Assembly (NCBI RefSeq): GCF_000006985.1
Contig: NC_002932.3
Span: forward strand, 581,501-645,500
Direction: 5' to 3'
Length of the DNA: 64,000 bases
Origin: Chlorobaculum tepidum TLS
Lineage (GTDB): Bacteria > Bacteroidota > Chlorobiia > Chlorobiales > Chlorobiaceae
Position numbers and translations under genes: made by a program. Position 1 is the first letter of the stretch, and every line of letters starts with the position of its first letter. The notes below the pieces were generated by a model that saw only the letters and a program-made list of their open reading frames with translations, did no database searches and was not told the origin of the DNA. This document shows positions 1 to 64,000 of this stretch, piece after piece.

Positions 1-643
1 ATTATGGAAAGATGATTTGTGCGGCTGGGTTTTTGAAAAGAAGCGTTCCCGGAGAAATCGATAAAAATTACTGGAGCACCATTCTTTTCTGTCATGCTGA
101 GCGAAGCGAAGCATCCAGCTCTGCAACGGCGTTGCTTCGGGTAGTTTTAATGCCGGAATCACGTTTTTTGCTTCGTTAAAGCGTATCTTTTTATGCGTCG
201 TTTGTACTTATAACATTTCACAGGTTTACCCCAACCCATCTTGCCACTATCATCACTTGCGGCCATCAATGAAGTGCATCTTCAGCCTCTTCGAAGGCTG
301 CTAGAAGCCGATCCTTTTCGACGCTGAAACCGAGCGCAACCGCCAGCCGCACCGATCGATATGGAACGCCTCACCGAAGCCTTTGAAAGCCAGGTCATGC
401 TTATCGCCGAGCTGGTCGAGCTGCTGAGAAAGCGGGAGGAGAAGAGGGGAGAGTGAGGAATGATGAGTTATGAATGATGAATTGGGGAAGAGCGAGAGAG
501 CTCACATTGTAGAATCAACATGTTTTGTCAGCCTGTCAGTGAGCGAACAGGCGAATGGTTCCGATACTCGACATTGACAAAATGGTAGCAATAGGCTTCG
601 TGGTTTGCGTTAAATCAATAAAACCAGTTACAAGGAGAATCAT
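1..643. other. Intergenic debris with small repeats
   Basis: No convincing complete gene is seen. Positions 91-116 carry the motif GTCATGCTGAGCGAAGCGAA, a kind of dispersed intergenic repeat found in many bacterial genomes. A short open stretch at 361-456 (31 codons, rich in Glu, Leu and Arg) could be the tail of a lost gene, but its frame is closed just upstream at 325-327. Positions 459-486 hold an ATGATGAATT-type AT-rich repeat. Similar fragments occur near 20175 and 29165. Confidence 0.4.
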
Positions 644-1492
644 ATGTCAAAAACCGCATTGCTTCCCACGGTAACAGCTGTGCGCATGGTTTGGGCCATG
701 TCGGGCAAGTTTTCCAATGATGCTCCTTCGCAAACCATGGCTACCTACGTCGAAGATGTGCTGAAGGGTATTGAAGAGCAGGCACCGCAAATTAGCTCTG
801 ACGAACGCAGTTATGTGACGAGCGCCGTCGCCACGATGAAAGCCAGTCTGCGCAGCATCGATGTTATTTCCAAGGGGCGTGACCTTAATTTTAAGGAAAA
901 CGAGAAGCTGCGTAGCGCTTATCTTGAATCGGTAAAAGAAAGTCTGGATTTTGGAAATAAAGCCCAGGACTTTCTTAAGTCACTGCCTGCGATGACCATT
1001 GCGGGCGCGGGAGGGGTGACGGTGGCGCAATATTTTTTTAAAGCATCCACTTTCGAGCTTTGGGGATTCGGTCTTATACTCACAGGCATTGGGTATTTTT
1101 TCAATCAGTATATAGTGCTCTGGGTGCGCCGGAAAAAGCAGATGCTTTATGTGACCCAGGATTATGAGCGAGGACTGTACTACGAACAGTACCTTGACCG
1201 TGTACGCCTGGTTCTGCTTGCTCTTTTTCTTGATCTTGAGCGGATTCACAAGCGGGTATTCAGAGAGAACTATGAGGCGGACACCACATCGGTTGCAGTT
1301 CAATCGATTATCGACGACATTTTGTCCGGGGTTCGCTCAACTTTTTGCCCGTACGCTTACAAACATATGGCTGAGAAAAAAGTGACCCCTGAGTTGTGGA
1401 CTCTGTGCGAAAGCGGTATTCGCAAGGCAGTGGAGAACTGCCCACTGTGGGAAGGGGGACAGCAGAGTGAAAACCGTATCGACAGTTTGTAA
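644..1492 (+). CDS. Unknown two-helix membrane protein
   Basis: This 282-residue protein is not recognised. Residues about 112-132 and 138-161 form two hydrophobic helices separated by a short loop and followed by the basic stop-transfer run RRKKQ. They divide a mostly helical, charged N-terminal region (1-110) from a C-terminal region (165-282) that looks soluble. There is no signal peptide, so both ends probably face the same side, most simply the cytoplasm. The ATG is well supported by AAGGAG at 631-636. The stop lies two bases before the next gene, so the two may be co-transcribed, but no functional link is evident. Confidence 0.7.
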   Translation: MSKTALLPTVTAVRMVWAMSGKFSNDAPSQTMATYVEDVLKGIEEQAPQISSDERSYVTSAVATMKASLRSIDVISKGRDLNFKENEKLRSAYLESVKESLDFGNKAQDFLKSLPAMTIAGAGGVTVAQYFFKASTFELWGFGLILTGIGYFFNQYIVLWVRRKKQMLYVTQDYERGLYYEQYLDRVRLVLLALFLDLERIHKRVFRENYEADTTSVAVQSIIDDILSGVRSTFCPYAYKHMAEKKVTPELWTLCESGIRKAVENCPLWEGGQQSENRIDSL

Positions 1493-1494
1493 TT

Positions 1495-2502
1495 ATGGCC
1501 AAAACCGTTCTTGTTACCGGCGCGTCCGGGTTTATCGGGTCGCATCTGGTGGGGCGGTGCTTGGCGGATGGCTGTCGCGTGAAGGCGCTGGTGCGGAAGG
1601 GGAATGCATGCATCGATTCGCTGCGGGCTTCCGGTGTGGAGGTCATCGAGGGGGATGTGCGTGATGCCACCGCGGTCGATGCCGCCGTGCGTGAGAGTGA
1701 CCTCGTGCTGCATGCTGCTGCGCTGACCTCCGACTGGGGGAAGATGCAGGAGTTCATCGACATCAACGTTGGCGGTACGCGCAACGTGTGCGAAGCGTCG
1801 CTTCGGCATGGTGTCGGACGGCTGGTGCATGTCAGTTCGTTCGAGTGTTTTGATCACCACTTGCTTGGCCGCATCGACGAGCAGACCCCCTACAAGGCGC
1901 GGAAGCAGTCCTATCCCGATACGAAAATCGGCGGCACAAACGAGGTGTGGGCGGCCATAAAGCGGGGGCTTTCAGCAAGCATTCTCTACCCGGTGTGGGT
2001 CTATGGCCCCGGTGACCGGACGCTGTTTCCGCTGCTGGCCGACAGCATCCTCCGGCGGCAACTCTTTTTCTGGGCGCGCAACGCGCCGATGAGCATGATT
2101 TATATCGACAACCTCGTCGATCTGACGATGCTGGCCGCCTCCCGTCCGGAAGCGGTGGGCGAGGCGTTCATGGCCTGCGACGGCGAGGCGATCACTTTCG
2201 AGGAGGTGTGCCGGCGCGTTGCCGTGGCGATTGGCTCGCCGGTGCCATCGCTTCACCTGCCGTTTGGCATGGTTCGGTCCGTTGCCGGGGTGATGGAGTT
2301 TGTCTGGCGGATCGCCGGAAGTAAGAAGCGTCCGCTCCTCACCCGGCAGGCGGTTGATGTGCTCGCCTCGCGGGCGCTGGCCGACGTGTCGAAAGCCCGC
2401 ACGATGCTTGGCTGGCAAAGCCACGTGCCGCAGGAGGAGGGAATCCGTCGCACGCTGGAGTGGCTGGTGACGGTCGATCCGGCGCGGTGGAAGGTGAAAT
2501 AA
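1495..2502 (+). CDS. NAD(P)-dependent epimerase/dehydratase (extended SDR)
   Basis: The 335-residue protein is an extended short-chain dehydrogenase. The N-terminal Rossmann motif GASGFIG is at residues 9-15, the acidic turn GDVRDA near 53, and the catalytic YxxxK pair is Tyr140/Lys144. Family members act as nucleotide-sugar epimerases, dihydroflavonol-reductase-like enzymes or 3-beta-hydroxysteroid dehydrogenase homologues, and the substrate cannot be assigned from sequence. The C-terminal half (about 180-335) is the substrate-binding lobe. The start codon comes two bases after the stop of the preceding membrane-protein gene. The family is certain, the substrate unknown. Confidence 0.85.
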   Translation: MAKTVLVTGASGFIGSHLVGRCLADGCRVKALVRKGNACIDSLRASGVEVIEGDVRDATAVDAAVRESDLVLHAAALTSDWGKMQEFIDINVGGTRNVCEASLRHGVGRLVHVSSFECFDHHLLGRIDEQTPYKARKQSYPDTKIGGTNEVWAAIKRGLSASILYPVWVYGPGDRTLFPLLADSILRRQLFFWARNAPMSMIYIDNLVDLTMLAASRPEAVGEAFMACDGEAITFEEVCRRVAVAIGSPVPSLHLPFGMVRSVAGVMEFVWRIAGSKKRPLLTRQAVDVLASRALADVSKARTMLGWQSHVPQEEGIRRTLEWLVTVDPARWKVK

Positions 2503-2677
2503 TGTTTCGCCTCCGCCAGAAAAAAAGTTGTTTCCGGGGCTTCGCCCGTAAAGCGTTTTGGTGTCCGCATCGCGCGGGTTTACCCTCGTTAAGTCACCCG
2601 TCTGGCAGCCGGAAAATTACCCTCCGGCGTTGTCTGCCTTCCAAAAAATCGTTACCATTGATGAGTTCTTTCAGCAT

Positions 2678-2915
2678 TACGGTGCCGGATGAAAGATGCC
2701 GGATAATAGGGAAGTGCGTGTGAATCGCACACTGTGCCCGCAACTGTAAGATGGTATGTCGCGCGACGACAGGAGCAGCTCTGCTTTTGTGGCCGTTGCG
2801 GATCGGGTGTATCCACTCCGCCAACCTCTGATAACCACGGGGAATGCGGGGGAAGGCTGCCCGGAGGAAAACGTCGAAGTAATTTCGCAGCCATCGAAGT
2901 CAGGAGACCTGCCGT
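2678..2915 (+). promoter_or_regulatory. Cobalamin (adenosylcobalamin) riboswitch
   Basis: The aptamer is recognised by its ordered conserved blocks: GGTGCCGGATGAAAGATGCC at 2681, an AATAGGGAA core, the TGTGCCCGCAACTGTAA block near 2733-2750, GGGGAATGCGGG near 2838, and a B12 box ending GTCAGGAGACCTGCC at about 2899-2913. It lies in the plus-strand leader of nrdJ. Riboswitches of this class normally switch the downstream gene off when adenosylcobalamin is abundant. Here the downstream enzyme itself needs that cofactor, which makes the logic worth testing. Confidence 0.93.
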
Positions 2916-2966
2916 AGTGGTTGGCGCCGAATGGCTCCGGGAACAGAGCTTGGCGACCCGTTCAAC

Positions 2967-2998
2967 GATCGAAACCTGGTTATTCCTCGATCTTTTTT
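2967..2998 (+). terminator. Probable riboswitch expression-platform terminator
   Basis: GATCGA at 2967-2972 pairs with TCGATC at 2987-2992 and is followed by six T residues at 2993-2998. It sits about 50 nt past the B12 box, where the switching terminator of a transcriptional riboswitch is expected. The stem is short, so the call is tentative. The 170 bp between it and nrdJ contain no recognisable gene. Confidence 0.5.
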
Positions 2999-3168
2999 CG
3001 TCAGTTCGCCCAAGCTGTTTCCTCAGTATGGCGGGGTGGTTTATATTGCGTTGAGCAATCTCACCGTCACGATACGCAACGGCATCCTCTGTGTGCTGAC
3101 GTCAGGTAAGTCTTGGAATAAAAAGGATTTATCTATCAACAACCAATTATCGATTCTGGAGACTCCAC

Positions 3169-6633
<3,465 letters not shown>

Positions 6634-6655
6634 GAATGATTTGATTGATTCTGAA

Positions 6656-6684
6656 AGCGCCGGGTGCCAGCCCGGCGCTTTTTT
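6656..6684 (+). terminator. Rho-independent terminator of nrdJ
   Basis: A perfect 9-bp stem, AGCGCCGGG at 6656-6664 and CCCGGCGCT at 6671-6679, with a six-base loop and a T run to 6684, 23 bp after the nrdJ stop. Confidence 0.9.
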
Positions 6685-6930
6685 GTGGGTGGATTTGAGT
6701 TTGATATACGGTTTGAGTGCAAGATTGATCCCGATTCATTTGCTTTGTGCTCGGACTGAGGTAGAACACAATAGCAATTTGGATTATTCCTTAGTTATAT
6801 CTGTTGTGCTGTTAAACTAAAAAATATCCCGTTTTATGTTTGGAGGAAAAACAACGTGGGAATATGGTATGGAATTCGAGATGTGTATGCGTCGCATATT
6901 TGGTGATGAGGCGAATCATATCGCTGGGGG

Positions 6931-7380
6931 TTGTCTTATGGGCAGTTATCGAAAAAATGGGTACAGAAGTTTTTAAAACAACTAATTCGCGATGTGCAGG
7001 ATCTCGATACGACGCAAGAACATCGTGAGCATGTATCAGAAAATCTTCAAAGTCTTCTTAACAGCAATTGGACTGGTGAAGATGCGTCTTGGCGTGTTGT
7101 TTTCAATATTCTTACAATACTCGCAGAACTGATGGGCTATAGCGAGTTTAGTGGGAAACGTGTTTTTATACCGGCATATTGGCAATCTTTAAATACTCAT
7201 CTTGATATAGGAAATGCAAACGGCAAGTGTGATGAACTTCAAAAAGAGTTTAAGTCAGCCGCCGGGCATCGCGCCGATGTGATTAGGTATTTAAAGGATA
7301 AAGGCTTGACTGATTTTGAGGTGGCTATGACCTTGAAAACATCCGAATATGAGGTAAAGAAGCTCAAGAAGGGTATCTGA
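6931..7380 (+). CDS. Unknown AT-rich protein, possibly 5'-damaged
   Basis: About 149 residues can be read from TTG 6931, giving a helical, charged protein with no recognised domain. The last 35 residues (DKGLTDFEVAMTLKTSEYEVKKL) look like a small helix-turn-helix. The 5' end is doubtful. The same frame is open again from GTG 6856, which has an ideal GGAGG at 6842-6846, but is interrupted by tandem TGA codons at 6904-6909. A second frame from ATG 6836 runs to the A-rich heptamer AAAAAAT at 6951-6957, where a -1 shift would enter this frame. The gene is AT-rich with codon use unlike its neighbours, which suggests transfer. It may be a pseudogene. Confidence 0.5.
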   Translation: MSYGQLSKKWVQKFLKQLIRDVQDLDTTQEHREHVSENLQSLLNSNWTGEDASWRVVFNILTILAELMGYSEFSGKRVFIPAYWQSLNTHLDIGNANGKCDELQKEFKSAAGHRADVIRYLKDKGLTDFEVAMTLKTSEYEVKKLKKGI

Positions 7381-7448
7381 AAAGTCTCTGGACAGTATAT
7401 AGTTAAATCGCTCGCCTTTAAGTTGATAATGATATTTTGAAATCTCAG

Positions 7449-8123
7449 ATGAAGATGGATTATCAGAAAATTAAAAAGAGGTTAGGTTACTCTTTTGCAT
7501 TTGTGTTTGGATTTTTTTTCGGCATAAGCACATGTGTTAATTTTACTATTGATGCAAAGTGGACAGATTTTGTTTCTTTGGCTTTTACTGCCGCAGGTGT
7601 TGCATTAGGATATATAACTTTTTTTCGCTGGTGGCGTAATAAGAAAAAAGACGACTCATATCGTGTTTCAAAAGATTACTTGAATGCTTTAAATGAAGTG
7701 CAAGAGGTAATAAGAGAAATCGACTTTCAGTATTTTTATTTATGCCCTGCTCCTGGCTTGCTGGTTGAGGGAGATGAGGTTTCTTTCAAGCGTATCAAGC
7801 AGGTTGATCAATTAAGTCATCAGCTTTATCTGTGTCGTGTAAATTTGGTTAATGCAAAAAGTGAATTGAATTTTTGGGACGTAAATTTGAGCGCGGCGTT
7901 TGAAAAAGAACATGAAGAGTTGTTAAAGTGTCTTGCAAATCTTAAGGTCGTAATGACGGGGTTGAGTAGTCAGCTTTTTCATTATTATAAAAATCATTCT
8001 AATGAGTATATGACTGAGATTGATAGACATAAAAAAATGTTTAATGGTTATTTAAAATCTATTCGAGATATTTTAAATAAGCGCAGATCATTAAAATTCG
8101 ATGGAATTTTTACTTTTAAATGA
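7449..8123 (+). CDS. Unknown two-helix membrane protein, AT-rich
   Basis: The frame is open from TTG 7437. ATG 7449 (MKMDYQ) gives a 224-residue protein, and neither start has a clear ribosome binding site. Two transmembrane helices lie at about residues 13-33 and 41-59, followed by a basic cluster RWWRNKKK and a long soluble, mostly helical C-terminal domain. Local base composition is much more AT-rich than the rest of the window, as for the preceding gene, so both look horizontally acquired. The topology (two adjacent helices plus a helical soluble domain) loosely resembles the protein at 644-1492, but no sequence similarity is evident. No function is proposed. Confidence 0.6.
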   Translation: MKMDYQKIKKRLGYSFAFVFGFFFGISTCVNFTIDAKWTDFVSLAFTAAGVALGYITFFRWWRNKKKDDSYRVSKDYLNALNEVQEVIREIDFQYFYLCPAPGLLVEGDEVSFKRIKQVDQLSHQLYLCRVNLVNAKSELNFWDVNLSAAFEKEHEELLKCLANLKVVMTGLSSQLFHYYKNHSNEYMTEIDRHKKMFNGYLKSIRDILNKRRSLKFDGIFTFK

Positions 8124-8172
8124 TGGATTAAGACTCTGGGACGTTGATCCGTTGCTGAAAATACAAAAGCTT

Positions 8173-8444
8173 TTAATGTAGGACAGAATCCCGGTTTTGT
8201 TCTTTTTGCAGGAGTTTTTCGTAGAGAGATTCGGGAGCGATATCCGCTCCGTTGGGCCAAGCGATGGTTCCACCTTCGATAAAAGCTTTTCTGAAAAAGC
8301 CCGGCTCCTTGAGAGGAGCGAACACAGGCCCTTTCTCCGGGTACTCTGAAAAATCGATCTCTCCACGCAAACCATCATCGAAAGTGACATGGTAAGTGGC
8401 TCCGCCGACGTACGTTATCCCGATCTTCCCTGAATTTTGTTCTT
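8173..8444 (-). pseudogene. DUF2442 protein remnant lacking a usable start
   Basis: Reading the minus strand, a DUF2442-type sequence is clear: [20 protein letters not shown], then [12 protein letters not shown] and [16 protein letters not shown]. Full-length members begin with about 20 residues ahead of the FDDG motif. That stretch can be read here back to a TAA at about 8445, but it contains no ATG, GTG or TTG. The first standard start is the TTG at 8370, inside the domain. DUF2442 genes usually sit behind a DUF4160 partner, and none is present. It is most likely a truncated orphan. Confidence 0.6.
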
Positions 8445-8483
8445 TTCCTTATTATGCGCTGAAGAACCATCCGGAGAAATCCC

Positions 8484-8702
8484 ATGCACCTGAGCATTCC
8501 ATTGAAACAAATGAGCGTCGAAGAGAAGCTGCAAGCGATTGAAGAAATCTGGGCAGACCTCGCCAGTACGCCGGCGAACATTCCCTCACCAGCCTGGCAC
8601 GCAGACGTCTTGCAGGTTCGGGAAGAGCGCATCGCCGAGGGGCGAGCACAGTTTCTCGATATTGAAGAAGCAAAAAAAGCCGTCCGGGAAAGACTCGGAT
8701 GA
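8484..8702 (+). CDS. Antitoxin, putative addiction module component family
   Basis: This 72-residue protein matches the short antitoxin family often annotated as putative addiction module component (Unstab_antitox). It has an N-terminal MSVEEKLQAIEEIWADL helix followed by a PSPAWHADVLQVRE segment and a charged C-terminal helix. Such proteins neutralise RelE/ParE-type toxins encoded immediately downstream. Here the stop TGA overlaps the toxin ATG (ATGA at 8699-8702), the usual translational coupling. The downstream toxin frame is interrupted, so this antitoxin may be an orphan, though it could still autoregulate the locus. Confidence 0.85.
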   Translation: MHLSIPLKQMSVEEKLQAIEEIWADLASTPANIPSPAWHADVLQVREERIAEGRAQFLDIEEAKKAVRERLG

Positions 8703-8989
8703 GAGTCCAACTCCTTGACGAAGCGACCGTTGACCTGGCGGACGGGTATCGTTTTTATGAACGTCAAGCCGAGGGGCTGGGCGAGTATTTCCTCGATTCT
8801 CTGTGGTCAGATATTTAGTCACTACGCCTTTCCGGCGGCGTTCATGCCATCTTCTTCGGCTACCATCGTCTCCTTTCCCGTCGCTTTCCCTACGCTGTGT
8901 ACTACCGCGTCGATGGCGGAATTGCTCGTGTCCGGGCTATTCTCGATTGCCGCCGTGATCCAGAATGGATAACAAAACGGCTGGGATAA
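8699..8989 (+). pseudogene. RelE/ParE-type toxin with internal amber stop
   Basis: From ATG 8699 the frame reads 39 codons (MRVQLLDEATVDLADGYRFY...) to TAG at 8816-8818. It then continues in the same frame for another 56 codons with the expected toxin sequence (VHAIFFGYHRLLSRRFPYAV..., VRAILDCRRDPEWI) to TAA at 8987-8989. The TAG replaces what is probably a Glu codon in the DIESLR-type stretch common in this family. A single base change therefore truncates the toxin while leaving the antitoxin intact. Confidence 0.8.
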
Positions 8990-9211
8990 TCGAAGGTTCT
9001 CCTCCTAACAAGAGCATACCTGAGCCGATTTGCGTTTTCAGTTGGAAATGCGCTGCAATTCCTTGATTCTCACCCCGGATATTCTGAACTTTGAATAGGC
9101 TAAGGAACAGCTGCCCGACTTGGCTGGCAAGGCTTTGCGTTCCTGTTTTTTTGAAGTGTTGGGGGCTTGTAGTTCATGATGTTGCTCAAATAACTTGAAA
9201 GGAGGTCTCGC

Positions 9212-9990
9212 ATCTCCAGGTTCATTTCAATTCTGATCTCCGCCGTGCTGGCGCTGTTTCTACTCACGGTTCGCGCGTAGGCGAAAGCGGCTTCGGTGAG
9301 GCTGGAGCCGGAGGTTGTCCTTGGCGCGTTCACTGGACTCGTCGAAAAGCATCTCGAAGGTATTTTGTGCACGGAAAAAGCGATTGCTGTTTCAAAAGAG
9401 AAGAGGTGATGCCAGCCAAATGGGACGAGGTCAGGCCGCTGCTCGATCGCTTCAGCCGCGATTTGCCAACCAATGCGACGGTATGGTTCATGATGCCCGA
9501 CGGCAGCTACTACGCCACCGCGAAGGGCGGTTTCACCGATCAGAATCTCAAGGATTGTACCTGTTTCCCAAAACTCATCGGCGGCAAGGAGGTGCTTGGC
9601 GAGCTGGTCATCAGCCGTTCGACGGGGCAGCGCTCGATTGTCGTGGCCGCGCCGGTCGTTGCCGATGGCAAGGTGGTTGCGGCGGTTGGCGTTTCGGTCG
9701 ATGCGGTCAAGCTTATCGAAGTTGTCGAATCCCGTATGACACTGCCGGAAAACGCCTACATCTACGCGCTTGATGCCAAGACCAAAGTCACGCTGCACCG
9801 CTATCAGGCCCGGACGTTCAAAACGGTTTTCGAAATCGGCAATGAGAGCCTCGGCGACACTTTCAAAAAGGTGATGCACAGGGAGCAGGGCGTTTTCAAC
9901 TATTCGCTTGAAGGCAAGAAGATGAACTCGATTTTCCGCAAGTCCCCGGTTCACGGCTGGTACTTCTTCATTGCCCAGCAGTGCAAGTAA
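9212..9990 (+). pseudogene. Cache-type periplasmic sensor protein, degraded 5' half
   Basis: The 3' part is a continuous frame (9367-9990; from ATG 9409 about 193 codons) resembling a Cache/PDC sensor domain, with WFMMPDGSYYAT, an APVVADGKVVAAVGVSVD core and a terminal HGWYFFIAQQ. Upstream, a strong AAAGGAGG at 9198-9205 precedes an ATC at 9212 where ATG is expected. That frame encodes a signal-peptide-like SRFISILISAVLALFLLTVR, then hits TAG at 9278-9280. It continues with EPEVVLGAFTGLVEKHLEGI and finally shifts frame near 9400, where two extra bases explain the change. Three lesions make expression of a secreted product unlikely. A cytosolic fragment from 9409 remains possible. Confidence 0.7.
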
Positions 9991-9991
9991 G

Positions 9992-10438
9992 ATGAACAGA
10001 GACCACGAATTCATGGCGCTGGCCCTCGAACAGGCCCGGAAGAGCTACGATGAGGGCGGCGTACCCGTCGGGGCGGTGATGGTCGAAAATGGTAAGGTGC
10101 TTGCCGCCGGGCACAACCAGCGCGTGCAGCAGGGCGACCCGATTGCCCACGGCGAGATGGACTGTATCCGCAAGGCGGGCCGCTGTGCCCGGTACGACAC
10201 CGTGACGCTCTACACGACGCTCTCTCCTTGCATGATGTGCGCAGGCGCAATCGTCCAGTTCGGCATCGGGCGGGTCGTCGTGGGCGAAGACCGGAATTTC
10301 AAGGGCAACGCTGGATTTCTGCGCGAGCACGGTGTCGAAGTCTCGCTTCTCGACGACGAAGGGTGCCGAAGCCTCATGGACGCCTTCATCGCCGAACGCC
10401 CCGACCTGTGGGACGAAGACATCGCAGGGAACGGGTGA
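9992..10438 (+). CDS. Cytosine/nucleoside deaminase, yeast FCY1-like
   Basis: This 148-residue zinc-dependent deaminase has the signature HGE at His53/Glu55 and PCMMC with Cys80 and Cys83. Across its length it resembles yeast cytosine deaminase more than TadA: LYTTLSPC, a VVGEDRNFKG stretch, and the C-terminal ERPDLWDEDI, which parallels ERPQDWFEDI in yeast. The likely reaction is cytosine to uracil in pyrimidine salvage, although guanine or tRNA adenosine deaminase activity cannot be excluded by eye. ATG 9992 is chosen over an upstream in-frame start inside the preceding pseudogene. That gene's stop is only one base away. Confidence 0.85.
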   Translation: MNRDHEFMALALEQARKSYDEGGVPVGAVMVENGKVLAAGHNQRVQQGDPIAHGEMDCIRKAGRCARYDTVTLYTTLSPCMMCAGAIVQFGIGRVVVGEDRNFKGNAGFLREHGVEVSLLDDEGCRSLMDAFIAERPDLWDEDIAGNG

Positions 10439-10477
10439 GAACGCCTCCAGCATTTGGTTAAAGACAGCAATCATTTT

Positions 10478-10951
10478 ATGAATTCAACGAACATGAATTT
10501 TGTTATCCGCCTGAAAGATGTGGTCGATGCGATAGACCAGCCTGATGAAGAGCGACGGGCGTTTCTGAATATCAGGACGGGTCGGATTGTGACCTTTAGC
10601 CGCGATGCGCTGGATGCGGTGGAGTTGGGTAGCGCTGTCCGGGCGCGCGAGGAGGCGCTTGTGCGGGAAGCCGGGGAGGCGCTGCTTTCCGGCGATTACC
10701 GCGAACTGCCGGATCAGTTCGACATCAATGACTGTTCAATTATGCGACGCTTCTGCCAGACGGTTGAAAATGACGAATTGCGTCGCGGCTTGCTGAGAAG
10801 CATTCAGGGGCGCGGAGCCTCCATGCGCATCAGGAGCACGGTGGATGCGTTTGGCGTTGTTGAAGCGTGGAGCGCTTTTCGCAACGAGGCGCTGCAAGCC
10901 ATCGCTATCGACTGGCTGGGGAACCTTGGGATTGCGTACAGCGGAGAGTGA
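10478..10951 (+). CDS. UPF0158 family protein
   Basis: The 157-residue protein starts MNSTNMNFVIRLKDVVDAID and matches the UPF0158 family, whose members are short, acidic, cytosolic and of unknown function. The conserved pattern includes an early FLNIRTGRIV strand, a LPDQFDINDCSIMRRFC segment and a terminal AIDWLGNLGI helix. The frame is open from TTG 10454. ATG 10478 is preferred because it gives the typical family length. It follows the deaminase by about 40 bp and could be co-transcribed. Nothing in the context suggests a role. Confidence 0.7.
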   Translation: MNSTNMNFVIRLKDVVDAIDQPDEERRAFLNIRTGRIVTFSRDALDAVELGSAVRAREEALVREAGEALLSGDYRELPDQFDINDCSIMRRFCQTVENDELRRGLLRSIQGRGASMRIRSTVDAFGVVEAWSAFRNEALQAIAIDWLGNLGIAYSGE

Positions 10952-10958
10952 GTGCGAA

Positions 10959-10980
10959 GGGCAGATACGCAGGTCTGCCC
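10959..10980. repeat. Intergenic hairpin repeat
   Basis: GGGCAGA at 10959-10965 and TCTGCCC at 10974-10980 form a perfect 7-bp stem. The sequence AGGGCAGATACGCAGGTCTG followed by CCCCTAC resembles a dispersed intergenic repeat seen in many bacteria. It has no T run, so it is not called a terminator. Confidence 0.4.
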
Positions 10981-11017
10981 CTACAGAGAGTATCGGTTCC
11001 GCGCAACACCCCGTCGA

Positions 11018-11737
11018 TTACGACGCCACAGCTGCCTGCTTCGGAACCGGATGCCAGCAGGTGCCCGAAGGCGCGGGTTCGATGGTGCATTCGACGAGGT
11101 TCATGTCTTTGATCATGAGCGTGCGCGATGGGTGGTGACGCACCAGATCGTAGTCGTGGGTGCCAATGATGACGCTGATCCCTTTGGCGTTGATCTTTTT
11201 CAGGTATTCGAGGATTTCAATCGAGGTTTCGGGATCGAGGTTGCCCGTCGGTTCGTCGGCGATGATGGCTACCGGATCGCCGACCAGCGCGCGGGCGATC
11301 ACCACGCGCTGCTGCTCGCCGCCGGAGAGGTTCTGCGGCATCTCCTTGGCGGCCTGTTCGAGACCGACCTCCTTCAGGGCGGTCATCACCTTCTCCTTGA
11401 TGAGCGAATGCTTGGTGCCCGTCACCTTGAGCACGAAGGCAAGGTTGTCATACACGTTGCGGTCTTCGAGGAGCCGGAAGTCCTGAAAGACGATTCCAAG
11501 CTTGCGCCTGAGCACGGCGATTTTGCCTTTCCTGATTTTCCTTGAGCTGAAGCCGTTGACAATCACTTCCCCTTTCACCGGTTTGATCTCCATGTAGAGC
11601 GATTTGAGCAGCGTGGTTTTGCCGCTGCCGCTCCGTCCGACGATATACACCAGTTCGCCGGGCTGGATGGTGAAGTTCAGGTTTCTGAAAATGGGCTTTT
11701 TTCTGATGTCGAGGTCTGCGTTGACGAAAGCGATCAT
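11018..11737 (-). CDS. ftsE: ABC transporter ATP-binding protein, FtsE type
   Basis: This 239-residue ABC ATPase has Walker [10 protein letters not shown] at 34-42, the signature LSGGEQQR starting at 137, and Walker [11 protein letters not shown] near 156-165. The overall length and the [19 protein letters not shown] stretch are typical of FtsE, which with the membrane protein FtsX couples divisome activity to cell-wall hydrolases. No ftsX is next to it; transcription ends into UPF0158, so FtsX must be elsewhere if the assignment is right. It is the last gene of the minus-strand run waaA-DUF4293-pdxA-ftsE, starting 3 bp after pdxA. The C-terminal 25 residues are a nonconserved tail. A lipoprotein-exporter-like ATPase is the main alternative. 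Confidence 0.8.
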
Positions 11738-11740
11738 GGG

Positions 11741-12745
11741 TTACCCTGTGGTTTGCGTTCTGTTCGTTGCGATGGTTGCGGCGAGTTTGGCGGCTTCGAG
11801 AAAGCTGCGTTCGGAGGCTGTACCCTTGCCCGCCTTGTCGAAGCCGGTGCCGTGGTCGGGCGAGGTGCGCACGATGGGCAGGCCGAGCGTGACGTTGATG
11901 CCCGTGTCGAAGGCGAGCACCTTGAAGGGAAGCAGCCCCTGGTCGTGGTACATGGCAACGATGAGGTCGTAATTCCGGTAGCGTTTCGCGCCGAAAAAGC
12001 CGTCCGCCGGAAACGGCCCGTCGATCTGCATCGACGCCGCCAGCCGCTCGATTGCCGGACGGATGACTGTTGTCTCTTCATTGCCCATGACGCCGCCGTC
12101 CGAGGCGTGCGGGTTGAGGCCGAGCACGGCGATTTTTGGCGATTCGAGCCGGAAGTCGCGCTGCATCGATCCGGCGAGCGTGGTGAAAAAGCCGTCCATA
12201 TCCATCGTTCGCACCAGCTCCGGCACCATCGAGAGCGGTTCGTGGATCGTCGCCAGTGCGACCTTGAGGCCGGAGACGGGATCGACGAAGAGCATGATTT
12301 GCGACGAGACGCCGAAAAATCCGGCGAGGAAATCGGTGTGGCCGGTGTTTCGGTACCCGGCGAGCGCAATTGCCTCTTTGTGCAGCGGCGCGGTGACGAG
12401 CGCGTCGCAGATGCCGTCACGGCACAACGTGGCGGCGGTTTCGAGCGAGCGCATGGCGATCTCGCCCGCGCTTTTCGAGAGCGAGCCGGGCTGAATGAAG
12501 TCCGGCTCGGCGACGCTCAGGACGTGCAGCACGCCCGGCTCCGCCGCGATTTTCGCGATGGCCTCCGGCCCCTCGATTCGCCGCAACTCGACTGGCAAGC
12601 CGAGCAGGTCACGGTAGAATTCGAGCGCTTTCAACGATCCGGCAACCATGTAGGTGTCCTCTCCCGAAGGCAGCGCGAGCACGCTTTTCAGGATGATTTC
12701 AGGGCCGATGCCGTGAATGTCGCCGGTCGAAAAAACGATGTGCAT
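11741..12745 (-). CDS. pdxA: 4-hydroxythreonine-4-phosphate dehydrogenase
   Basis: This 334-residue enzyme of pyridoxal 5'-phosphate biosynthesis oxidises 4-phosphohydroxy-L-threonine with NAD. It carries the family hallmarks GDIHGIGPE at 8-16, GHTDFLAGFF from 135, and the metal-binding histidines His168 (TIHEP), His213 (NPHASDGG) and His267 (MYHDQGLLPFK). The length is standard. The gene begins 3 bp downstream of the DUF4293 gene and ends 3 bp before ftsE, so it is clearly part of the waaA operon. The neighbours have no obvious pathway link to vitamin B6. Confidence 0.95.
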   Translation of the reverse strand: MHIVFSTGDIHGIGPEIILKSVLALPSGEDTYMVAGSLKALEFYRDLLGLPVELRRIEGPEAIAKIAAEPGVLHVLSVAEPDFIQPGSLSKSAGEIAMRSLETAATLCRDGICDALVTAPLHKEAIALAGYRNTGHTDFLAGFFGVSSQIMLFVDPVSGLKVALATIHEPLSMVPELVRTMDMDGFFTTLAGSMQRDFRLESPKIAVLGLNPHASDGGVMGNEETTVIRPAIERLAASMQIDGPFPADGFFGAKRYRNYDLIVAMYHDQGLLPFKVLAFDTGINVTLGLPIVRTSPDHGTGFDKAGKGTASERSFLEAAKLAATIATNRTQTTG

Positions 12746-12748
12746 TTG

Positions 12749-13213
12749 TCAGAGCCTTTTGTACGCGGTCGCGATTTTTTCGTCCTTCTTGACGCCGAGC
12801 AAGGCAAGCCAAAAGAGTACCGGTTCGGGAAGCAGCATAAAGAGACCGCTGCCGGGTGCAAAGCTCACCGATGAGGCTTTCGTTTCGAGATACTGCTTCA
12901 GGAAGTGCCCACCCGCGAGACCGGCTAGCAGGTCGGCGGCAAAGAGTACGAAGCAGAGCGTGATGAGCGTCTGCTGGAGTTTGCGGTTCTTGTACAGGAA
13001 GATGGTTGCCAGCGCCACGATGCCGGTGAGCGGCGAGAGGATGCCGCCGCCGATGCTTCCGGCGGTGACGATCAATCCTGCGCCCTGCACATCCATGAAG
13101 TCGCCGAAAAGAATGACGTGGTCGGTCGTGAAGGTCCAGAACGGGAAGGCCATGCTGCCGAAAGCGAGCAGCGCGGCGATGAAGAGGTAGAGACTTTGGA
13201 TTCTGCTTAACAT
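12749..13213 (-). CDS. DUF4293 family four-helix membrane protein
   Basis: The 154-residue protein begins MLSRIQSLYLFIAALLAFGS and has four predicted transmembrane segments, at about 8-27, 47-72, 78-110 and 128-146. This pattern and the RIQSLYL opening match DUF4293, a small integral membrane family common in Bacteroidetes and Chlorobi with no known function. It sits between waaA and pdxA in a tightly packed minus-strand operon: 3 bp to pdxA and about 50 bp from waaA. Confidence 0.75.
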   Translation of the reverse strand: MLSRIQSLYLFIAALLAFGSMAFPFWTFTTDHVILFGDFMDVQGAGLIVTAGSIGGGILSPLTGIVALATIFLYKNRKLQQTLITLCFVLFAADLLAGLAGGHFLKQYLETKASSVSFAPGSGLFMLLPEPVLFWLALLGVKKDEKIATAYKRL

Positions 13214-13263
13214 GGTTCGCGGTGTTTTGTCAAGTGGTCAGATATGTACGGAATATACGGAAA

Positions 13264-14550
13264 TCACGATTTCGTCCGGCAATGCTGTGCTATATCCCTG
13301 GCGATAATCGCGGTGGCTCCGAGCCGGGCGTTGACGAAGCTGCTGGATTTTGCTCCGGTATGCTTCAGATGCCCGGCATCCTCGACCAAAGCGCTCAGGG
13401 CTTTGCGGAGTTCCGGTTCATCGGTGATGACCGTGGCCGCTCCGGCTTCGATCAGTCCGGTGGCTTCGGGCGAATTGCCGTATCGCGGGCCGAAGAGCAC
13501 CGGAATGCCGTGGACTGCGGGTTCGATGGTGTTGTGCACGTTCACGCCGAAGCCCCCGCCAACGTAGGCGATAGCGGCGATGGTGTAGAGTTCGGCGAGG
13601 TAGCCGGTCTGGTTAACCACCAGCACCTGCTGTGCGGGGTCGAATTGCTCATCCATCTCCGAAATGGTCACCGCTTTGATGCCCTGTTGCCGCAGGTTGT
13701 TTAGCAGGCGCTCGATGTTCGGTCGATCCACCTTGTGCGGCACCAGCACCAGGCTGAGCTTCTGGCGGAGCGAAAGCCACGCGGGGATCAGAATCGCCTC
13801 GTCCGGCTCCCAGGTGCTTCCGCCGACAAGCACCATCCTGTCGCGGAACAGCGGCTTGAGCTTCGCCGCCCGCTCGTCGCTTTTTTTCTGCCGTTCGACG
13901 ACCTGGTCAAATCGCGGATCGCCGGCGGTGAAGACGTTCTTGCAGGCGAACTGGTTCAGGAACATTTCGCGATCTTTGCTGTCGATGGTGTAGATGGCGT
14001 CGAACAGCGAAAAGAGGTCCCGGTAAAGTCCCCTGAGCCAGGGCTTGAGATAGGGCGAACCCGGCGGGAGCGCGGCAGCGGCGAGTATCATTCGCGCTCC
14101 GCTTTTTCTGATGGCTTCGAGGTGGTTTGGCCAGAAGTCGTAACGCATCAGCATGAAGATGTCCGCGCCGATCATATCGACCAGTCTCCGGGCGTTCTCC
14201 GGCGTGTCGAGCGGCAGGTAGAAGACCGCCGCCGCGTCGGGGTAGTGCTTGCGCGCTTCGTAACCGGAGTCGGAAAAAAACGAAACCGCGACGTCCATGT
14301 CCGGAATCTGCGCTCGGAGTTCGGCGATGATCGTGCGGGCCTGCTCGAATTCGCCGACCGACGAGGCGTGAATCCACAAACGGCACGATGGTTCCGGCAG
14401 CGCATGCAGGCGCGCTTCAAGCTCCTCGAACAGGTTTTCTCGCGCATCCAGAAAGCTCTTCAGTCTCGGCTTGCGCGACGACAAAAGCCGCAGCAGATTC
14501 GGCTGAAGCGGGGAGAGCAACCGGTATGCGGCGAGGGCGAGTGAGGCCAT
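13264..14550 (-). CDS. waaA: 3-deoxy-D-manno-octulosonic-acid (Kdo) transferase
   Basis: This 428-residue glycosyltransferase adds Kdo to lipid A precursor on the cytoplasmic face of the inner membrane. The N-terminal hydrophobic segment precedes the conserved ASSVGEFEQ at 62-70, in which Glu67 is the expected catalytic base. Later family motifs include GGSTWEPDE, LVPHKVDRP and the sugar-nucleotide site GGGFGVNVHNTIEPAVHGIP. The length matches the family. It is the first gene of the waaA-DUF4293-pdxA-ftsE operon and is divergent from archease, with a 177-bp shared upstream region containing an inverted repeat. Its presence indicates a Kdo-containing LPS. Confidence 0.93.
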   Translation of the reverse strand: MASLALAAYRLLSPLQPNLLRLLSSRKPRLKSFLDARENLFEELEARLHALPEPSCRLWIHASSVGEFEQARTIIAELRAQIPDMDVAVSFFSDSGYEARKHYPDAAAVFYLPLDTPENARRLVDMIGADIFMLMRYDFWPNHLEAIRKSGARMILAAAALPPGSPYLKPWLRGLYRDLFSLFDAIYTIDSKDREMFLNQFACKNVFTAGDPRFDQVVERQKKSDERAAKLKPLFRDRMVLVGGSTWEPDEAILIPAWLSLRQKLSLVLVPHKVDRPNIERLLNNLRQQGIKAVTISEMDEQFDPAQQVLVVNQTGYLAELYTIAAIAYVGGGFGVNVHNTIEPAVHGIPVLFGPRYGNSPEATGLIEAGAATVITDEPELRKALSALVEDAGHLKHTGAKSSSFVNARLGATAIIARDIAQHCRTKS

Positions 14551-14596
14551 GGTTCGTTGAATTGGTCAAGGCTTTGCTCAAGGTAAGAAAAAAGGT

Positions 14597-14645
14597 CACC
14601 TCGAAAAACTTGCTCCCCGTTCGCTCACGACACTTTTTCGAGGTG
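14597..14645. repeat. 12-bp inverted repeat between divergent waaA and archease
   Basis: CACCTCGAAAAA at 14597-14608 is perfectly complementary to TTTTTCGAGGTG at 14634-14645 across a 25-base loop. It lies in the shared promoter region of two divergent genes. It could be an operator, a cruciform or a small dispersed repeat. Confidence 0.5.
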
Positions 14646-14727
14646 CCTAAAATGCGACAAGGCGTTGGGTTGCGTATATTGCTTGTGTAAAGGTCTGTCA
14701 AACGATCCATTGCGGAGATTCCTGAAC

Positions 14728-15129
14728 ATGCCGCATCGCCAGCTTGATCATACCGCCGACCTCTGTTTCGAGGTGACTGCGGGTAGTTATCCGGAACTGT
14801 TGGGCGAGGCTTTGTGCGCCATGACGGAGTGGATCGGGCCGGAGTGGAAAAATAGTGCGGTTGAACGCCCGTTCCGGATCGAAGCGCCTGACCGGGTAGC
14901 ACTGCTGGTCGATCTGCTCAACGAAGCGCTCGCCCTGTCGCAGATTTACCGCGAAGCTTACGGCGCGCTTTCGATCCGCTCGAGCGGCGAGGAGTTCATC
15001 GAAGGCGCGTTTCTCGGCAGGGCGATTTCCGGCGCGCGGAATGAAATCAAGGCCGTAACCTGGCATGGCGCGAAGGTCGAGCAGCGGGCTGACGGTTCGT
15101 GGTTGGCAATCCTGTTGATGGATATCTGA
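14728..15129 (+). CDS. Archease, RtcB ligase activator
   Basis: This 133-residue protein has the archease hallmarks: the N-terminal DHTADLCFEV segment with metal-binding Asp and His, a central LVDLLNEAL helix, and the C-terminal ILLMDI that supplies the terminal acidic ligand. Archease acts as a turnover factor for the RNA ligase RtcB, promoting its guanylylation. An rtcB gene lies about 5.8 kb downstream on the same strand. ATG 14728 (MPHRQLDHTAD) is preferred because it follows a GGAG at 14714-14717 and matches family N-termini. The stop overlaps the next start (TGATG at 15127-15131). Confidence 0.92.
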   Translation: MPHRQLDHTADLCFEVTAGSYPELLGEALCAMTEWIGPEWKNSAVERPFRIEAPDRVALLVDLLNEALALSQIYREAYGALSIRSSGEEFIEGAFLGRAISGARNEIKAVTWHGAKVEQRADGSWLAILLMDI

Positions 15130-15707
15130 TGGAGGGCAGGCGAGTATTCGCCGGGTTGCCCGTGGGCCGGGAGCTTGCCGAGGCAGTCGGGGAGTTCCGG
15201 CAGGGGCACTCCGGGTTGAGAGTGCGCTGGGTGAAGCCGGAGAATCTGCATCTGACGATGGTGCCGCCGTGGCAGTGCCTCAATGTCGATGCGGTCTGCC
15301 GGGCGCTGAGCGGGGAAGCCGCGCGGCAAGCGCCGTTCGAGGTCTCGTTCGAACGCGTCTCGTTTGGTCCCGATCCGCGTCGTCCACGCCTCATCTGGGC
15401 GACGGGCAAAGCGCCTGCCGGGATGCCGGAGTTTGCCCGCAGTCTGCGTGCTCCAGTCGGAGCACCGGGCGAACCGCGCAAATCATTCCTCCTGCACCTG
15501 ACCATAGCTCGCTTCAACTCGCACGATTTCAAGGCGATGGGAGCGCACACACTTCGCGAAACAGTGTTGTGGTACGGTACACTCGACACGATCTGCCTTT
15601 ACGAATCAATTCTCAAACCTGGTGGCGCGCACTACCGCGAACTCTGCCGTTTTGGGCTTGGCGGAAAATCTGTGGTTGGGTCGATGCCGCCGCCGGTATC
15701 GGCTTAA
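15129..15707 (+). CDS. thpR: RNA 2',3'-cyclic phosphodiesterase / 2'-5' RNA ligase family
   Basis: This 192-residue 2H phosphoesterase carries both signature HxT tetrads: HLTM beginning at residue 41 and HLTI beginning at residue 122. Bacterial members (ThpR, LigT) open 2',3'-cyclic phosphates on RNA to 2'-phosphates and can form 2'-5' linkages in vitro. The N-terminus MEGRRVFAGLP is standard for the family. It overlaps archease by one base, so the two should be translated from one message. An end-processing enzyme next to the RtcB activator fits an RNA repair or tRNA-splicing-type function. Confidence 0.92.
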   Translation: MEGRRVFAGLPVGRELAEAVGEFRQGHSGLRVRWVKPENLHLTMVPPWQCLNVDAVCRALSGEAARQAPFEVSFERVSFGPDPRRPRLIWATGKAPAGMPEFARSLRAPVGAPGEPRKSFLLHLTIARFNSHDFKAMGAHTLRETVLWYGTLDTICLYESILKPGGAHYRELCRFGLGGKSVVGSMPPPVSA

Positions 15708-16194
15708 AAAATTAATTCGTCTTTGGCCGGATAAAATCGTACTATACAATTCGATTTTTGTTGTGGTGATAATGCCAAGAAAGAGTTGGAAATCCGGATG
15801 GCCAGTAGGGCCGCGTTTTTCCGCTGATTGTGATGGATCGATGGCAGACTCAGGGTCTGCTGCATGATTGATGTGAGACTACCCCCTCTTCATTTCTCTT
15901 CTTTCCAGCATTGCAACCACTCCTGAGATTGTCTCAGAAGTACAATCTGAACGTGTTTTTGAGGTTGCATTTGCTTGCGTCCATAGTCATTCCGGGTCTG
16001 GCGTTGCCGGACCAAGAGTCTGAATAAATCCCTTGACGTATTTTAGATCAGTCGCTTGTTGTGACTTGTCGAGAATGCTGGATTTTCTCCCGATTGGTCG
16101 GGATCAGCATTGACCATCGAATGTATCTCGAATTGCCTGTTGTGACTTTCTTTTGATGGCAGCCACTTTTTTATCAATGACCCGGAAGGAGACA
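15708..16194. other. Long leader/promoter region of the DEAD-box helicase gene
   Basis: No gene is supported in these 487 bp. A small hairpin CTGAGA/TCTCAG lies at 15923-15937. TTGACG at 16033 could be a -35 element. The motif TGTTGTGACTT occurs near 16057 and again near 16138. A nested stem-loop occupies 16074-16111 and is listed separately. Confidence 0.5.
16074..16111 (+). promoter_or_regulatory. Nested stem-loop in the deaD-like 5' leader
   Basis: AATGCTG (16074-16080) pairs with CAGCATT (16105-16111). Inside it CCCGA (16089-16093) pairs with TCGGG (16098-16102). The two-tier hairpin ends 83 nt before the helicase start codon. A structured leader could make expression temperature- or helicase-dependent, as is known for E. 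coli csdA-type messages. This is inference. Confidence 0.45.
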
Positions 16195-18129
16195 ATGAAC
16201 GAACCAACCATGAGCGAACAGCAAGACAATTCCGTGAATTTCCGCAGCCTTGAACTGGCTGAACCCCTGCTTCGGGCCCTCGAAGCGGTCGGTTATGAAA
16301 ATCCAACCCCCATTCAGGCCAGCACCATTCCGCTGCTTCTTGAAGGTCGTGATGTGCTCGGTCAGGCCCAGACCGGCACCGGCAAAACGGCGGCGTTTGC
16401 CTTGCCAGTCCTCTCGAATATCGATCTTTCTGCCACCGATCCGCAGGCGCTTGTGCTCGCTCCGACCCGTGAGCTGGCGATCCAGGTGGCCGAGGCGTTT
16501 CACACTTACGCCGAGTTCATGCCGGGCTTTCACGTGCTGCCGATCTATGGCGGTCAGGATTACGGCGTGCAGATCCGCAACCTCAAGCGCGGCGTGCATG
16601 TGGTGGTTGGCACTCCGGGCCGCGTGATGGATCACATGCGTAAGGGCACGCTGAACCTCGACAACCTGAAGTGCCTCGTGCTTGACGAGGCCGACGAGAT
16701 GCTGCGCATGGGCTTTATCGACGATGTCGAGTGGATTCTCGACCAGACGCCTGAAAGCCGTCAGGTGGCGCTCTTTTCGGCCACCATGCCTCAGCCGATT
16801 GTACGCATCGCCCGCAAGTATCTCAAGGCTCCGGCCGAAATCACGATTCAGACAAAGACCACCACGGTTGAAACCATCCGCCAGCGCTACTGGATGGTCG
16901 GCGGCCACCACAAGCTCGATGCCCTGACCCGAATCCTTGAAGTGGAGCCGTTTGACGGCATCATCATTTTCGTACGTACCAAAACCGAGACCGTGGCACT
17001 TGCCGAAAAGCTTCAGGCTCGCGGTTACGCCGCTGCCGCGCTGAATGGCGACATGGTGCAGTCGGCCCGCGAACGCACCATCGAGCAGCTCAAGGACGGC
17101 ACGCTGAACATCGTTATCGCCACCGACGTTGCCGCTCGCGGCCTCGATGTTGAGCGTATCAGCCACGTTATCAACTATGACATTCCGACCGACACCGAGT
17201 CTTACGTGCACCGCATCGGCAGGACCGGACGCGCCGGACGCAGTGGCGAGGCGATCCTGTTTGTCTCTCCGAGAGAGCGCGGGATGCTCTTCGCTATCGA
17301 GCGAGCCACGCGCAAGCGCATCGAGCTGATGGAGCTGCCCTCGACCGAGATCGTCAACGACAAGCGCATCGCGAAGTTCAAACAGCGCATCACCGACACA
17401 GTTGGAGCCGAAGACCTCGAATTCTACATCGGCCTGATCGGGCAGTACTGCCAGGAGCACGACGTTTCCGAACTCGAAGCCGCCGCTGCGCTGGCCAAGC
17501 TGTTGCAGGGCGACGAGCCATTCCTGCTTTCCGCGAAACCTGAGCGCGAACGACCGGTTCGCCGCGAAGAGCGGGAGCCGCGCTACGACCGAGAACATGG
17601 ACGCGATTCGTTCCGTGACGATTTTCGTAAAGAGCGCGAGCCGCGCAGGCAGAGCAAGGGTGGTTTGTACTCGGACGAGAAGCGGGAAACCTATCGGCTC
17701 GAGGTTGGTAAAGTTCACGATGTCAAACCGGGCAACATCGCTGGAGCGATCATCAACGAGATCGGTCTCGATCCCGAAGCGGTTGGCAAGATCGTCATCA
17801 ACGACCAGTACAGCACGGTTGAACTGCCTGCCGGAATGCCGAACGACGTGTTCCAGGAGCTGAAAAAGGTCCGGGTGTGCGGACGCCAGCTCAGGGTCTC
17901 GAAAATGGATGAGCATCAGGGTGGCTACGGCGACCGGCACGACCGTGGATTTGGCGGTGATCGCAGTGGCAATCGCAGCTTTGGAAAAGATCGTAGTGGT
18001 GACCGTGGATTCGGCGGCGACAAGAAGAAGAGCTTCGGCAAGCCCTCGGGCGGAGGCAAGCGCAAAAAAGATGATGGTGCGTTCTTCACCGGTTTTACCG
18101 GCACCAAAAAGAAGCGCATGAAGGACTGA
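16195..18129 (+). CDS. deaD: DEAD-box RNA helicase with DbpA-type RNA-binding domain
   Basis: This 644-residue helicase unwinds RNA duplexes during ribosome assembly, cold adaptation and mRNA decay. The core has the Q motif (PTPIQ at 38), AQTGTGKT at 58-65, PTRELA near 90, DEAD at 164-167, SAT at 195-197 and HRIGRTGR near 330. A DbpA/CsdA-like RNA-binding fold lies at about residues 500-570. The tail is rich in Gly, Arg, Asp and Lys with repeated GFGGD/GDR units and a terminal KKKR cluster. ATG 16195 follows AAGGAG at 16186. It lies between archease/thpR and a beta-CASP nuclease and may share a physiological role with them. Confidence 0.93.
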   Translation: MNEPTMSEQQDNSVNFRSLELAEPLLRALEAVGYENPTPIQASTIPLLLEGRDVLGQAQTGTGKTAAFALPVLSNIDLSATDPQALVLAPTRELAIQVAEAFHTYAEFMPGFHVLPIYGGQDYGVQIRNLKRGVHVVVGTPGRVMDHMRKGTLNLDNLKCLVLDEADEMLRMGFIDDVEWILDQTPESRQVALFSATMPQPIVRIARKYLKAPAEITIQTKTTTVETIRQRYWMVGGHHKLDALTRILEVEPFDGIIIFVRTKTETVALAEKLQARGYAAAALNGDMVQSARERTIEQLKDGTLNIVIATDVAARGLDVERISHVINYDIPTDTESYVHRIGRTGRAGRSGEAILFVSPRERGMLFAIERATRKRIELMELPSTEIVNDKRIAKFKQRITDTVGAEDLEFYIGLIGQYCQEHDVSELEAAAALAKLLQGDEPFLLSAKPERERPVRREEREPRYDREHGRDSFRDDFRKEREPRRQSKGGLYSDEKRETYRLEVGKVHDVKPGNIAGAIINEIGLDPEAVGKIVINDQYSTVELPAGMPNDVFQELKKVRVCGRQLRVSKMDEHQGGYGDRHDRGFGGDRSGNRSFGKDRSGDRGFGGDKKKSFGKPSGGGKRKKDDGAFFTGFTGTKKKRMKD

Positions 18130-18154
18130 GCGTTTTCTTCAGCTCACGATTTGA

Positions 18155-18200
18155 AAGAGCCTGACGCGATGAGTCCTGCCGCGTCGGGCTCTTTTGCTTT
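18155..18200 (+). terminator. Terminator after the DEAD-box helicase gene
   Basis: AAGAGCCTGACGCG at 18155-18168 pairs with CGCGTCGGGCTCTT at 18180-18193, a 14-bp stem with one G-T wobble, followed by TTTTGCTTTT. Confidence 0.85.
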
Positions 18201-18288
18201 TCACCCCACAGCGCATACATTTTAATCATAAGTACTTTTCGCATCCAGTCTGCCGGTGATCCGGTTCACGAAAACAGGGAGTTGCGAT

Positions 18289-19698
18289 ATGGAGATCGAG
18301 TTTTACGGGGCGACGCGGCGGGTGACGGGTTCCTGCCATATCCTCAGGGCTGCCGGTTACACGGTGCTGCTCGATTGCGGGCTGGTGCAGGGGAGCCGCG
18401 AGGTCGAGGCGCTGAACCGCGAGCCGTTTCCGTTCGAGCCGTCCGAAATCGATGCCGTGGTGCTCAGCCACGGCCATATCGATCACTCGGGTCGCCTACC
18501 ACTGCTCGTCAATCGTGGCTTTCGTGGGCCGATCTACACCCATCACGGCACCATCGAGCTGTGCGAGATTCTGCTTCGGGACTCGGCGACGCTGTCCGAA
18601 AACGATGCCCGTTTCATGCGAAAGCACGGTCAGCGCGACGACGAGCCGCTCTACACGGTCGATGACGCCCAGCGCTGCGTCAGGCAGATGGAGGGCGTCA
18701 GGTACGGCGAGCGGCGCGAGGTTCTGCCCGGCATCGCCGTGACGCTGCTCGATGCGGGGCACATCCTCGCCTCAGCGTTCGTCAAGCTTGAAATCACGGA
18801 GGGCGACGCCACCCGTACACTCGTTTTCAGCGGTGACCTCGGGCAGTACGATTCGCCGATTCTGAACAATCCCGACGCCATCGCCTACGCGGACGTAGTG
18901 CTCGTCGAGAGCACCTACGGCGACCGATTGCACCGCAATTTTGACAGCACCGTGAAGGAGATCGGCGAGATCATCGAAACCTCGCGGCGCGACTGCGGCA
19001 ACATTCTGATTCCCGCCTTTTCGATTGGCCGCAGCCAAGAGCTGCTCTACCTTTTCGGCGAGCACTACCGCGAGTGGGAGCTGGAGCAATGGCAGGTGTT
19101 CCTCGATAGCCCGATGGCCATCGAAGCAAGCCGTATCTACTGGCTGCACGAGGAGTTATGGGACGCCGAGGCCCGCCTGTTCCGCCGTCACATGCGCGGT
19201 ATGCCGCCCGTCGGCAACCTGCACCTGACCCGCAGGGTGGAGGAGTCGATGAAGATCAACGAACTCCGCGAGGGCGCGATCATCATCGCCGGAAGCGGCA
19301 TGTGCAACGGCGGGCGCATCGTGCACCACCTGAAGCGCAACATCGAGCGGCCCGAGTGCCACATCATCATCACCGGCTTCCAGGCGGAAGGGACGCTTGG
19401 TCGGGAGATCGTGGAAGGACGCAAGGAGGTTCGGCTACACGGGCGGAGCTACCGGGTTCGCGCACAACTGCACACCATCGGCGGCCTGTCGGCGCATGGC
19501 GACCGCAGCGATCTGTTGCGCTGGTTGAAGAGCCGGGAGGGTTCTCCGCAGGTGATGATTGTGCATGGCGAGGAGGGCGTGAAGGAGTCGTTCAAAGGCT
19601 TTCTGCGCGATGAACTTTCGGTCGAAGCGCTCATCCCGAAACCCGGCGACCGGCTCGACCTCGTATCGAACGAACTCTATCGGGTTGAATCTGAATAA
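18289..19698 (+). CDS. Beta-CASP metallo-beta-lactamase RNA nuclease
   Basis: This 469-residue protein has the metallo-beta-lactamase HxHxDH motif SHGHIDHSG (His61, His63, Asp65, His66). It also has the downstream LDAGHILAS, SGDLG and VESTYGDR motifs, a beta-CASP insertion (PAFSIGRSQELLYLF, DSPMAIEA) and the terminal TIGGLSAHGDR and MIVHGEEG motifs. Proteins of this architecture (CPSF73/YSH1-like) are zinc-dependent endo- or exoribonucleases acting in RNA maturation. ATG 18289 is preferred (AGGGAG at 18276). Its stop codon overlaps the following start (TAATG), so it is translationally coupled to the DUF2721 gene. Confidence 0.92.
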   Translation: MEIEFYGATRRVTGSCHILRAAGYTVLLDCGLVQGSREVEALNREPFPFEPSEIDAVVLSHGHIDHSGRLPLLVNRGFRGPIYTHHGTIELCEILLRDSATLSENDARFMRKHGQRDDEPLYTVDDAQRCVRQMEGVRYGERREVLPGIAVTLLDAGHILASAFVKLEITEGDATRTLVFSGDLGQYDSPILNNPDAIAYADVVLVESTYGDRLHRNFDSTVKEIGEIIETSRRDCGNILIPAFSIGRSQELLYLFGEHYREWELEQWQVFLDSPMAIEASRIYWLHEELWDAEARLFRRHMRGMPPVGNLHLTRRVEESMKINELREGAIIIAGSGMCNGGRIVHHLKRNIERPECHIIITGFQAEGTLGREIVEGRKEVRLHGRSYRVRAQLHTIGGLSAHGDRSDLLRWLKSREGSPQVMIVHGEEGVKESFKGFLRDELSVEALIPKPGDRLDLVSNELYRVESE

Positions 19699-20168
19699 TG
19701 TTCAAAATGCTCATGACGATTACGACCATTAAAGAACTCATTCCTGTCTTGCAAACAGCCATCGGCCCGGTTATTCTCATCTCAGGTATTGGCCTGCTTC
19801 TTCTTACCATGACCAACCGCTTGTCGAGAGTCATCGACCGTTCGCGGGAGCTGCTTGACGAGGCCGACAAGCTTTTCGGCGTTGACCGCGCCCGCATCGA
19901 CCGCGAGATCGACGTGCTCTGGCGACGCGCTCGTTATGTGCGGAGCGCGATCATGCTTGCCGTGGCAAGCTGCCTGGGCGCGGCCACGCTCATTATTTTG
20001 CTGTTCCTGACCAGCCTGTTGCAGATCGATGTGCCGCTGCTGGCCTCGATAGTCTTCATCGTCAGCATGGTCAGCCTGATCGGTTCGCTTATCTTTTTCC
20101 TTTTTGACGTCAACCTCACGCTTTCAGCGTTGCACATCGAGTTCGAGGGGCACAGGAAGAAGAGTTGA
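19698..20168 (+). CDS. DUF2721 family membrane protein
   Basis: The 156-residue protein matches DUF2721. It has an N-terminal membrane segment (about 14-36, AIGPVILISGIGLLLL) followed by a conserved basic stretch RLSRVIDRSRELLDE, then a helical region and two closely spaced membrane segments at about 86-115 and 118-143. Function is unknown across the family. It overlaps the beta-CASP gene by one base and ends at a strong terminator, so the two form a small operon. A functional link with RNA metabolism is not established. Confidence 0.8.
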   Translation: MFKMLMTITTIKELIPVLQTAIGPVILISGIGLLLLTMTNRLSRVIDRSRELLDEADKLFGVDRARIDREIDVLWRRARYVRSAIMLAVASCLGAATLIILLFLTSLLQIDVPLLASIVFIVSMVSLIGSLIFFLFDVNLTLSALHIEFEGHRKKS

Positions 20169-20180
20169 GCATTATAAATG

Positions 20181-20225
20181 ATGAATGGAAGAGGGGGAAT
20201 ATCTCGCTCTTCCATTCATTTTTTT
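20181..20225 (+). terminator. Terminator of the beta-CASP/DUF2721 operon
   Basis: A perfect 13-bp stem, ATGAATGGAAGAG at 20181-20193 and CTCTTCCATTCAT at 20207-20219, followed by seven T residues. The stem uses the AATGATGAATGG-type sequence found elsewhere in intergenic spots of this window. Confidence 0.9.
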
Positions 20226-20236
20226 CGTCCACACCG

Positions 20237-20812
20237 TCACTTGCCCCTCTTTTTGTACGTTCCAATCAGCACGGTTTCGCCGAGAATATGGCCTTGCATG
20301 GCAGCTTCCACGTCGGCTTTGAGTGGGGAGAGCAGGTCGTCAATGACGGTGTCGAGCGCGTAGAGCTTGAAGAAGTAGCGGTGTGTGCCGATGGGCGGGC
20401 AGGGGCCGCCGTAGCCGCCACGGTTCCAGCTGTTGAATCCTTCCTGCATTTCGGTCTCGGCGGGGTGGTTTCCGGCTCCTTCGGCGAATCCTGTTTTTCC
20501 CGGTGGAATGTTGTAGAGCACCCAGTGTACCCAGGTGAATTTCGGGGCTGCCGGGTCTGGTGCGTCGGGATCGTCCACGATGAGCACGAGGCTTTTCGTG
20601 CCTTTGGGGATGTTTTTCCAGGTTAGCGGCGGCGAGATGTTTTTGCCTTCGCAGGTGTAGAGCGCCGGGATCGCGCCCATGTTCCGGAATGCCGTTGAGG
20701 TCAGTTCAAAAGTCATGGCTTCTCCTTTCTGGCCAGCCCGGAGCATGACGGGCATGAGCATCAGCAGTGCAACAAGCGCAGCCAGAGGGTTTTGGATTGA
20801 TCGTGACATCAT
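20237..20812 (-). CDS. Secreted YbhB/YbcL (PEBP/Raf kinase inhibitor-like) protein
   Basis: This 191-residue protein begins with a signal peptide (about residues 1-27, NPLAALVALLMLMPVMLRAG). It continues with the bacterial PEBP fold: CEGKNISPPLTW, VLIVDDPDAPDP and the CPPIGTHRYFFKLYALD ligand-site motif. Bacterial homologues bind small anionic ligands or phospholipid head groups, and their role is unclear. The gene is convergent with DUF2721 and divergent from rtcB, from which it is separated by a short region. It is probably a single-gene unit exported to the periplasm. Confidence 0.88.
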   Translation of the reverse strand: MMSRSIQNPLAALVALLMLMPVMLRAGQKGEAMTFELTSTAFRNMGAIPALYTCEGKNISPPLTWKNIPKGTKSLVLIVDDPDAPDPAAPKFTWVHWVLYNIPPGKTGFAEGAGNHPAETEMQEGFNSWNRGGYGGPCPPIGTHRYFFKLYALDTVIDDLLSPLKADVEAAMQGHILGETVLIGTYKKRGK

Positions 20813-20923
20813 GATAACGAGTGGTTGAGGTGCTTCAGGGATGTTTCGCTGGAACGCTTACCTGCGGCTATTGGTTCTCTGTTTTCCCCGGTGAAAACGA
20901 TGAATGAAACCAACGGAGGCGAG

Positions 20924-22321
20924 ATGGAGAGGTCGGCAATCAGGCAGATTTCCGGTTGGCTTTGGGAGATTCCGCGTTCGTACCGCAGCGACATGCGGGT
21001 GCCCGCGCGTTTTTACGCATCCGAAGCGATGCTGGAGCAGATTCTCGCCGATCGTTCGCTGGAGCAGCTCGTCAACGTCGCCACGCTGCCGGGTATTGTC
21101 GGTTTTGCGCTGGCGATGCCTGACATTCACGAGGGTTACGGCTTTCCGATTGGCGGCGTGGCGGCGTTTGACCCCGATGCGGGCATCATTTCGCCCGGCG
21201 GTATCGGCTACGACATCAACTGCGGCGTGCGTCTCTTGGCAACCAGCCAGCCTTTCGAGAGTGTTCGCGAGAAGATTCCCGATCTCGTCAAAGAGATCTA
21301 CCGGCAGGTTCCCTCCGGCGTCGGGCATGGAAACCGGATCACCTTTTCATCGAAACAGCTTGAGCAGATTCTTCGTGATGGTGCGCCCCGCATGGTGGCG
21401 TTTGGTTACGGAGAACCGGAAGACCTTGGCCATATCGAGTCCGGAGGCGTGATCGATGTGGCCGATCCGTCGAAGGTTTCACAGTACGCGAAGCAGCGGG
21501 GTGGCGATCAGCTCGGCACGCTCGGCACGGGCAACCATTTCGTGGAGATCGATCGGATCGATGCCATTTTCGATCAGGAGGCCGCCGTGCGCATGGGCTT
21601 GTTCGAGGGGCAGATCGTCATTCAGCTCCACACCGGTTCGCGCGGTCTCGGCCACCAGATCGCCACCGATTACATCCGTGTCATGAACCGCGCCATGCCG
21701 AAATACGGCATCGAGGTGCCCGATCGGGAGCTTGCCTGTGCGCCGTTCTGCTCGCCGGAGGGGCAGGAGTACTTCAGCGCCATGTCGGCGGGCGCGAACT
21801 TCGCGTGGGCGAACCGCCAGCTCATCACCTGGGAGATTCGGCAGGCGTGGCGCGCGGTCGTCGGCGACGATCCGTTGCGCGTGGTTTATGACGTGGCGCA
21901 CAACATCGCCAAGGTCGAGACGCACGAAATCGACGGCCATCGCCGCCAGCTCCTCGTGCACCGCAAGGGCGCGACCCGCGCGTTTGTCGGCCAGCCGGTG
22001 ATCATTCCCGGCAGCATGGGCACGGCCTCGTTCGTGTTGGAAGGCGGGCTGGCCTCGATGCACGAAAGCTTCGGTTCGTCATGCCATGGTGCAGGCCGCC
22101 GCATGTCGCGGACGAAAGCCAAGCACATGGTGCAGGGCAGCCAGCTCAGGCAGGAACTCGAAGCGATCGGCGTCTCCGTGCAGGCCGGTTCGATGCAGGG
22201 TCTCGCCGAGGAGGCTTCCGCCGCCTATAAGGATATCGGCGAAGTGGTCAGCACTGTCGTCTCGGCAGGCATCGCCCGAAAAGTGGTGAGGCTCGTACCG
22301 GTAGGGGTGATGAAAGGGTGA
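20924..22321 (+). CDS. rtcB: RtcB family RNA-splicing/repair ligase
   Basis: This 465-residue protein joins 2',3'-cyclic-phosphate or 3'-phosphate RNA ends to 5'-OH ends using GTP and manganese. It has the metal-site motif YDINCGVR with Asp97 and Cys100, the GNHFVEID and [11 protein letters not shown] metal/GTP-binding stretches, and the C-terminal HGAGRRMSR motif containing the histidine that becomes guanylylated. ATG 20924 (MERSAIRQ) follows GGAGG at 20915 and is preferred over upstream in-frame starts at 20825 and 20900. Archease, which activates RtcB, is encoded upstream on the same strand, separated by the helicase and nuclease genes. Confidence 0.95.
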
Positions 22322-22333
22322 AGAGAATTAAGA

Positions 22334-22372
22334 AAGAGGGGGCACTGCTTGCCCTTCCTTTTCTCCGAATTT
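22334..22372. terminator. Possible bidirectional terminator, rtcB/xerD
   Basis: AAGAGGGGGCA and TGCCCTTCCTT form an imperfect 11-bp stem (one mismatch, two wobbles) between the convergent rtcB and xerD genes, followed on the plus strand by TTTCTCC. Confidence 0.45.
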
Positions 22373-22373
22373 A

Positions 22374-23288
22374 TTATCCCCGCGGGTGGAATGTTTTGTG
22401 CACTTCCTTGATGAACGAGCGGTCGATGTGGGTGTAGATCTGGGTGGCGATGATGGAGCTGTGGCCGAGCATCTCCTGCACAACGCGCAGGTCTGCGCCG
22501 CCTTCGAGCAGGTGGGTGGCGAAGGAGTGGCGGAAGGTGTGCGGGCTGATCGGTTTTTCAATACCTGCGATGACTGCGTGCTCACGCACGATGTTCCACG
22601 CAGCCATGCGCGAGAGCGGGCCGCCTCGCGAGTTCAGGAAAATAGTGTCGTGCGAGGTTGCGCTCATCATGCCGGGGCGCAGCTCGTCGAGGTAGCGTTT
22701 CATCCACGAGATGGCCGTCTGGCCGACGGGTACAAGCCGCTCTTTCGATCCTTTGCCGAAGACCCGCACGAAGCCGTCATCCATGTGCAGATTCAGTCGG
22801 CTGAGCCCCAGCAGTTCGCTGACGCGGACTCCCGTGGCGTAGAGAAATTCGAGCATCGCCTTGTCGCGCAGCATGAAAGTGCTAGTCGGATGCCGCTTGA
22901 GCGGGGCGTCGAGCAGCGTAGCCATCTCCTCGATGGTCAGCACTGAGGGGAGGTAGCGGGCGAGTTTCGGCTGGTGGATGTTCTCGGCGGGGTTCATCGT
23001 CGCGAGCCGCTCAGTCAGCAGGAATTTGTGGAAGGAGCGGATAGCAGAGATGTTCCGGGCGATCGAACTCGCTTCGAGGCCGATCTCATGCAGCTCCTGA
23101 ATGAATTTCCGGATGTCGCCCGGCGCGGCCTCTTCAGGTTTGACGCCGCACTCGTGCAGCCAGGCAAGGTAGCGGCCAAGGTCGTTCAGGTACGAGGCGC
23201 GCGTGTTGCCCGAAAAATTGCGTTCGAGGGTCAGGTAGTTCAGGAAGGTTTCGAGCGTTTTCCGCCACGGCTCCTCGCGTTCTGGCAT
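22374..23288 (-). CDS. xerD: Tyrosine recombinase XerD
   Basis: This 304-residue site-specific recombinase resolves chromosome dimers at dif. The SAM-like N-terminal DNA-binding domain covers about 1-100. The catalytic domain has Arg155 ([11 protein letters not shown]), His250 and Arg253 ([19 protein letters not shown]), His276 (MLGHSSI) and the nucleophile Tyr285 (QIYTH). Length and motif spacing match XerD/XerC. It is cotranscribed with rsmB, whose stop lies 2 bp upstream. XerC would be the main alternative name. Confidence 0.92.
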
Positions 23289-23290
23289 CT

Positions 23291-24577
23291 TTACCCCTCC
23301 GTTTTGCGGAACCGTGCGGCGAAGCCGCCGTCGAAGCCCTCGTGCGAACCGGGCAGCGTCAGTCGCGACGCTTCGGCGATGAACTCCGGGTGGCGTTTCA
23401 GGAACGCTTCGGTCTGAAGCTCGTTCTCCTCTGGCTCGACCGAGCAGGTGGCGTAGAGCAGCACGCCGCCGGGCCGGAGCAGCGAGGCGGCGCGGTCAAG
23501 CATCGCAGCTTGCAGCGCGGCAAGCTCCCGCAGCTTTTCGGGCGTCGTCCGCCAGCGAAGTTCGGCGCGGCGGCCCAAGACGCCGGTGCCGGTGCACGGC
23601 GCGTCGAGCAGGATGGTGTCCATCGCGCATCCCGGATCGAAAGTGAGCGCGTCGCCTTCGCGCGGTTCGATGATGGTGATGCCGAGTGCCGATGCGTTCG
23701 AGGCGATTCGCGCGACTTTTGCGGGGGTACGGTCGAGCGCGATGATGCGCCCGCGATTCTCCATCAGTTCGGCCATGAAGGTCGATTTGCCCCCCGGCGC
23801 GGCGCACATGTCGAACACCGTGCTGCCCGGCTCTGGTGCGGCCATGAGGCAGGCCTGCCCTTGCGCCGGATTCTGCACGCTGACGAGTCCCTCCTTGAGC
23901 AGCGGTTCGAGCAGGGCGAACTGCTTGGAGAAGAAGAATCGATCGAGTCCATCTGCGTCCGCAACTCGTTTTGCGTCCGAAAGTTCGGGCCTCGCCAGCA
24001 GCGTTTCGGGATTGGCCTTGAGCCGGTTGATTCGGTAGCCGGTAGCAGGCGGCAGATTGCCGTGCGCGAGCATCGCGAGCGTCGCGTCGGGGCCGTAGCG
24101 CATGAGCCAGCGGGCGGCGAGCCACTCCGGGAAGGAGTAGAGAATCGAGAGGCGTTTCGACTCCGGCATCTCAGCCGTCCATGCGTCAAGATCGATGGTC
24201 GCTTTCGAGATGTTGCGCAACAGACCGTTGACCAGCCTGGCCAGATGGTCGCCCTTGAATTTGCGGGCGAGCTTGACCGATTCGTTGACCGCCGCCGATT
24301 TTGGCACACGGTCGAGGCGCAGAAGCTGATAGACGCCGAGGCGCAGGATGTGCTTGAGTACGGTGGCGGCTTTGGCGTAGTCGTGCCGGTAGAATCGCGC
24401 GATGATGAAATCGCACTGAAGCCGGTACTTCAGCGTTCCAGCCACCAGCTCTTTTGCCAGCGCACGGTCATTCTTGCCGAGGCCGGCGTGTTCGTGCATC
24501 CGGTTGAGCAGCTCTTCGGATTTGCGCATACCGTCGAGTTCGAGCAAAACACGAAGGGCGAGTTCACGTGCGGTCAT
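23291..24577 (-). CDS. rsmB: 16S rRNA m5C967 methyltransferase
   Basis: This 428-residue protein combines an N-terminal NusB-like RNA-binding domain (about 1-140) with a SAM-dependent methyltransferase domain. The domain has FDMCAAPGGKST (SAM binding), DAPCTGTGVLGRR with the first catalytic cysteine and LLYATCSVEPEENE with the second. Enzymes with this layout methylate C967 of 16S rRNA. It starts 121 bp away from the divergent SAM riboswitch and is followed 2 bp later by xerD. The gene contains no obvious damage. Confidence 0.92.
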   Translation of the reverse strand: MTARELALRVLLELDGMRKSEELLNRMHEHAGLGKNDRALAKELVAGTLKYRLQCDFIIARFYRHDYAKAATVLKHILRLGVYQLLRLDRVPKSAAVNESVKLARKFKGDHLARLVNGLLRNISKATIDLDAWTAEMPESKRLSILYSFPEWLAARWLMRYGPDATLAMLAHGNLPPATGYRINRLKANPETLLARPELSDAKRVADADGLDRFFFSKQFALLEPLLKEGLVSVQNPAQGQACLMAAPEPGSTVFDMCAAPGGKSTFMAELMENRGRIIALDRTPAKVARIASNASALGITIIEPREGDALTFDPGCAMDTILLDAPCTGTGVLGRRAELRWRTTPEKLRELAALQAAMLDRAASLLRPGGVLLYATCSVEPEENELQTEAFLKRHPEFIAEASRLTLPGSHEGFDGGFAARFRKTEG

Positions 24578-24688
24578 GGATAAGGAGGATGACGACTGTT
24601 TTTACTGAAAGCAGGTAGCAGCGTCTTGTAAAATAGTATCATCTGTCGTAGATTCCTGAAACTTGAACGTTCTTTTTCAGATTTCGAG

Positions 24689-24796
24689 CTATCATCCAGA
24701 AAGGCGGAGGGACTGGCCCTGCGAAGCCTTGGCAACCTTCATTCCACATGAGCGGTGCCAAATCCATCCCGGAGGAAATCCGGGAAAGATGATGTA
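24689..24796 (+). promoter_or_regulatory. SAM-I (S-box) riboswitch
   Basis: The conserved S-box order is present: AGAAAGGCGGAGGGACTGGCCC at 24698, GCGAAGCCTTGGCAACC near 24720-24736, GGTGCCAAATCC near 24754, and the closing GGGAAAGATGATG near 24782-24794. It lies about 100 nt before metY. S-adenosylmethionine binding would shut off methionine biosynthesis. No poly-T hairpin is obvious between the aptamer and the gene, so the switching mechanism may be translational. Confidence 0.93.
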
Positions 24797-24827
24797 TGCA
24801 TTCCTGCTGATTTCATACCTCACTTGA

Positions 24828-27256
<2,429 letters not shown>

Positions 27257-27270
27257 TAGTTGATAATGAA

Positions 27271-27304
27271 AGAGGCGCGGTATTTTGCCGCGCCTCTTCT
27301 TTTG
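27271..27304. terminator. Bidirectional terminator, metX/serS
   Basis: AGAGGCGCGG at 27271-27280 pairs with CCGCGCCTCT at 27288-27297 (10 bp), followed by TCTTTTG on the plus strand. It lies between convergent metX and serS, just after a short AT-rich repeat (TTGACAATTGATAGTTGATA). A similar repeat sits near 29165. Confidence 0.8.
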
Positions 27305-27345
27305 TATCCTGCCCACCTCGTTCAATCAGTTCACAACGTCCACCT

Positions 27346-28629
27346 TCACTCAATGATCTCAAATCCCGTGTAAGGCTTTAGCGCTTCCGGCACCATAAGC
27401 TTGCCGTCGGCGGTCTGGTAGTGTTCGAGCAGCGAGACCATCAGGCGCGAGGTGGCCAGGCCTGAACCGTTGAGGGTGTGCACGAACTCCGGTTTCGATT
27501 TGCTGTCGGGCTTGAAGCGGATGTTCGAGCGGCGCGCCTGGTAGTCTTCGAAGTTCGAGACGCTCGATGCTTCGAGATATTTGTTCTCGGCAGGTGACCA
27601 CACCTCGATGTCGTAGCACTTGGCGGCGTTGGCACTGATGTCGCCGCTGCAGAGCGTGATGACGCGGTAGGGAATCTTCAGGGCGACGAGGATTGCTTCG
27701 GCGTGGCCGAGAATCTCTTCGAGCGCTTCGTACGACGCTTCGGGCCGCGTGAAGCGCACCATCTCCACCTTGTTGAACTGGTGAACCCGCAGGAAGCCGC
27801 GCGTGTCCTTGCCGTAGCTTCCCGCCTCGCGCCGGAAGCAGGCCGAGTAGGCGGCGTATGCGATTGGCAATTTGTCGGCATCGAGTATCTCGCCGCGATG
27901 CAGGTTGGTCACGGGAACCTCGGCTGTCGGGATGGCGTACAGCCCGTCCTCCGGCATGTGATAGACCTGGTCGGCAAATTTCGGCCACTGGCCGGTGCCG
28001 CGCAGCGACTCCTGGTTCACCATGAATGGCGGGAACACCTCGGTGTAGCCGTGGTTTGCGCTGTGCGTGTCGAGCATGAAGTTGATGAGCGCTCGCTCAA
28101 GCCTTGCGCCTTTACCAGTATAGACCGGGAAGCCTGCGCCGCTGATCTTCGCGCCGCGCTCGAAGTCGAGAATGCCAAGGCTCTTGCCAAGTTCGAGGTG
28201 GTTCTTAACAGGGAAGTCCAGATTGTGCTCAAACGAAACCGGCCCTTTGTAGAGCACGTTCTCCTCTGCCGAGCGCCCTTCCGGCACGCTTTTGTGGAGC
28301 TTGTTCGGCAGGGTGAGCAGCAGCTCTTCAATCTCGGCTTCGAGTGCCGAGAGCGCCAGATCGAGATCGGCGATTTCGTCGGAGACCTGTTTCATCTGGC
28401 CGATCAGCTCGTCGGCCGACCCCTGTCCGGTGCGCTTGATGTTGGCGATCTCTTTCGATACCCGGTTGCGCAGCGCCTTGAGGTCGTCGGTGCGTTGCAC
28501 CATCGCCTTGCGTTCGGCGTCACGTTCGAGCAGACGGTCAACCTTCGGTGCATCGCCCTGTTGCTGGCGGCGGCGCAGCATCTCTTTGACATCATCCGGA
28601 TTCTGGCGGATGTAAGTAATGTCGAGCAT
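27346..28629 (-). CDS. serS: Seryl-tRNA synthetase
   Basis: This 427-residue class II synthetase charges tRNA-Ser. The N-terminal [18 protein letters not shown] leads into the long helical arm (about 30-100) that binds the tRNA long variable arm. The catalytic domain contains the motif 2 region [23 protein letters not shown] and the motif 3 region [15 protein letters not shown] near the C-terminus. Length and start are standard. It is followed on the same strand by no other gene, and the yqeY gene lies 21 bp upstream, so the two are probably co-transcribed. Confidence 0.96.
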
Positions 28630-28650
28630 ATATCTTGCGGAGAATGTGGG

Positions 28651-29109
28651 TTAGGCTGAGAGGAGCGATTTCACGAGGTTCTGGACTTTGCCGCCATCGG
28701 CTTTGCCCTTGAGGGTTTTCATGGCGAGGCCCATCACCTTGCCCATCTCCTTCATCGACGTCGCGCCGGTTTGCGCGATGATCTCGCGGATGGCCGCTTC
28801 GACCTCTTCGTCGGAAAGCTGCTGCGGCAGGTACTCTTCGAGCACTTTCAGTTCGGCTGCCTCGGTTTCGACGAGGTCGGGGCGGTTGCCCGCCGTGAAC
28901 TGCTCTATGGCGTCGCGCCGCCGTTTTGCCAGCCCCATCAACACTTCAAGCTCCTGCTCCTCGTTCAGTTCGCCTTTGCCGCCAACCCGGATGGAAACCT
29001 CCTTTTCCAGCAGGGCGGCCCGGATAGAGCGGATGGCGTTGAGGCGAATCTTGTCGCCGCTTTTCATGGCTTCTTTCAGCTCCTGATCGATTCTTTCCTT
29101 GAGGCTCAT
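28651..29109 (-). CDS. GatB/YqeY domain protein
   Basis: The 152-residue protein matches the YqeY family, which resembles the tail domain of GatB, the tRNA-dependent amidotransferase subunit. The N-terminal MSLKERIDQELKEAMKSGDK and the C-terminal GKADGGKVQNLVKSLL are highly typical. A tRNA-binding role is inferred in the family but not proven. It is placed immediately upstream of serS in the same orientation, a neighbourhood consistent with translation. Confidence 0.9.
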   Translation of the reverse strand: MSLKERIDQELKEAMKSGDKIRLNAIRSIRAALLEKEVSIRVGGKGELNEEQELEVLMGLAKRRRDAIEQFTAGNRPDLVETEAAELKVLEEYLPQQLSDEEVEAAIREIIAQTGATSMKEMGKVMGLAMKTLKGKADGGKVQNLVKSLLSA

Positions 29110-29266
29110 GATGGTATAAAGCTGTTCGTTGGTTGTGGTTCAAGAACCGGAAGATAAGAGGAATAGTTGATAATTGATAATTGACAACGGAGAATGGAAA
29201 CGGATGGATTATGAAATGAAAAGAGCTCTTTGTCCATTTTGCCCACAGCGACCAGCACCATCACAT

Positions 29267-30001
29267 TCAATCGTCCTGAATATCTCCCGATGTTGGTCTC
29301 AGAATGATCTCTTCGACCACCGTTCTCGATGGTTGAAGGTAGGCCTGTACTACCGGAGCCGCGATGTCTTCCGGCATCATCATGAGGGCCTGCATCTCAT
29401 CGTCAACTTTACCCCACATCGGCGTATATACCGCTCCCGGTTGGACGTCGGTGATACGCACGTTGCACTTCCTGGCGTACAGGCGCATTGTCTCGACCAG
29501 GCCGCGCTGGCCGAATTTGGACATGCAGTAGATCGACGAGTGTCTGAAAGCTTTTGTCGCGGCCACCGAGGTGATGAAGAAAATATGTCCCGAGTGCTGA
29601 CGTTCCATGAGGGCGAACAGCGCCTGCGTCAGGAAAAAGGTCCCTTTCAGGTTTGTGTTCATGGTATAGTCGAAATCCTCTTCGGTCAGATCGCTCAGTG
29701 CTCCGAAACGGCCAACCCCGGCGTTGTTCACCAGACAATCGATGTGACCATAGCGCTCAACAATGTGTGTGGTTAACCTCCTTACATCAGCCATATCGGA
29801 GATATCAGCGGTGATGGTGTCGGTCAGGGCACCTTCGGCACGGCATTCAAGAGAGATTTTTTCGAGGTCTGCCGCTGTGCGCGAAGAGAGCACGAGCACC
29901 GGTTCGAAGTCGGGATGGTGTCTGGCGGCTCGGGCAAATTCGAGCGCGATAGCGCGGCCAATGCCTTTTCCTGCGCCGGTGATCAGGAGTATATGTTTCA
30001 T
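29267..30001 (-). CDS. Sepiapterin reductase-like short-chain dehydrogenase
   Basis: This 244-residue SDR has the cofactor motif TGAGKGIG at 8-15, NNAGVG near 92-97, Ser145 and the catalytic Tyr158/Lys162 (YCMSK). Sequence and length fit the Chlorobium tepidum sepiapterin reductase, which is known structurally and makes L-threo-tetrahydrobiopterin, a precursor of the pterin glycosides of green sulfur bacteria. That equivalence is recalled knowledge, not an alignment made here. The gene is divergent from the cold-shock gene across a 145-bp region with a strong dyad. Confidence 0.85.
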   Translation of the reverse strand: MKHILLITGAGKGIGRAIALEFARAARHHPDFEPVLVLSSRTAADLEKISLECRAEGALTDTITADISDMADVRRLTTHIVERYGHIDCLVNNAGVGRFGALSDLTEEDFDYTMNTNLKGTFFLTQALFALMERQHSGHIFFITSVAATKAFRHSSIYCMSKFGQRGLVETMRLYARKCNVRITDVQPGAVYTPMWGKVDDEMQALMMMPEDIAAPVVQAYLQPSRTVVEEIILRPTSGDIQDD

Positions 30002-30058
30002 GACTAATTTGAGAATTAAATTATATGTTTTGTATTTGGTGTGTTTAAAGCGAAAATA

Positions 30059-30082
30059 TTATTGCGTTATATGACGCAATAA
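30059..30082. promoter_or_regulatory. Perfect 9-bp dyad between SDR and cold-shock genes
   Basis: TTATTGCGT at 30059-30067 and ACGCAATAA at 30074-30082 flank a six-base TATATG spacer. The dyad sits in an AT-rich stretch between divergent genes with no T run after it, so an operator is more likely than a terminator. Confidence 0.5.
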
Positions 30083-30145
30083 TCTATATTAAACAATAAA
30101 CTGATGTTTTTATTTTGTTAACATTAACCATCGAATGTCGTCATC

Positions 30146-30439
30146 ATGGCTAAAAGTAAAGTCAAATGGTTTGATGGCAAAAAAGGGTACGGTTTTATTC
30201 TGAACCCTGATGGCGGGGAAGACATCTTTGTCCATTTTTCGTCGATCATCTCTGATCAGAGCTTCAAGGTCCTCAATCAGGATGCTGACGTGGAATATGA
30301 TCTTGATAAGACACAGAAAGGTCTTCAGGCCAAAAATGTTCGTGAACTTTCTGTTTCCGCAGCTACCGTGGCTTCCGGCGTTGAGAATCCAGCGGTAAGG
30401 CTTGGGGTTCAGGGCGAATTCAATTCCTTGCCTCAGTAA
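30146..30439 (+). CDS. Cold-shock domain protein
   Basis: The 97-residue protein contains a single cold-shock domain with VKWFDGKKGYGFI (RNP1-like) and DIFVHFSSI (RNP2-like) in the first 35 residues. A roughly 30-residue extension beyond the usual 65-70-residue CspA length follows. It should bind single-stranded nucleic acid and act as an RNA chaperone. The long AT-rich leader and the upstream dyad suggest regulated expression. The C-terminal extension is not conserved in the family as far as can be judged by eye. Confidence 0.9.
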   Translation: MAKSKVKWFDGKKGYGFILNPDGGEDIFVHFSSIISDQSFKVLNQDADVEYDLDKTQKGLQAKNVRELSVSAATVASGVENPAVRLGVQGEFNSLPQ

Positions 30440-30565
30440 GCCGTTTCAGCTGCTGTCCTTCCACCTATTTTCCAACAATCTCTTTTTTTTGATCCAGCAG
30501 ACCAAATGCAGAAACTACGATTTTGAGATCGTAATTCTTTCGAGAGTTTACCGGGTCAAAACCCT

Positions 30566-31234
30566 TCAAAGCAGGGCGTGATCCCTGAAGCTGAACCAGT
30601 CATTGTTTCCAACGATCACATGGTCGAGCAATTCGATCTGGAGAAGGTCTCCGGCCTTTTTCAGGATCGACGTGACCTGTTTGTCGGCGTTGCTCGGTTG
30701 CACGTCGCCTGACGGATGGTTGTGCACCAGAATGATCGAGTGAGCACTTTCGCGGATCGCCGCCTTGAATATCTCTCTCGGGTGGATGAGCGAAGCGGTG
30801 AGTGTTCCGATGGTAATGGTTTCGTGTCTCAGAATCTGGTTTTTCGTGCTCAGGAAAAGCACGAACAGATGCTCTTTGGTTTCATCCGGGATTCTTCCTT
30901 TCATGTACTCAAACACGTCACGCGCGCCCTTTACTTTCAGGTTCATGTTGCGTGCAAAGTGCAGTCGTCGCTGAAGCTCGAAGATTGCCGCAATCTGCAT
31001 TGCCTTGGCTTCGCCGATGCCCGGCGTTTTCTGCAGCTCCTGAATCGACAGGTCAGCGAGGCGTTCGAGACCGTGCTCCGAGATGAGCTTGTTGCAGGTG
31101 TCAATGATATTCAGCCCCGCTGTGCCGGAGCGGAGAATAAGCGCCAGCAGTTCCGCCGGGCTGAGGGACTCCTTGCCGGAACGGAGAAACCGCTCCCTCG
31201 GACGATTGTCGGGATCGATGTCGTGAATGCGCAT
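30566..31234 (-). CDS. radC: RadC/JAB-domain protein
   Basis: This 222-residue protein has an N-terminal helix-hairpin-helix-like region ([15 protein letters not shown] near 67-81) and a C-terminal JAB/MPN metalloprotease-like domain with the signature [14 protein letters not shown]. His171, His173 and Asp177 are the expected metal ligands. RadC proteins were once linked to recombination repair, but the true function is unresolved. The gene appears to be transcribed alone. Several hundred bases downstream of the cold-shock gene separate the two convergent units. Confidence 0.92.
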
Positions 31235-31351
31235 GATGTTTCCTGTAGGGGGCAGGAGTGAATAATATGCTCAAGATAAGCCTGACGGGGCGATAGCTGC
31301 AAGCAGAGATGGGTGTGCTGCCGACATTTTCGGCAGCACTAAAAGTCGTTT

Positions 31352-32956
31352 TCAGCTATTCAGGGCCTCGCTGGCTGGAGCCGTTGCGGCCGCTTTCGAC
31401 TGGTTGTAGAACAGGTAGTAGTTGATGCTGTCGTTGAGCGCCTGAAGACTCGCTTCGATGATGTTGGTCGAAACACCGACCGTTCCCCAGCTGTTCTGGC
31501 CGTCGCTGCTCTCGATGAGTACCCTCACCTTGGCGCTCGTACCGCTTTTTTCTTCGAGCACGCGCACTTTGTAGTCGATCAGTCTGATCATGCGAATATC
31601 CGGATAGAAGTGCAGCAGCGCCTTGCGGAGCGCCTTGTCGAGCGCGTTGACCGGGCCGTCGCCGTCCGCGACCGTCTGCTCGGTTTCATCGCCGACCATC
31701 ACCTTCATCACGGCCTGATCGACCGCCTTGATCTCCTGCCCGTTCTGGATGACCACCTTTGATTCGAGTACCTCGAAATAGGGCTTGAACTGGCCCAGCT
31801 CGCGGCGCAGAATCAGCTCGAAGGAGGCTTCAGCCCCGTCGAACTGGTAGCCCTGGTGTTCGAGCTTTTTGACGTGGTTGACCAGATTCTTGAACACTTC
31901 GCCCTTTTCTGGCAGCGAAATGCCGAGTTCTTGCGCCTTGTAGCGGATGTTGCTCTGCCCGGCCAGCTCCGAGACCAGCACGCGCTGGCGGTTGCCGACC
32001 AGCATCGGGTCGATGTGCTCGTAGAGCGAGCTCTCCTTCATCACCGCGCTGACGTGGATGCCGCCCTTGTGTGCGAAGGCCGATTTGCCCACGAACGGCG
32101 CCTTGGAGTCAGGCGGGAGGTTCAGGATTTCATAGACGAACTTCGACATCGAGGTCAGCGATTTCAAATCCTGCACATGGCTGAACTCCGCGCCAAGCTT
32201 GAGCATGAGGTTCGGGATGATGCTCACCAGATTGGCGTTGCCGCAGCGCTCGCCGATGCCGTTGATCGTGCCCTGCACCTGAGTTGCGCCTGCCCTGACT
32301 GCCTCGATGGAGTTGGCCACGGCAAGGTCGCTGTCGTTGTGCGCGTGGATGCCCACCGACACGCCGATGATCTCACGCACCCGCGTGACGATTGCCGCGA
32401 TCTCGTGCGGCAGCGTGCCGCCGTTGGTGTCGCACAGCACGACACGGCTTGCGCCGCCATCGACAGCCGCTGCGATCATCCGTTCGGCGAACCCTGCATT
32501 ATCCTTCCAGCCATCGAAAAAGTGCTCGGCATCGAAGAATACCTCGCGGCCTGATTCGACAAGGAATTTTACAGAACGATAAATCAGCTCGGCGTTTTCG
32601 TCATCCGAAATGCCCAGGCTTTTGACTGAGTGGGCTTTCCAGGTTTTTCCGAAAATGGTGAGCACTGGAGCTTCGCATCTGACAAGGCCGACGAGGTTTG
32701 GATCATTTTCGACATTGTCGAGCGAACGCGCCGTCGAACCGAACGCCGTCAGACGGGCGTGTTTCAGGTTCAGCTTCCGTGCTTTAAGGAAAAACTCTTC
32801 GTCCTTCGGATTGCTGCTCGGCCATCCGCCTTCGATAAAGTCCACACCGAACTCGTCGAGCCGCTCGGCGATCAAGAGCTTGTCCTGTACCGAAAGATTG
32901 ATGTGCTCACCCTGCGTACCGTCACGCAGGGTGGTGTCATACAGTTCTATTACCAT
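31352..32956 (-). CDS. cimA: (R)-citramalate synthase (LeuA-like)
   Basis: This 534-residue protein of the isopropylmalate synthase family has the catalytic DTTLRDGTQGE at residues 7-17, GIHAHNDSDLAVAN and the GTINGIGERCGNANL motif, with a C-terminal regulatory domain (about 400-520). The sequence near the barrel (EGGWPSSNPKDEEFF) and the length fit the citramalate synthase branch rather than LeuA. Citramalate synthase condenses pyruvate with acetyl-CoA to start isoleucine synthesis without threonine. It ends the ilv/leu operon and lies 8 bp after leuD. LeuC/LeuD/LeuB would process its product, supporting the assignment. Confidence 0.88.
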   Translation of the reverse strand: MVIELYDTTLRDGTQGEHINLSVQDKLLIAERLDEFGVDFIEGGWPSSNPKDEEFFLKARKLNLKHARLTAFGSTARSLDNVENDPNLVGLVRCEAPVLTIFGKTWKAHSVKSLGISDDENAELIYRSVKFLVESGREVFFDAEHFFDGWKDNAGFAERMIAAAVDGGASRVVLCDTNGGTLPHEIAAIVTRVREIIGVSVGIHAHNDSDLAVANSIEAVRAGATQVQGTINGIGERCGNANLVSIIPNLMLKLGAEFSHVQDLKSLTSMSKFVYEILNLPPDSKAPFVGKSAFAHKGGIHVSAVMKESSLYEHIDPMLVGNRQRVLVSELAGQSNIRYKAQELGISLPEKGEVFKNLVNHVKKLEHQGYQFDGAEASFELILRRELGQFKPYFEVLESKVVIQNGQEIKAVDQAVMKVMVGDETEQTVADGDGPVNALDKALRKALLHFYPDIRMIRLIDYKVRVLEEKSGTSAKVRVLIESSDGQNSWGTVGVSTNIIEASLQALNDSINYYLFYNQSKAAATAPASEALNS

Positions 32957-32964
32957 GCTTTTGC

Positions 32965-33537
32965 TTATGCCTCAGTCGAAGCCATGAGGTTGTTTTTCCT
33001 TGCGTATTCAAAGATGCCGCCCGCCTGCACAATATTGATCACGTCACCCAGCGGCCGCAGCTCGTAGGTGATGTTCTGCGTGAGGTTGGTCAGCGTGTTG
33101 TTCTCCATGTCGAGCGACAGCTCGTCGCCGGTCATGATCGACTTGTTGAGCGGCTGCGCCGTCTCAAAGGGAATAACAAAACCGCCGTCCACGCAGTTGC
33201 GGTAGAAAATCCTCGCGTAGGATTCGGCGATGATCGCTTTGGCTCCGGCGACCTTCAGCGCGAAGGGCGCGTGCTCTCTCGACGAGCCGCAACCGAAGTT
33301 GGGTCCGGCGATGATGATCGAGTATGGCGAGGTGAACTCACCCTCTTCGACGAACGGAATATTGCCTTCCGGAAGTCCCGCCTGGTCGATCGGAACGCCG
33401 GAGAGCGCGTATTTGCCGTACATCTTCACCTCTTCCGGATCGGAGAGGCTGTAGACCAGGTGCTCGGCGGGAATGATCTGGTCGGTGTCGATATTCTTGC
33501 CGAGAACGTAGGCTTTACCTTGTATGATGGTATCCAT
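32965..33537 (-). CDS. leuD: 3-isopropylmalate/citramalate isomerase small subunit
   Basis: The 190-residue swivelling-domain protein pairs with LeuC to isomerise isopropylmalate, and in this operon probably citramalate/citraconate too. It has the GKAYVLGKNIDTDQIIPAEHL opening and the active-site loop GPNFGCGSSREHAPFAL. The length lies between classical bacterial LeuD (about 200) and the shorter archaeal-type forms. It follows leuC by 35 bp and precedes cimA by 8 bp in the minus-strand branched-chain amino acid operon. Confidence 0.93.
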   Translation of the reverse strand: MDTIIQGKAYVLGKNIDTDQIIPAEHLVYSLSDPEEVKMYGKYALSGVPIDQAGLPEGNIPFVEEGEFTSPYSIIIAGPNFGCGSSREHAPFALKVAGAKAIIAESYARIFYRNCVDGGFVIPFETAQPLNKSIMTGDELSLDMENNTLTNLTQNITYELRPLGDVINIVQAGGIFEYARKNNLMASTEA

Positions 33538-33572
33538 GATGCTGTGTTTTCCTTGTCATTTGCTTCGTTCGA

Positions 33573-34868
33573 TCAGAGGAAATCTCTCGGATCGGTGAGT
33601 TTGCCCGTTATGGCAGAGGCTGCCGCAGTCAGCGGCGAGGCCAGATAGACGCTCGCGAACTTGCTGCCCATGCGGCCAGGGAAGTTGCGGTTGGTGGTCG
33701 AAACGACGACGTCGTTGTCCACCGAGCGCCCGACCGTGTCCGAAGGGCCGCCGAGACACGCCGCGCACGATGGCAGGGCGATGTTGCAGCCAGCTTCCTC
33801 GAAAATATGGCGCAGTGTCTGGCCATCGTACATCTCGGTTTCGAGCTGCGATGCCACGAGCACGGTTGCCGGGACGATGTTGGTTGTGACCGCCACCTTC
33901 TTGCCCTTGAGAATCTTCGCTGCGAGCTTGAAGTCGGTCAGCTTGCCGCCGGTACAGGAGCCGATGTACGATTTGGTGATCGGCGTTCCGGCCACGCTGT
34001 GCACGGTGGCGCGGTTGTCCGGGCTGTGCGGCTTGGCGACGATCGGCTCCATCTTTTCGACGTTGTAGCGGTACATGCTGTGGTACTGCGCGTCGGGATC
34101 GCTCGTGAAGATTTCGTACGGCTTGCTGGTGCGCGCCTTCACGAAGGCTTCGGTGACCGCATCGGCAGCGATGATACCGTTCATGCCGCCCGCCTCGATG
34201 GCCATGTTGCAGAGCGTCATGCGCTCGTCGATCGGCAGCGAATAGACCGCTTCGCCATCGAACTCCATGGCGCGGTAGGTCGCGCCGTCGGTGGTGATGT
34301 CGCCGAGGATCTGGAGGATCAGGTCTTTGGCCGTCAGGTACTCGGGCATCTGGCCTTCAAAGGTGAACTTCATCGAATCAGGCACCTTCTCCCAGAGCTT
34401 GCCGGTGCCGAGGATGAAGGCTGCGTCGGTGTTGCCGATGCCGGAGCCGAACATGCCGAATGCGCCCGAGGTGCAGGTGTGCGAGTCGGTGCCGAACAGC
34501 ACGGTGCCGGGGAGGTTAAAGCCCTCTTCGGCCAGCGCGACGTGGCAGACGCCGCGGTAGCGGTCGGTGCCTACATCATAGTAGTTCGGCAAGCCCTGCT
34601 CGGCGGCGAACTGGCGCAAGAGGTCGATATTGCGGTGCGCGTGCTCGTTGGCCGTGAAGATGTAGTGGTCGGGAAGCACCACCACTTTCGACGGATCCCA
34701 CACCTTGGCGTTCGGGCCGAACTCCTGCTTGAAGATATCGAAGGTCGGCGGGCCGCAGACGTCGTGCGTCAAGAGAACATCGACATTGAGCCATACGCTC
34801 TGGCCGGGATCGACGAATTTGCGGTTCGCAGCCCTGGCGAAAATTTTCTGGGTTATCGTTTGTGCCAT
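33573..34868 (-). CDS. leuC: 3-isopropylmalate/citramalate isomerase large subunit
   Basis: This 431-residue aconitase-family protein binds a [4Fe-4S] cluster. The cluster cysteines are likely the Cys of SYIGSCTGG and the pair in LPSCAACLGG. DSHTCTSGAFGMFGSGIGNTDAA is the substrate-site signature. The length matches the shorter archaeal/LeuC2 type rather than the about 466-residue enterobacterial form, consistent with dual isopropylmalate/citramalate use. The open frame extends to 34943, but ATG 34868 (MAQTITQKIF) is the family-like start. Confidence 0.93.
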   Translation of the reverse strand: MAQTITQKIFARAANRKFVDPGQSVWLNVDVLLTHDVCGPPTFDIFKQEFGPNAKVWDPSKVVVLPDHYIFTANEHAHRNIDLLRQFAAEQGLPNYYDVGTDRYRGVCHVALAEEGFNLPGTVLFGTDSHTCTSGAFGMFGSGIGNTDAAFILGTGKLWEKVPDSMKFTFEGQMPEYLTAKDLILQILGDITTDGATYRAMEFDGEAVYSLPIDERMTLCNMAIEAGGMNGIIAADAVTEAFVKARTSKPYEIFTSDPDAQYHSMYRYNVEKMEPIVAKPHSPDNRATVHSVAGTPITKSYIGSCTGGKLTDFKLAAKILKGKKVAVTTNIVPATVLVASQLETEMYDGQTLRHIFEEAGCNIALPSCAACLGGPSDTVGRSVDNDVVVSTTNRNFPGRMGSKFASVYLASPLTAAASAITGKLTDPRDFL

Positions 34869-35036
34869 GGTTTCAAAGATTCCGTTATCGGATATATAAT
34901 CTTGTCTGAATTTTTTCTTGTCCGGGCTAGCAGGCCCCGTCAAAAACTGAAAAGCCGGAGACCTGCAGAGCTCCGGCTTTTCTCGTTGCGGCTCACCGCC
35001 GCATGTGCTCTGTCGTTTTCTTTGCGTTGTTCGCCG

Positions 35037-36095
35037 TCAAATTCGGGCGACGATAGCCGCCGTCATTTCTGTTGTCGAAGAGATCGCCTCGCCCGCTGCG
35101 GCGATGTCGCCCGTGCGGAAGCCTGCAGCAAGCGCGCCTTCGATGGCCGCGTAAATGTCAGCCGCCACTTCGGGCCGGTTGAAGCTGTTCTCGAACATCA
35201 TGGCCACCGATGCAATGGTCGCGATCGGGTTGGCCTTGTTCTGGCCCGCGATGTCGGGAGCGCTGCCGTGAATCGGTTCGTAGAGCGCGTGCTCCGAGCC
35301 GATGCTGGCCGAGGGCAACATGCCGAGGCTGCCGGTGATCATGCCGGAGATGTCGCTCAGGATGTCGCCGAAGAGGTTGCTCGTCACGATCACCTCAAAC
35401 TGCTTCGGGTTGCGCACCACCTGCATTGCGGCGTTGTCAACGTACATATCGACCAGCTCGATTTCCGGGAAATCCTGGTGCACTTCATGCACGATGTTGC
35501 GCCAGAACTGTGAGACTTCAAGTACGTTGGCCTTGTCGATCGAGGTGACCTTGGCGTTGCCGCGTTTCTGCGCGTATTCGAACGCAAGCCGCGCGATGCG
35601 CTCTACCTCGTAACGCTCGTAAACCATTGTGTTCCAGCCGCGCGTTTCGTCGTAGCCTCTCGGCTGACCGAAGTAGATGCCGCCGGTCAGTTCACGGAAC
35701 ACCATAAAGTCAGTGCCCTGCACCACTTCAGTTTTCAGCGTCGATGATGCCACGAGAGCATCGTACACCCTCGCCGGACGCAAGTTTGCAAACAGGCCGA
35801 GCTCCTTGCGGATTTTCAGCAGGGCCGCTTCAGGCTTTTTGTCGTGCGGCAGGTTCTCCCATTTGTAGCCGCCGACGGCGCCAAGCAGCACCGCGTCGCA
35901 GTTCTTGCATGCCTCGAGCGTCTCGTCGGTCAGCATGGAGCCGTGCACGTCATACGACGCGCCGCCGAACAGGTGCTCCTCGACCGAAACTTCAAAGCCG
36001 TGCTTTTTCGCGACGGCGTTCAGCACGTCGAGCGCACCGGCTACCACTTCGGGGCCGATGCCGTCGCCGGGGATAGAGACAATTTTATACATCAT
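35037..36095 (-). CDS. leuB: 3-isopropylmalate dehydrogenase
   Basis: This 352-residue decarboxylating dehydrogenase has the NAD-site and substrate motifs SIPGDGIGPEV near the N-terminus, LRKELGLFANLRPAR, VFRELTGGIYFG, DKANVLEVSQFW and the C-terminal EPIHGSAPDIAGQNKANP. It converts 3-isopropylmalate to 2-ketoisocaproate precursor and can act on the homologous intermediate of the citramalate route. It sits between ilvC (8 bp upstream) and leuC in the operon, with about 170 bp to leuC, the largest internal gap. Confidence 0.95.
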   Translation of the reverse strand: MMYKIVSIPGDGIGPEVVAGALDVLNAVAKKHGFEVSVEEHLFGGASYDVHGSMLTDETLEACKNCDAVLLGAVGGYKWENLPHDKKPEAALLKIRKELGLFANLRPARVYDALVASSTLKTEVVQGTDFMVFRELTGGIYFGQPRGYDETRGWNTMVYERYEVERIARLAFEYAQKRGNAKVTSIDKANVLEVSQFWRNIVHEVHQDFPEIELVDMYVDNAAMQVVRNPKQFEVIVTSNLFGDILSDISGMITGSLGMLPSASIGSEHALYEPIHGSAPDIAGQNKANPIATIASVAMMFENSFNRPEVAADIYAAIEGALAAGFRTGDIAAAGEAISSTTEMTAAIVARI

Positions 36096-36103
36096 CCTCC
36101 CGC

Positions 36104-37102
36104 TTATTTCTTTTTCAGCCAGCTCATCATGCCGCGCAGCTTCGCGCCGACGACTTCGATGGGGTGGTTGCGGTTGCTCTCACGCAACTCGTTCATCTTC
36201 TTGTAACCGGAGTTGCATTCGTCGATGAACTCTTTTGCGAAGCGACCGTCCTGAATCTCTTCGAGAATCTTCTTCATCTCGGCTTTCGCGGCGGAAGTGA
36301 CGACGCGCGGGCCGCGGGTCATGCCGCCGTACTCGGCGGTGTCGCTGACCGAGTAGTTCATGCGCGACAGGCCGCCTTCGTAGTAAAGGTCAACGATGAG
36401 CTTCAGCTCGTGCATGCACTCGAAGTAGGCCAGCTCGGCAGGATAGCCCGCCTCGGTGAGGGTCTCGAATCCGGCCTTGATGAGTTCAGCCGAACCGCCG
36501 CACAAGACGGCCTGTTCACCGAAGAGGTCGGTTTCAGTTTCATCCTTGAAGCTGGTCTCGATCACGCCAGCCTTGGTGCCGCCGATGCCTTTTGCCCATG
36601 CGAGCGCAATTGCCTTGGCGTCGCCGGTAGCGTCCTGGTGCACCGCGATGAGGCAGGGCACGCCGTTGCCTTCGGTGTAGGTGCGGCGAACGAGGTGGCC
36701 GGGGCTTTTGGGCGCGATCATGATGACGTTCACGTCAGCCGGCGGCACGATCTGCTTGTAGTGAATATTGAAGCCGTGGCCGAAAGCGAGCGTCGCGCCC
36801 GATTTCAGGTTCGGCGCGATTTCGTTGTCGTAAACGCTTTTCTGGGTCTGATCCGGCAGGAGAATCATGACGATATCGGCCCATTTGACCGCTTCGGCCA
36901 CAGTGTCAACCTTCAGGCCCGCTTCGCGTGCCTTGGCGCAGGAGGCGCTGTCGGTCTTGAGGCCGACGCAGACGTTCATGCCGCTGTCCTTCAGGTTCAG
37001 CGCATGAGCGTGGCCCTGGCTGCCGTAGCCGAGAATGGCGATATTCTTGTTCTGCAGTACCGCAAGATCGGCATCCTGCTCGTAATAGATATTCATTGAC
37101 AT
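36104..37102 (-). CDS. ilvC: Ketol-acid reductoisomerase (class I)
   Basis: This 332-residue enzyme isomerises and reduces acetolactate or acetohydroxybutyrate with NADPH and magnesium. The Rossmann motif [17 protein letters not shown] is near residues 26-42, [12 protein letters not shown] and the acidic metal-binding helix follow ([19 protein letters not shown]), and the [19 protein letters not shown] segment is typical. The length is that of class I enzymes. It lies between ilvN and leuB in the operon. Confidence 0.96.
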
Positions 37103-37139
37103 ATTCGTGTTGACTGGTTTTGGACGTACATAAAAAACT

Positions 37140-37619
37140 TCAGCTCTCGCCGCGATGGATGGCTACCGCGCCGGAACGGGCGAGTTCACGGATGCCGAAA
37201 GGCCTGAAAAGGTCGATGGCCGTGTTGATTTTGTCGGGTGAACCAACGAACTCAATAGTAATGGATTTTTGCTTTATATCCACGACTTTTCCCTTAAAAA
37301 CATTGGCCAGCTCGAAAATCTCGTGTTGCGTGGATTTGCTGAGTTTCAGGCTCAGAAGCAGCAGTTCGCGCTCCACGTGCGGCTGATGGGTGAGGTCGGT
37401 CACCTTGATCGTATCAATCAGACGGTTCAGTTGCTTGAGCACCTGGCTGATGATGCGGTCTTCGCCCCGCGTCACGATGGTCATGCGCGAAATTTCCGGG
37501 TCTTCGGTTTCGCCGATGGAGATGCTTTCGAGATTGAAGCCGCGAGCGCTGAACATGGCGGCAACCCGGTTCAGCGTGCCGAACTTGTTCTCGACCAGAA
37601 CGGATATAAGATGTTTCAT
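37140..37619 (-). CDS. ilvN: Acetolactate synthase small (regulatory) subunit
   Basis: The 159-residue protein begins with an ACT domain ([36 protein letters not shown]) and ends with the small-subunit C-terminal domain ([17 protein letters not shown]). It activates the catalytic subunit IlvB and mediates valine feedback inhibition. It follows ilvB by 9 bp. The name ilvH is equally used. Confidence 0.95.
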
Positions 37620-37628
37620 AGAAGTAGC

Positions 37629-39350
37629 TTAAACCATTGTTTTCGGATTCAGCCGGGCCAACAGCATGTCTGAAATCGAGCCGCCGGCGGGTACCATTGG
37701 AAAAACCATATCCTTGCGGATAACCCTGAAATCAACCAGCACTGGCCCGTCGTTGTACGCGAGCGCTTCGGTGATGGCGGCGCGCGCTGCTTCCGGATTG
37801 CTGGCGCTCATCGCCTTGCAGCCAAAGGCTTCGGCAACCTTGACGAAATCGGGGTTGCTCGACGCCAGGTCGGTGAAGGTGTACTTCTCCTGATGGAACA
37901 GCTCCTGCCACTGGCGCACCATGCCGAGGTAGCTGTTGTTGATCAGGAAAATCTTGATCGGCAGTTTGTTGTAAACCGCCGTGACCATCTCCTGGATGTT
38001 CATCATCAGACCGCCGTCGCCACTGAAGAGCAACACTGGCCGGTCGGTGACGCCGAAGGCCGCGCCGATGGCCGACGGCAGGCCGAAGCCCATGGTGCCG
38101 AGTCCGCCACTCGTGATGATCGAGCGCGGTTCGGTGAACTTGTAGTACTGCGACGTCCACATCTGGTGCTGGCCGACGTCGGTAACAACCACCGCGTGAC
38201 CTTTGGTCTGCCTGGAGACCTCGTCGATGACGAACTCGGTTTTGAGCGAATCCGGCTCGATCTCGTAGTCGAGCGGACACTGCTTGCGCCACTTCTCGAT
38301 TTCGGCGAGCCACGCGCTGCGATCCTCCCTCGATTTCGGCATCGCTTCGATGAGCGAGGCGAGGAAGTCCTTCGAGTCGCCGACCACCGGCAGATCGACC
38401 TTGATGTTCTTGTCCACGTTGGTCGGGTCGATGTCGTTGTGGATTTTGTACGCATGGGTGGCGAAGGTGTCAACCTTGCCGGTGACGCGGTCGTCGAAGC
38501 GCGCACCGACGGCGATCAACAGGTCACAGTTGCTCACCGCCTGGTTGGCCCAGTAGGTGCCGTGCATGCCGAGCATTCCCATGGAGAGCGGATGGTCGCC
38601 GGGGAACGCGCCGAGTCCTTGCAGGGTCATGGTGACCGGAATCTGCTGGTCGATGGCCAGCTTGCGCAGCTCCGCCGATGCCTCCGCGCTGATGACGCCG
38701 CCGCCGACGTAGAAGAGCGGACGCTTGGCTTTGGCGATCATTTTCGCCGCTTTGCTGACCTGGTTGGCGTGGCACTTGATCGTCGGCTTGAAGCCTCGAA
38801 TGTCAACGTTCTCCGGCCACTCGAAGGTGCATTCGGCGTTCAGCACATCTTTGGGCATATCGACCAGCACCGGGCCTGGCCGTCCGTTGGTGGCCAGGTA
38901 AAATGCCTTGCGGATGGTCGTAGCCAGCTCGCGCACATCCTTGACGAGGAAGTTGTGCTTGGTGATCGGCCGCGTGATGCCGACGATGTCCGCTTCCTGA
39001 AAGGCGTCGTTGCCGATCAGCGAACTCGGCACCTGGCCGGTGAAGACCACTAGCGGCGTGGAGTCCATGTAGGCGTTGGTGATGCCGGTGACGGTGTTGG
39101 TCGCGCCGGGGCCGGAGGTGACCAGCACCACGCCGGGCCTGCCGGTGGCGCGGGCGTAGCCCTCGGCCATGTGGGTCGCACCCTGTTCGTGGCGCGCCAG
39201 AATGTGCTCAATATCCTCGACATCGTGCAGGGTTTCATAGACTTTCAGCAATGCCCCGCCGGGGTAGCCGAAGATGTATTCGACGTTTTCACGCCTTAGA
39301 CACTCGAAAAATATTTCGGATCCGATCAGTTTCTCTCCGTTGTTATGCAT
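37629..39350 (-). CDS. ilvB: Acetolactate synthase large subunit
   Basis: This 573-residue ThDP enzyme forms acetolactate from two pyruvates or acetohydroxybutyrate from pyruvate and 2-ketobutyrate. The N-terminal domain has the catalytic Glu stretch LARHEQGATHMAEGYARATG. The C-terminal domain has the ThDP/magnesium motif SGDGGLMMNIQEM...INNSYLGMVRQWQ. FAD-binding regions lie in the middle third. It lies between ilvD (72 bp upstream) and ilvN. Confidence 0.96.
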   Translation of the reverse strand: MHNNGEKLIGSEIFFECLRRENVEYIFGYPGGALLKVYETLHDVEDIEHILARHEQGATHMAEGYARATGRPGVVLVTSGPGATNTVTGITNAYMDSTPLVVFTGQVPSSLIGNDAFQEADIVGITRPITKHNFLVKDVRELATTIRKAFYLATNGRPGPVLVDMPKDVLNAECTFEWPENVDIRGFKPTIKCHANQVSKAAKMIAKAKRPLFYVGGGVISAEASAELRKLAIDQQIPVTMTLQGLGAFPGDHPLSMGMLGMHGTYWANQAVSNCDLLIAVGARFDDRVTGKVDTFATHAYKIHNDIDPTNVDKNIKVDLPVVGDSKDFLASLIEAMPKSREDRSAWLAEIEKWRKQCPLDYEIEPDSLKTEFVIDEVSRQTKGHAVVVTDVGQHQMWTSQYYKFTEPRSIITSGGLGTMGFGLPSAIGAAFGVTDRPVLLFSGDGGLMMNIQEMVTAVYNKLPIKIFLINNSYLGMVRQWQELFHQEKYTFTDLASSNPDFVKVAEAFGCKAMSASNPEAARAAITEALAYNDGPVLVDFRVIRKDMVFPMVPAGGSISDMLLARLNPKTMV

Positions 39351-39422
39351 GGTTCAATCCTGTTGATCGATGGAAAGGCGAGTCATCCGGAAGCGCAATG
39401 GCCAGCCCCATATTCATATTAG

Positions 39423-41105
39423 TTAAAAATCGTTTTTCAGAACCGCACCGGTATTGGCCGAGGTGACCATTCGTGCGTATCGTGCCAGATACCCTTTTTT
39501 GATTTTCGGCTCGAACTTTGGCAACGCCTCGATGCGCTGGCGGATGGTCTCGTCATCGAGTGCTACCGTCATCGAACGAGCCGGTATGTCGATGGTGATC
39601 ATGTCGCCGGTTTGTACCGCCGCGATCGGGCCGCGGTCGGCGGCTTCGGGCGAGACGTGACCTACACAGGCGCCACGCGATCCGCCGGAGAAGCGCCCGT
39701 CGGTGATGAGCGCGACTGAATCGCCGAGGCCGCGGCCTATGATGGCGCTGGTTGGCGAGAGCATCTCCGGCATCCCGGGGCCGCCGCGCGGGCCTTCGTA
39801 GCGGATCACCACCACATCGCCCGACTTGACGTCGCCATTCATAATGCCCGCAATGGCGTCGTCCTGGCAGTCATAGACCTTCGCCGGGCCGGTGTGCTTC
39901 ATCATCGCCGGGCTGACCGCGCCGGTTTTGACAACTGCGCCGTTCGGCGCAAGGTTCCCGTAGAGCACTGCCAGACCGCCGGTGGTCGAATACGGCTCCT
40001 CGACGGAGCGAATCACCGTGCGGTCGAGCACCTCGGCGCTGGCGATATTCTCGCCGAGCGTCTTGCCGGTGACGGTCGGGGCGGAGAGGTCGAGCAGCCC
40101 CTCAACCTTCGACAGCTCCTTCAGAATGGCCGAAATGCCGCCCGCGCGATCAACATCCTCGATGTGTACCTCGGTGGTTGCCGGGCTCACCTTGCAGATA
40201 TAGGGCGTTTTGGCTGACAGGTCGTTCAGCTCCGAGAAGTCGAAGTCGAGTTCAGCTTCGCTTGCGATGGCCAGCGTGTGCAGAATCGTGTTGGTGCTGC
40301 CGCCCATCGCCAGGTCGAGCGCGAAGGCGTTGAGCATCGACGTACGGGTCAGAATCTGGCGCGGGCGAACCTCCTTCTTCACCAGATCGATGATGCGTCC
40401 GGCAGCGGCTTTGACCAGCTCGTTGCGTCGCGGATCGGCGGCAAGGATCGTGCCGTTGCCGGGCAGCGCGAAACCGAGCGCTTCGCAGAGGCAGTTCATC
40501 GAGTTGGCCGTGAACATGCCGGAGCAGGAGCCGCATCCTGGGCAGCCGCACTCCTCGACGGTCTGGAGTTCATCCTCCGTGATTTCGCCGGTGCTGCACT
40601 TGCCGACCGCCTCGAAAACCGAGATAAGATCGACCGTTTTGCCCGATGGGGTGTGCCCGGCCTTCATCGGCCCGCCTGAGACGAAGACAACCGGCACGTT
40701 CGTCCTGAGCGCGCCCATCATCATGCCGGGGGTGATTTTGTCGCAGTTTGGGATGCAGACCAGGCCGTCGAGCCGGTGCGCTTCGACGACGGTCTCGACC
40801 GAGTCGGCGATCAGCTCGCGGCTGGCCAGCGAGTAGCGCATGCCGACGTGGCCCATCGCAATGCCGTCGCAGACGCCGATGGTGTTGAACTCGAACGGCA
40901 CGCCGCCAGCCTCGCGCACGGCTTCCTTGGCGATGCGGCCCAGCTCCTGCAAATGCGCGTGGCCCGGAATCAGCTCGTTGAAGGAGTTGCAGATGCCGAT
41001 GAACGGTTTCGAGAAATCATCTCGTGTCGAAACGCATCCGGTTGCCTTGAGGAGACTGCGGTGCGGAGCCTTTTCAAATCCTTTTTTTATGGTATCTGAT
41101 CTCAT
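39423..41105 (-). CDS. ilvD: Dihydroxy-acid dehydratase
   Basis: This 560-residue Fe-S dehydratase forms the 2-keto acids of valine and isoleucine. It contains [12 protein letters not shown], the cysteine-bearing [18 protein letters not shown], and the [20 protein letters not shown] cluster-site motif, plus the C-terminal [19 protein letters not shown]. It is the first structural gene of the eight-gene minus-strand operon. Its ATG lies about 34 bp after the U-rich hairpin of the putative attenuator, so its transcription would be controlled by the leader peptide. Confidence 0.96.
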
Positions 41106-41139
41106 GGGTCAAGTCGATGGTTAGTAATTGAAAAACAAA

Positions 41140-41175
41140 GAAAAACAAAAGTCCGGGCCTGCCTGTCCCGAAGCC
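41140..41175 (-). terminator. Attenuator terminator hairpin upstream of ilvD
   Basis: On the minus strand, TTCGGG pairs with CCCGGA (one wobble) around a nine-base loop ACAGGCAGG, followed immediately by CTTTTGTTTTTC. It lies between the leader peptide stop and the ilvD start, the position expected for the attenuating terminator. Confidence 0.65.
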
Positions 41176-41224
41176 TTGAAGTCTGATGTATTGTCGCGGA
41201 AAATACGATGGACCTGGAAACGGG

Positions 41225-41239
41225 CTGACGGCGGGTCAG
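41225..41239 (-). promoter_or_regulatory. Pause-type hairpin over the leader stop codon
   Basis: On the minus strand CTGAC-CCGCC-GTCAG forms a perfect 5-bp stem that overlaps the stop codon of the putative leader peptide (41236-41238). In known attenuators an early hairpin covering the end of the leader frame pauses polymerase and is opened by the ribosome. Confidence 0.5.
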
Positions 41240-41382
41240 GCTACGATAATTCGTACGTGTACAAGCGGTACCGATACGGTAAGGGTAATACCGGAGAGGA
41301 GGGGGGTGTGGTGTGCCGTGAAGCTTCTTGCCGCAGGTGTTTCAGGTCGTGAGGCCTCCCTGTGCCCTGAGGCTGCGATCAT
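41236..41382 (-). CDS. Putative branched-chain amino acid operon leader peptide
   Basis: A short minus-strand frame upstream of ilvD ends with ITLTVSVPLVHVRIIVA and then TGA. Twelve of these 17 residues are Ile, Val, Leu or Thr, with five Val codons (all GTA). This density is typical of ilv operon leader peptides, in which ribosome stalling controls attenuation. The start is uncertain: ATG 41382 gives 48 residues, while ATG 41409 or a still earlier codon would lengthen it, and no strong ribosome binding site stands out. The stop overlaps a pause-type hairpin, and a U-rich terminator lies about 60 bp further on. The arrangement, not the peptide length, is the evidence. Confidence 0.55.
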   Translation of the reverse strand: MIAASGHREASRPETPAARSFTAHHTPLLSGITLTVSVPLVHVRIIVA

Positions 41383-41526
41383 GGAGTGATGTTTAGTCTG
41401 AGACGGCATTGCAATGGATCGGTTGTCGAGCCAGTTCATGAAAAATTGCAATCAAGTTACATTTTCCCCGCTATTAAATCAAGAGCGCAAGTGCTCTCGA
41501 GCATAAAAGTCAATAAATATTTTCAT

Positions 41527-41943
41527 GAGCCTGTTCAGCCAAGTGTGTCAACGGTCGTTGTCATAGAGGCACCAGGGGCACCCTTTCCTCGAATGTAATG
41601 GAAAACTGATTGATGACCGCCCCCCGGTTGCATAGCGGCATCGTCCATTTTTTGGCAATATTCTGCATGGCAAGATAGATCAGCTTGATCGCGTCGGTCA
41701 CGCTGCTGATGAGCGCTTCGGAGACTTCGACCTGGTAGAGCTCCAAAGCAACATGGCCTGCATGTCGCGGACGCTTGTGCCGTGTTCGTTGCGGCTGTTG
41801 GCGGTGTTGGGCACGATGGGCAGATGCTTCGGATAGCCGAGCTGCCCGATCAGCTCGCCCTGAATGTCCGGGGTCTTGTCTTTCTTTCTGGTCATAGTTT
41901 TGCTCCTTTTTCAATGATAGGAAACTACGACCGTTTACACACT

Positions 41944-41958
<15 letters not shown>
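41527..41958 (-). mobile_element. IS256-derived non-autonomous element, copy 1
   Basis: A 432-bp element bounded by 32-bp imperfect inverted repeats (41527-41558 and 41927-41958; core AGTGTGTmAACGGTCGT). On the minus strand it encodes fragments of an IS256-family transposase: the N-terminus MTRKKDKTPDIQGELIGQLG joined to GYPKH, then SVRDMQAML/LYQVEVSEALISSVTDA, then the C-terminal IKLIYLAMQNIAKKWTMPL. The central catalytic DDE region is missing. This copy has an extra deletion of about 80 bp compared with copies 2 and 3. Its right end abuts and truncates recQ. Confidence 0.85.
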
Positions 41959-43129
<1,171 letters not shown>

Positions 43130-43138
43130 GCTTGCAAC

Positions 43139-43741
43139 TCAGGAGTGAGCCAAATGCCTGATAGCAGACTCTACCTCATGGTCGCCGGTTTTGCTCCCTT
43201 CGACCGCCTGCCCGGACGCGCCCTTTTCAATTGGCGCGAGCAGCTCCGGCGAAATCGTGATTTCCACGCCCTGCATGATGCTGTCGAAATAGACCAAGAG
43301 CCGCTCTTCCCGACCCTCTTTTTTGACCACGCCTTCCATATCTTTGAACGGCCCGGCCAGCACGCGAACCTTCTTGCCGACAGGAATCGAAATCACAGTC
43401 TCGCCAATCGCGTCGGGTTCGTGAGCGAGGCGCTTCAGCCAGTCGATATCGCGCTCGGAAATCACCGACGGCGTCTTGCCGATACCGATAAACTTCACCA
43501 CGCCATCGGTTTCGAGCACATGCACATGCTCTTTGTGATAGTTGATATTCACGAAAACGTAACCCCTGATGAGCGGCTCTTCGACCCTCTTTTTCCTGTC
43601 GCTCCACTGCCTGAGCGTTTCAATCAAAGGGAGAAAGCTGGAAAGTCCCTTTTCCAGGAGGTACTGGTGCACTTTTTTCTCGTAGCGGGAGCGAACGTAA
43701 ACGGCATACCAGCAGCCATCCTTTTTAAGCGCATTGGTCAT
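43139..43741 (-). CDS. NusG-like transcription antiterminator (UpxY-type)
   Basis: About 200 residues with an NGN domain (WYAVYVRSRYEKKVHQYLLEKG, then LIRGYVFVNI near 60-70) and a C-terminal KOW motif (VGKKVRVLAGPFKDMEGVV near 125-143). The architecture is that of specialised NusG paralogues such as UpxY/RfaH, which in Bacteroidetes and Chlorobi often precede capsule or exopolysaccharide operons. Here no such operon follows, because the broken recQ lies immediately downstream. ATG 43741 (MTNALKKDG) or 43750 could start it. The target operon is unknown. Confidence 0.82.
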   Translation of the reverse strand: MTNALKKDGCWYAVYVRSRYEKKVHQYLLEKGLSSFLPLIETLRQWSDRKKRVEEPLIRGYVFVNINYHKEHVHVLETDGVVKFIGIGKTPSVISERDIDWLKRLAHEPDAIGETVISIPVGKKVRVLAGPFKDMEGVVKKEGREERLLVYFDSIMQGVEITISPELLAPIEKGASGQAVEGSKTGDHEVESAIRHLAHS

Positions 43742-43939
43742 CGCAAACAAATCAAGTAGTTGTATTCAGCTGGAATGTACGCCATTGAACCGTCTTATCC
43801 TTGGTCTGGCGATGCAAGCAAATACCAAATAATCATTTATACGCTAATTTTCGATTCAAATATAAAAAACTTTGAAAAACGACCGATCAATCGACTCGAC
43901 AATTCTCACCCTCGCGGGCGCAGCAAAACATGTGGCGCG

Positions 43940-44713
43940 TCACCTGGCCAATGTCATGAATCGCATTCCGGAGCTGTAAACAATTTGACCGATCATTTCG
44001 CGTAATGCCGTCGCCGAGTCGTTCATGGCATTGGCACTGGGAATAAAATCGAGTAGCGTCGTCCGGCTCTTCAGATCGGTTGCCCAGAAATCGACCGGGC
44101 AGGGTTCGACCTCGAAGCCCGCCGCCATGAAAAGCATCAGCGCTCGCTGCATATGAAACGCGCTGGTCACCAGAATGATCCGCTTCGGCTTGCCGGGTGA
44201 CACGCCGAGGAGCAAGGCCGTGGCGAGCGCTTCTCCAGCGGTGTTGGCCACCGTCGAGGTCAGGCGGATGCTTCCGGCAGGCACGCCGCGCAACCGCGCT
44301 CGTGCAGCTAGAAGCTCGCCTTCGGGCACGCAGTCAGGATCCCAGGGCATCTGGCCGCCGGTAAAGACGAGAACCGGAGCTTTGCCCGCCTTGAAGAGAT
44401 CAATCCCGCTCTCGAAACGATCCGCCGCCTCTCCGAATTCGCCGAGAGGCGCACCATGAATCTGCTGAAGCATTCCGCTCAGCACCACAATTGCGTCGGC
44501 TTTCCGCACCTGCTCGACCGGCACGCGATGCCAGGGTTCCTCCGTCCGATGCATCAGCGCCTGGCCGACGACTGGCAGGCTCAGCGCCCAAAGCAGCGCG
44601 AGGGAAATCCAGACGAGGGAGCGGCGCTTGAAAAGCAGGCCCGCAATAGCAAGCAGGAGGCAAATGCCCGGAGGCAGCACCAGCAGCGGCAGCAGTTTAC
44701 TCAGGATCAGCAT
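43940..44713 (-). CDS. YdcF/ElyC-family (DUF218) membrane protein
   Basis: From ATG 44713 the protein is 257 residues long with two N-terminal membrane helices (about 5-27 and 31-52) and a periplasmic DUF218 domain. The domain contains ADAIVVLSGM, FTGGQMPWD, STVANTAGEA and ILVTSAFHMQRA, the characteristic patches of the YdcF/SanA/ElyC group. ElyC is linked to cell-envelope integrity and peptidoglycan precursor metabolism in E. coli. A longer upstream frame exists, but its N-terminus is arginine-rich and unlike the family. Confidence 0.85.
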   Translation of the reverse strand: MLILSKLLPLLVLPPGICLLLAIAGLLFKRRSLVWISLALLWALSLPVVGQALMHRTEEPWHRVPVEQVRKADAIVVLSGMLQQIHGAPLGEFGEAADRFESGIDLFKAGKAPVLVFTGGQMPWDPDCVPEGELLAARARLRGVPAGSIRLTSTVANTAGEALATALLLGVSPGKPKRIILVTSAFHMQRALMLFMAAGFEVEPCPVDFWATDLKSRTTLLDFIPSANAMNDSATALREMIGQIVYSSGMRFMTLAR

Positions 44714-44793
44714 GGGGTATTTGATTGATGGGTGATGAGGTATCTGCAAGTCACCATAAAGACAACAAGAGCAAGCGAAATGCTCCGTTGCGA

Positions 44794-45240
44794 TCACGCT
44801 GTTCCGCGCCGCTTGCCGGGCAACGACTGTACAGATGCGGCAATTTTCTGCCGGTACTCGGCAAGAATGGGCAAATCGGCCTCCGGAAAATCGTAGTCGT
44901 CGGCCTCGCCGATGTCGATCCATCGCAGCTCCTCGTGCTCACCGGCATTCGGAGCGCCAGCAGCGATACGGCAGTGAAACGCAATCAGCCGGAGCGACCG
45001 GTCGGCGTAGCAGTGCTCGACCGGCATGAGGCGTTCGACAATCTCCATGCGGACGCCAAGCTCCTCTATCAGCTCCCGTTCGAGTGCTTCGGCTTCCGAT
45101 TCGCCGGTCTCCACCTTGCTCCCCGGAAACTCCCATTTCCGCGCAAGATGCTTGCCCAAGGGCCTTCGGGCTATCAGGAACCGGCCCTCGCGCTCGATGA
45201 TGGCACACACGACGTTGCCGATATGGTATGAAGTAGTCAA
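44794..45240 (-). CDS. Nudix (MutT-like) hydrolase
   Basis: The protein has a Nudix box read as GSKVETGESEAEALERELIE followed by ELGV, matching the REUxEExGU core. Serine stands where the first conserved glycine is usual. CAIIEREGRFLIARRP upstream and LRWIDI downstream fit MutT/NudG-type enzymes that hydrolyse oxidised or noncanonical nucleoside triphosphates. The start is uncertain. The frame is open to 45300, inside an IS256-derived element, and no ATG precedes the domain. TTG 45240 gives a family-like length of 148 residues. Insertion of the element may have altered the native 5' region. Confidence 0.78.
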   Translation of the reverse strand: MTTSYHIGNVVCAIIEREGRFLIARRPLGKHLARKWEFPGSKVETGESEAEALERELIEELGVRMEIVERLMPVEHCYADRSLRLIAFHCRIAAGAPNAGEHEELRWIDIGEADDYDFPEADLPILAEYRQKIAASVQSLPGKRRGTA

Positions 45241-45275
45241 TGCTGAAAAAATTATGATAAAATCAATGATGAAGC

Positions 45276-45790
45276 GAGCCTGTTCAGCGAGGTGTGTCAA
45301 CGGTCGTTTTCATAGAGTCACCCTTCCCTCGAATGTAATGGAAAACTGATTGATGACCGCCCCCCGGTTGCATAGCGGCATCGTCCATTTTTTGGCAATA
45401 TTCTGCATGGCAAGATAGATCAGCTTGATAATCGATTCGTCGGCCGGAAACGAGCCTTTGGTTTTCAGCACGTTGCGCCTCGAGCGGGCGGCTCTGCCAG
45501 GCGCGCACGTCGTCGAGCACCGCGTCGGTCACGCTGCTGATGAGCACTTCGGAGACTTCGAGCTGGTAGAGTTTTCCAGCAACATGGCCTGCATGTCGCG
45601 GACGCTCATGCCGTGTTCGTTGTGGCTGTTGCCGGTGTTGGGCACGATGGGCAAGATGCTTCGGATAGCCGAGCTGCCCGATCAGCTCGCCCTGAATGTC
45701 CGGGGTCTTGTTTTTCTTTCTGGTCATAGTTTTGCTCCTTTTTCAATGATAGGAAACTACGACCGTTTACACACTTTATCTTACAGACCC
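45276..45790 (-). mobile_element. IS256-derived non-autonomous element, copy 2
   Basis: A 515-bp element with the same terminal inverted repeats (45276-45307 and 45759-45790) and the same transposase fragments as copy 1. It keeps the VLDDVRAWQSRPLE segment and an interrupted region between it and the C-terminal IYLAMQNIAKKWTMPL part. Fragment frames are shifted relative to each other, so no functional transposase is made. It lies just upstream of the Nudix gene start. Confidence 0.85.
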
Positions 45791-46491
45791 TGTTGCTCGG
45801 ATCGGCAAGTCGCGTCGTGTGTTTCGGGTAGCACAGTTTTTCTTGAAAATTGCAAGCTTGCGCTCCGGAACAGCTTGTATTTTGAAACCGGATAAACCCT
45901 TAACGACCGCTCCGTCCGCCCCGAATCGTGCGTTTTTCGGCAAGAGCGTGTCTGGCACGCAATTTGACGCTCCAAAAAGGAGCGTCAAGGATGCAAAATC
46001 AAAACAGGGGCAATAATGTCGGAACAAATGGTCGTCTGGTGGGATTCGGAATCGGAACCCGAACGGTGGAGAGTTGAAGTCCAGAGAAAAAATAGCCTGA
46101 GGCAGTATGAATCAGTTTAAGGAAACGACAGGGCCGATTTTCTGGTGAACTCTGGCAATTTTGGCCCCCTCGACGAAGACCTTCTGATTCAGTCAATCAA
46201 GACTTCGTTTCCTGAAGCGCATATCGCGCTGAAATTTCTAAGCTGTCTGCGGTGACCTCAAAATCGGGCAAGAGTGCTTTTTCGTTGTCTTTATTACTTC
46301 GGCCACAATAAATCGCACAGACCTCAATACGAGAGATTAAGCTAAAGCCCTTATTTGTTTTACTTTACCTGTACACCCAGGACTAAAGTCCGGGGCAATT
46401 GTTAAGAGTTTTACGGCCGGAGTGCCGGTATAACGCTCACCTTATCACTCCAGCACGGCGCTTTCGGCTTTCGGGACAGCTGCCGTATCAC
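45791..46491. other. 700-bp gene-free region with stem-loops
   Basis: No supported gene is seen, and the short open frames lack family features. A perfect 10-bp hairpin TTGACGCTCC/GGAGCGTCAA with an AAAAA loop lies at 45964-45988. A second small dyad, CCCAGGACTAAAGTCCGGGG, lies at 46376-46395. The region may be a decayed gene or contain an unannotated RNA. Confidence 0.4.
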
Positions 46492-47307
46492 TCACCCTCC
46501 AGCTTCCGGAGCGCCTTGCCCCTGACGGGTTTTTATGGCCAGACAGTCGTAAATCACCCGCTCTCCTGCATACGCAGTTGAGCTTCTCCGCACGATCTGC
46601 CAGCCTTGCAGTTCGTAGTGGTTGCCGGAGGCGATGGCGGGGACGAGCTGGGTGTCCTGGGTGGCGAGTCTGGAGAGTTCCGCATTTTGTGACAAAACCA
46701 GCGGCTTTATATCCGGTCCAGCAACGACCAGCAGGGCGTCGATCTGCATTCCCTTCAGCCAGTAGTGCCCGGCATCCCCTGCGCTTTTGGTGAGCGTGTC
46801 GAGCTGGATCATCCTGGCTCGGTAGTTTTTGCCGCCTTCGCTCATCGCCTGATGCGTCATGTCGAGCAGGGTGTTTCTTACCTGGTCGAGGTCGCCAATC
46901 GGTTCGAGATTCTGAAACTCCGGGTTGCTTTTCAGCACCCGCGCAAGCGTCGAAACCTCCTTGAGATAGGTGTTGCGCTGGTTTTCGGGCACGAAAAACA
47001 TCACCACCAAGCGCACGAGCGGTTCGCCCGCGATGCCGTAATCGATCCCCGCCGGACTCCAGCCGATGGCGCAGCAGAGGTCGCCGTCGAAGTTTACGCG
47101 CGCGTGGGGGCAGGCCCATCCGAAGCCGAGCGAGGTGTTGGAGTTTTTTTCGTGTTCGAGCACGATTTCGACGATATTGGAACCCGCCGGAATCGAGGGT
47201 ACCGCTTCGAGTATTGTGGCCAGGAACTGCAAGGCGTCGCTCTTGTCGTTGTCGGGCAGCTCGACCAGCCGCCCGTTTTCAAGGGCGTCGAGAACGCTTT
47301 TTAACAT
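46492..47307 (-). CDS. PTS EIIA-like (PtsN-type) regulatory protein
   Basis: This 271-residue protein has an N-terminal domain (about 1-150) with the fold signature of PTS EIIA type 2: a helical start, then SNTSLGFGWACPHARV, in which His68 matches the phosphorylated histidine of the usual IPHA motif. This is followed by IGWSPAGIDYG and EPLVRLVVMFFVPE. A second region (about 150-271) with LKGMQIDALLVVAG is not recognised. It starts 2 bp after the mgtA stop in the same operon. This suggests a sensor or regulator of magnesium transport rather than a sugar transporter component. Confidence 0.78.
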   Translation of the reverse strand: MLKSVLDALENGRLVELPDNDKSDALQFLATILEAVPSIPAGSNIVEIVLEHEKNSNTSLGFGWACPHARVNFDGDLCCAIGWSPAGIDYGIAGEPLVRLVVMFFVPENQRNTYLKEVSTLARVLKSNPEFQNLEPIGDLDQVRNTLLDMTHQAMSEGGKNYRARMIQLDTLTKSAGDAGHYWLKGMQIDALLVVAGPDIKPLVLSQNAELSRLATQDTQLVPAIASGNHYELQGWQIVRRSSTAYAGERVIYDCLAIKTRQGQGAPEAGG

Positions 47308-47309
47308 GT

Positions 47310-49970
47310 TCAGTTACCTCCGAAACGTTTGAAAAACCAGGTTTTGATCTTGTGAGTCAATGCTGCGTAACTCAGCAGGAACAGCGCGATCCAGCCGAAA
47401 TAGGCCAGCGGCAACGGCACCATCCCGAAGAGCGAAGCGAAAGGCGAGTACGGTAGCCAGACGGCTATCGCCATGACCGCGAGCGTCGTCAGCAGCATCG
47501 GCAGCGAGGCGTGGCTTTCCAGGAACGGGATTTTGCGCGTCCTGATGATGTGCACGATGAGCGCTTGCGTCAGGAGCGACTCGACGAACCAGCCGGTCTG
47601 GAAGAGCTGCACGGCGTGGGCTTTGGCCGCGCCGGTCGCCGCCGGATCGATGAACAGTTTCGAGTTGAAGAAAAACCACATCAGGGCGAAGGTGGCGTAA
47701 TCGAAAATTGAGCTGATCGGACCTATGACGATCATGAACCACTTGATGTTGCCGATGTCCCACTTGCGCGGACTCCTGACCTGCTCCTCGTCCACGTTGT
47801 CGGTGGGAATGCCGGTTTGCGAAAAGTCGTAGAGCAGGTTGTTGAGCAGAATCTGGATCGGCTGCATCGGCAGGAACGGAAGCAGGTAACTCGCGCCGAC
47901 GACGCTGAACATGTTGCCGAAGTTCGAGCTGGCCCCCATCCGGATGTACTTGATGATGTTGGTGAAAACGCGCCGCCCTTCGAGAATGCCGTCATCGAGC
48001 ACCATGAGGCTCTTTTCGAGCAGCACGATATCGGCGGACTCTTTGGCCACGTCCACCGCCGAATCGACTGAAATACCCACGTCGGCGGCGCGCAGGGCGG
48101 GCGCGTCGTTGATGCCGTCGCCCATGAAGCCGATCACGTGCCCCTGTTTGCGCAGCGACTGCACCACCTCCTCCTTCTGCAACGGCGAGAGCTTGGCGAG
48201 CACATCGGCCTCCTCGACCGCCTTGCCGAACAGATCAGGCGACAGGCGGGCCAGCTCGTCGCCCGTCACCACGCGGTTGACCGCCATGCCCACATCCTTG
48301 CAAATCTTGCGGGTCACGAGAGCGTTGTCGCCGGTCAGAATCTTGACCTTGACGCCAGCCTCGCGAAGCTTCACCAGTGCCTGAGCGGTCGAATCCTTTG
48401 GCGGATCGAGGAACGCGATGTAGCCGAGCAGAATCAGGTTCTTCTCGTCGTCGTGGGTGAATCGTTTCCGGTCGGGCGGGAACTCGTTGTAGGCGATGGC
48501 GAGCACGCGGTAGCCGTTATTGTTCAGCGCCGCCACCTCCTCGAACAGGTCGTCGCGGATCATGCCGATGAGCGGGTAGATTTCGTCATCGATCTGGTAG
48601 CGGTCGCAGCAGGCGAAAATCTCCTCGACAGCCCCTTTCGAGATCAGCACGTGATCGCCCTCATAATCGACCACTACCGACATGCGGCGGCGCTGGAAAT
48701 CGAACGGTAACTCATCGATGAGCTTGCAGTTACCATCGACCGCGAACTCCTGATGATCCAGCACCGCGCGGTCGAGCAGGTTGCGCAGGCCGGTCTGGAA
48801 AAAGCTGTTGAGATAGGCGTAGCGCAGCACATTGTCGCTCTGTTCGCCCATCACATCGACCGCCATTTCAAGCAGCACGTGATCCTGCGTCAGGGTGCCG
48901 GTCTTGTCGGTGCAGAGAATATCGATTGCACCGAAATTCTGGATCGACGAGAGTTGCTTGACGATCACCTTCTTGCGAGCCATGCTCAACGCGCCCTTGG
49001 CCAGGTTGACCGTCACGATCATCGGCAGCATTTCCGGCGTCAAGCCGACGGCCACCGAGAGGCTGAAGAAGAGCGATTCGAGCCAGTTTCCCTTGGTCAG
49101 CCCGACGATCAGGAACACCGTTGACACCATCACCACCATGAAGCGGATCATCAGCCAGGTGAACGACCGGATGCCCTTGTCAAAGTCGGTCTCATCGCGC
49201 CGCTGGTTCAGCCGCTCGGCGATAGCGCCGAAGAATGTGCGACTGCCGGTGTTGACCACCACCGCACGCGCCGAACCGCTGCTGACGCTGCTTCCCTGGA
49301 AGCAGGCGTTGCGCAGTTCGAGAATGCCGAGATTGCCGGTTTCGCCAGCGTCGGCACTCTTTTCGACCGGCATGGTTTCACCGGTCAGCGCAGCCTGGCC
49401 GACAAAGAAATCTTTCGCGGAGATGAGCCGGAGGTCGGCGGGAATGACCGATCCGGCCTGAAGCTGCACGATGTCGCCCGGCACCAGTTCCGAGAGTGGC
49501 ACCTCGGCTTCGAGGCCGTTGCGAATGACGTGCGCGCGTGACTGCACGCGCTTGCCGAGCGCCTCGACCGCATTGCCCGAACGGCGCTCGAGCACATAGG
49601 AAGTGCCGACGCTCAACAGGATCATCATGCCGACGATGGCAGAAGAGGTCATGTCACCGGTGACGCCCGACACGACGGCGATCAGAACGAGCTGGATAAC
49701 AAGTGGACTGGAAAGGCGATGCAGAATATCCTGCAAGAAGGAGGGGCGGGTGGCTAGGGATATTTCGTTTTTGCCGTATTTCGATAGCCTTTTCGACGCC
49801 TCTTGGCTGTCGAGACCATCAACGCGGCTCTCCATGAGTCGCAACGCCTCATCGACCGGGGCGTTGCAGAGTTTCAGAAGAAACTGTTCGTCCTCCGAGC
49901 GAACATGCGACTGCGCAGCCTCCTCGCGAATAGAGGTCGAGGAAATCTTGTTATAAAGGGTTCTGAACAT
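47310..49970 (-). CDS. mgtA: Magnesium-translocating P-type ATPase
   Basis: This 886-residue P3B-type ATPase imports magnesium. Features include the TGE motif of the actuator domain (LTGET near 195-199), the phosphorylated Asp355 in CTDKTGTLT, the GDGINDAPALRAADVGIS hinge and about ten membrane helices. The MgtA/MgtB branch is supported by the VGLTPEMLPMIV stretch and by RSPRKWDIGNIKWFM in the C-terminal half. Its start lies only 68 bp from an IS256-derived element. An EIIA-like gene follows 2 bp downstream. No magnesium riboswitch was recognised in the short upstream region. Confidence 0.93.
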   Translation of the reverse strand: MFRTLYNKISSTSIREEAAQSHVRSEDEQFLLKLCNAPVDEALRLMESRVDGLDSQEASKRLSKYGKNEISLATRPSFLQDILHRLSSPLVIQLVLIAVVSGVTGDMTSSAIVGMMILLSVGTSYVLERRSGNAVEALGKRVQSRAHVIRNGLEAEVPLSELVPGDIVQLQAGSVIPADLRLISAKDFFVGQAALTGETMPVEKSADAGETGNLGILELRNACFQGSSVSSGSARAVVVNTGSRTFFGAIAERLNQRRDETDFDKGIRSFTWLMIRFMVVMVSTVFLIVGLTKGNWLESLFFSLSVAVGLTPEMLPMIVTVNLAKGALSMARKKVIVKQLSSIQNFGAIDILCTDKTGTLTQDHVLLEMAVDVMGEQSDNVLRYAYLNSFFQTGLRNLLDRAVLDHQEFAVDGNCKLIDELPFDFQRRRMSVVVDYEGDHVLISKGAVEEIFACCDRYQIDDEIYPLIGMIRDDLFEEVAALNNNGYRVLAIAYNEFPPDRKRFTHDDEKNLILLGYIAFLDPPKDSTAQALVKLREAGVKVKILTGDNALVTRKICKDVGMAVNRVVTGDELARLSPDLFGKAVEEADVLAKLSPLQKEEVVQSLRKQGHVIGFMGDGINDAPALRAADVGISVDSAVDVAKESADIVLLEKSLMVLDDGILEGRRVFTNIIKYIRMGASSNFGNMFSVVGASYLLPFLPMQPIQILLNNLLYDFSQTGIPTDNVDEEQVRSPRKWDIGNIKWFMIVIGPISSIFDYATFALMWFFFNSKLFIDPAATGAAKAHAVQLFQTGWFVESLLTQALIVHIIRTRKIPFLESHASLPMLLTTLAVMAIAVWLPYSPFASLFGMVPLPLAYFGWIALFLLSYAALTHKIKTWFFKRFGGN

Positions 49971-50038
49971 GAAGTACTCATGGAAAAAAGTTTATTGACA
50001 GAAACCGGTGCATCCGGAGCGCGACAATCACATTATTC

Positions 50039-50537
50039 GAGCCTGTTCAGCCAAGTGTGTCAACGGTCGTTTTCATAGGGGCCCCGTTCCCTCTAATGTA
50101 ATGAAAAACTGATTGATAACCGCACCCCGGTTGCGTAGCGGCATCGTCCATTTTTTGGCAATATTCTGCATGGCAAGATAGATCAGCTTGATAATCGATT
50201 CGTCAGTCGGGAATGAGCCTTTGGTTTTCAGCACGTTGCGCAGCGAGCGGGCGACTCTGCCAGGCATGCACGTTGTCGAGCACCGCGTCGGTCACGCTGC
50301 TGATGAGCGCTTCGGAGACTTCGAGCTGGTAGAGTTTTCCAGCAACATGGCCTGCATGTCGCGGACGCTCATGCCGTGTTCGTTGCGGCTGTTGCCGGTG
50401 TTGGGCATGATGGGTAGATGCTTTGGATAGCCGAGCTGCCCGATCAGCTCGCCCTGAATGTCCGGGGTCTTGTCTTTCTTTCTGGTCATAGTTTTGCTCC
50501 TTGTTACATGAGAGGACACGATGACCGTTTACACATG
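50039..50537 (-). mobile_element. IS256-derived non-autonomous element, copy 3
   Basis: A 499-bp copy with slightly diverged ends (left 50039-50070; right about 50506-50537). It carries the same transposase N-terminal MTRKKDKTPDIQGELIGQLG, middle and C-terminal (SFPTDESIIKLIYLAMQNIA) fragments and the same internal deletion as the other copies. It sits between the divergent mgtA and DUF92 fusion genes and may contribute promoters to either. Confidence 0.85.
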
Positions 50538-50654
50538 GTATCTTACAGAACAGACCCATTTTCATTTGATCGTAGTGGTGTAAAAACTTAATAATTGTAT
50601 CTTTGAAACACAGGATTCTGTTTATGCGGCACCTGTAAACCAAATATCAGTACC

Positions 50655-52238
50655 ATGGTGAACATCCAGTCTCCCTCTCCGCAGGATATGCCCTCTTTTT
50701 TTCTTCTTTTGACTCTCGTCGGATTTTTTTTGGTGCTTGGTGAGCTGTTGACCAGAAAATTCAGTGTTACTCCGCTTGTCGTCCGGAAGGTGATTCACCT
50801 GTGCATGGGGGTCGTGATGTTTTTCATTCCATCGTACTTCAGCTCGAATTTTTATCCTCTCGCCGCCGCTTTTCTGTTTGCCGTTGTCGGACTGGTGAGC
50901 CTCAAGGCCGGGATTCTGCAATCGTTGCACGGCGAGCCGGTCGTAACGCAGGAGGGGGAGAGGGTCATCAGTTACGGGCCGGTGCTTTTTCCGTTGGTAT
51001 TTTTCTTGCAGGCACTGTTTCTGTGGGGTGAGCATGTCTGGATTCTCCAAATCTCAATGCTGGTGCTGGGTATTGGCGATGCGCTGGCTGCACTGGTGGG
51101 GACGGCAGCCGGTGGACGGCATATCGAGAACCTCACCAAAAGCCGGAAGAGCATTGAGGGGTCGATGGCCATGTTCATTTCCAGCCTTGTCATTCTTTCT
51201 GTATCAATCTTTGTTTTCCGGGACGCCTTTACCGGGGGGCTCGTTGGACAGCCGATCTGGAAGCTGCTTGCCCTGGCATTGCTTCTGGCGCTGCTGGTCA
51301 CGGCTGTTGAAGCGCTGCTTTCGTGGGGTCTCGACAATCTTTTCATCCCGCTTGCGATTGCCTATGTGCTTTATGTGGTCGATGTCAACAGTATGGTGAC
51401 GATTGACGGCTTACTTCTTGGCGGGCTTTTTGCACTTTTCATTGCGATCTTTTCGATCAAGGTCAAGTTTCTCAACAACAGCGGCGCCACGGCGACTTTT
51501 CTGCTCGGAACGACCATTTTCGGCGTTGGCGGCATGGTCTGGACCGTGCCGATGCTGACCTTCTATCTGCTTTCCTCCATTCTCTCCAAGCTCGGTCACA
51601 AGCGGAAGGCGAAGTTCGACCTGGTGTTCGAGAAGGGATCCCAGCGCGATGCCGGTCAAGTGTACGCCAATGGCGGCGTGGCATGGATCATGATGGTGAT
51701 CTACTCGCTGACCGGCGATCCCTACATTTTCTTTGCCTATCTCGGCACGCTCGCCGCCGTGCAGGCCGATACCTGGGCGACCGAAATCGGCACGATGTGG
51801 CCCAATGCCAAAGCGCGCCTCATTACCACCTTCAAGGATGTGCCGGTTGGAACCTCCGGTGGCGTCTCCATTCCCGGCACGTTGGCATCGTTTCTCGGTT
51901 CGCTGCTCATCTGTTCAAGCGCCGTTCTGATGAATGTGTCATGGATCGATCAGGTTGGCATCGTGACGTCGCTTCTGGTGATTGGCGTTTCCGGACTTTT
52001 CGCCAGCCTCGTGGACAGCTTTTTTGGCGCGACGGTGCAGGCTCAGTATTACGATCCCATCCGCCAGAAGGTGACGGAACGGACGCACAGCATCGCTTCC
52101 GACGGCAGTCGTGTCGCCAACGAACTGCTCAAGGGATATGATTTTGTAAACAATGATCTGGTCAATACATTGTGTGCAATATCGGGTTCCGCTGTCGCCT
52201 ACCTGGTTGTCCGGAATCTGGTCTCTTTATCATTGTGA
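50655..52238 (+). CDS. Fusion of phytol-kinase-like and DUF92 (VTE6-like) domains
   Basis: This 527-residue polytopic membrane protein joins two families. Residues about 35-250 resemble the dolichol kinase/phytol kinase (VTE5) group (VVRKVIHLCMGVVMF, LVLGIGDALAALVG, KSRKSIEGSMAMF). Residues about 274-527 are DUF92 (NNSGATATFLLGT, RDAGQVYANGGV, VQADTWATEIG, GTSGGVS, DSFFGATVQ). In plants VTE5 phosphorylates phytol and VTE6 (DUF92) phosphorylates phytyl monophosphate. A fused protein in a chlorophyll-rich phototroph would convert a free isoprenoid alcohol to its diphosphate in two steps. ATG 50655 lacks an obvious ribosome binding site. ATG at residue 12 is an alternative. Confidence 0.82.
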   Translation: MVNIQSPSPQDMPSFFLLLTLVGFFLVLGELLTRKFSVTPLVVRKVIHLCMGVVMFFIPSYFSSNFYPLAAAFLFAVVGLVSLKAGILQSLHGEPVVTQEGERVISYGPVLFPLVFFLQALFLWGEHVWILQISMLVLGIGDALAALVGTAAGGRHIENLTKSRKSIEGSMAMFISSLVILSVSIFVFRDAFTGGLVGQPIWKLLALALLLALLVTAVEALLSWGLDNLFIPLAIAYVLYVVDVNSMVTIDGLLLGGLFALFIAIFSIKVKFLNNSGATATFLLGTTIFGVGGMVWTVPMLTFYLLSSILSKLGHKRKAKFDLVFEKGSQRDAGQVYANGGVAWIMMVIYSLTGDPYIFFAYLGTLAAVQADTWATEIGTMWPNAKARLITTFKDVPVGTSGGVSIPGTLASFLGSLLICSSAVLMNVSWIDQVGIVTSLLVIGVSGLFASLVDSFFGATVQAQYYDPIRQKVTERTHSIASDGSRVANELLKGYDFVNNDLVNTLCAISGSAVAYLVVRNLVSLSL

Positions 52239-52259
52239 ACCTATCAGAGGGAATCGAAC

Positions 52260-52919
52260 ATGCTTGAACATGCGAGTGGCGGAATCGTCTCGATGATTGC
52301 CGGCTCCGGTCCGGTGGTGGTGATGGTGCTGCTGGTGTTGATCCTTTTTTCAATCATTTCCTGGGCGATTATCGCCTGGAAGTTCGGGTTTGTCAGAAAG
52401 TCGATGAATGAGTCGCAGGATTTTCTGGACTCGTTTTTCGACTTGAGGAATGCAGACAAGCTGTTCGCAGCGAGCGAAAACTACCGGAACAGTTCCCTTG
52501 CGAGAGTATTCCGCGCCGGTTACATCGAGTATAGCGGGATGCGTGACCGCGCCACCGCATCAAATGTGAAGGAGCGCATCATGCTTGCCGTCAAACGCGA
52601 GGTCAACGCCGAAAGCAAGCGCCTGACTCACATGGTGCCGTTTCTGGCTACGGTTGGCAACACCGCCCCCTTCATCGGCCTGTTTGGCACTGTCTGGGGT
52701 ATTATGAGCTCTTTCCAAAATATTGGTCTGATGAAATCGGCCTCGCTTGCGGCAGTTGCTCCGGGCATCTCGGAGGCACTCGTGGCCACGGCGACTGGTT
52801 TGGTTGCGGCGATTCCGGCCGTGATGGGTTACAACTATCTGGCCCATCAGATCGGTCAGATAGAGCGTGACATGGAAGATTTCGCTCTCGACTTCGTCGA
52901 CTCATATCTCAATCAGTAA
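52260..52919 (+). CDS. tolQ: TolQ/ExbB-type proton channel protein
   Basis: This 219-residue inner-membrane protein has three helices (about 18-40, 120-145 and 165-190), a cytoplasmic loop between the first two, and the conserved TVGNTAPFIGLFGTVWGIM and GISEALVATATGLVAAIPAVM motifs of the TolQ/ExbB/MotA family. With TolR it forms the proton-driven motor that energises TolA. It starts the tolQ-tolR-tolA-tolB-pal-cpoB cluster, which supports the Tol rather than the Exb assignment. Confidence 0.92.
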   Translation: MLEHASGGIVSMIAGSGPVVVMVLLVLILFSIISWAIIAWKFGFVRKSMNESQDFLDSFFDLRNADKLFAASENYRNSSLARVFRAGYIEYSGMRDRATASNVKERIMLAVKREVNAESKRLTHMVPFLATVGNTAPFIGLFGTVWGIMSSFQNIGLMKSASLAAVAPGISEALVATATGLVAAIPAVMGYNYLAHQIGQIERDMEDFALDFVDSYLNQ

Positions 52920-52933
52920 GCGGGAGTTCGGCG

Positions 52934-53353
52934 ATGATGACCGGTCAGAAAACCAGGCTCATGAGCGAGATCAACGTGACGCCTTTCGTTGACGTCATGC
53001 TGGTGCTGCTCGTTATCTTCATGGTGACGGCTCCCATGATGACCAGCGGTATGAAGGTGGATGTTCCGCAGACGACGCATGAGCGGATGGATATCGATCC
53101 AAAAGGGCTTGTGGTGAGCGTCGATGCGTCGAGAAAGATCATGATCAACAATTATCAGCTCGACGAATCGCAGATATCCGAGCGCCTGCCGAAAATTCTC
53201 GAATCAATGAAGGCTGAAGAGGTCTATCTCAAGGCCGACAAGACACTGCCGTACGGTTTCGTTATGTCGGTCATGGCAGCGATCAGGGATGCCGGGGTGG
53301 AAAAGGTCGGCATGGTCACTGAACCGTTGGTGACTGATAGCCAGAAACGTTGA
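52934..53353 (+). CDS. tolR: TolR/ExbD-type proton channel protein
   Basis: The 139-residue protein has a short cytoplasmic N-terminus, a single membrane helix containing the essential aspartate ([19 protein letters not shown]) and a periplasmic domain with [12 protein letters not shown]. It follows tolQ by 14 bp. The conserved pattern and position assign it as TolR, the partner of TolQ in outer-membrane constriction. Confidence 0.92.
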
Positions 53354-53368
53354 TTCGGCAGGCAAGGT

Positions 53369-54397
53369 ATGCAGCGCAGGGTTGAACTGAAACTTGAACA
53401 GCGGCGGTTTTACGTCTGGCTTGGTATTGCCGCGGCAGCGCATGTGGCCGTTGTTGCTGCTGTCGTTGTTCTTCAGCTGCTTTACGTCCGGATGCATCCG
53501 CCGATGAAGATCGTCAATGTTTCGTTGGTGCAGATGCCCGGACTTCCCGGTCCCGCTGGCGGGCCGAAAAGTCCCGAAACACCGCCAGCCGCCATTGAGA
53601 AGCAGGCGGAAACTCCCGAACTGGCGTCGGCAAAGAAGGTGGCAGAGCCACCTCCTCAACCAGTGAAAAAGATTGCCAAGCCTGTGGCGGCAGTCAAGAA
53701 GATTCCTGAAAAGCCTCCGGTCAAAGCTCCAGTAAAGGCTCCCGAGCCAGCGTCGAAGACGCAGAGCGCAGCGGATGAACGGAAAAAGATTGCCGAGCCT
53801 GTGGCGGCAGTCAAGAAGATTCCTGAAAAGCCTCCGCTCAAAGCTCCGGTAAAGGCTCCCGAGCCAGCGCCGAAGACGCAGAGTGCAGCGGATGAACGGA
53901 AGAATCTTCAGGAAGCTCTTGAACGGCTGAAGAGTAAATCGGCCAGCCAGAAAGCAGAAACGGGCAAATCTGCGGCTCCGAGCAATCTCAGCAGTACATT
54001 GGCCAATCTTCAGAAAAAAGTTGCGTCCGGCGGCGGTGGTCCTGCCAGATCCGGTTCCGGCTCAGGCGCTGGTGGTGGACGTTACGGCACTGGTGGCGGG
54101 GGAGCGTTCGATTCCTACAAGGCCAGAATTGCCGACATTATCCAGAACAACTGGTCTTTTTCAAGCCAGATGGTTCGGAGCACTTCGGGCATGGAGGTCT
54201 ACGTTTCCCTGCTGATTCTGCCGGACGGATCGGTCAACGAGATTCGCTATGACCGTAAATCATCGAGCGAATACCTGAACAATTCCGTCAAAAACGCGCT
54301 TGCCAAATCGATGCCATTTCCCTCGCTTCCCAGGGAATACGGTGCCAAAGGGATCTGGGTAGGGTTTGTTTTCACTCCCGAAGGTGTCGGGCGCTGA
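53369..54397 (+). CDS. tolA: TolA-like TonB-family protein with duplicated Pro/Lys linker
   Basis: This 342-residue protein has an N-terminal membrane anchor (about 14-36), a long Pro/Lys/Ala-rich periplasmic linker, a Gly/Ser-rich stretch (about 215-248) and a C-terminal TonB/TolA domain (from YKARIADIIQNNWSF). The linker contains a near-perfect tandem duplication of 39 residues (KKIAxPVAAVKKIPEKPP...), 117 bp per unit at 53666-53782 and 53783-53899. It transmits TolQR motion to TolB-Pal. TonB is an alternative name, but the gene position supports TolA. Confidence 0.88.
   Translation: MQRRVELKLEQRRFYVWLGIAAAAHVAVVAAVVVLQLLYVRMHPPMKIVNVSLVQMPGLPGPAGGPKSPETPPAAIEKQAETPELASAKKVAEPPPQPVKKIAKPVAAVKKIPEKPPVKAPVKAPEPASKTQSAADERKKIAEPVAAVKKIPEKPPLKAPVKAPEPAPKTQSAADERKNLQEALERLKSKSASQKAETGKSAAPSNLSSTLANLQKKVASGGGGPARSGSGSGAGGGRYGTGGGGAFDSYKARIADIIQNNWSFSSQMVRSTSGMEVYVSLLILPDGSVNEIRYDRKSSSEYLNNSVKNALAKSMPFPSLPREYGAKGIWVGFVFTPEGVGR
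53666..53899 (+). repeat. Tandem 117-bp in-frame repeat in tolA
   Basis: Two adjacent 117-bp copies with only a few substitutions encode 39-residue linker units. The near-identity suggests a recent in-frame duplication that would lengthen the periplasmic reach of TolA by 39 residues. Confidence 0.85.
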
Positions 54398-54452
54398 ACA
54401 TCTCTGTTGATAGGTTGCCTTGTATCGCAAAGTTGTTGTATACTCAGAAAGG

Positions 54453-54476
54453 CTGTCCCCCTGACAGTTTTGAGGT
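54453..54476 (+). terminator. Weak hairpin between tolA and tolB
   Basis: CTGTC at 54453-54457 and GACAG at 54463-54467 are followed by TTTTGAGGTG and a T run. The short stem could attenuate transcription into tolB rather than end the operon. Confidence 0.35.
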
Positions 54477-54569
54477 GTTTTTTACCGGTTTGCATGATTA
54501 AGGCCATGACTGTGTCCCGCCCGAACTGTTTTTACCTGTTACGAAAACATAAATTCATTTCCGACTGAT

Positions 54570-55874
54570 ATGAGAAGCACCAGAAATTCATTCGCCTGTC
54601 TCTGCATCATGCTGTTCGGTATGCTCTTCGTGCCATTCACGCTCAGAGCTGAAGAGGTTGGTGAATACATTGCTATCCGTAAAGAGGGTGCCAGCAGGAT
54701 TGCGGTCGTCCTTGACAAAACATCTGCCGACGGTGGCAAGCAGAGGGAGTGGGCCAGAAGTCTTGATGTTACTATCAATAAGGGACTCGATTTCACCGGT
54801 CTGTTCAATCTGCTGCCGGCCCCTCTGAATATCAGGAATGGTCAGAATGGCGGGCTGAATTTTGCCTCCATTGCATCTGTTGGCGGCGATATTTACGCGG
54901 GCGGTTCTGTGACAAAGAGGTCGGGACGACCTGTTCTCGAAATGCATGTTTATGATTCATCCGGCAAGTCGCTGCTCGCTCGTACCTATACTGGGGAAGA
55001 GTCCCAGCTCCGGGCGATCGGCTTGCGTTTCTGTGCCGATCTTGTCGAGTTGCTTACTGGCAAACGCTCCGTTTTCGGCACCAGAATCGTTTTTGTCGCC
55101 AACCGCACCGGGAACAAAGAGATTTACATGTGTGATTTCGACGGAGAGAATGTCGTGCAGCTCACCAATTCGAGGTCAATCTCTCTTACGCCCGCAGTTT
55201 CGCCAGATGGTACTTACATCGCATGGACGGATTATACGAGCGGTAAGCCTAATCTCTATATCAAGAATATCGCCACTGGCGCGAAAGTTTCGGTCAACAA
55301 GCACGGGGTGTGCATCAGCCCGGCATGGCGTCCAGGCACGAACACGCTTGTGACAACACTCTCCTACGAGGGCGATCAGGACCTTTACCTCATCAGGGCC
55401 GATGGCACGGTCGAGCGCCGGTTGACCAAAGGCGGCGGCATCGATGTGTCTCCAACCTTTTCGCCAGACGGCTCGAAAATGGCGTTTGTCTCGACCCGGC
55501 AAGGTGGTCCACAGATTTTCATTCAGGATATGAATAGTGGCCAGGTTCGGCGACTGACCTACAGTGGCATCTACAATACCCAGCCCTCATGGTCACCAAA
55601 CGGCGACAAAATCTTGTACTCTTCAATGCAAAAGAGTGGTGAAATCAATATATTTTCGATAAATGTCGACGGATCAGGTCTGCTTCAGCTGACCAGTGGT
55701 TCAGGCAATAATGAGCATCCGTCGTGGTCTCCTGATGGAAGCATGATTGTTTTTTCATCGACCCGGGATGGCAGAAGACGGCTCTACGTCATGAATGCTG
55801 ACGGTTCGAATCAGCGCCCTTTGCTGAATATGCAAGGTGAGCAGCAGCAGCCATCATGGTCTGTAAGCAAGTAG
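54570..55874 (+). CDS. tolB: Tol-Pal system beta-propeller protein TolB
   Basis: This 434-residue periplasmic protein has a signal peptide (about 1-28, [17 protein letters not shown]), an N-terminal alpha/beta domain, and a six-bladed beta-propeller. The propeller shows repeated SPDGxx[16 protein letters not shown]-type blades from about residue 190 to the end. TolB bridges TolA and the lipoprotein Pal. It lies 172 bp after tolA and upstream of a degenerate and an intact pal. Confidence 0.93.
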
Positions 55875-55908
55875 TGGCTCATTTTGTCAGCCTTTACTAA
55901 AGAGAGGG

Positions 55909-56210
55909 ATTTATGACCGTTCCAGAATTACGCTAGAAGGTGATGCGCAGCTCAGGAAAAATGCCGAGTAGATGGCTTCTCATGCAGGAAAAAGCATTGT
56001 CGTTGAAGGTCATTGCGACGAACGGGGTACATCGGAGTACAACATGGCACTTGGCGAACGTAGGGAATGCAAGTGCAAGGTATGATGAGTTTTGGTGCCG
56101 ATCAGGCACGAATGACCACTATCAGTTACAGTGAAGAAAAACCGTTTGACCTTGGGCACGATGAAACAGCGGGGTCAAAGAACAGATGGGCGCATTTCGT
56201 GGAGAAGTAA
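55909..56210 (+). pseudogene. Degenerate pal (OmpA-like) duplicate
   Basis: The stretch reads as a Pal C-terminal domain: DAQLRKNAE, TAG at 55969-55971 in place of the conserved Trp, then [20 protein letters not shown] frameshift near 56080 leads into [20 protein letters not shown] and a terminal WAHFVEK with TAA at 56208. The intact gene downstream has [20 protein letters not shown] and SYGEEKPFD at the same places. The N-terminal lipoprotein signal is missing. It is a damaged tandem copy of pal. Confidence 0.85.
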
Positions 56211-56286
56211 ATTTGCCATGAAGATATGGAGGGCATAAAAGCTTTCCAGTCTTTTTTTATTCCATCAACACAACGAGAGAATACCC

Positions 56287-56799
56287 ATGAGACGTACGTT
56301 AACAGGAATTATCGGTGCGGCCATGATCATTTTGGCAGGCTGTTCTTCAAAAAGTGCAGTATCAACAGATGAAACCTCCAGAGCCGGTTATGGATCGGGA
56401 ATGGGAGGCGGAACTGGAGCAGGAGCAGGAGTGAGTGTGGAAGATATCGGCCAAGGGGGCAAGGCCGGTTCAATTATTGGTGATATTTTCTTCGATTTCG
56501 ACAGTTCGGCACTAAGCTCCGAAGCACAGGAACAACTCAATCAGAATGCCGCCTGGATGCAGAAAAACCCTACTTCTGCCGTGATCATTGAGGGACATTG
56601 CGATGAGCGGGGGACCGATGAGTACAACATCGCGCTTGGTGAGCGTCGTGCTGAAGCAGCCAGAATGTATCTGGTTAACCTTGGAGTAAGCGGAGGCCGT
56701 CTTTCTACCGTCAGTTACGGCGAAGAAAAGCCGTTTGACCCCGGTCATAACGAAGAGGCTTGGGCAAAGAACAGAAGAGACCATTTTGTCGTGAAGTAA
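56287..56799 (+). CDS. pal: Peptidoglycan-associated lipoprotein Pal
   Basis: This 170-residue protein has a lipoprotein signal with the lipobox LAGC (Cys19), a Gly-rich linker and a C-terminal OmpA-like domain (about 60-170). The domain binds diaminopimelate-containing peptidoglycan ([50 protein letters not shown]). It anchors the outer membrane to the cell wall and interacts with TolB. It is preceded by a broken copy of itself and followed by cpoB. Confidence 0.94.
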
Positions 56800-56883
56800 A
56801 TCTTCCGATCGAATGAGCACTATACCGGAGGCCGGGTTATGCCCAGCCCCCGGTTTTGTTATTCATGAACCAAATATCGATCC

Positions 56884-57696
56884 ATGATGAAAACCAGACG
56901 TCTTTTGTTGGTTCCTGCCATTTTTCTTTCTGCATGTGCATCGCAGAAAGATCTGAGCTATGTTCAGGGGGAGGTTTCGCAGCTCAAGCAGGAGTCAACG
57001 GTTATAAAACAGCAGTCTGCGGGTTCCTATTCCGAAATGACCCAGTACCGTGAAGAGATCGCTTCTCTTAATGGGAAAATCGATGAATTGCAATACGATT
57101 ATCGGACTTCAAAGAAAAGGCTCGATATGGAGGATTCCCTGCTGGTCAGAAAGGTCGATGATCTTGAAAACCGGATTGCAAGGATAGAACAATATCTCGG
57201 GATTGAGAGTACCGGAAAAGACAAGTCTTTGGTGCCGAAGGTTTTGCCGCCACCACCGTCATCTTCAATGTCAAGCAATTCTTCTGGAAGTACATCGGCT
57301 CAGTCTAAAGAAGAGGCTTCGGCTGCAACTGGTGAGGCATTACTCAGCGAAGGGTTGATCAAAATGAAGAGGGGAGATTACGCTGGCGCTCGCGAGAGTT
57401 TCAATGCTTTTATGACCGGTAATCCCAAATCGCCGAAAGTTGCCGACGCCCAGTTCTTCTTGGCTGAGACTTATTACAACGAAAAGTGGTACGAGAAGGC
57501 CATCCTTGAATATCAGACCGTGATTGCCAGATATACAAAGAGTCCGAAACGGCCCGCTGCGCTGTACAAGCAGGGACTTTCATTCGCGAAAATCGGAGAT
57601 GAGGCCAACGCAAAAGCGCGTTACAAGGATGTACTCAATCTTTATCCGCAATCTCCTGAGGCGAAACTCGCCCAAAAGAATCTCGATAAGAAGTAA
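56884..57696 (+). CDS. cpoB: Tol-Pal coordinator CpoB (YbgF), lipoprotein form
   Basis: The 270-residue protein has a lipobox-type signal (PAIFLSAC, Cys18), an N-terminal coiled-coil segment (about 22-105), a Ser-rich linker and three TPR-like repeats (about 150-265) with the KSPKVADAQFFLAETYYNEK pattern. In E. coli CpoB is periplasmic and coordinates peptidoglycan synthesis with outer-membrane constriction. Here it appears lipidated, which is common in this phylum. It is the last gene of the cluster and ends before a terminator. Confidence 0.88.
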   Translation: MMKTRRLLLVPAIFLSACASQKDLSYVQGEVSQLKQESTVIKQQSAGSYSEMTQYREEIASLNGKIDELQYDYRTSKKRLDMEDSLLVRKVDDLENRIARIEQYLGIESTGKDKSLVPKVLPPPPSSSMSSNSSGSTSAQSKEEASAATGEALLSEGLIKMKRGDYAGARESFNAFMTGNPKSPKVADAQFFLAETYYNEKWYEKAILEYQTVIARYTKSPKRPAALYKQGLSFAKIGDEANAKARYKDVLNLYPQSPEAKLAQKNLDKK

Positions 57697-57710
57697 TTGC
57701 AGGCACTCTG

Positions 57711-57741
57711 AAAAGCCCGGACATCACCGGGCGTTTTTTAT
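57711..57741 (+). terminator. Terminator of the tol-pal operon
   Basis: GCCCGG at 57715-57720 pairs with CCGGGC at 57727-57732, followed by GTTTTTT. It lies just after the cpoB stop. Confidence 0.8.
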
Positions 57742-57818
57742 GGGCAAAAAAAGAGCCACGCTGGTACATGGCTCTTTTTGAACAGATTTGCTTGAGAGAG
57801 GTGCTGAAACAAGCTTGT

Positions 57819-58250
57819 TTATTTGAAAAACTGGTCGAGGGTGTAAATCTTGTTATGAAGCTCCACGCACAGCCCCTTGCCTTCGTGGTAGAAAACAGGA
57901 ATCTCCCGCATCGTCCACTTGACGCCGCGTTTGTCAAAATCAATGACATAGCGGTTTTCCATGTCGATGATCTCCTTGTTCATGTCGATGGCGATGTCAG
58001 GCTGGGTGGTGAGGATGTAAATCTCGATTTCGCCATCGATGAGCCGGCGGATCATCTCCGGGGTTGGCGACAGCTTGCGGCGGCCAGAAGCCGGAACAAG
58101 CTCGATCTGAAGCTTGCCGTCGCGATCGCGTTTTGCTGATGTAATGAAATACTTTTCGGCTTTGTGTACCGCATTTCCTGACCATGGGCCGGAAACAGCT
58201 TTGCGAACCTGGTTGGATGCGGTTTGTGGGCGGCTGAGCTGAGGTTGCAT
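57819..58250 (-). CDS. Unknown protein, possibly PilZ-like or Chlorobi-specific
   Basis: From ATG 58250 this is a 143-residue protein. The first 35 residues are rich in Gln, Pro, Ser and Lys. The remainder is a compact alpha/beta region with [20 protein letters not shown], an acidic [19 protein letters not shown] stretch and a terminal [18 protein letters not shown]. No known domain is recognised. A GTG at 58283 would add 11 residues. It is convergent with cpoB and divergent from the C_GCAxxG_C_C gene, with a 253-bp inverted-repeat element between. Confidence 0.65.
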
Positions 58251-58307
58251 GGTTCTGCTCGGTTTGATTGGCTGACTGGGCACCTCTTGGTGGTGTAAAC
58301 CTTAGTT

Positions 58308-58560
58308 GGTTCAAGTTAGCAAAAGGTCTGCAAATAAAAAAAGATTTCATAGCCTCGCTCACCTCCTTTACGGGAAGTTGTGTGTGATGATTTTCCGACT
58401 TTTTTCAGATAGTGCGCACTTCCCGTCCTTGCAATGCTGTCGTTAAGGGATGCTGCTCAAACACTTAGGCGTTAATGTTCATTGGTTGAGTATATTTACA
58501 GCTTGCCTGATCGTTTAAGCTATAAAATTTTTTATTTGCAGACCTTTTCCTAAATTAACC
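58308..58560. mobile_element. 253-bp element with about 36-bp terminal inverted repeats
   Basis: The left end (58308-58347) and the right end (58525-58560) are near-perfect inverted repeats sharing the uninterrupted core AAAAGGTCTGCAAATAAAAA, plus flanking matches (GGTTCAAGTTAG versus GGTTAATTTAG). The roughly 180 bp between carry no gene. The structure fits a miniature inverted-repeat element. It could also transcribe a long hairpin. No target-site duplication was recognised. Confidence 0.6.
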
Positions 58561-58593
58561 CGATTATCAAAATCTCTTTACCGTATAAATCCC

Positions 58594-59043
58594 ATGCACA
58601 GAAAAGAAAGAGCTCTGGAACTGTTCAGCAATCGATGCAATTGCAGCCAAGCGGTGTTTGCAGCTTTTCGGCAGACCAAGGTGCTGGACGAAGCGAGCGC
58701 GCTGAGGCTGGCGACGATGTTCGGCGGCGGCGTGGCCGGGTCGGGTGGCGGGATGTGCGGCGCGGTGACCGGGGCGCTGATGGTGCTGTCGATGCGCTAC
58801 GGCATGGGCGGCGTCGAGGAGCTGGTGAACAGAAAGAAAACGTACGAGCTTGGTCGGCAATTTATTGAAGAGTTCGAAAAGCGCATGGGTTCAGCCCGTT
58901 GCGAATCGATTCTCGGTCTCTGCATCGGAGAGCCGGAAAACCTGCAAAAAGCGCGTGAGCTGAAGCTCTTTGAAACGGTGTGCGTCAGTGCCGTCGCCAC
59001 GGCCTCGGACATTCTGGAGGAGATGCTTTGCGCTGAGGGGTGA
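58594..59043 (+). CDS. C_GCAxxG_C_C family redox protein
   Basis: This 149-residue protein has the named cysteine pattern of this putative redox-active family: CNCSQAVFAAF near 15-25, GGGMCGAVTGALMVLSMRYG near 50-69, and cysteines in SARCESILGLCIG near 100-112. Members are small cytosolic proteins often near redox enzymes or transporters, and function is unproven. The ATG lies 34 bp after a 253-bp inverted-repeat element, so its promoter may lie inside that element. Confidence 0.85.
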   Translation: MHRKERALELFSNRCNCSQAVFAAFRQTKVLDEASALRLATMFGGGVAGSGGGMCGAVTGALMVLSMRYGMGGVEELVNRKKTYELGRQFIEEFEKRMGSARCESILGLCIGEPENLQKARELKLFETVCVSAVATASDILEEMLCAEG

Positions 59044-59115
59044 ACTTGATTGGCCGAGCCGCTGCATTCTTCGCAATGACAGGTAGTGTTCAACCCGCTT
59101 CATCGTCATAAACGC

Positions 59116-59149
59116 AAAAAGCCCCGTTCTTACTGATACGGGGCTTTTT
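59116..59149. terminator. Bidirectional terminator between C_GCAxxG_C_C gene and dnaK
   Basis: AAAAAGCCCCGT at 59116-59127 and ACGGGGCTTTTT at 59138-59149 form a perfect 12-bp stem with a T run on each strand. Confidence 0.92.
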
Positions 59150-59172
59150 GATTGTGGTTGGCTCGATAGCTT

Positions 59173-61092
<1,920 letters not shown>

Positions 61093-61113
61093 TTAATGGT
61101 TTTGATCTACGTT

Positions 61114-61142
61114 GAACGCCTCCTTTCTGTCAGGAGGCGTTC
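61114..61142 (-). promoter_or_regulatory. 10-bp stem-loop between hsp20 and dnaK
   Basis: GAACGCCTCC at 61114-61123 pairs with GGAGGCGTTC at 61133-61142. It has no T run on the minus strand. It could be an RNA-processing or stability element that separates hsp20 and dnaK expression. Confidence 0.5.
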
Positions 61143-61153
61143 GGGAGAATCGG

Positions 61154-61552
61154 TTAGTTGATTGGAATTTCCTTGGTTTTCTTTGCCGGCTGGGTCTTCG
61201 GCAGTGTGACGTGCAGCACGCCGTTGTCGTAGGTCGCGCCGATGTGCTCCTGGTCGATGATCTCGCCGATATTGAAACTGCGCGAGAATGAGCCGTAGGT
61301 TCTTTCTACCCTGTGGTAATTCTTCTTTTTCTCCTCCTCTTTGTGCGTGCGTTCAGCCTTGATGGTGAGTACGTCATCCTCAATGTTCAGTGCGATCTGT
61401 TCCTTTGCAATGCCCGGAAGTTCGGCGTCGAGATGGTAGGCATTCTCGTCTTCAGAAATATCGACCTTGAATGACGGAGCTACAGCCATCTGGCTGCCGC
61501 TCCAGATATCATCGAACAGTCTCATTGGGTCTTTCGCTATTTTCATCAACAT
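61154..61552 (-). CDS. Small heat-shock protein, Hsp20 family
   Basis: The 132-residue protein has an alpha-crystallin domain from about residue 28 to 122 ([47 protein letters not shown]) and a terminal IPIN close to the usual C-terminal IxI motif. It prevents protein aggregation and acts upstream of DnaK. The order hsp20-dnaK on one strand is consistent with co-regulation. The N-terminus MLMKIAKDP allows starts at residues 1 or 3. Confidence 0.93.
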
Positions 61553-61919
61553 GGTGTTCTCCGTTATGGTTTGTTTGTTTTCAGTCGTTTTGGTTTGTGG
61601 CGATCCTTGATCACCTCTGTTATTGAAACATCAAAAGACGTGCCAAAGCGTTTTTTTCACTTTGATTCGCTCTGTGTCTGACAGATATGCGTGTATTTAT
61701 CGGTGATATGACACGATGGTGGTCATTTTGTCAGACTGCGAGGCGGGGAGCAGTAAGAAAAACAGCGCAGGGTGAAGGGAAGAAGGTTGGTTAATCAGTA
61801 CATGCCGCGTCTGTCAGGCGGCGTTATTATCTGGTGGATAGGGTCAGGCGAGTGGCGGAAACAAAAACAGGGCGATATTGAGTATCGCCCTGATATCTGT
61901 TCTATCTGCGCAAAACTGT
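61553..61919. other. Intergenic region upstream of hsp20
   Basis: No gene is seen. The part next to hsp20 should hold its promoter, but neither a CIRCE repeat nor a clear heat-shock sigma site was recognised. The distal part holds the terminator of the arsR-type gene at 61863-61892. Confidence 0.5.
61863..61892 (-). terminator. Terminator of the ArsR-type regulator gene
   Basis: CAGGGCGATA at 61868-61877 pairs with TATCGCCCTG at 61883-61892. On the minus strand the stem is followed by TTTTTG. A perfect 10-bp stem. Confidence 0.85.
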
Positions 61920-62309
61920 TCAGGTTGTCAGGTTGGTGTTCACTTTCTGAATCCAGCTCAAACGGTCCTGAAGGTTTTCAACCACGCTTTTCGAGATGAG
62001 AAAGCAGGCGTAGACGATGCTGTCGTCCGAAATCCGGTAGTAGCACTTGAGTCCCTCTTTGCGGCGGTTGACGACACCGTTGTCGTGCATGAGTGCCAGA
62101 TGCTTGGAGATGTTTGCCTGGCTTGCGCCGACCTCCTTGACGATCTCCTGAACCGTGTGCTCCCGGTCGCAGAGCGCTCGCAAAATTTTAAGCCGCATCG
62201 GCTCTGAAAGCAGTTTGAACCGGTTTGATACAGCGTCGAGCATCTCGTCCGGCATATTGAATTGCCATTTTTTTACTTCCTCTTCTGTAATCGTCATCGA
62301 TTTGCTCAT
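61920..62309 (-). CDS. ArsR-family transcriptional regulator
   Basis: This 129-residue winged-helix protein has the core pattern [17 protein letters not shown], the recognition helix [20 protein letters not shown] and the wing [15 protein letters not shown]. ArsR-family members repress metal, thiol or stress genes. No cysteine pair of the usual CxC metal site is present, so the inducer is not evident and could be non-metal. It is transcribed alone, divergent from no immediate gene; the anti-sigma gene lies upstream on the same strand. Confidence 0.88.
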
Positions 62310-62475
62310 GTCATAATCCTGTTAATGCCTCTTTGCGTCATTCAATGGTGCGAATGAAAAAAATATTGAGATATATAGTTATTAAATCACATTAATCAAA
62401 CCAAAAAACAACCTTTGCATTTATTGTATGACTGTGTGATTGCGAGGAAAATACTGTATTTATGGGGAGGGTACT

Positions 62476-62703
62476 TCAGGAAGTAATGGTGGTCAGCCTT
62501 GTAATTGACTCGATGAGGGTTGACGGTGCCTTGAACCGAACGATACGTTCTTTGATAATGATTTTGGTTTTTTTTGCATCCTGAAACTCGGCCCGGCATG
62601 CAGGACATTCAGCAAGGTGTTGGGCAAGTTCTTCCTCTTCTTTCGCGGAAAGTTCCCCGTCAATAGCTGCGCTCATGAGCACCATTGCTTTGTTACAGTT
62701 CAT
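62476..62703 (-). CDS. Zinc-finger anti-sigma factor
   Basis: The 75-residue protein has the zinc-binding pattern of ZAS-type anti-sigma factors: CNKAM near residue 3, then HLAECPACR containing HxxxCxxC at about residues 30-37. It lies 35 bp downstream of the ECF sigma gene on the same strand, the normal partner arrangement. The zinc-thiolate centre may respond to oxidative or thiol stress. An upstream frame adds 13 residues, but ATG 62703 is more typical. Confidence 0.85.
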   Translation of the reverse strand: MNCNKAMVLMSAAIDGELSAKEEEELAQHLAECPACRAEFQDAKKTKIIIKERIVRFKAPSTLIESITRLTTITS

Positions 62704-62738
62704 GGCTGTCAACTGATAAATTGTTTGAATGAAAGGGA

Positions 62739-63335
62739 TCACTGATCGATTTCGGTGTCGTATCCATGCTTTTTGGCGTAATCTTCAAGTTTGGCACGCA
62801 ACAGTTTTCTGCCTCTGTACAAACGTGATCGAACCGTTCCGATCGGGCTTTCGACCATGTTGGCAATCTCCTCATAGGTAAATCCTTCAATGTCACACAA
62901 CTGTATGACTTCCCTGAACTCTTCGGGAAGTGACTGCAATGCCTGGTAAACCTCTTCGTGCAACAGGGAATGGAAAAAATCCGACTCGGCTTCGGTTGTG
63001 TCGCTCTGCACATCCTTGATCGTATGGTAAAAGTCCTTGATCAGGTCGTAATCGACTTTGCCGGGTTCCCTTGCGTTTTTACGAAATTTGTTGATGTAAT
63101 TGTTTTTGAGAATTTTGAACAACCACGCCTTGCAGTTTGTTCCCCGCTCGAAGGAATCGAAAAATCTATATGCTTTCAGGTATGTCTCCTGCACCAGATC
63201 ATGGGCATCGTCAGGGTTCATCGTGAGATGCAGCGCATAGTTGTAGAGTGAATTGATATGCGCGACAGCCTCCTTTTGAAACTCCTGCTGTTTGAGCTGT
63301 TCCTGAGCTGTGAGCGTCTGTTTGTTCTCTTTCAT
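62739..63335 (-). CDS. ECF sigma factor (RpoE/SigR-like)
   Basis: The 198-residue protein has sigma region 2 ([45 protein letters not shown], about 35-80) and region 4 ([44 protein letters not shown], about 130-180). It directs RNA polymerase to stress-response promoters and is probably held by the downstream zinc anti-sigma factor. ATG 63335 (MKENKQ) is chosen. The frame is open further upstream but lacks family character. A 12-bp palindrome AGGAGATCTCCT lies at about 63364-63375 just upstream. Confidence 0.92.
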
Positions 63336-63518
63336 GGGGTGTGGTTTTGCCGAATGCTTTGAGAGGAGATCTCCTGAATAGAGCCGCGAATTCGATGACC
63401 TTTGATAAGGACGTTCATAACAACCAATATAAAAATATATCTTTAGAGAAATTTGAGTCAATCGCCAAATGATGGTTTTGTGGCGGATAGTTTGGCTCGG
63501 TACAAAAAAGTGTGAAAG

Positions 63519-64000
63519 ATGGCTGAAATGGTTGATGTCATTGTCATTGGGGCGGGTATCGGAGGCCTGACGGCGGCTGCGTTGTTGCAGGAGCGAGGTT
63601 TTTCAACCGTCGTTTTCGAAAAGAACAGGTTTCCCGGTGGGAGCTGTTCGTCGTTTGAGAAGGGAGGTTACACCTTCGATGCCGGAGCTTCGGTGTTTTA
63701 CGGTTTCTGCGATGACGACGCAATGGGCACGCTTAACCTGCATTCACGGATTTTCCGCAAGCTCGGTATTGCGGTCGAGACTATTCCCGATCCGGTGCAG
63801 ATTCATTACCACATGCCGGGGGGCTTCGACGTCCCGGCCTGGTTTGACCGCGACCGTTTTCTCGAATCGCTCTGCCGCCGGTTTCCGCACGAACGGACGG
63901 GCATCCGGAAATTTTACGACGAGCTCGAATCGGTCTATGAGATTTTGAATTCATTGCCCGCTGGGTCGCTCGAAGATGTGATACACCTGGGCGTTGTCGG
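63519..64000 (+). CDS. crtH: CrtH-type carotenoid isomerase / phytoene-desaturase-family protein (partial)
   Basis: The window ends within this gene, and 160 codons are visible. It begins [20 protein letters not shown] with the FAD-binding motif GAGIGG at residues 11-16, followed by [28 protein letters not shown], typical of the carotenoid isomerase branch of the phytoene desaturase family. In C. tepidum the equivalent position is occupied by crtH, required to isomerise prolycopene to all-trans lycopene for chlorobactene synthesis. That assignment is recalled knowledge. The divergent ECF sigma gene lies 183 bp away. Confidence 0.82.

Follow-up and report, generated by a model that had tools for sequence, protein, structure and literature searches.

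What controls the eight-gene ilvD-B-N-C-leuB-C-D-cimA operon of Chlorobaculum tepidum, all of whose genes lie on the minus strand of the stretch of DNA analysed here (the window, 64,000 nucleotides of a genome held as a single contig of 2,154,946 bp)? A first-pass annotation, made from the letters alone, had proposed a translation-coupled attenuator in front of ilvD. To place this region in a comparative setting, we drew on 98 genomes of the class, located ilvD in 84 and compared 82 upstream regions. A conserved run of branched-chain codons, a pair of mutually exclusive helices and a promoter-like block together support the proposal well, and we consider it very probable, judging by sequence comparison, that the operon is controlled by a ribosome-mediated transcription attenuator. 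The component parts are collected in Table 1.

Table 1 Parts of the putative ilvD attenuator and genes of the downstream operon, with positions in the window
Feature	Position	Strand	Basis
Promoter-like block, TTGATT-N17-TAACTTG	41453–41482	-	Conserved upstream of leader start; weak sigma-70 match
Leader peptide gene, 57 codons: MPSQTKHHSMIAASGHREASRPETPAARSFTAHHTPLLSGITLTVSVPLVHVRIIVA + TGA	41236–41409	-	Stop-free frame, conserved length
Ile/Val/Leu control-codon run, last 17 leader codons	41239–41289	-	I/V/L content, GTA bias
Stop-overlapping hairpin, CTGAC-CCGCC-GTCAG	41225–41239	-	Read from sequence; sequence-conserved within genus
Region 2, antiterminator 5′ strand, core CCAGGTCC at 41217–41210	41210–41227	-	Covarying helix, 67 sequences
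Region 3, GGCTTCGGGACAGGC, strand common to antiterminator and terminator	41161–41175	-	Core near-invariant across class
Region 4, CCCGGA, terminator 3′ strand	41152–41157	-	82% of cells paired, 67 sequences
T-rich tract TTTTGTTTTTCTTTGTTTTT after terminator hairpin	41131–41150	-	Read from sequence
ilvD, dihydroxy-acid dehydratase, first operon gene	39423–41105	-	TIGR00110, 805 bits
ilvB, acetolactate synthase large subunit	37629–39350	-	TIGR00118
ilvN, acetolactate synthase small subunit	37140–37619	-	TIGR00119
ilvC, ketol-acid reductoisomerase	36104–37102	-	TIGR00465
leuB, 3-isopropylmalate dehydrogenase	35037–36095	-	TIGR00169
leuC-type 3-isopropylmalate dehydratase large subunit	33573–34943	-	NF001614, score above its cut-off
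leuD-type 3-isopropylmalate dehydratase small subunit	32965–33537	-	TIGR02087, score above its cut-off
cimA, citramalate synthase	31352–32956	-	TIGR00977, 709 bits

The leader is a short minus-strand frame with a branched-chain-rich end and a TGA stop, present as first annotated (41409–41236). It finishes with ITLTVSVPLVHVRIIVA followed by the stop at 41238–41236, 133 nt from the ilvD ATG. The start, an ATG at 41409, is conserved within the genus of the window and gives a leader of 57 codons, a length kept in many species; a further in-frame ATG sits 10 codons 5′ of it. Across 79 sequences, the last 120 nt before the leader stop contain no stops in the leader frame, whereas the other two frames hold 139 and 60. 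By this comparison the leader reads as a short translated frame under coding selection, positioned upstream of the operon.

The end of the leader encodes, close to its stop, the amino acids that the operon produces. Reading the sequence confirms that 12 of the final 17 residues are Ile, Val, Leu or Thr and that all five valines are GTA; one Ala codon (GCC) stands between the final Val and the stop. Ile/Val/Leu account for 61% of these 17 codons in the window's genus and for 58% in the main sister-genus group, versus 4–24% in the other frames of these two; the share is 72% in two sequences from a distant family and 35% in a group with shortened leaders, and over all groups the other frames give 3–28%. 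V, I and L dominate the run, with F, M, W, A and G scarce, and the order of residues drifts while the V/I/L class is kept. The comparison of Chlorobi ilvD upstream regions suggested by the first-pass annotation thus comes out in its favour, the run being retained class-wide as other bases change. Codon choice within the run is distinctive: in the window's genus GTA accounts for 91 of 99 Val codons (92%), versus 38 of 778 in ilvD of the same species (5%), and across the window's operon genes it makes up 7% of Val codons.

Upstream of the leader, the block CTTGNNTTAATA...ATGTAANTT was matched in 64 of the 82 regions, from both genera, and precedes the leader in most of them. Conservation of this block 5′ of the leader start would place the leader inside the transcript and, on this sequence evidence, goes against a transcription start 3′ of 41236, the case that the first-pass annotation named as refuting; we infer that transcription begins upstream of the leader. 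A generic promoter scan did not flag the block, and returned no promoter-like site on the minus strand here. Further upstream, a short minus-strand frame at 41561–41914 resembles a transposase fragment, an impression gained from reading.

The key element of the putative attenuator is an antiterminator that had gone unnoticed in the earlier annotation. All species with the element carry a near-invariant GGCUUCGGG (region 3) and, about 40–50 nt upstream, a complementary CCCAAGUCC (region 2). The region 2 core is the pairing partner of GGCTTCGGG in the 2:3 helix, which the sister genus extends by GCCG:CGGC. Over a 67-sequence alignment, the 12 pairs of this helix are formed in 91.4% of cells (87.1% in shuffled alignments), with double changes in 31 cells (9.1 in shuffles) and a covariation score of 0.214 (0.141 in shuffles); 0 of 500 shuffles reached the observed value for each measure. 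Relatedness among the sequences inflates such shuffle tests, yet controls in which the partner strand is slid by 1–3 columns retain that relatedness and pair in only 19–51% of cells. Individual lineages illustrate the covariation: a clade of the sister genus has exchanged AAGUC:GGCUU for AAGUU:AACUU, two genomes (G011 and G012) have G-C in place of C-G, and in the distant-family genome G038 the helix is largely rewritten. RNAalifold applied to entire leaders recovered the structures only in part.

Region 3 also forms the 5′ strand of a terminator-like hairpin, and the two structures, sharing a strand, are mutually exclusive. This second hairpin, TTCGGG(acaggcagg)CCCGGA (41172–41152, minus strand), and the T-rich tract behind it were found between leader and ilvD as originally described; the stem can be extended to AAG...CTT. 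Region 3:4 pairing (CUUCGGG...CCCGGAG) holds in 82% of cells, versus 66–68% when slid by one position. The terminator helix showed no covariation over the 67 sequences, nor did the swap test reveal anything, because region 3 hardly varies, being held by both helices. With a stem of about 7–8 pairs and a loop of 7–9, the hairpin is of modest stability, averaging about -8.7 kcal/mol, and among the relatives a mean of 6 T occur in the 10 bases that follow. The tail is T-rich in most species and weak in three, and the U-tract is interrupted in many. A simple terminator scan did not flag the hairpin and listed none on the minus strand here, probably because the scan accepts loops of up to 8 and this one has 9. 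Kept pairing and a T-rich tail, rather than covariation, support its assignment as an intrinsic terminator, and the hairpin with its tail is preserved across the class while surrounding bases drift. Just 5′ of the ilvD start, most species also keep a TAATTGCTAA-like motif (CAATTACTAA in the window, 41121–41130), which may bind the ribosome or S1, or act as a further promoter element.

How region 2 would be withheld appears to differ between lineages. The first-pass annotation described a perfect hairpin overlapping the leader stop, and it lies exactly at 41239–41225, with its sequence conserved at the level of the genus; covariation was sought for this hairpin and for another inside the run, with clear support for neither. 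In the window's genus the leader stop borders on part of region 2, and region 3 has a possible alternative partner there in CCCGUCAGGCC, directly behind the stop codon.

For a region 1, we scanned every 10-nt segment upstream of the leader stop against region 2, comparing each sequence's own partner with swapped ones; this position-by-position test replaced a codon-shuffle energy test of region 1:2 pairing, which was uninformative because region 2 is G+C-rich. In the sister genus (n = 44), the segment at -54 pairs best with region 2 (-8.8 kcal/mol versus a mean of -3.3), and each sequence prefers its own region 2 (cross-pairing, -7.4 kcal/mol; 0 of 1,000 permutations). This region 1, immediately ahead of the run, consists of the codons AGG ATC GGA or variants of them, and its changes are matched by those of its partner (GGAUCGG:CCGGUCC, GAUCGG:CCGAUC). 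These pairings complete the classical 1:2/2:3/3:4 set in the sister genus. In the distant family, GG-U-ACGACUUA:UAGGUCGU-CC in G038 (P = 0.03 versus codon shuffles) and CAGGGAC:GUCCCUG in G041 (P = 0.065 versus codon shuffles), both with a G+C-rich region 2, suggest a region 1 that immediately precedes the run or coincides with its beginning. In the window's genus the same scan upstream of the stop turned up no such partner for region 2.

Minimum-energy folds fit this lineage difference. With the RNA free from -15, as it would be with a ribosome stalled in the run, the antiterminator forms in 64 of 79 sequences, that of the window included. Masking to +13 (a ribosome on the stop) yields the terminator in 16 of 20 sequences from the window's genus versus 12 of 44 from the main sister-genus group, and masking region 2 to +22 yields it in 67 of 79. 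The predicted balance is thus one in which the ribosome on the stop withholds region 2 in the window's genus, and region 1 does so in the sister genus. Wholly free RNA folds at equilibrium into the antiterminator in most species, so the OFF state would have to be kinetic or ribosome-bound. With slightly less than even confidence, we propose a single class-wide GGCUUCGGG ON switch, turned off by a stop-codon ribosome in the window's genus, where the Val control codons are nearly all the rare GTA, and in the sister genus and the distant family by a region 1 within the coding sequence ahead of the run.

The leader frame, its I/V/L-rich end and the downstream element are present in 79 of the 82 ilvD upstream regions, two of them from the distant family, whose IlvD is 70–72% identical. 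A covariance model (R1) of the 86-position element adds one genome (G077), bringing the arrangement to 80 of 83 genomes examined, with one genuine copy per genome and always before ilvD. Extra model matches with E > 0.001 (in G022, G023, G028, G042, G046, G070, G077 and G083) were judged to be chance; on inspection (all except that in G023) they lie mostly within long reading frames and have no leader-like run, and none of the extra matches precedes ilvD. Leader and antiterminator are absent upstream of ilvD in one small group (G024, G036 and G071; L099, L100 and L071), in which the attenuator was probably lost secondarily. The short upstream region of ilvD in these genomes is unrelated, with a short frame beginning MRN.

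Departures of another kind occur in G029, G031 and G033 (L024, L026 and L035), whose leaders have few branched-chain codons and which keep the antiterminator and have mostly lost the U-tract; these copies are either decaying or switched to another output. Outside the class, in another class of the same phylum, contig C28 of G060 (L098) carries a 43-codon leader, MDTTRHIDTSHARHSWGSGGRPSVSVRTILLHLGNLLALGLIL, that ends 153 nt before an ilvD match, and its leader region contains CCAGAGG...CCTCTGG and a hairpin, GCCTCTGGCAGACGGCAGGC, then GTATGTTTTT. We regard this as probably another, Leu-rich ilv attenuator in the phylum.

The proposed mechanism would run as follows. The mRNA would begin upstream of the 57-codon leader, and Val (as rare GTA), Ile and Leu abound among the final 17 codons of that leader. 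A shortage of tRNA charged with any of these three would stall the ribosome in the run, leaving region 2, downstream of it, to pair with region 3 as the antiterminator, and polymerase would enter ilvD. With these amino acids in ample supply, the ribosome would continue to the leader stop and region 2 would become unavailable. In the window's genus the position of the ribosome on the adjoining stop would account for most of this, perhaps aided by the stop hairpin; in the sister genus and distant family, region 2 would be taken up by region 1. Region 3, now free, would form the terminator with region 4, and this hairpin and its U-rich tail would halt transcription. Sequence comparison shows the coding frame, the run, the antiterminator and the sister-genus region 1, and kept pairing supports the terminator; the transcription start, stalling, termination, the OFF state and the choice of amino acids sensed are inferred.

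Other readings of these features have to be weighed. Leader translation could instead switch the RNA to control the start of ilvD translation rather than transcription. A leader peptide and alternative helices would suit this too, and in three relatives the helices persist but the U-tract is missing; the ilvD start, however, follows region 3 at a distance of about 55–71 nt in nearly all species, region 4 leaves that start uncovered, and in most species the hairpin is followed by a T-rich tail. We therefore rate control of translation as improbable.

Both of the readings that make the leader something other than a sensor are less probable still. Were the frame to encode a small functional protein, of the membrane for example, its conservation and hydrophobic end would be explained and the control run would be mimicry. 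Against this, the residues expected of a membrane segment (F, M, W, A and G) are scarce beside V, I and L, residue order drifts, valine is GTA in 92% of cases in the genus run versus 5% in ilvD, and mutually exclusive helices, one of them covarying, lie between the frame and ilvD; we consider such a protein very unlikely. We give equally little credence to a ligand-sensing riboswitch or T-box controlling the operon with an incidental reading frame. An 86-position element whose core is conserved, placed ahead of a biosynthetic operon, is what such a regulator might look like, but a search of 40500–42000 against Rfam matched no family at E values up to 1, two exclusive helices account for the conserved core, and both the conservation of the frame and the match of its amino-acid run to the operon products argue against it.

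The ilvGMEDA, ilvBN and leuABCD attenuators of E. coli and Salmonella combine an Ile/Val/Leu-rich leader, an antiterminator and a terminator with one strand in common, and a U-rich tail. The candidate described here has the same layout and logic and serves the same pathway; unlike them, it has no Rfam match, a longer leader of 57 codons, ilvD as first gene, and control codons that are mainly Val (the rare GTA in this genus), and it belongs to a different phylum.

The leader attenuator of Staphylococcus aureus, supported by suppressor mutations and reporters, likewise stands before ilvD of an ilv-leu operon and has a branched-chain-rich leader peptide and a terminator (PMC5794164). In the S. 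aureus model the poly-U tail is the proposed partner of the antiterminator (PMC5794164); the antiterminator described here uses the terminator's 5′ strand instead. The ilvB-II and ilvB-OMG/ilvB motifs of Corynebacterium and others also pair a branched-chain-enriched uORF with exclusive terminator and antiterminator; these precede ilvB (PMC10272879). The window region matches no Rfam family. Attenuators of ilv, trp and leu genes in Actinobacteria, another phylum, were likewise predicted comparatively from leader peptide, terminator and antiterminator (PMC1262725). Mutation of ilvB leader codons in Streptomyces was without effect (PMC1262725), a warning against taking layout by itself as proof; the covariation found here is stronger evidence than layout, and comparative in kind. 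Within Chlorobia, a hisS T-box has been found, which works by a different mechanism (PMC2965389). Our literature searches, which did not cover the survey of Lopatovskaya et al. 2010 and its possible Chlorobi entries, returned no report of leader-peptide attenuation in Chlorobi, and to that extent the suggestion that attenuation is undescribed in this phylum stands uncontradicted.

The covariance model R1 could become an Rfam family, and the near-exclusive use of rare GTA offers a direct test of control-codon choice theory. The 80 natural variants, with their compensatory swaps, decayed copies and few losses, show an attenuator in evolution. If our reading is true, translation-coupled transcription attenuation would be established in green sulfur bacteria, phototrophs whose control of amino-acid genes has been little studied, and would imply that their transcription and translation are coupled closely enough to serve as a signal.
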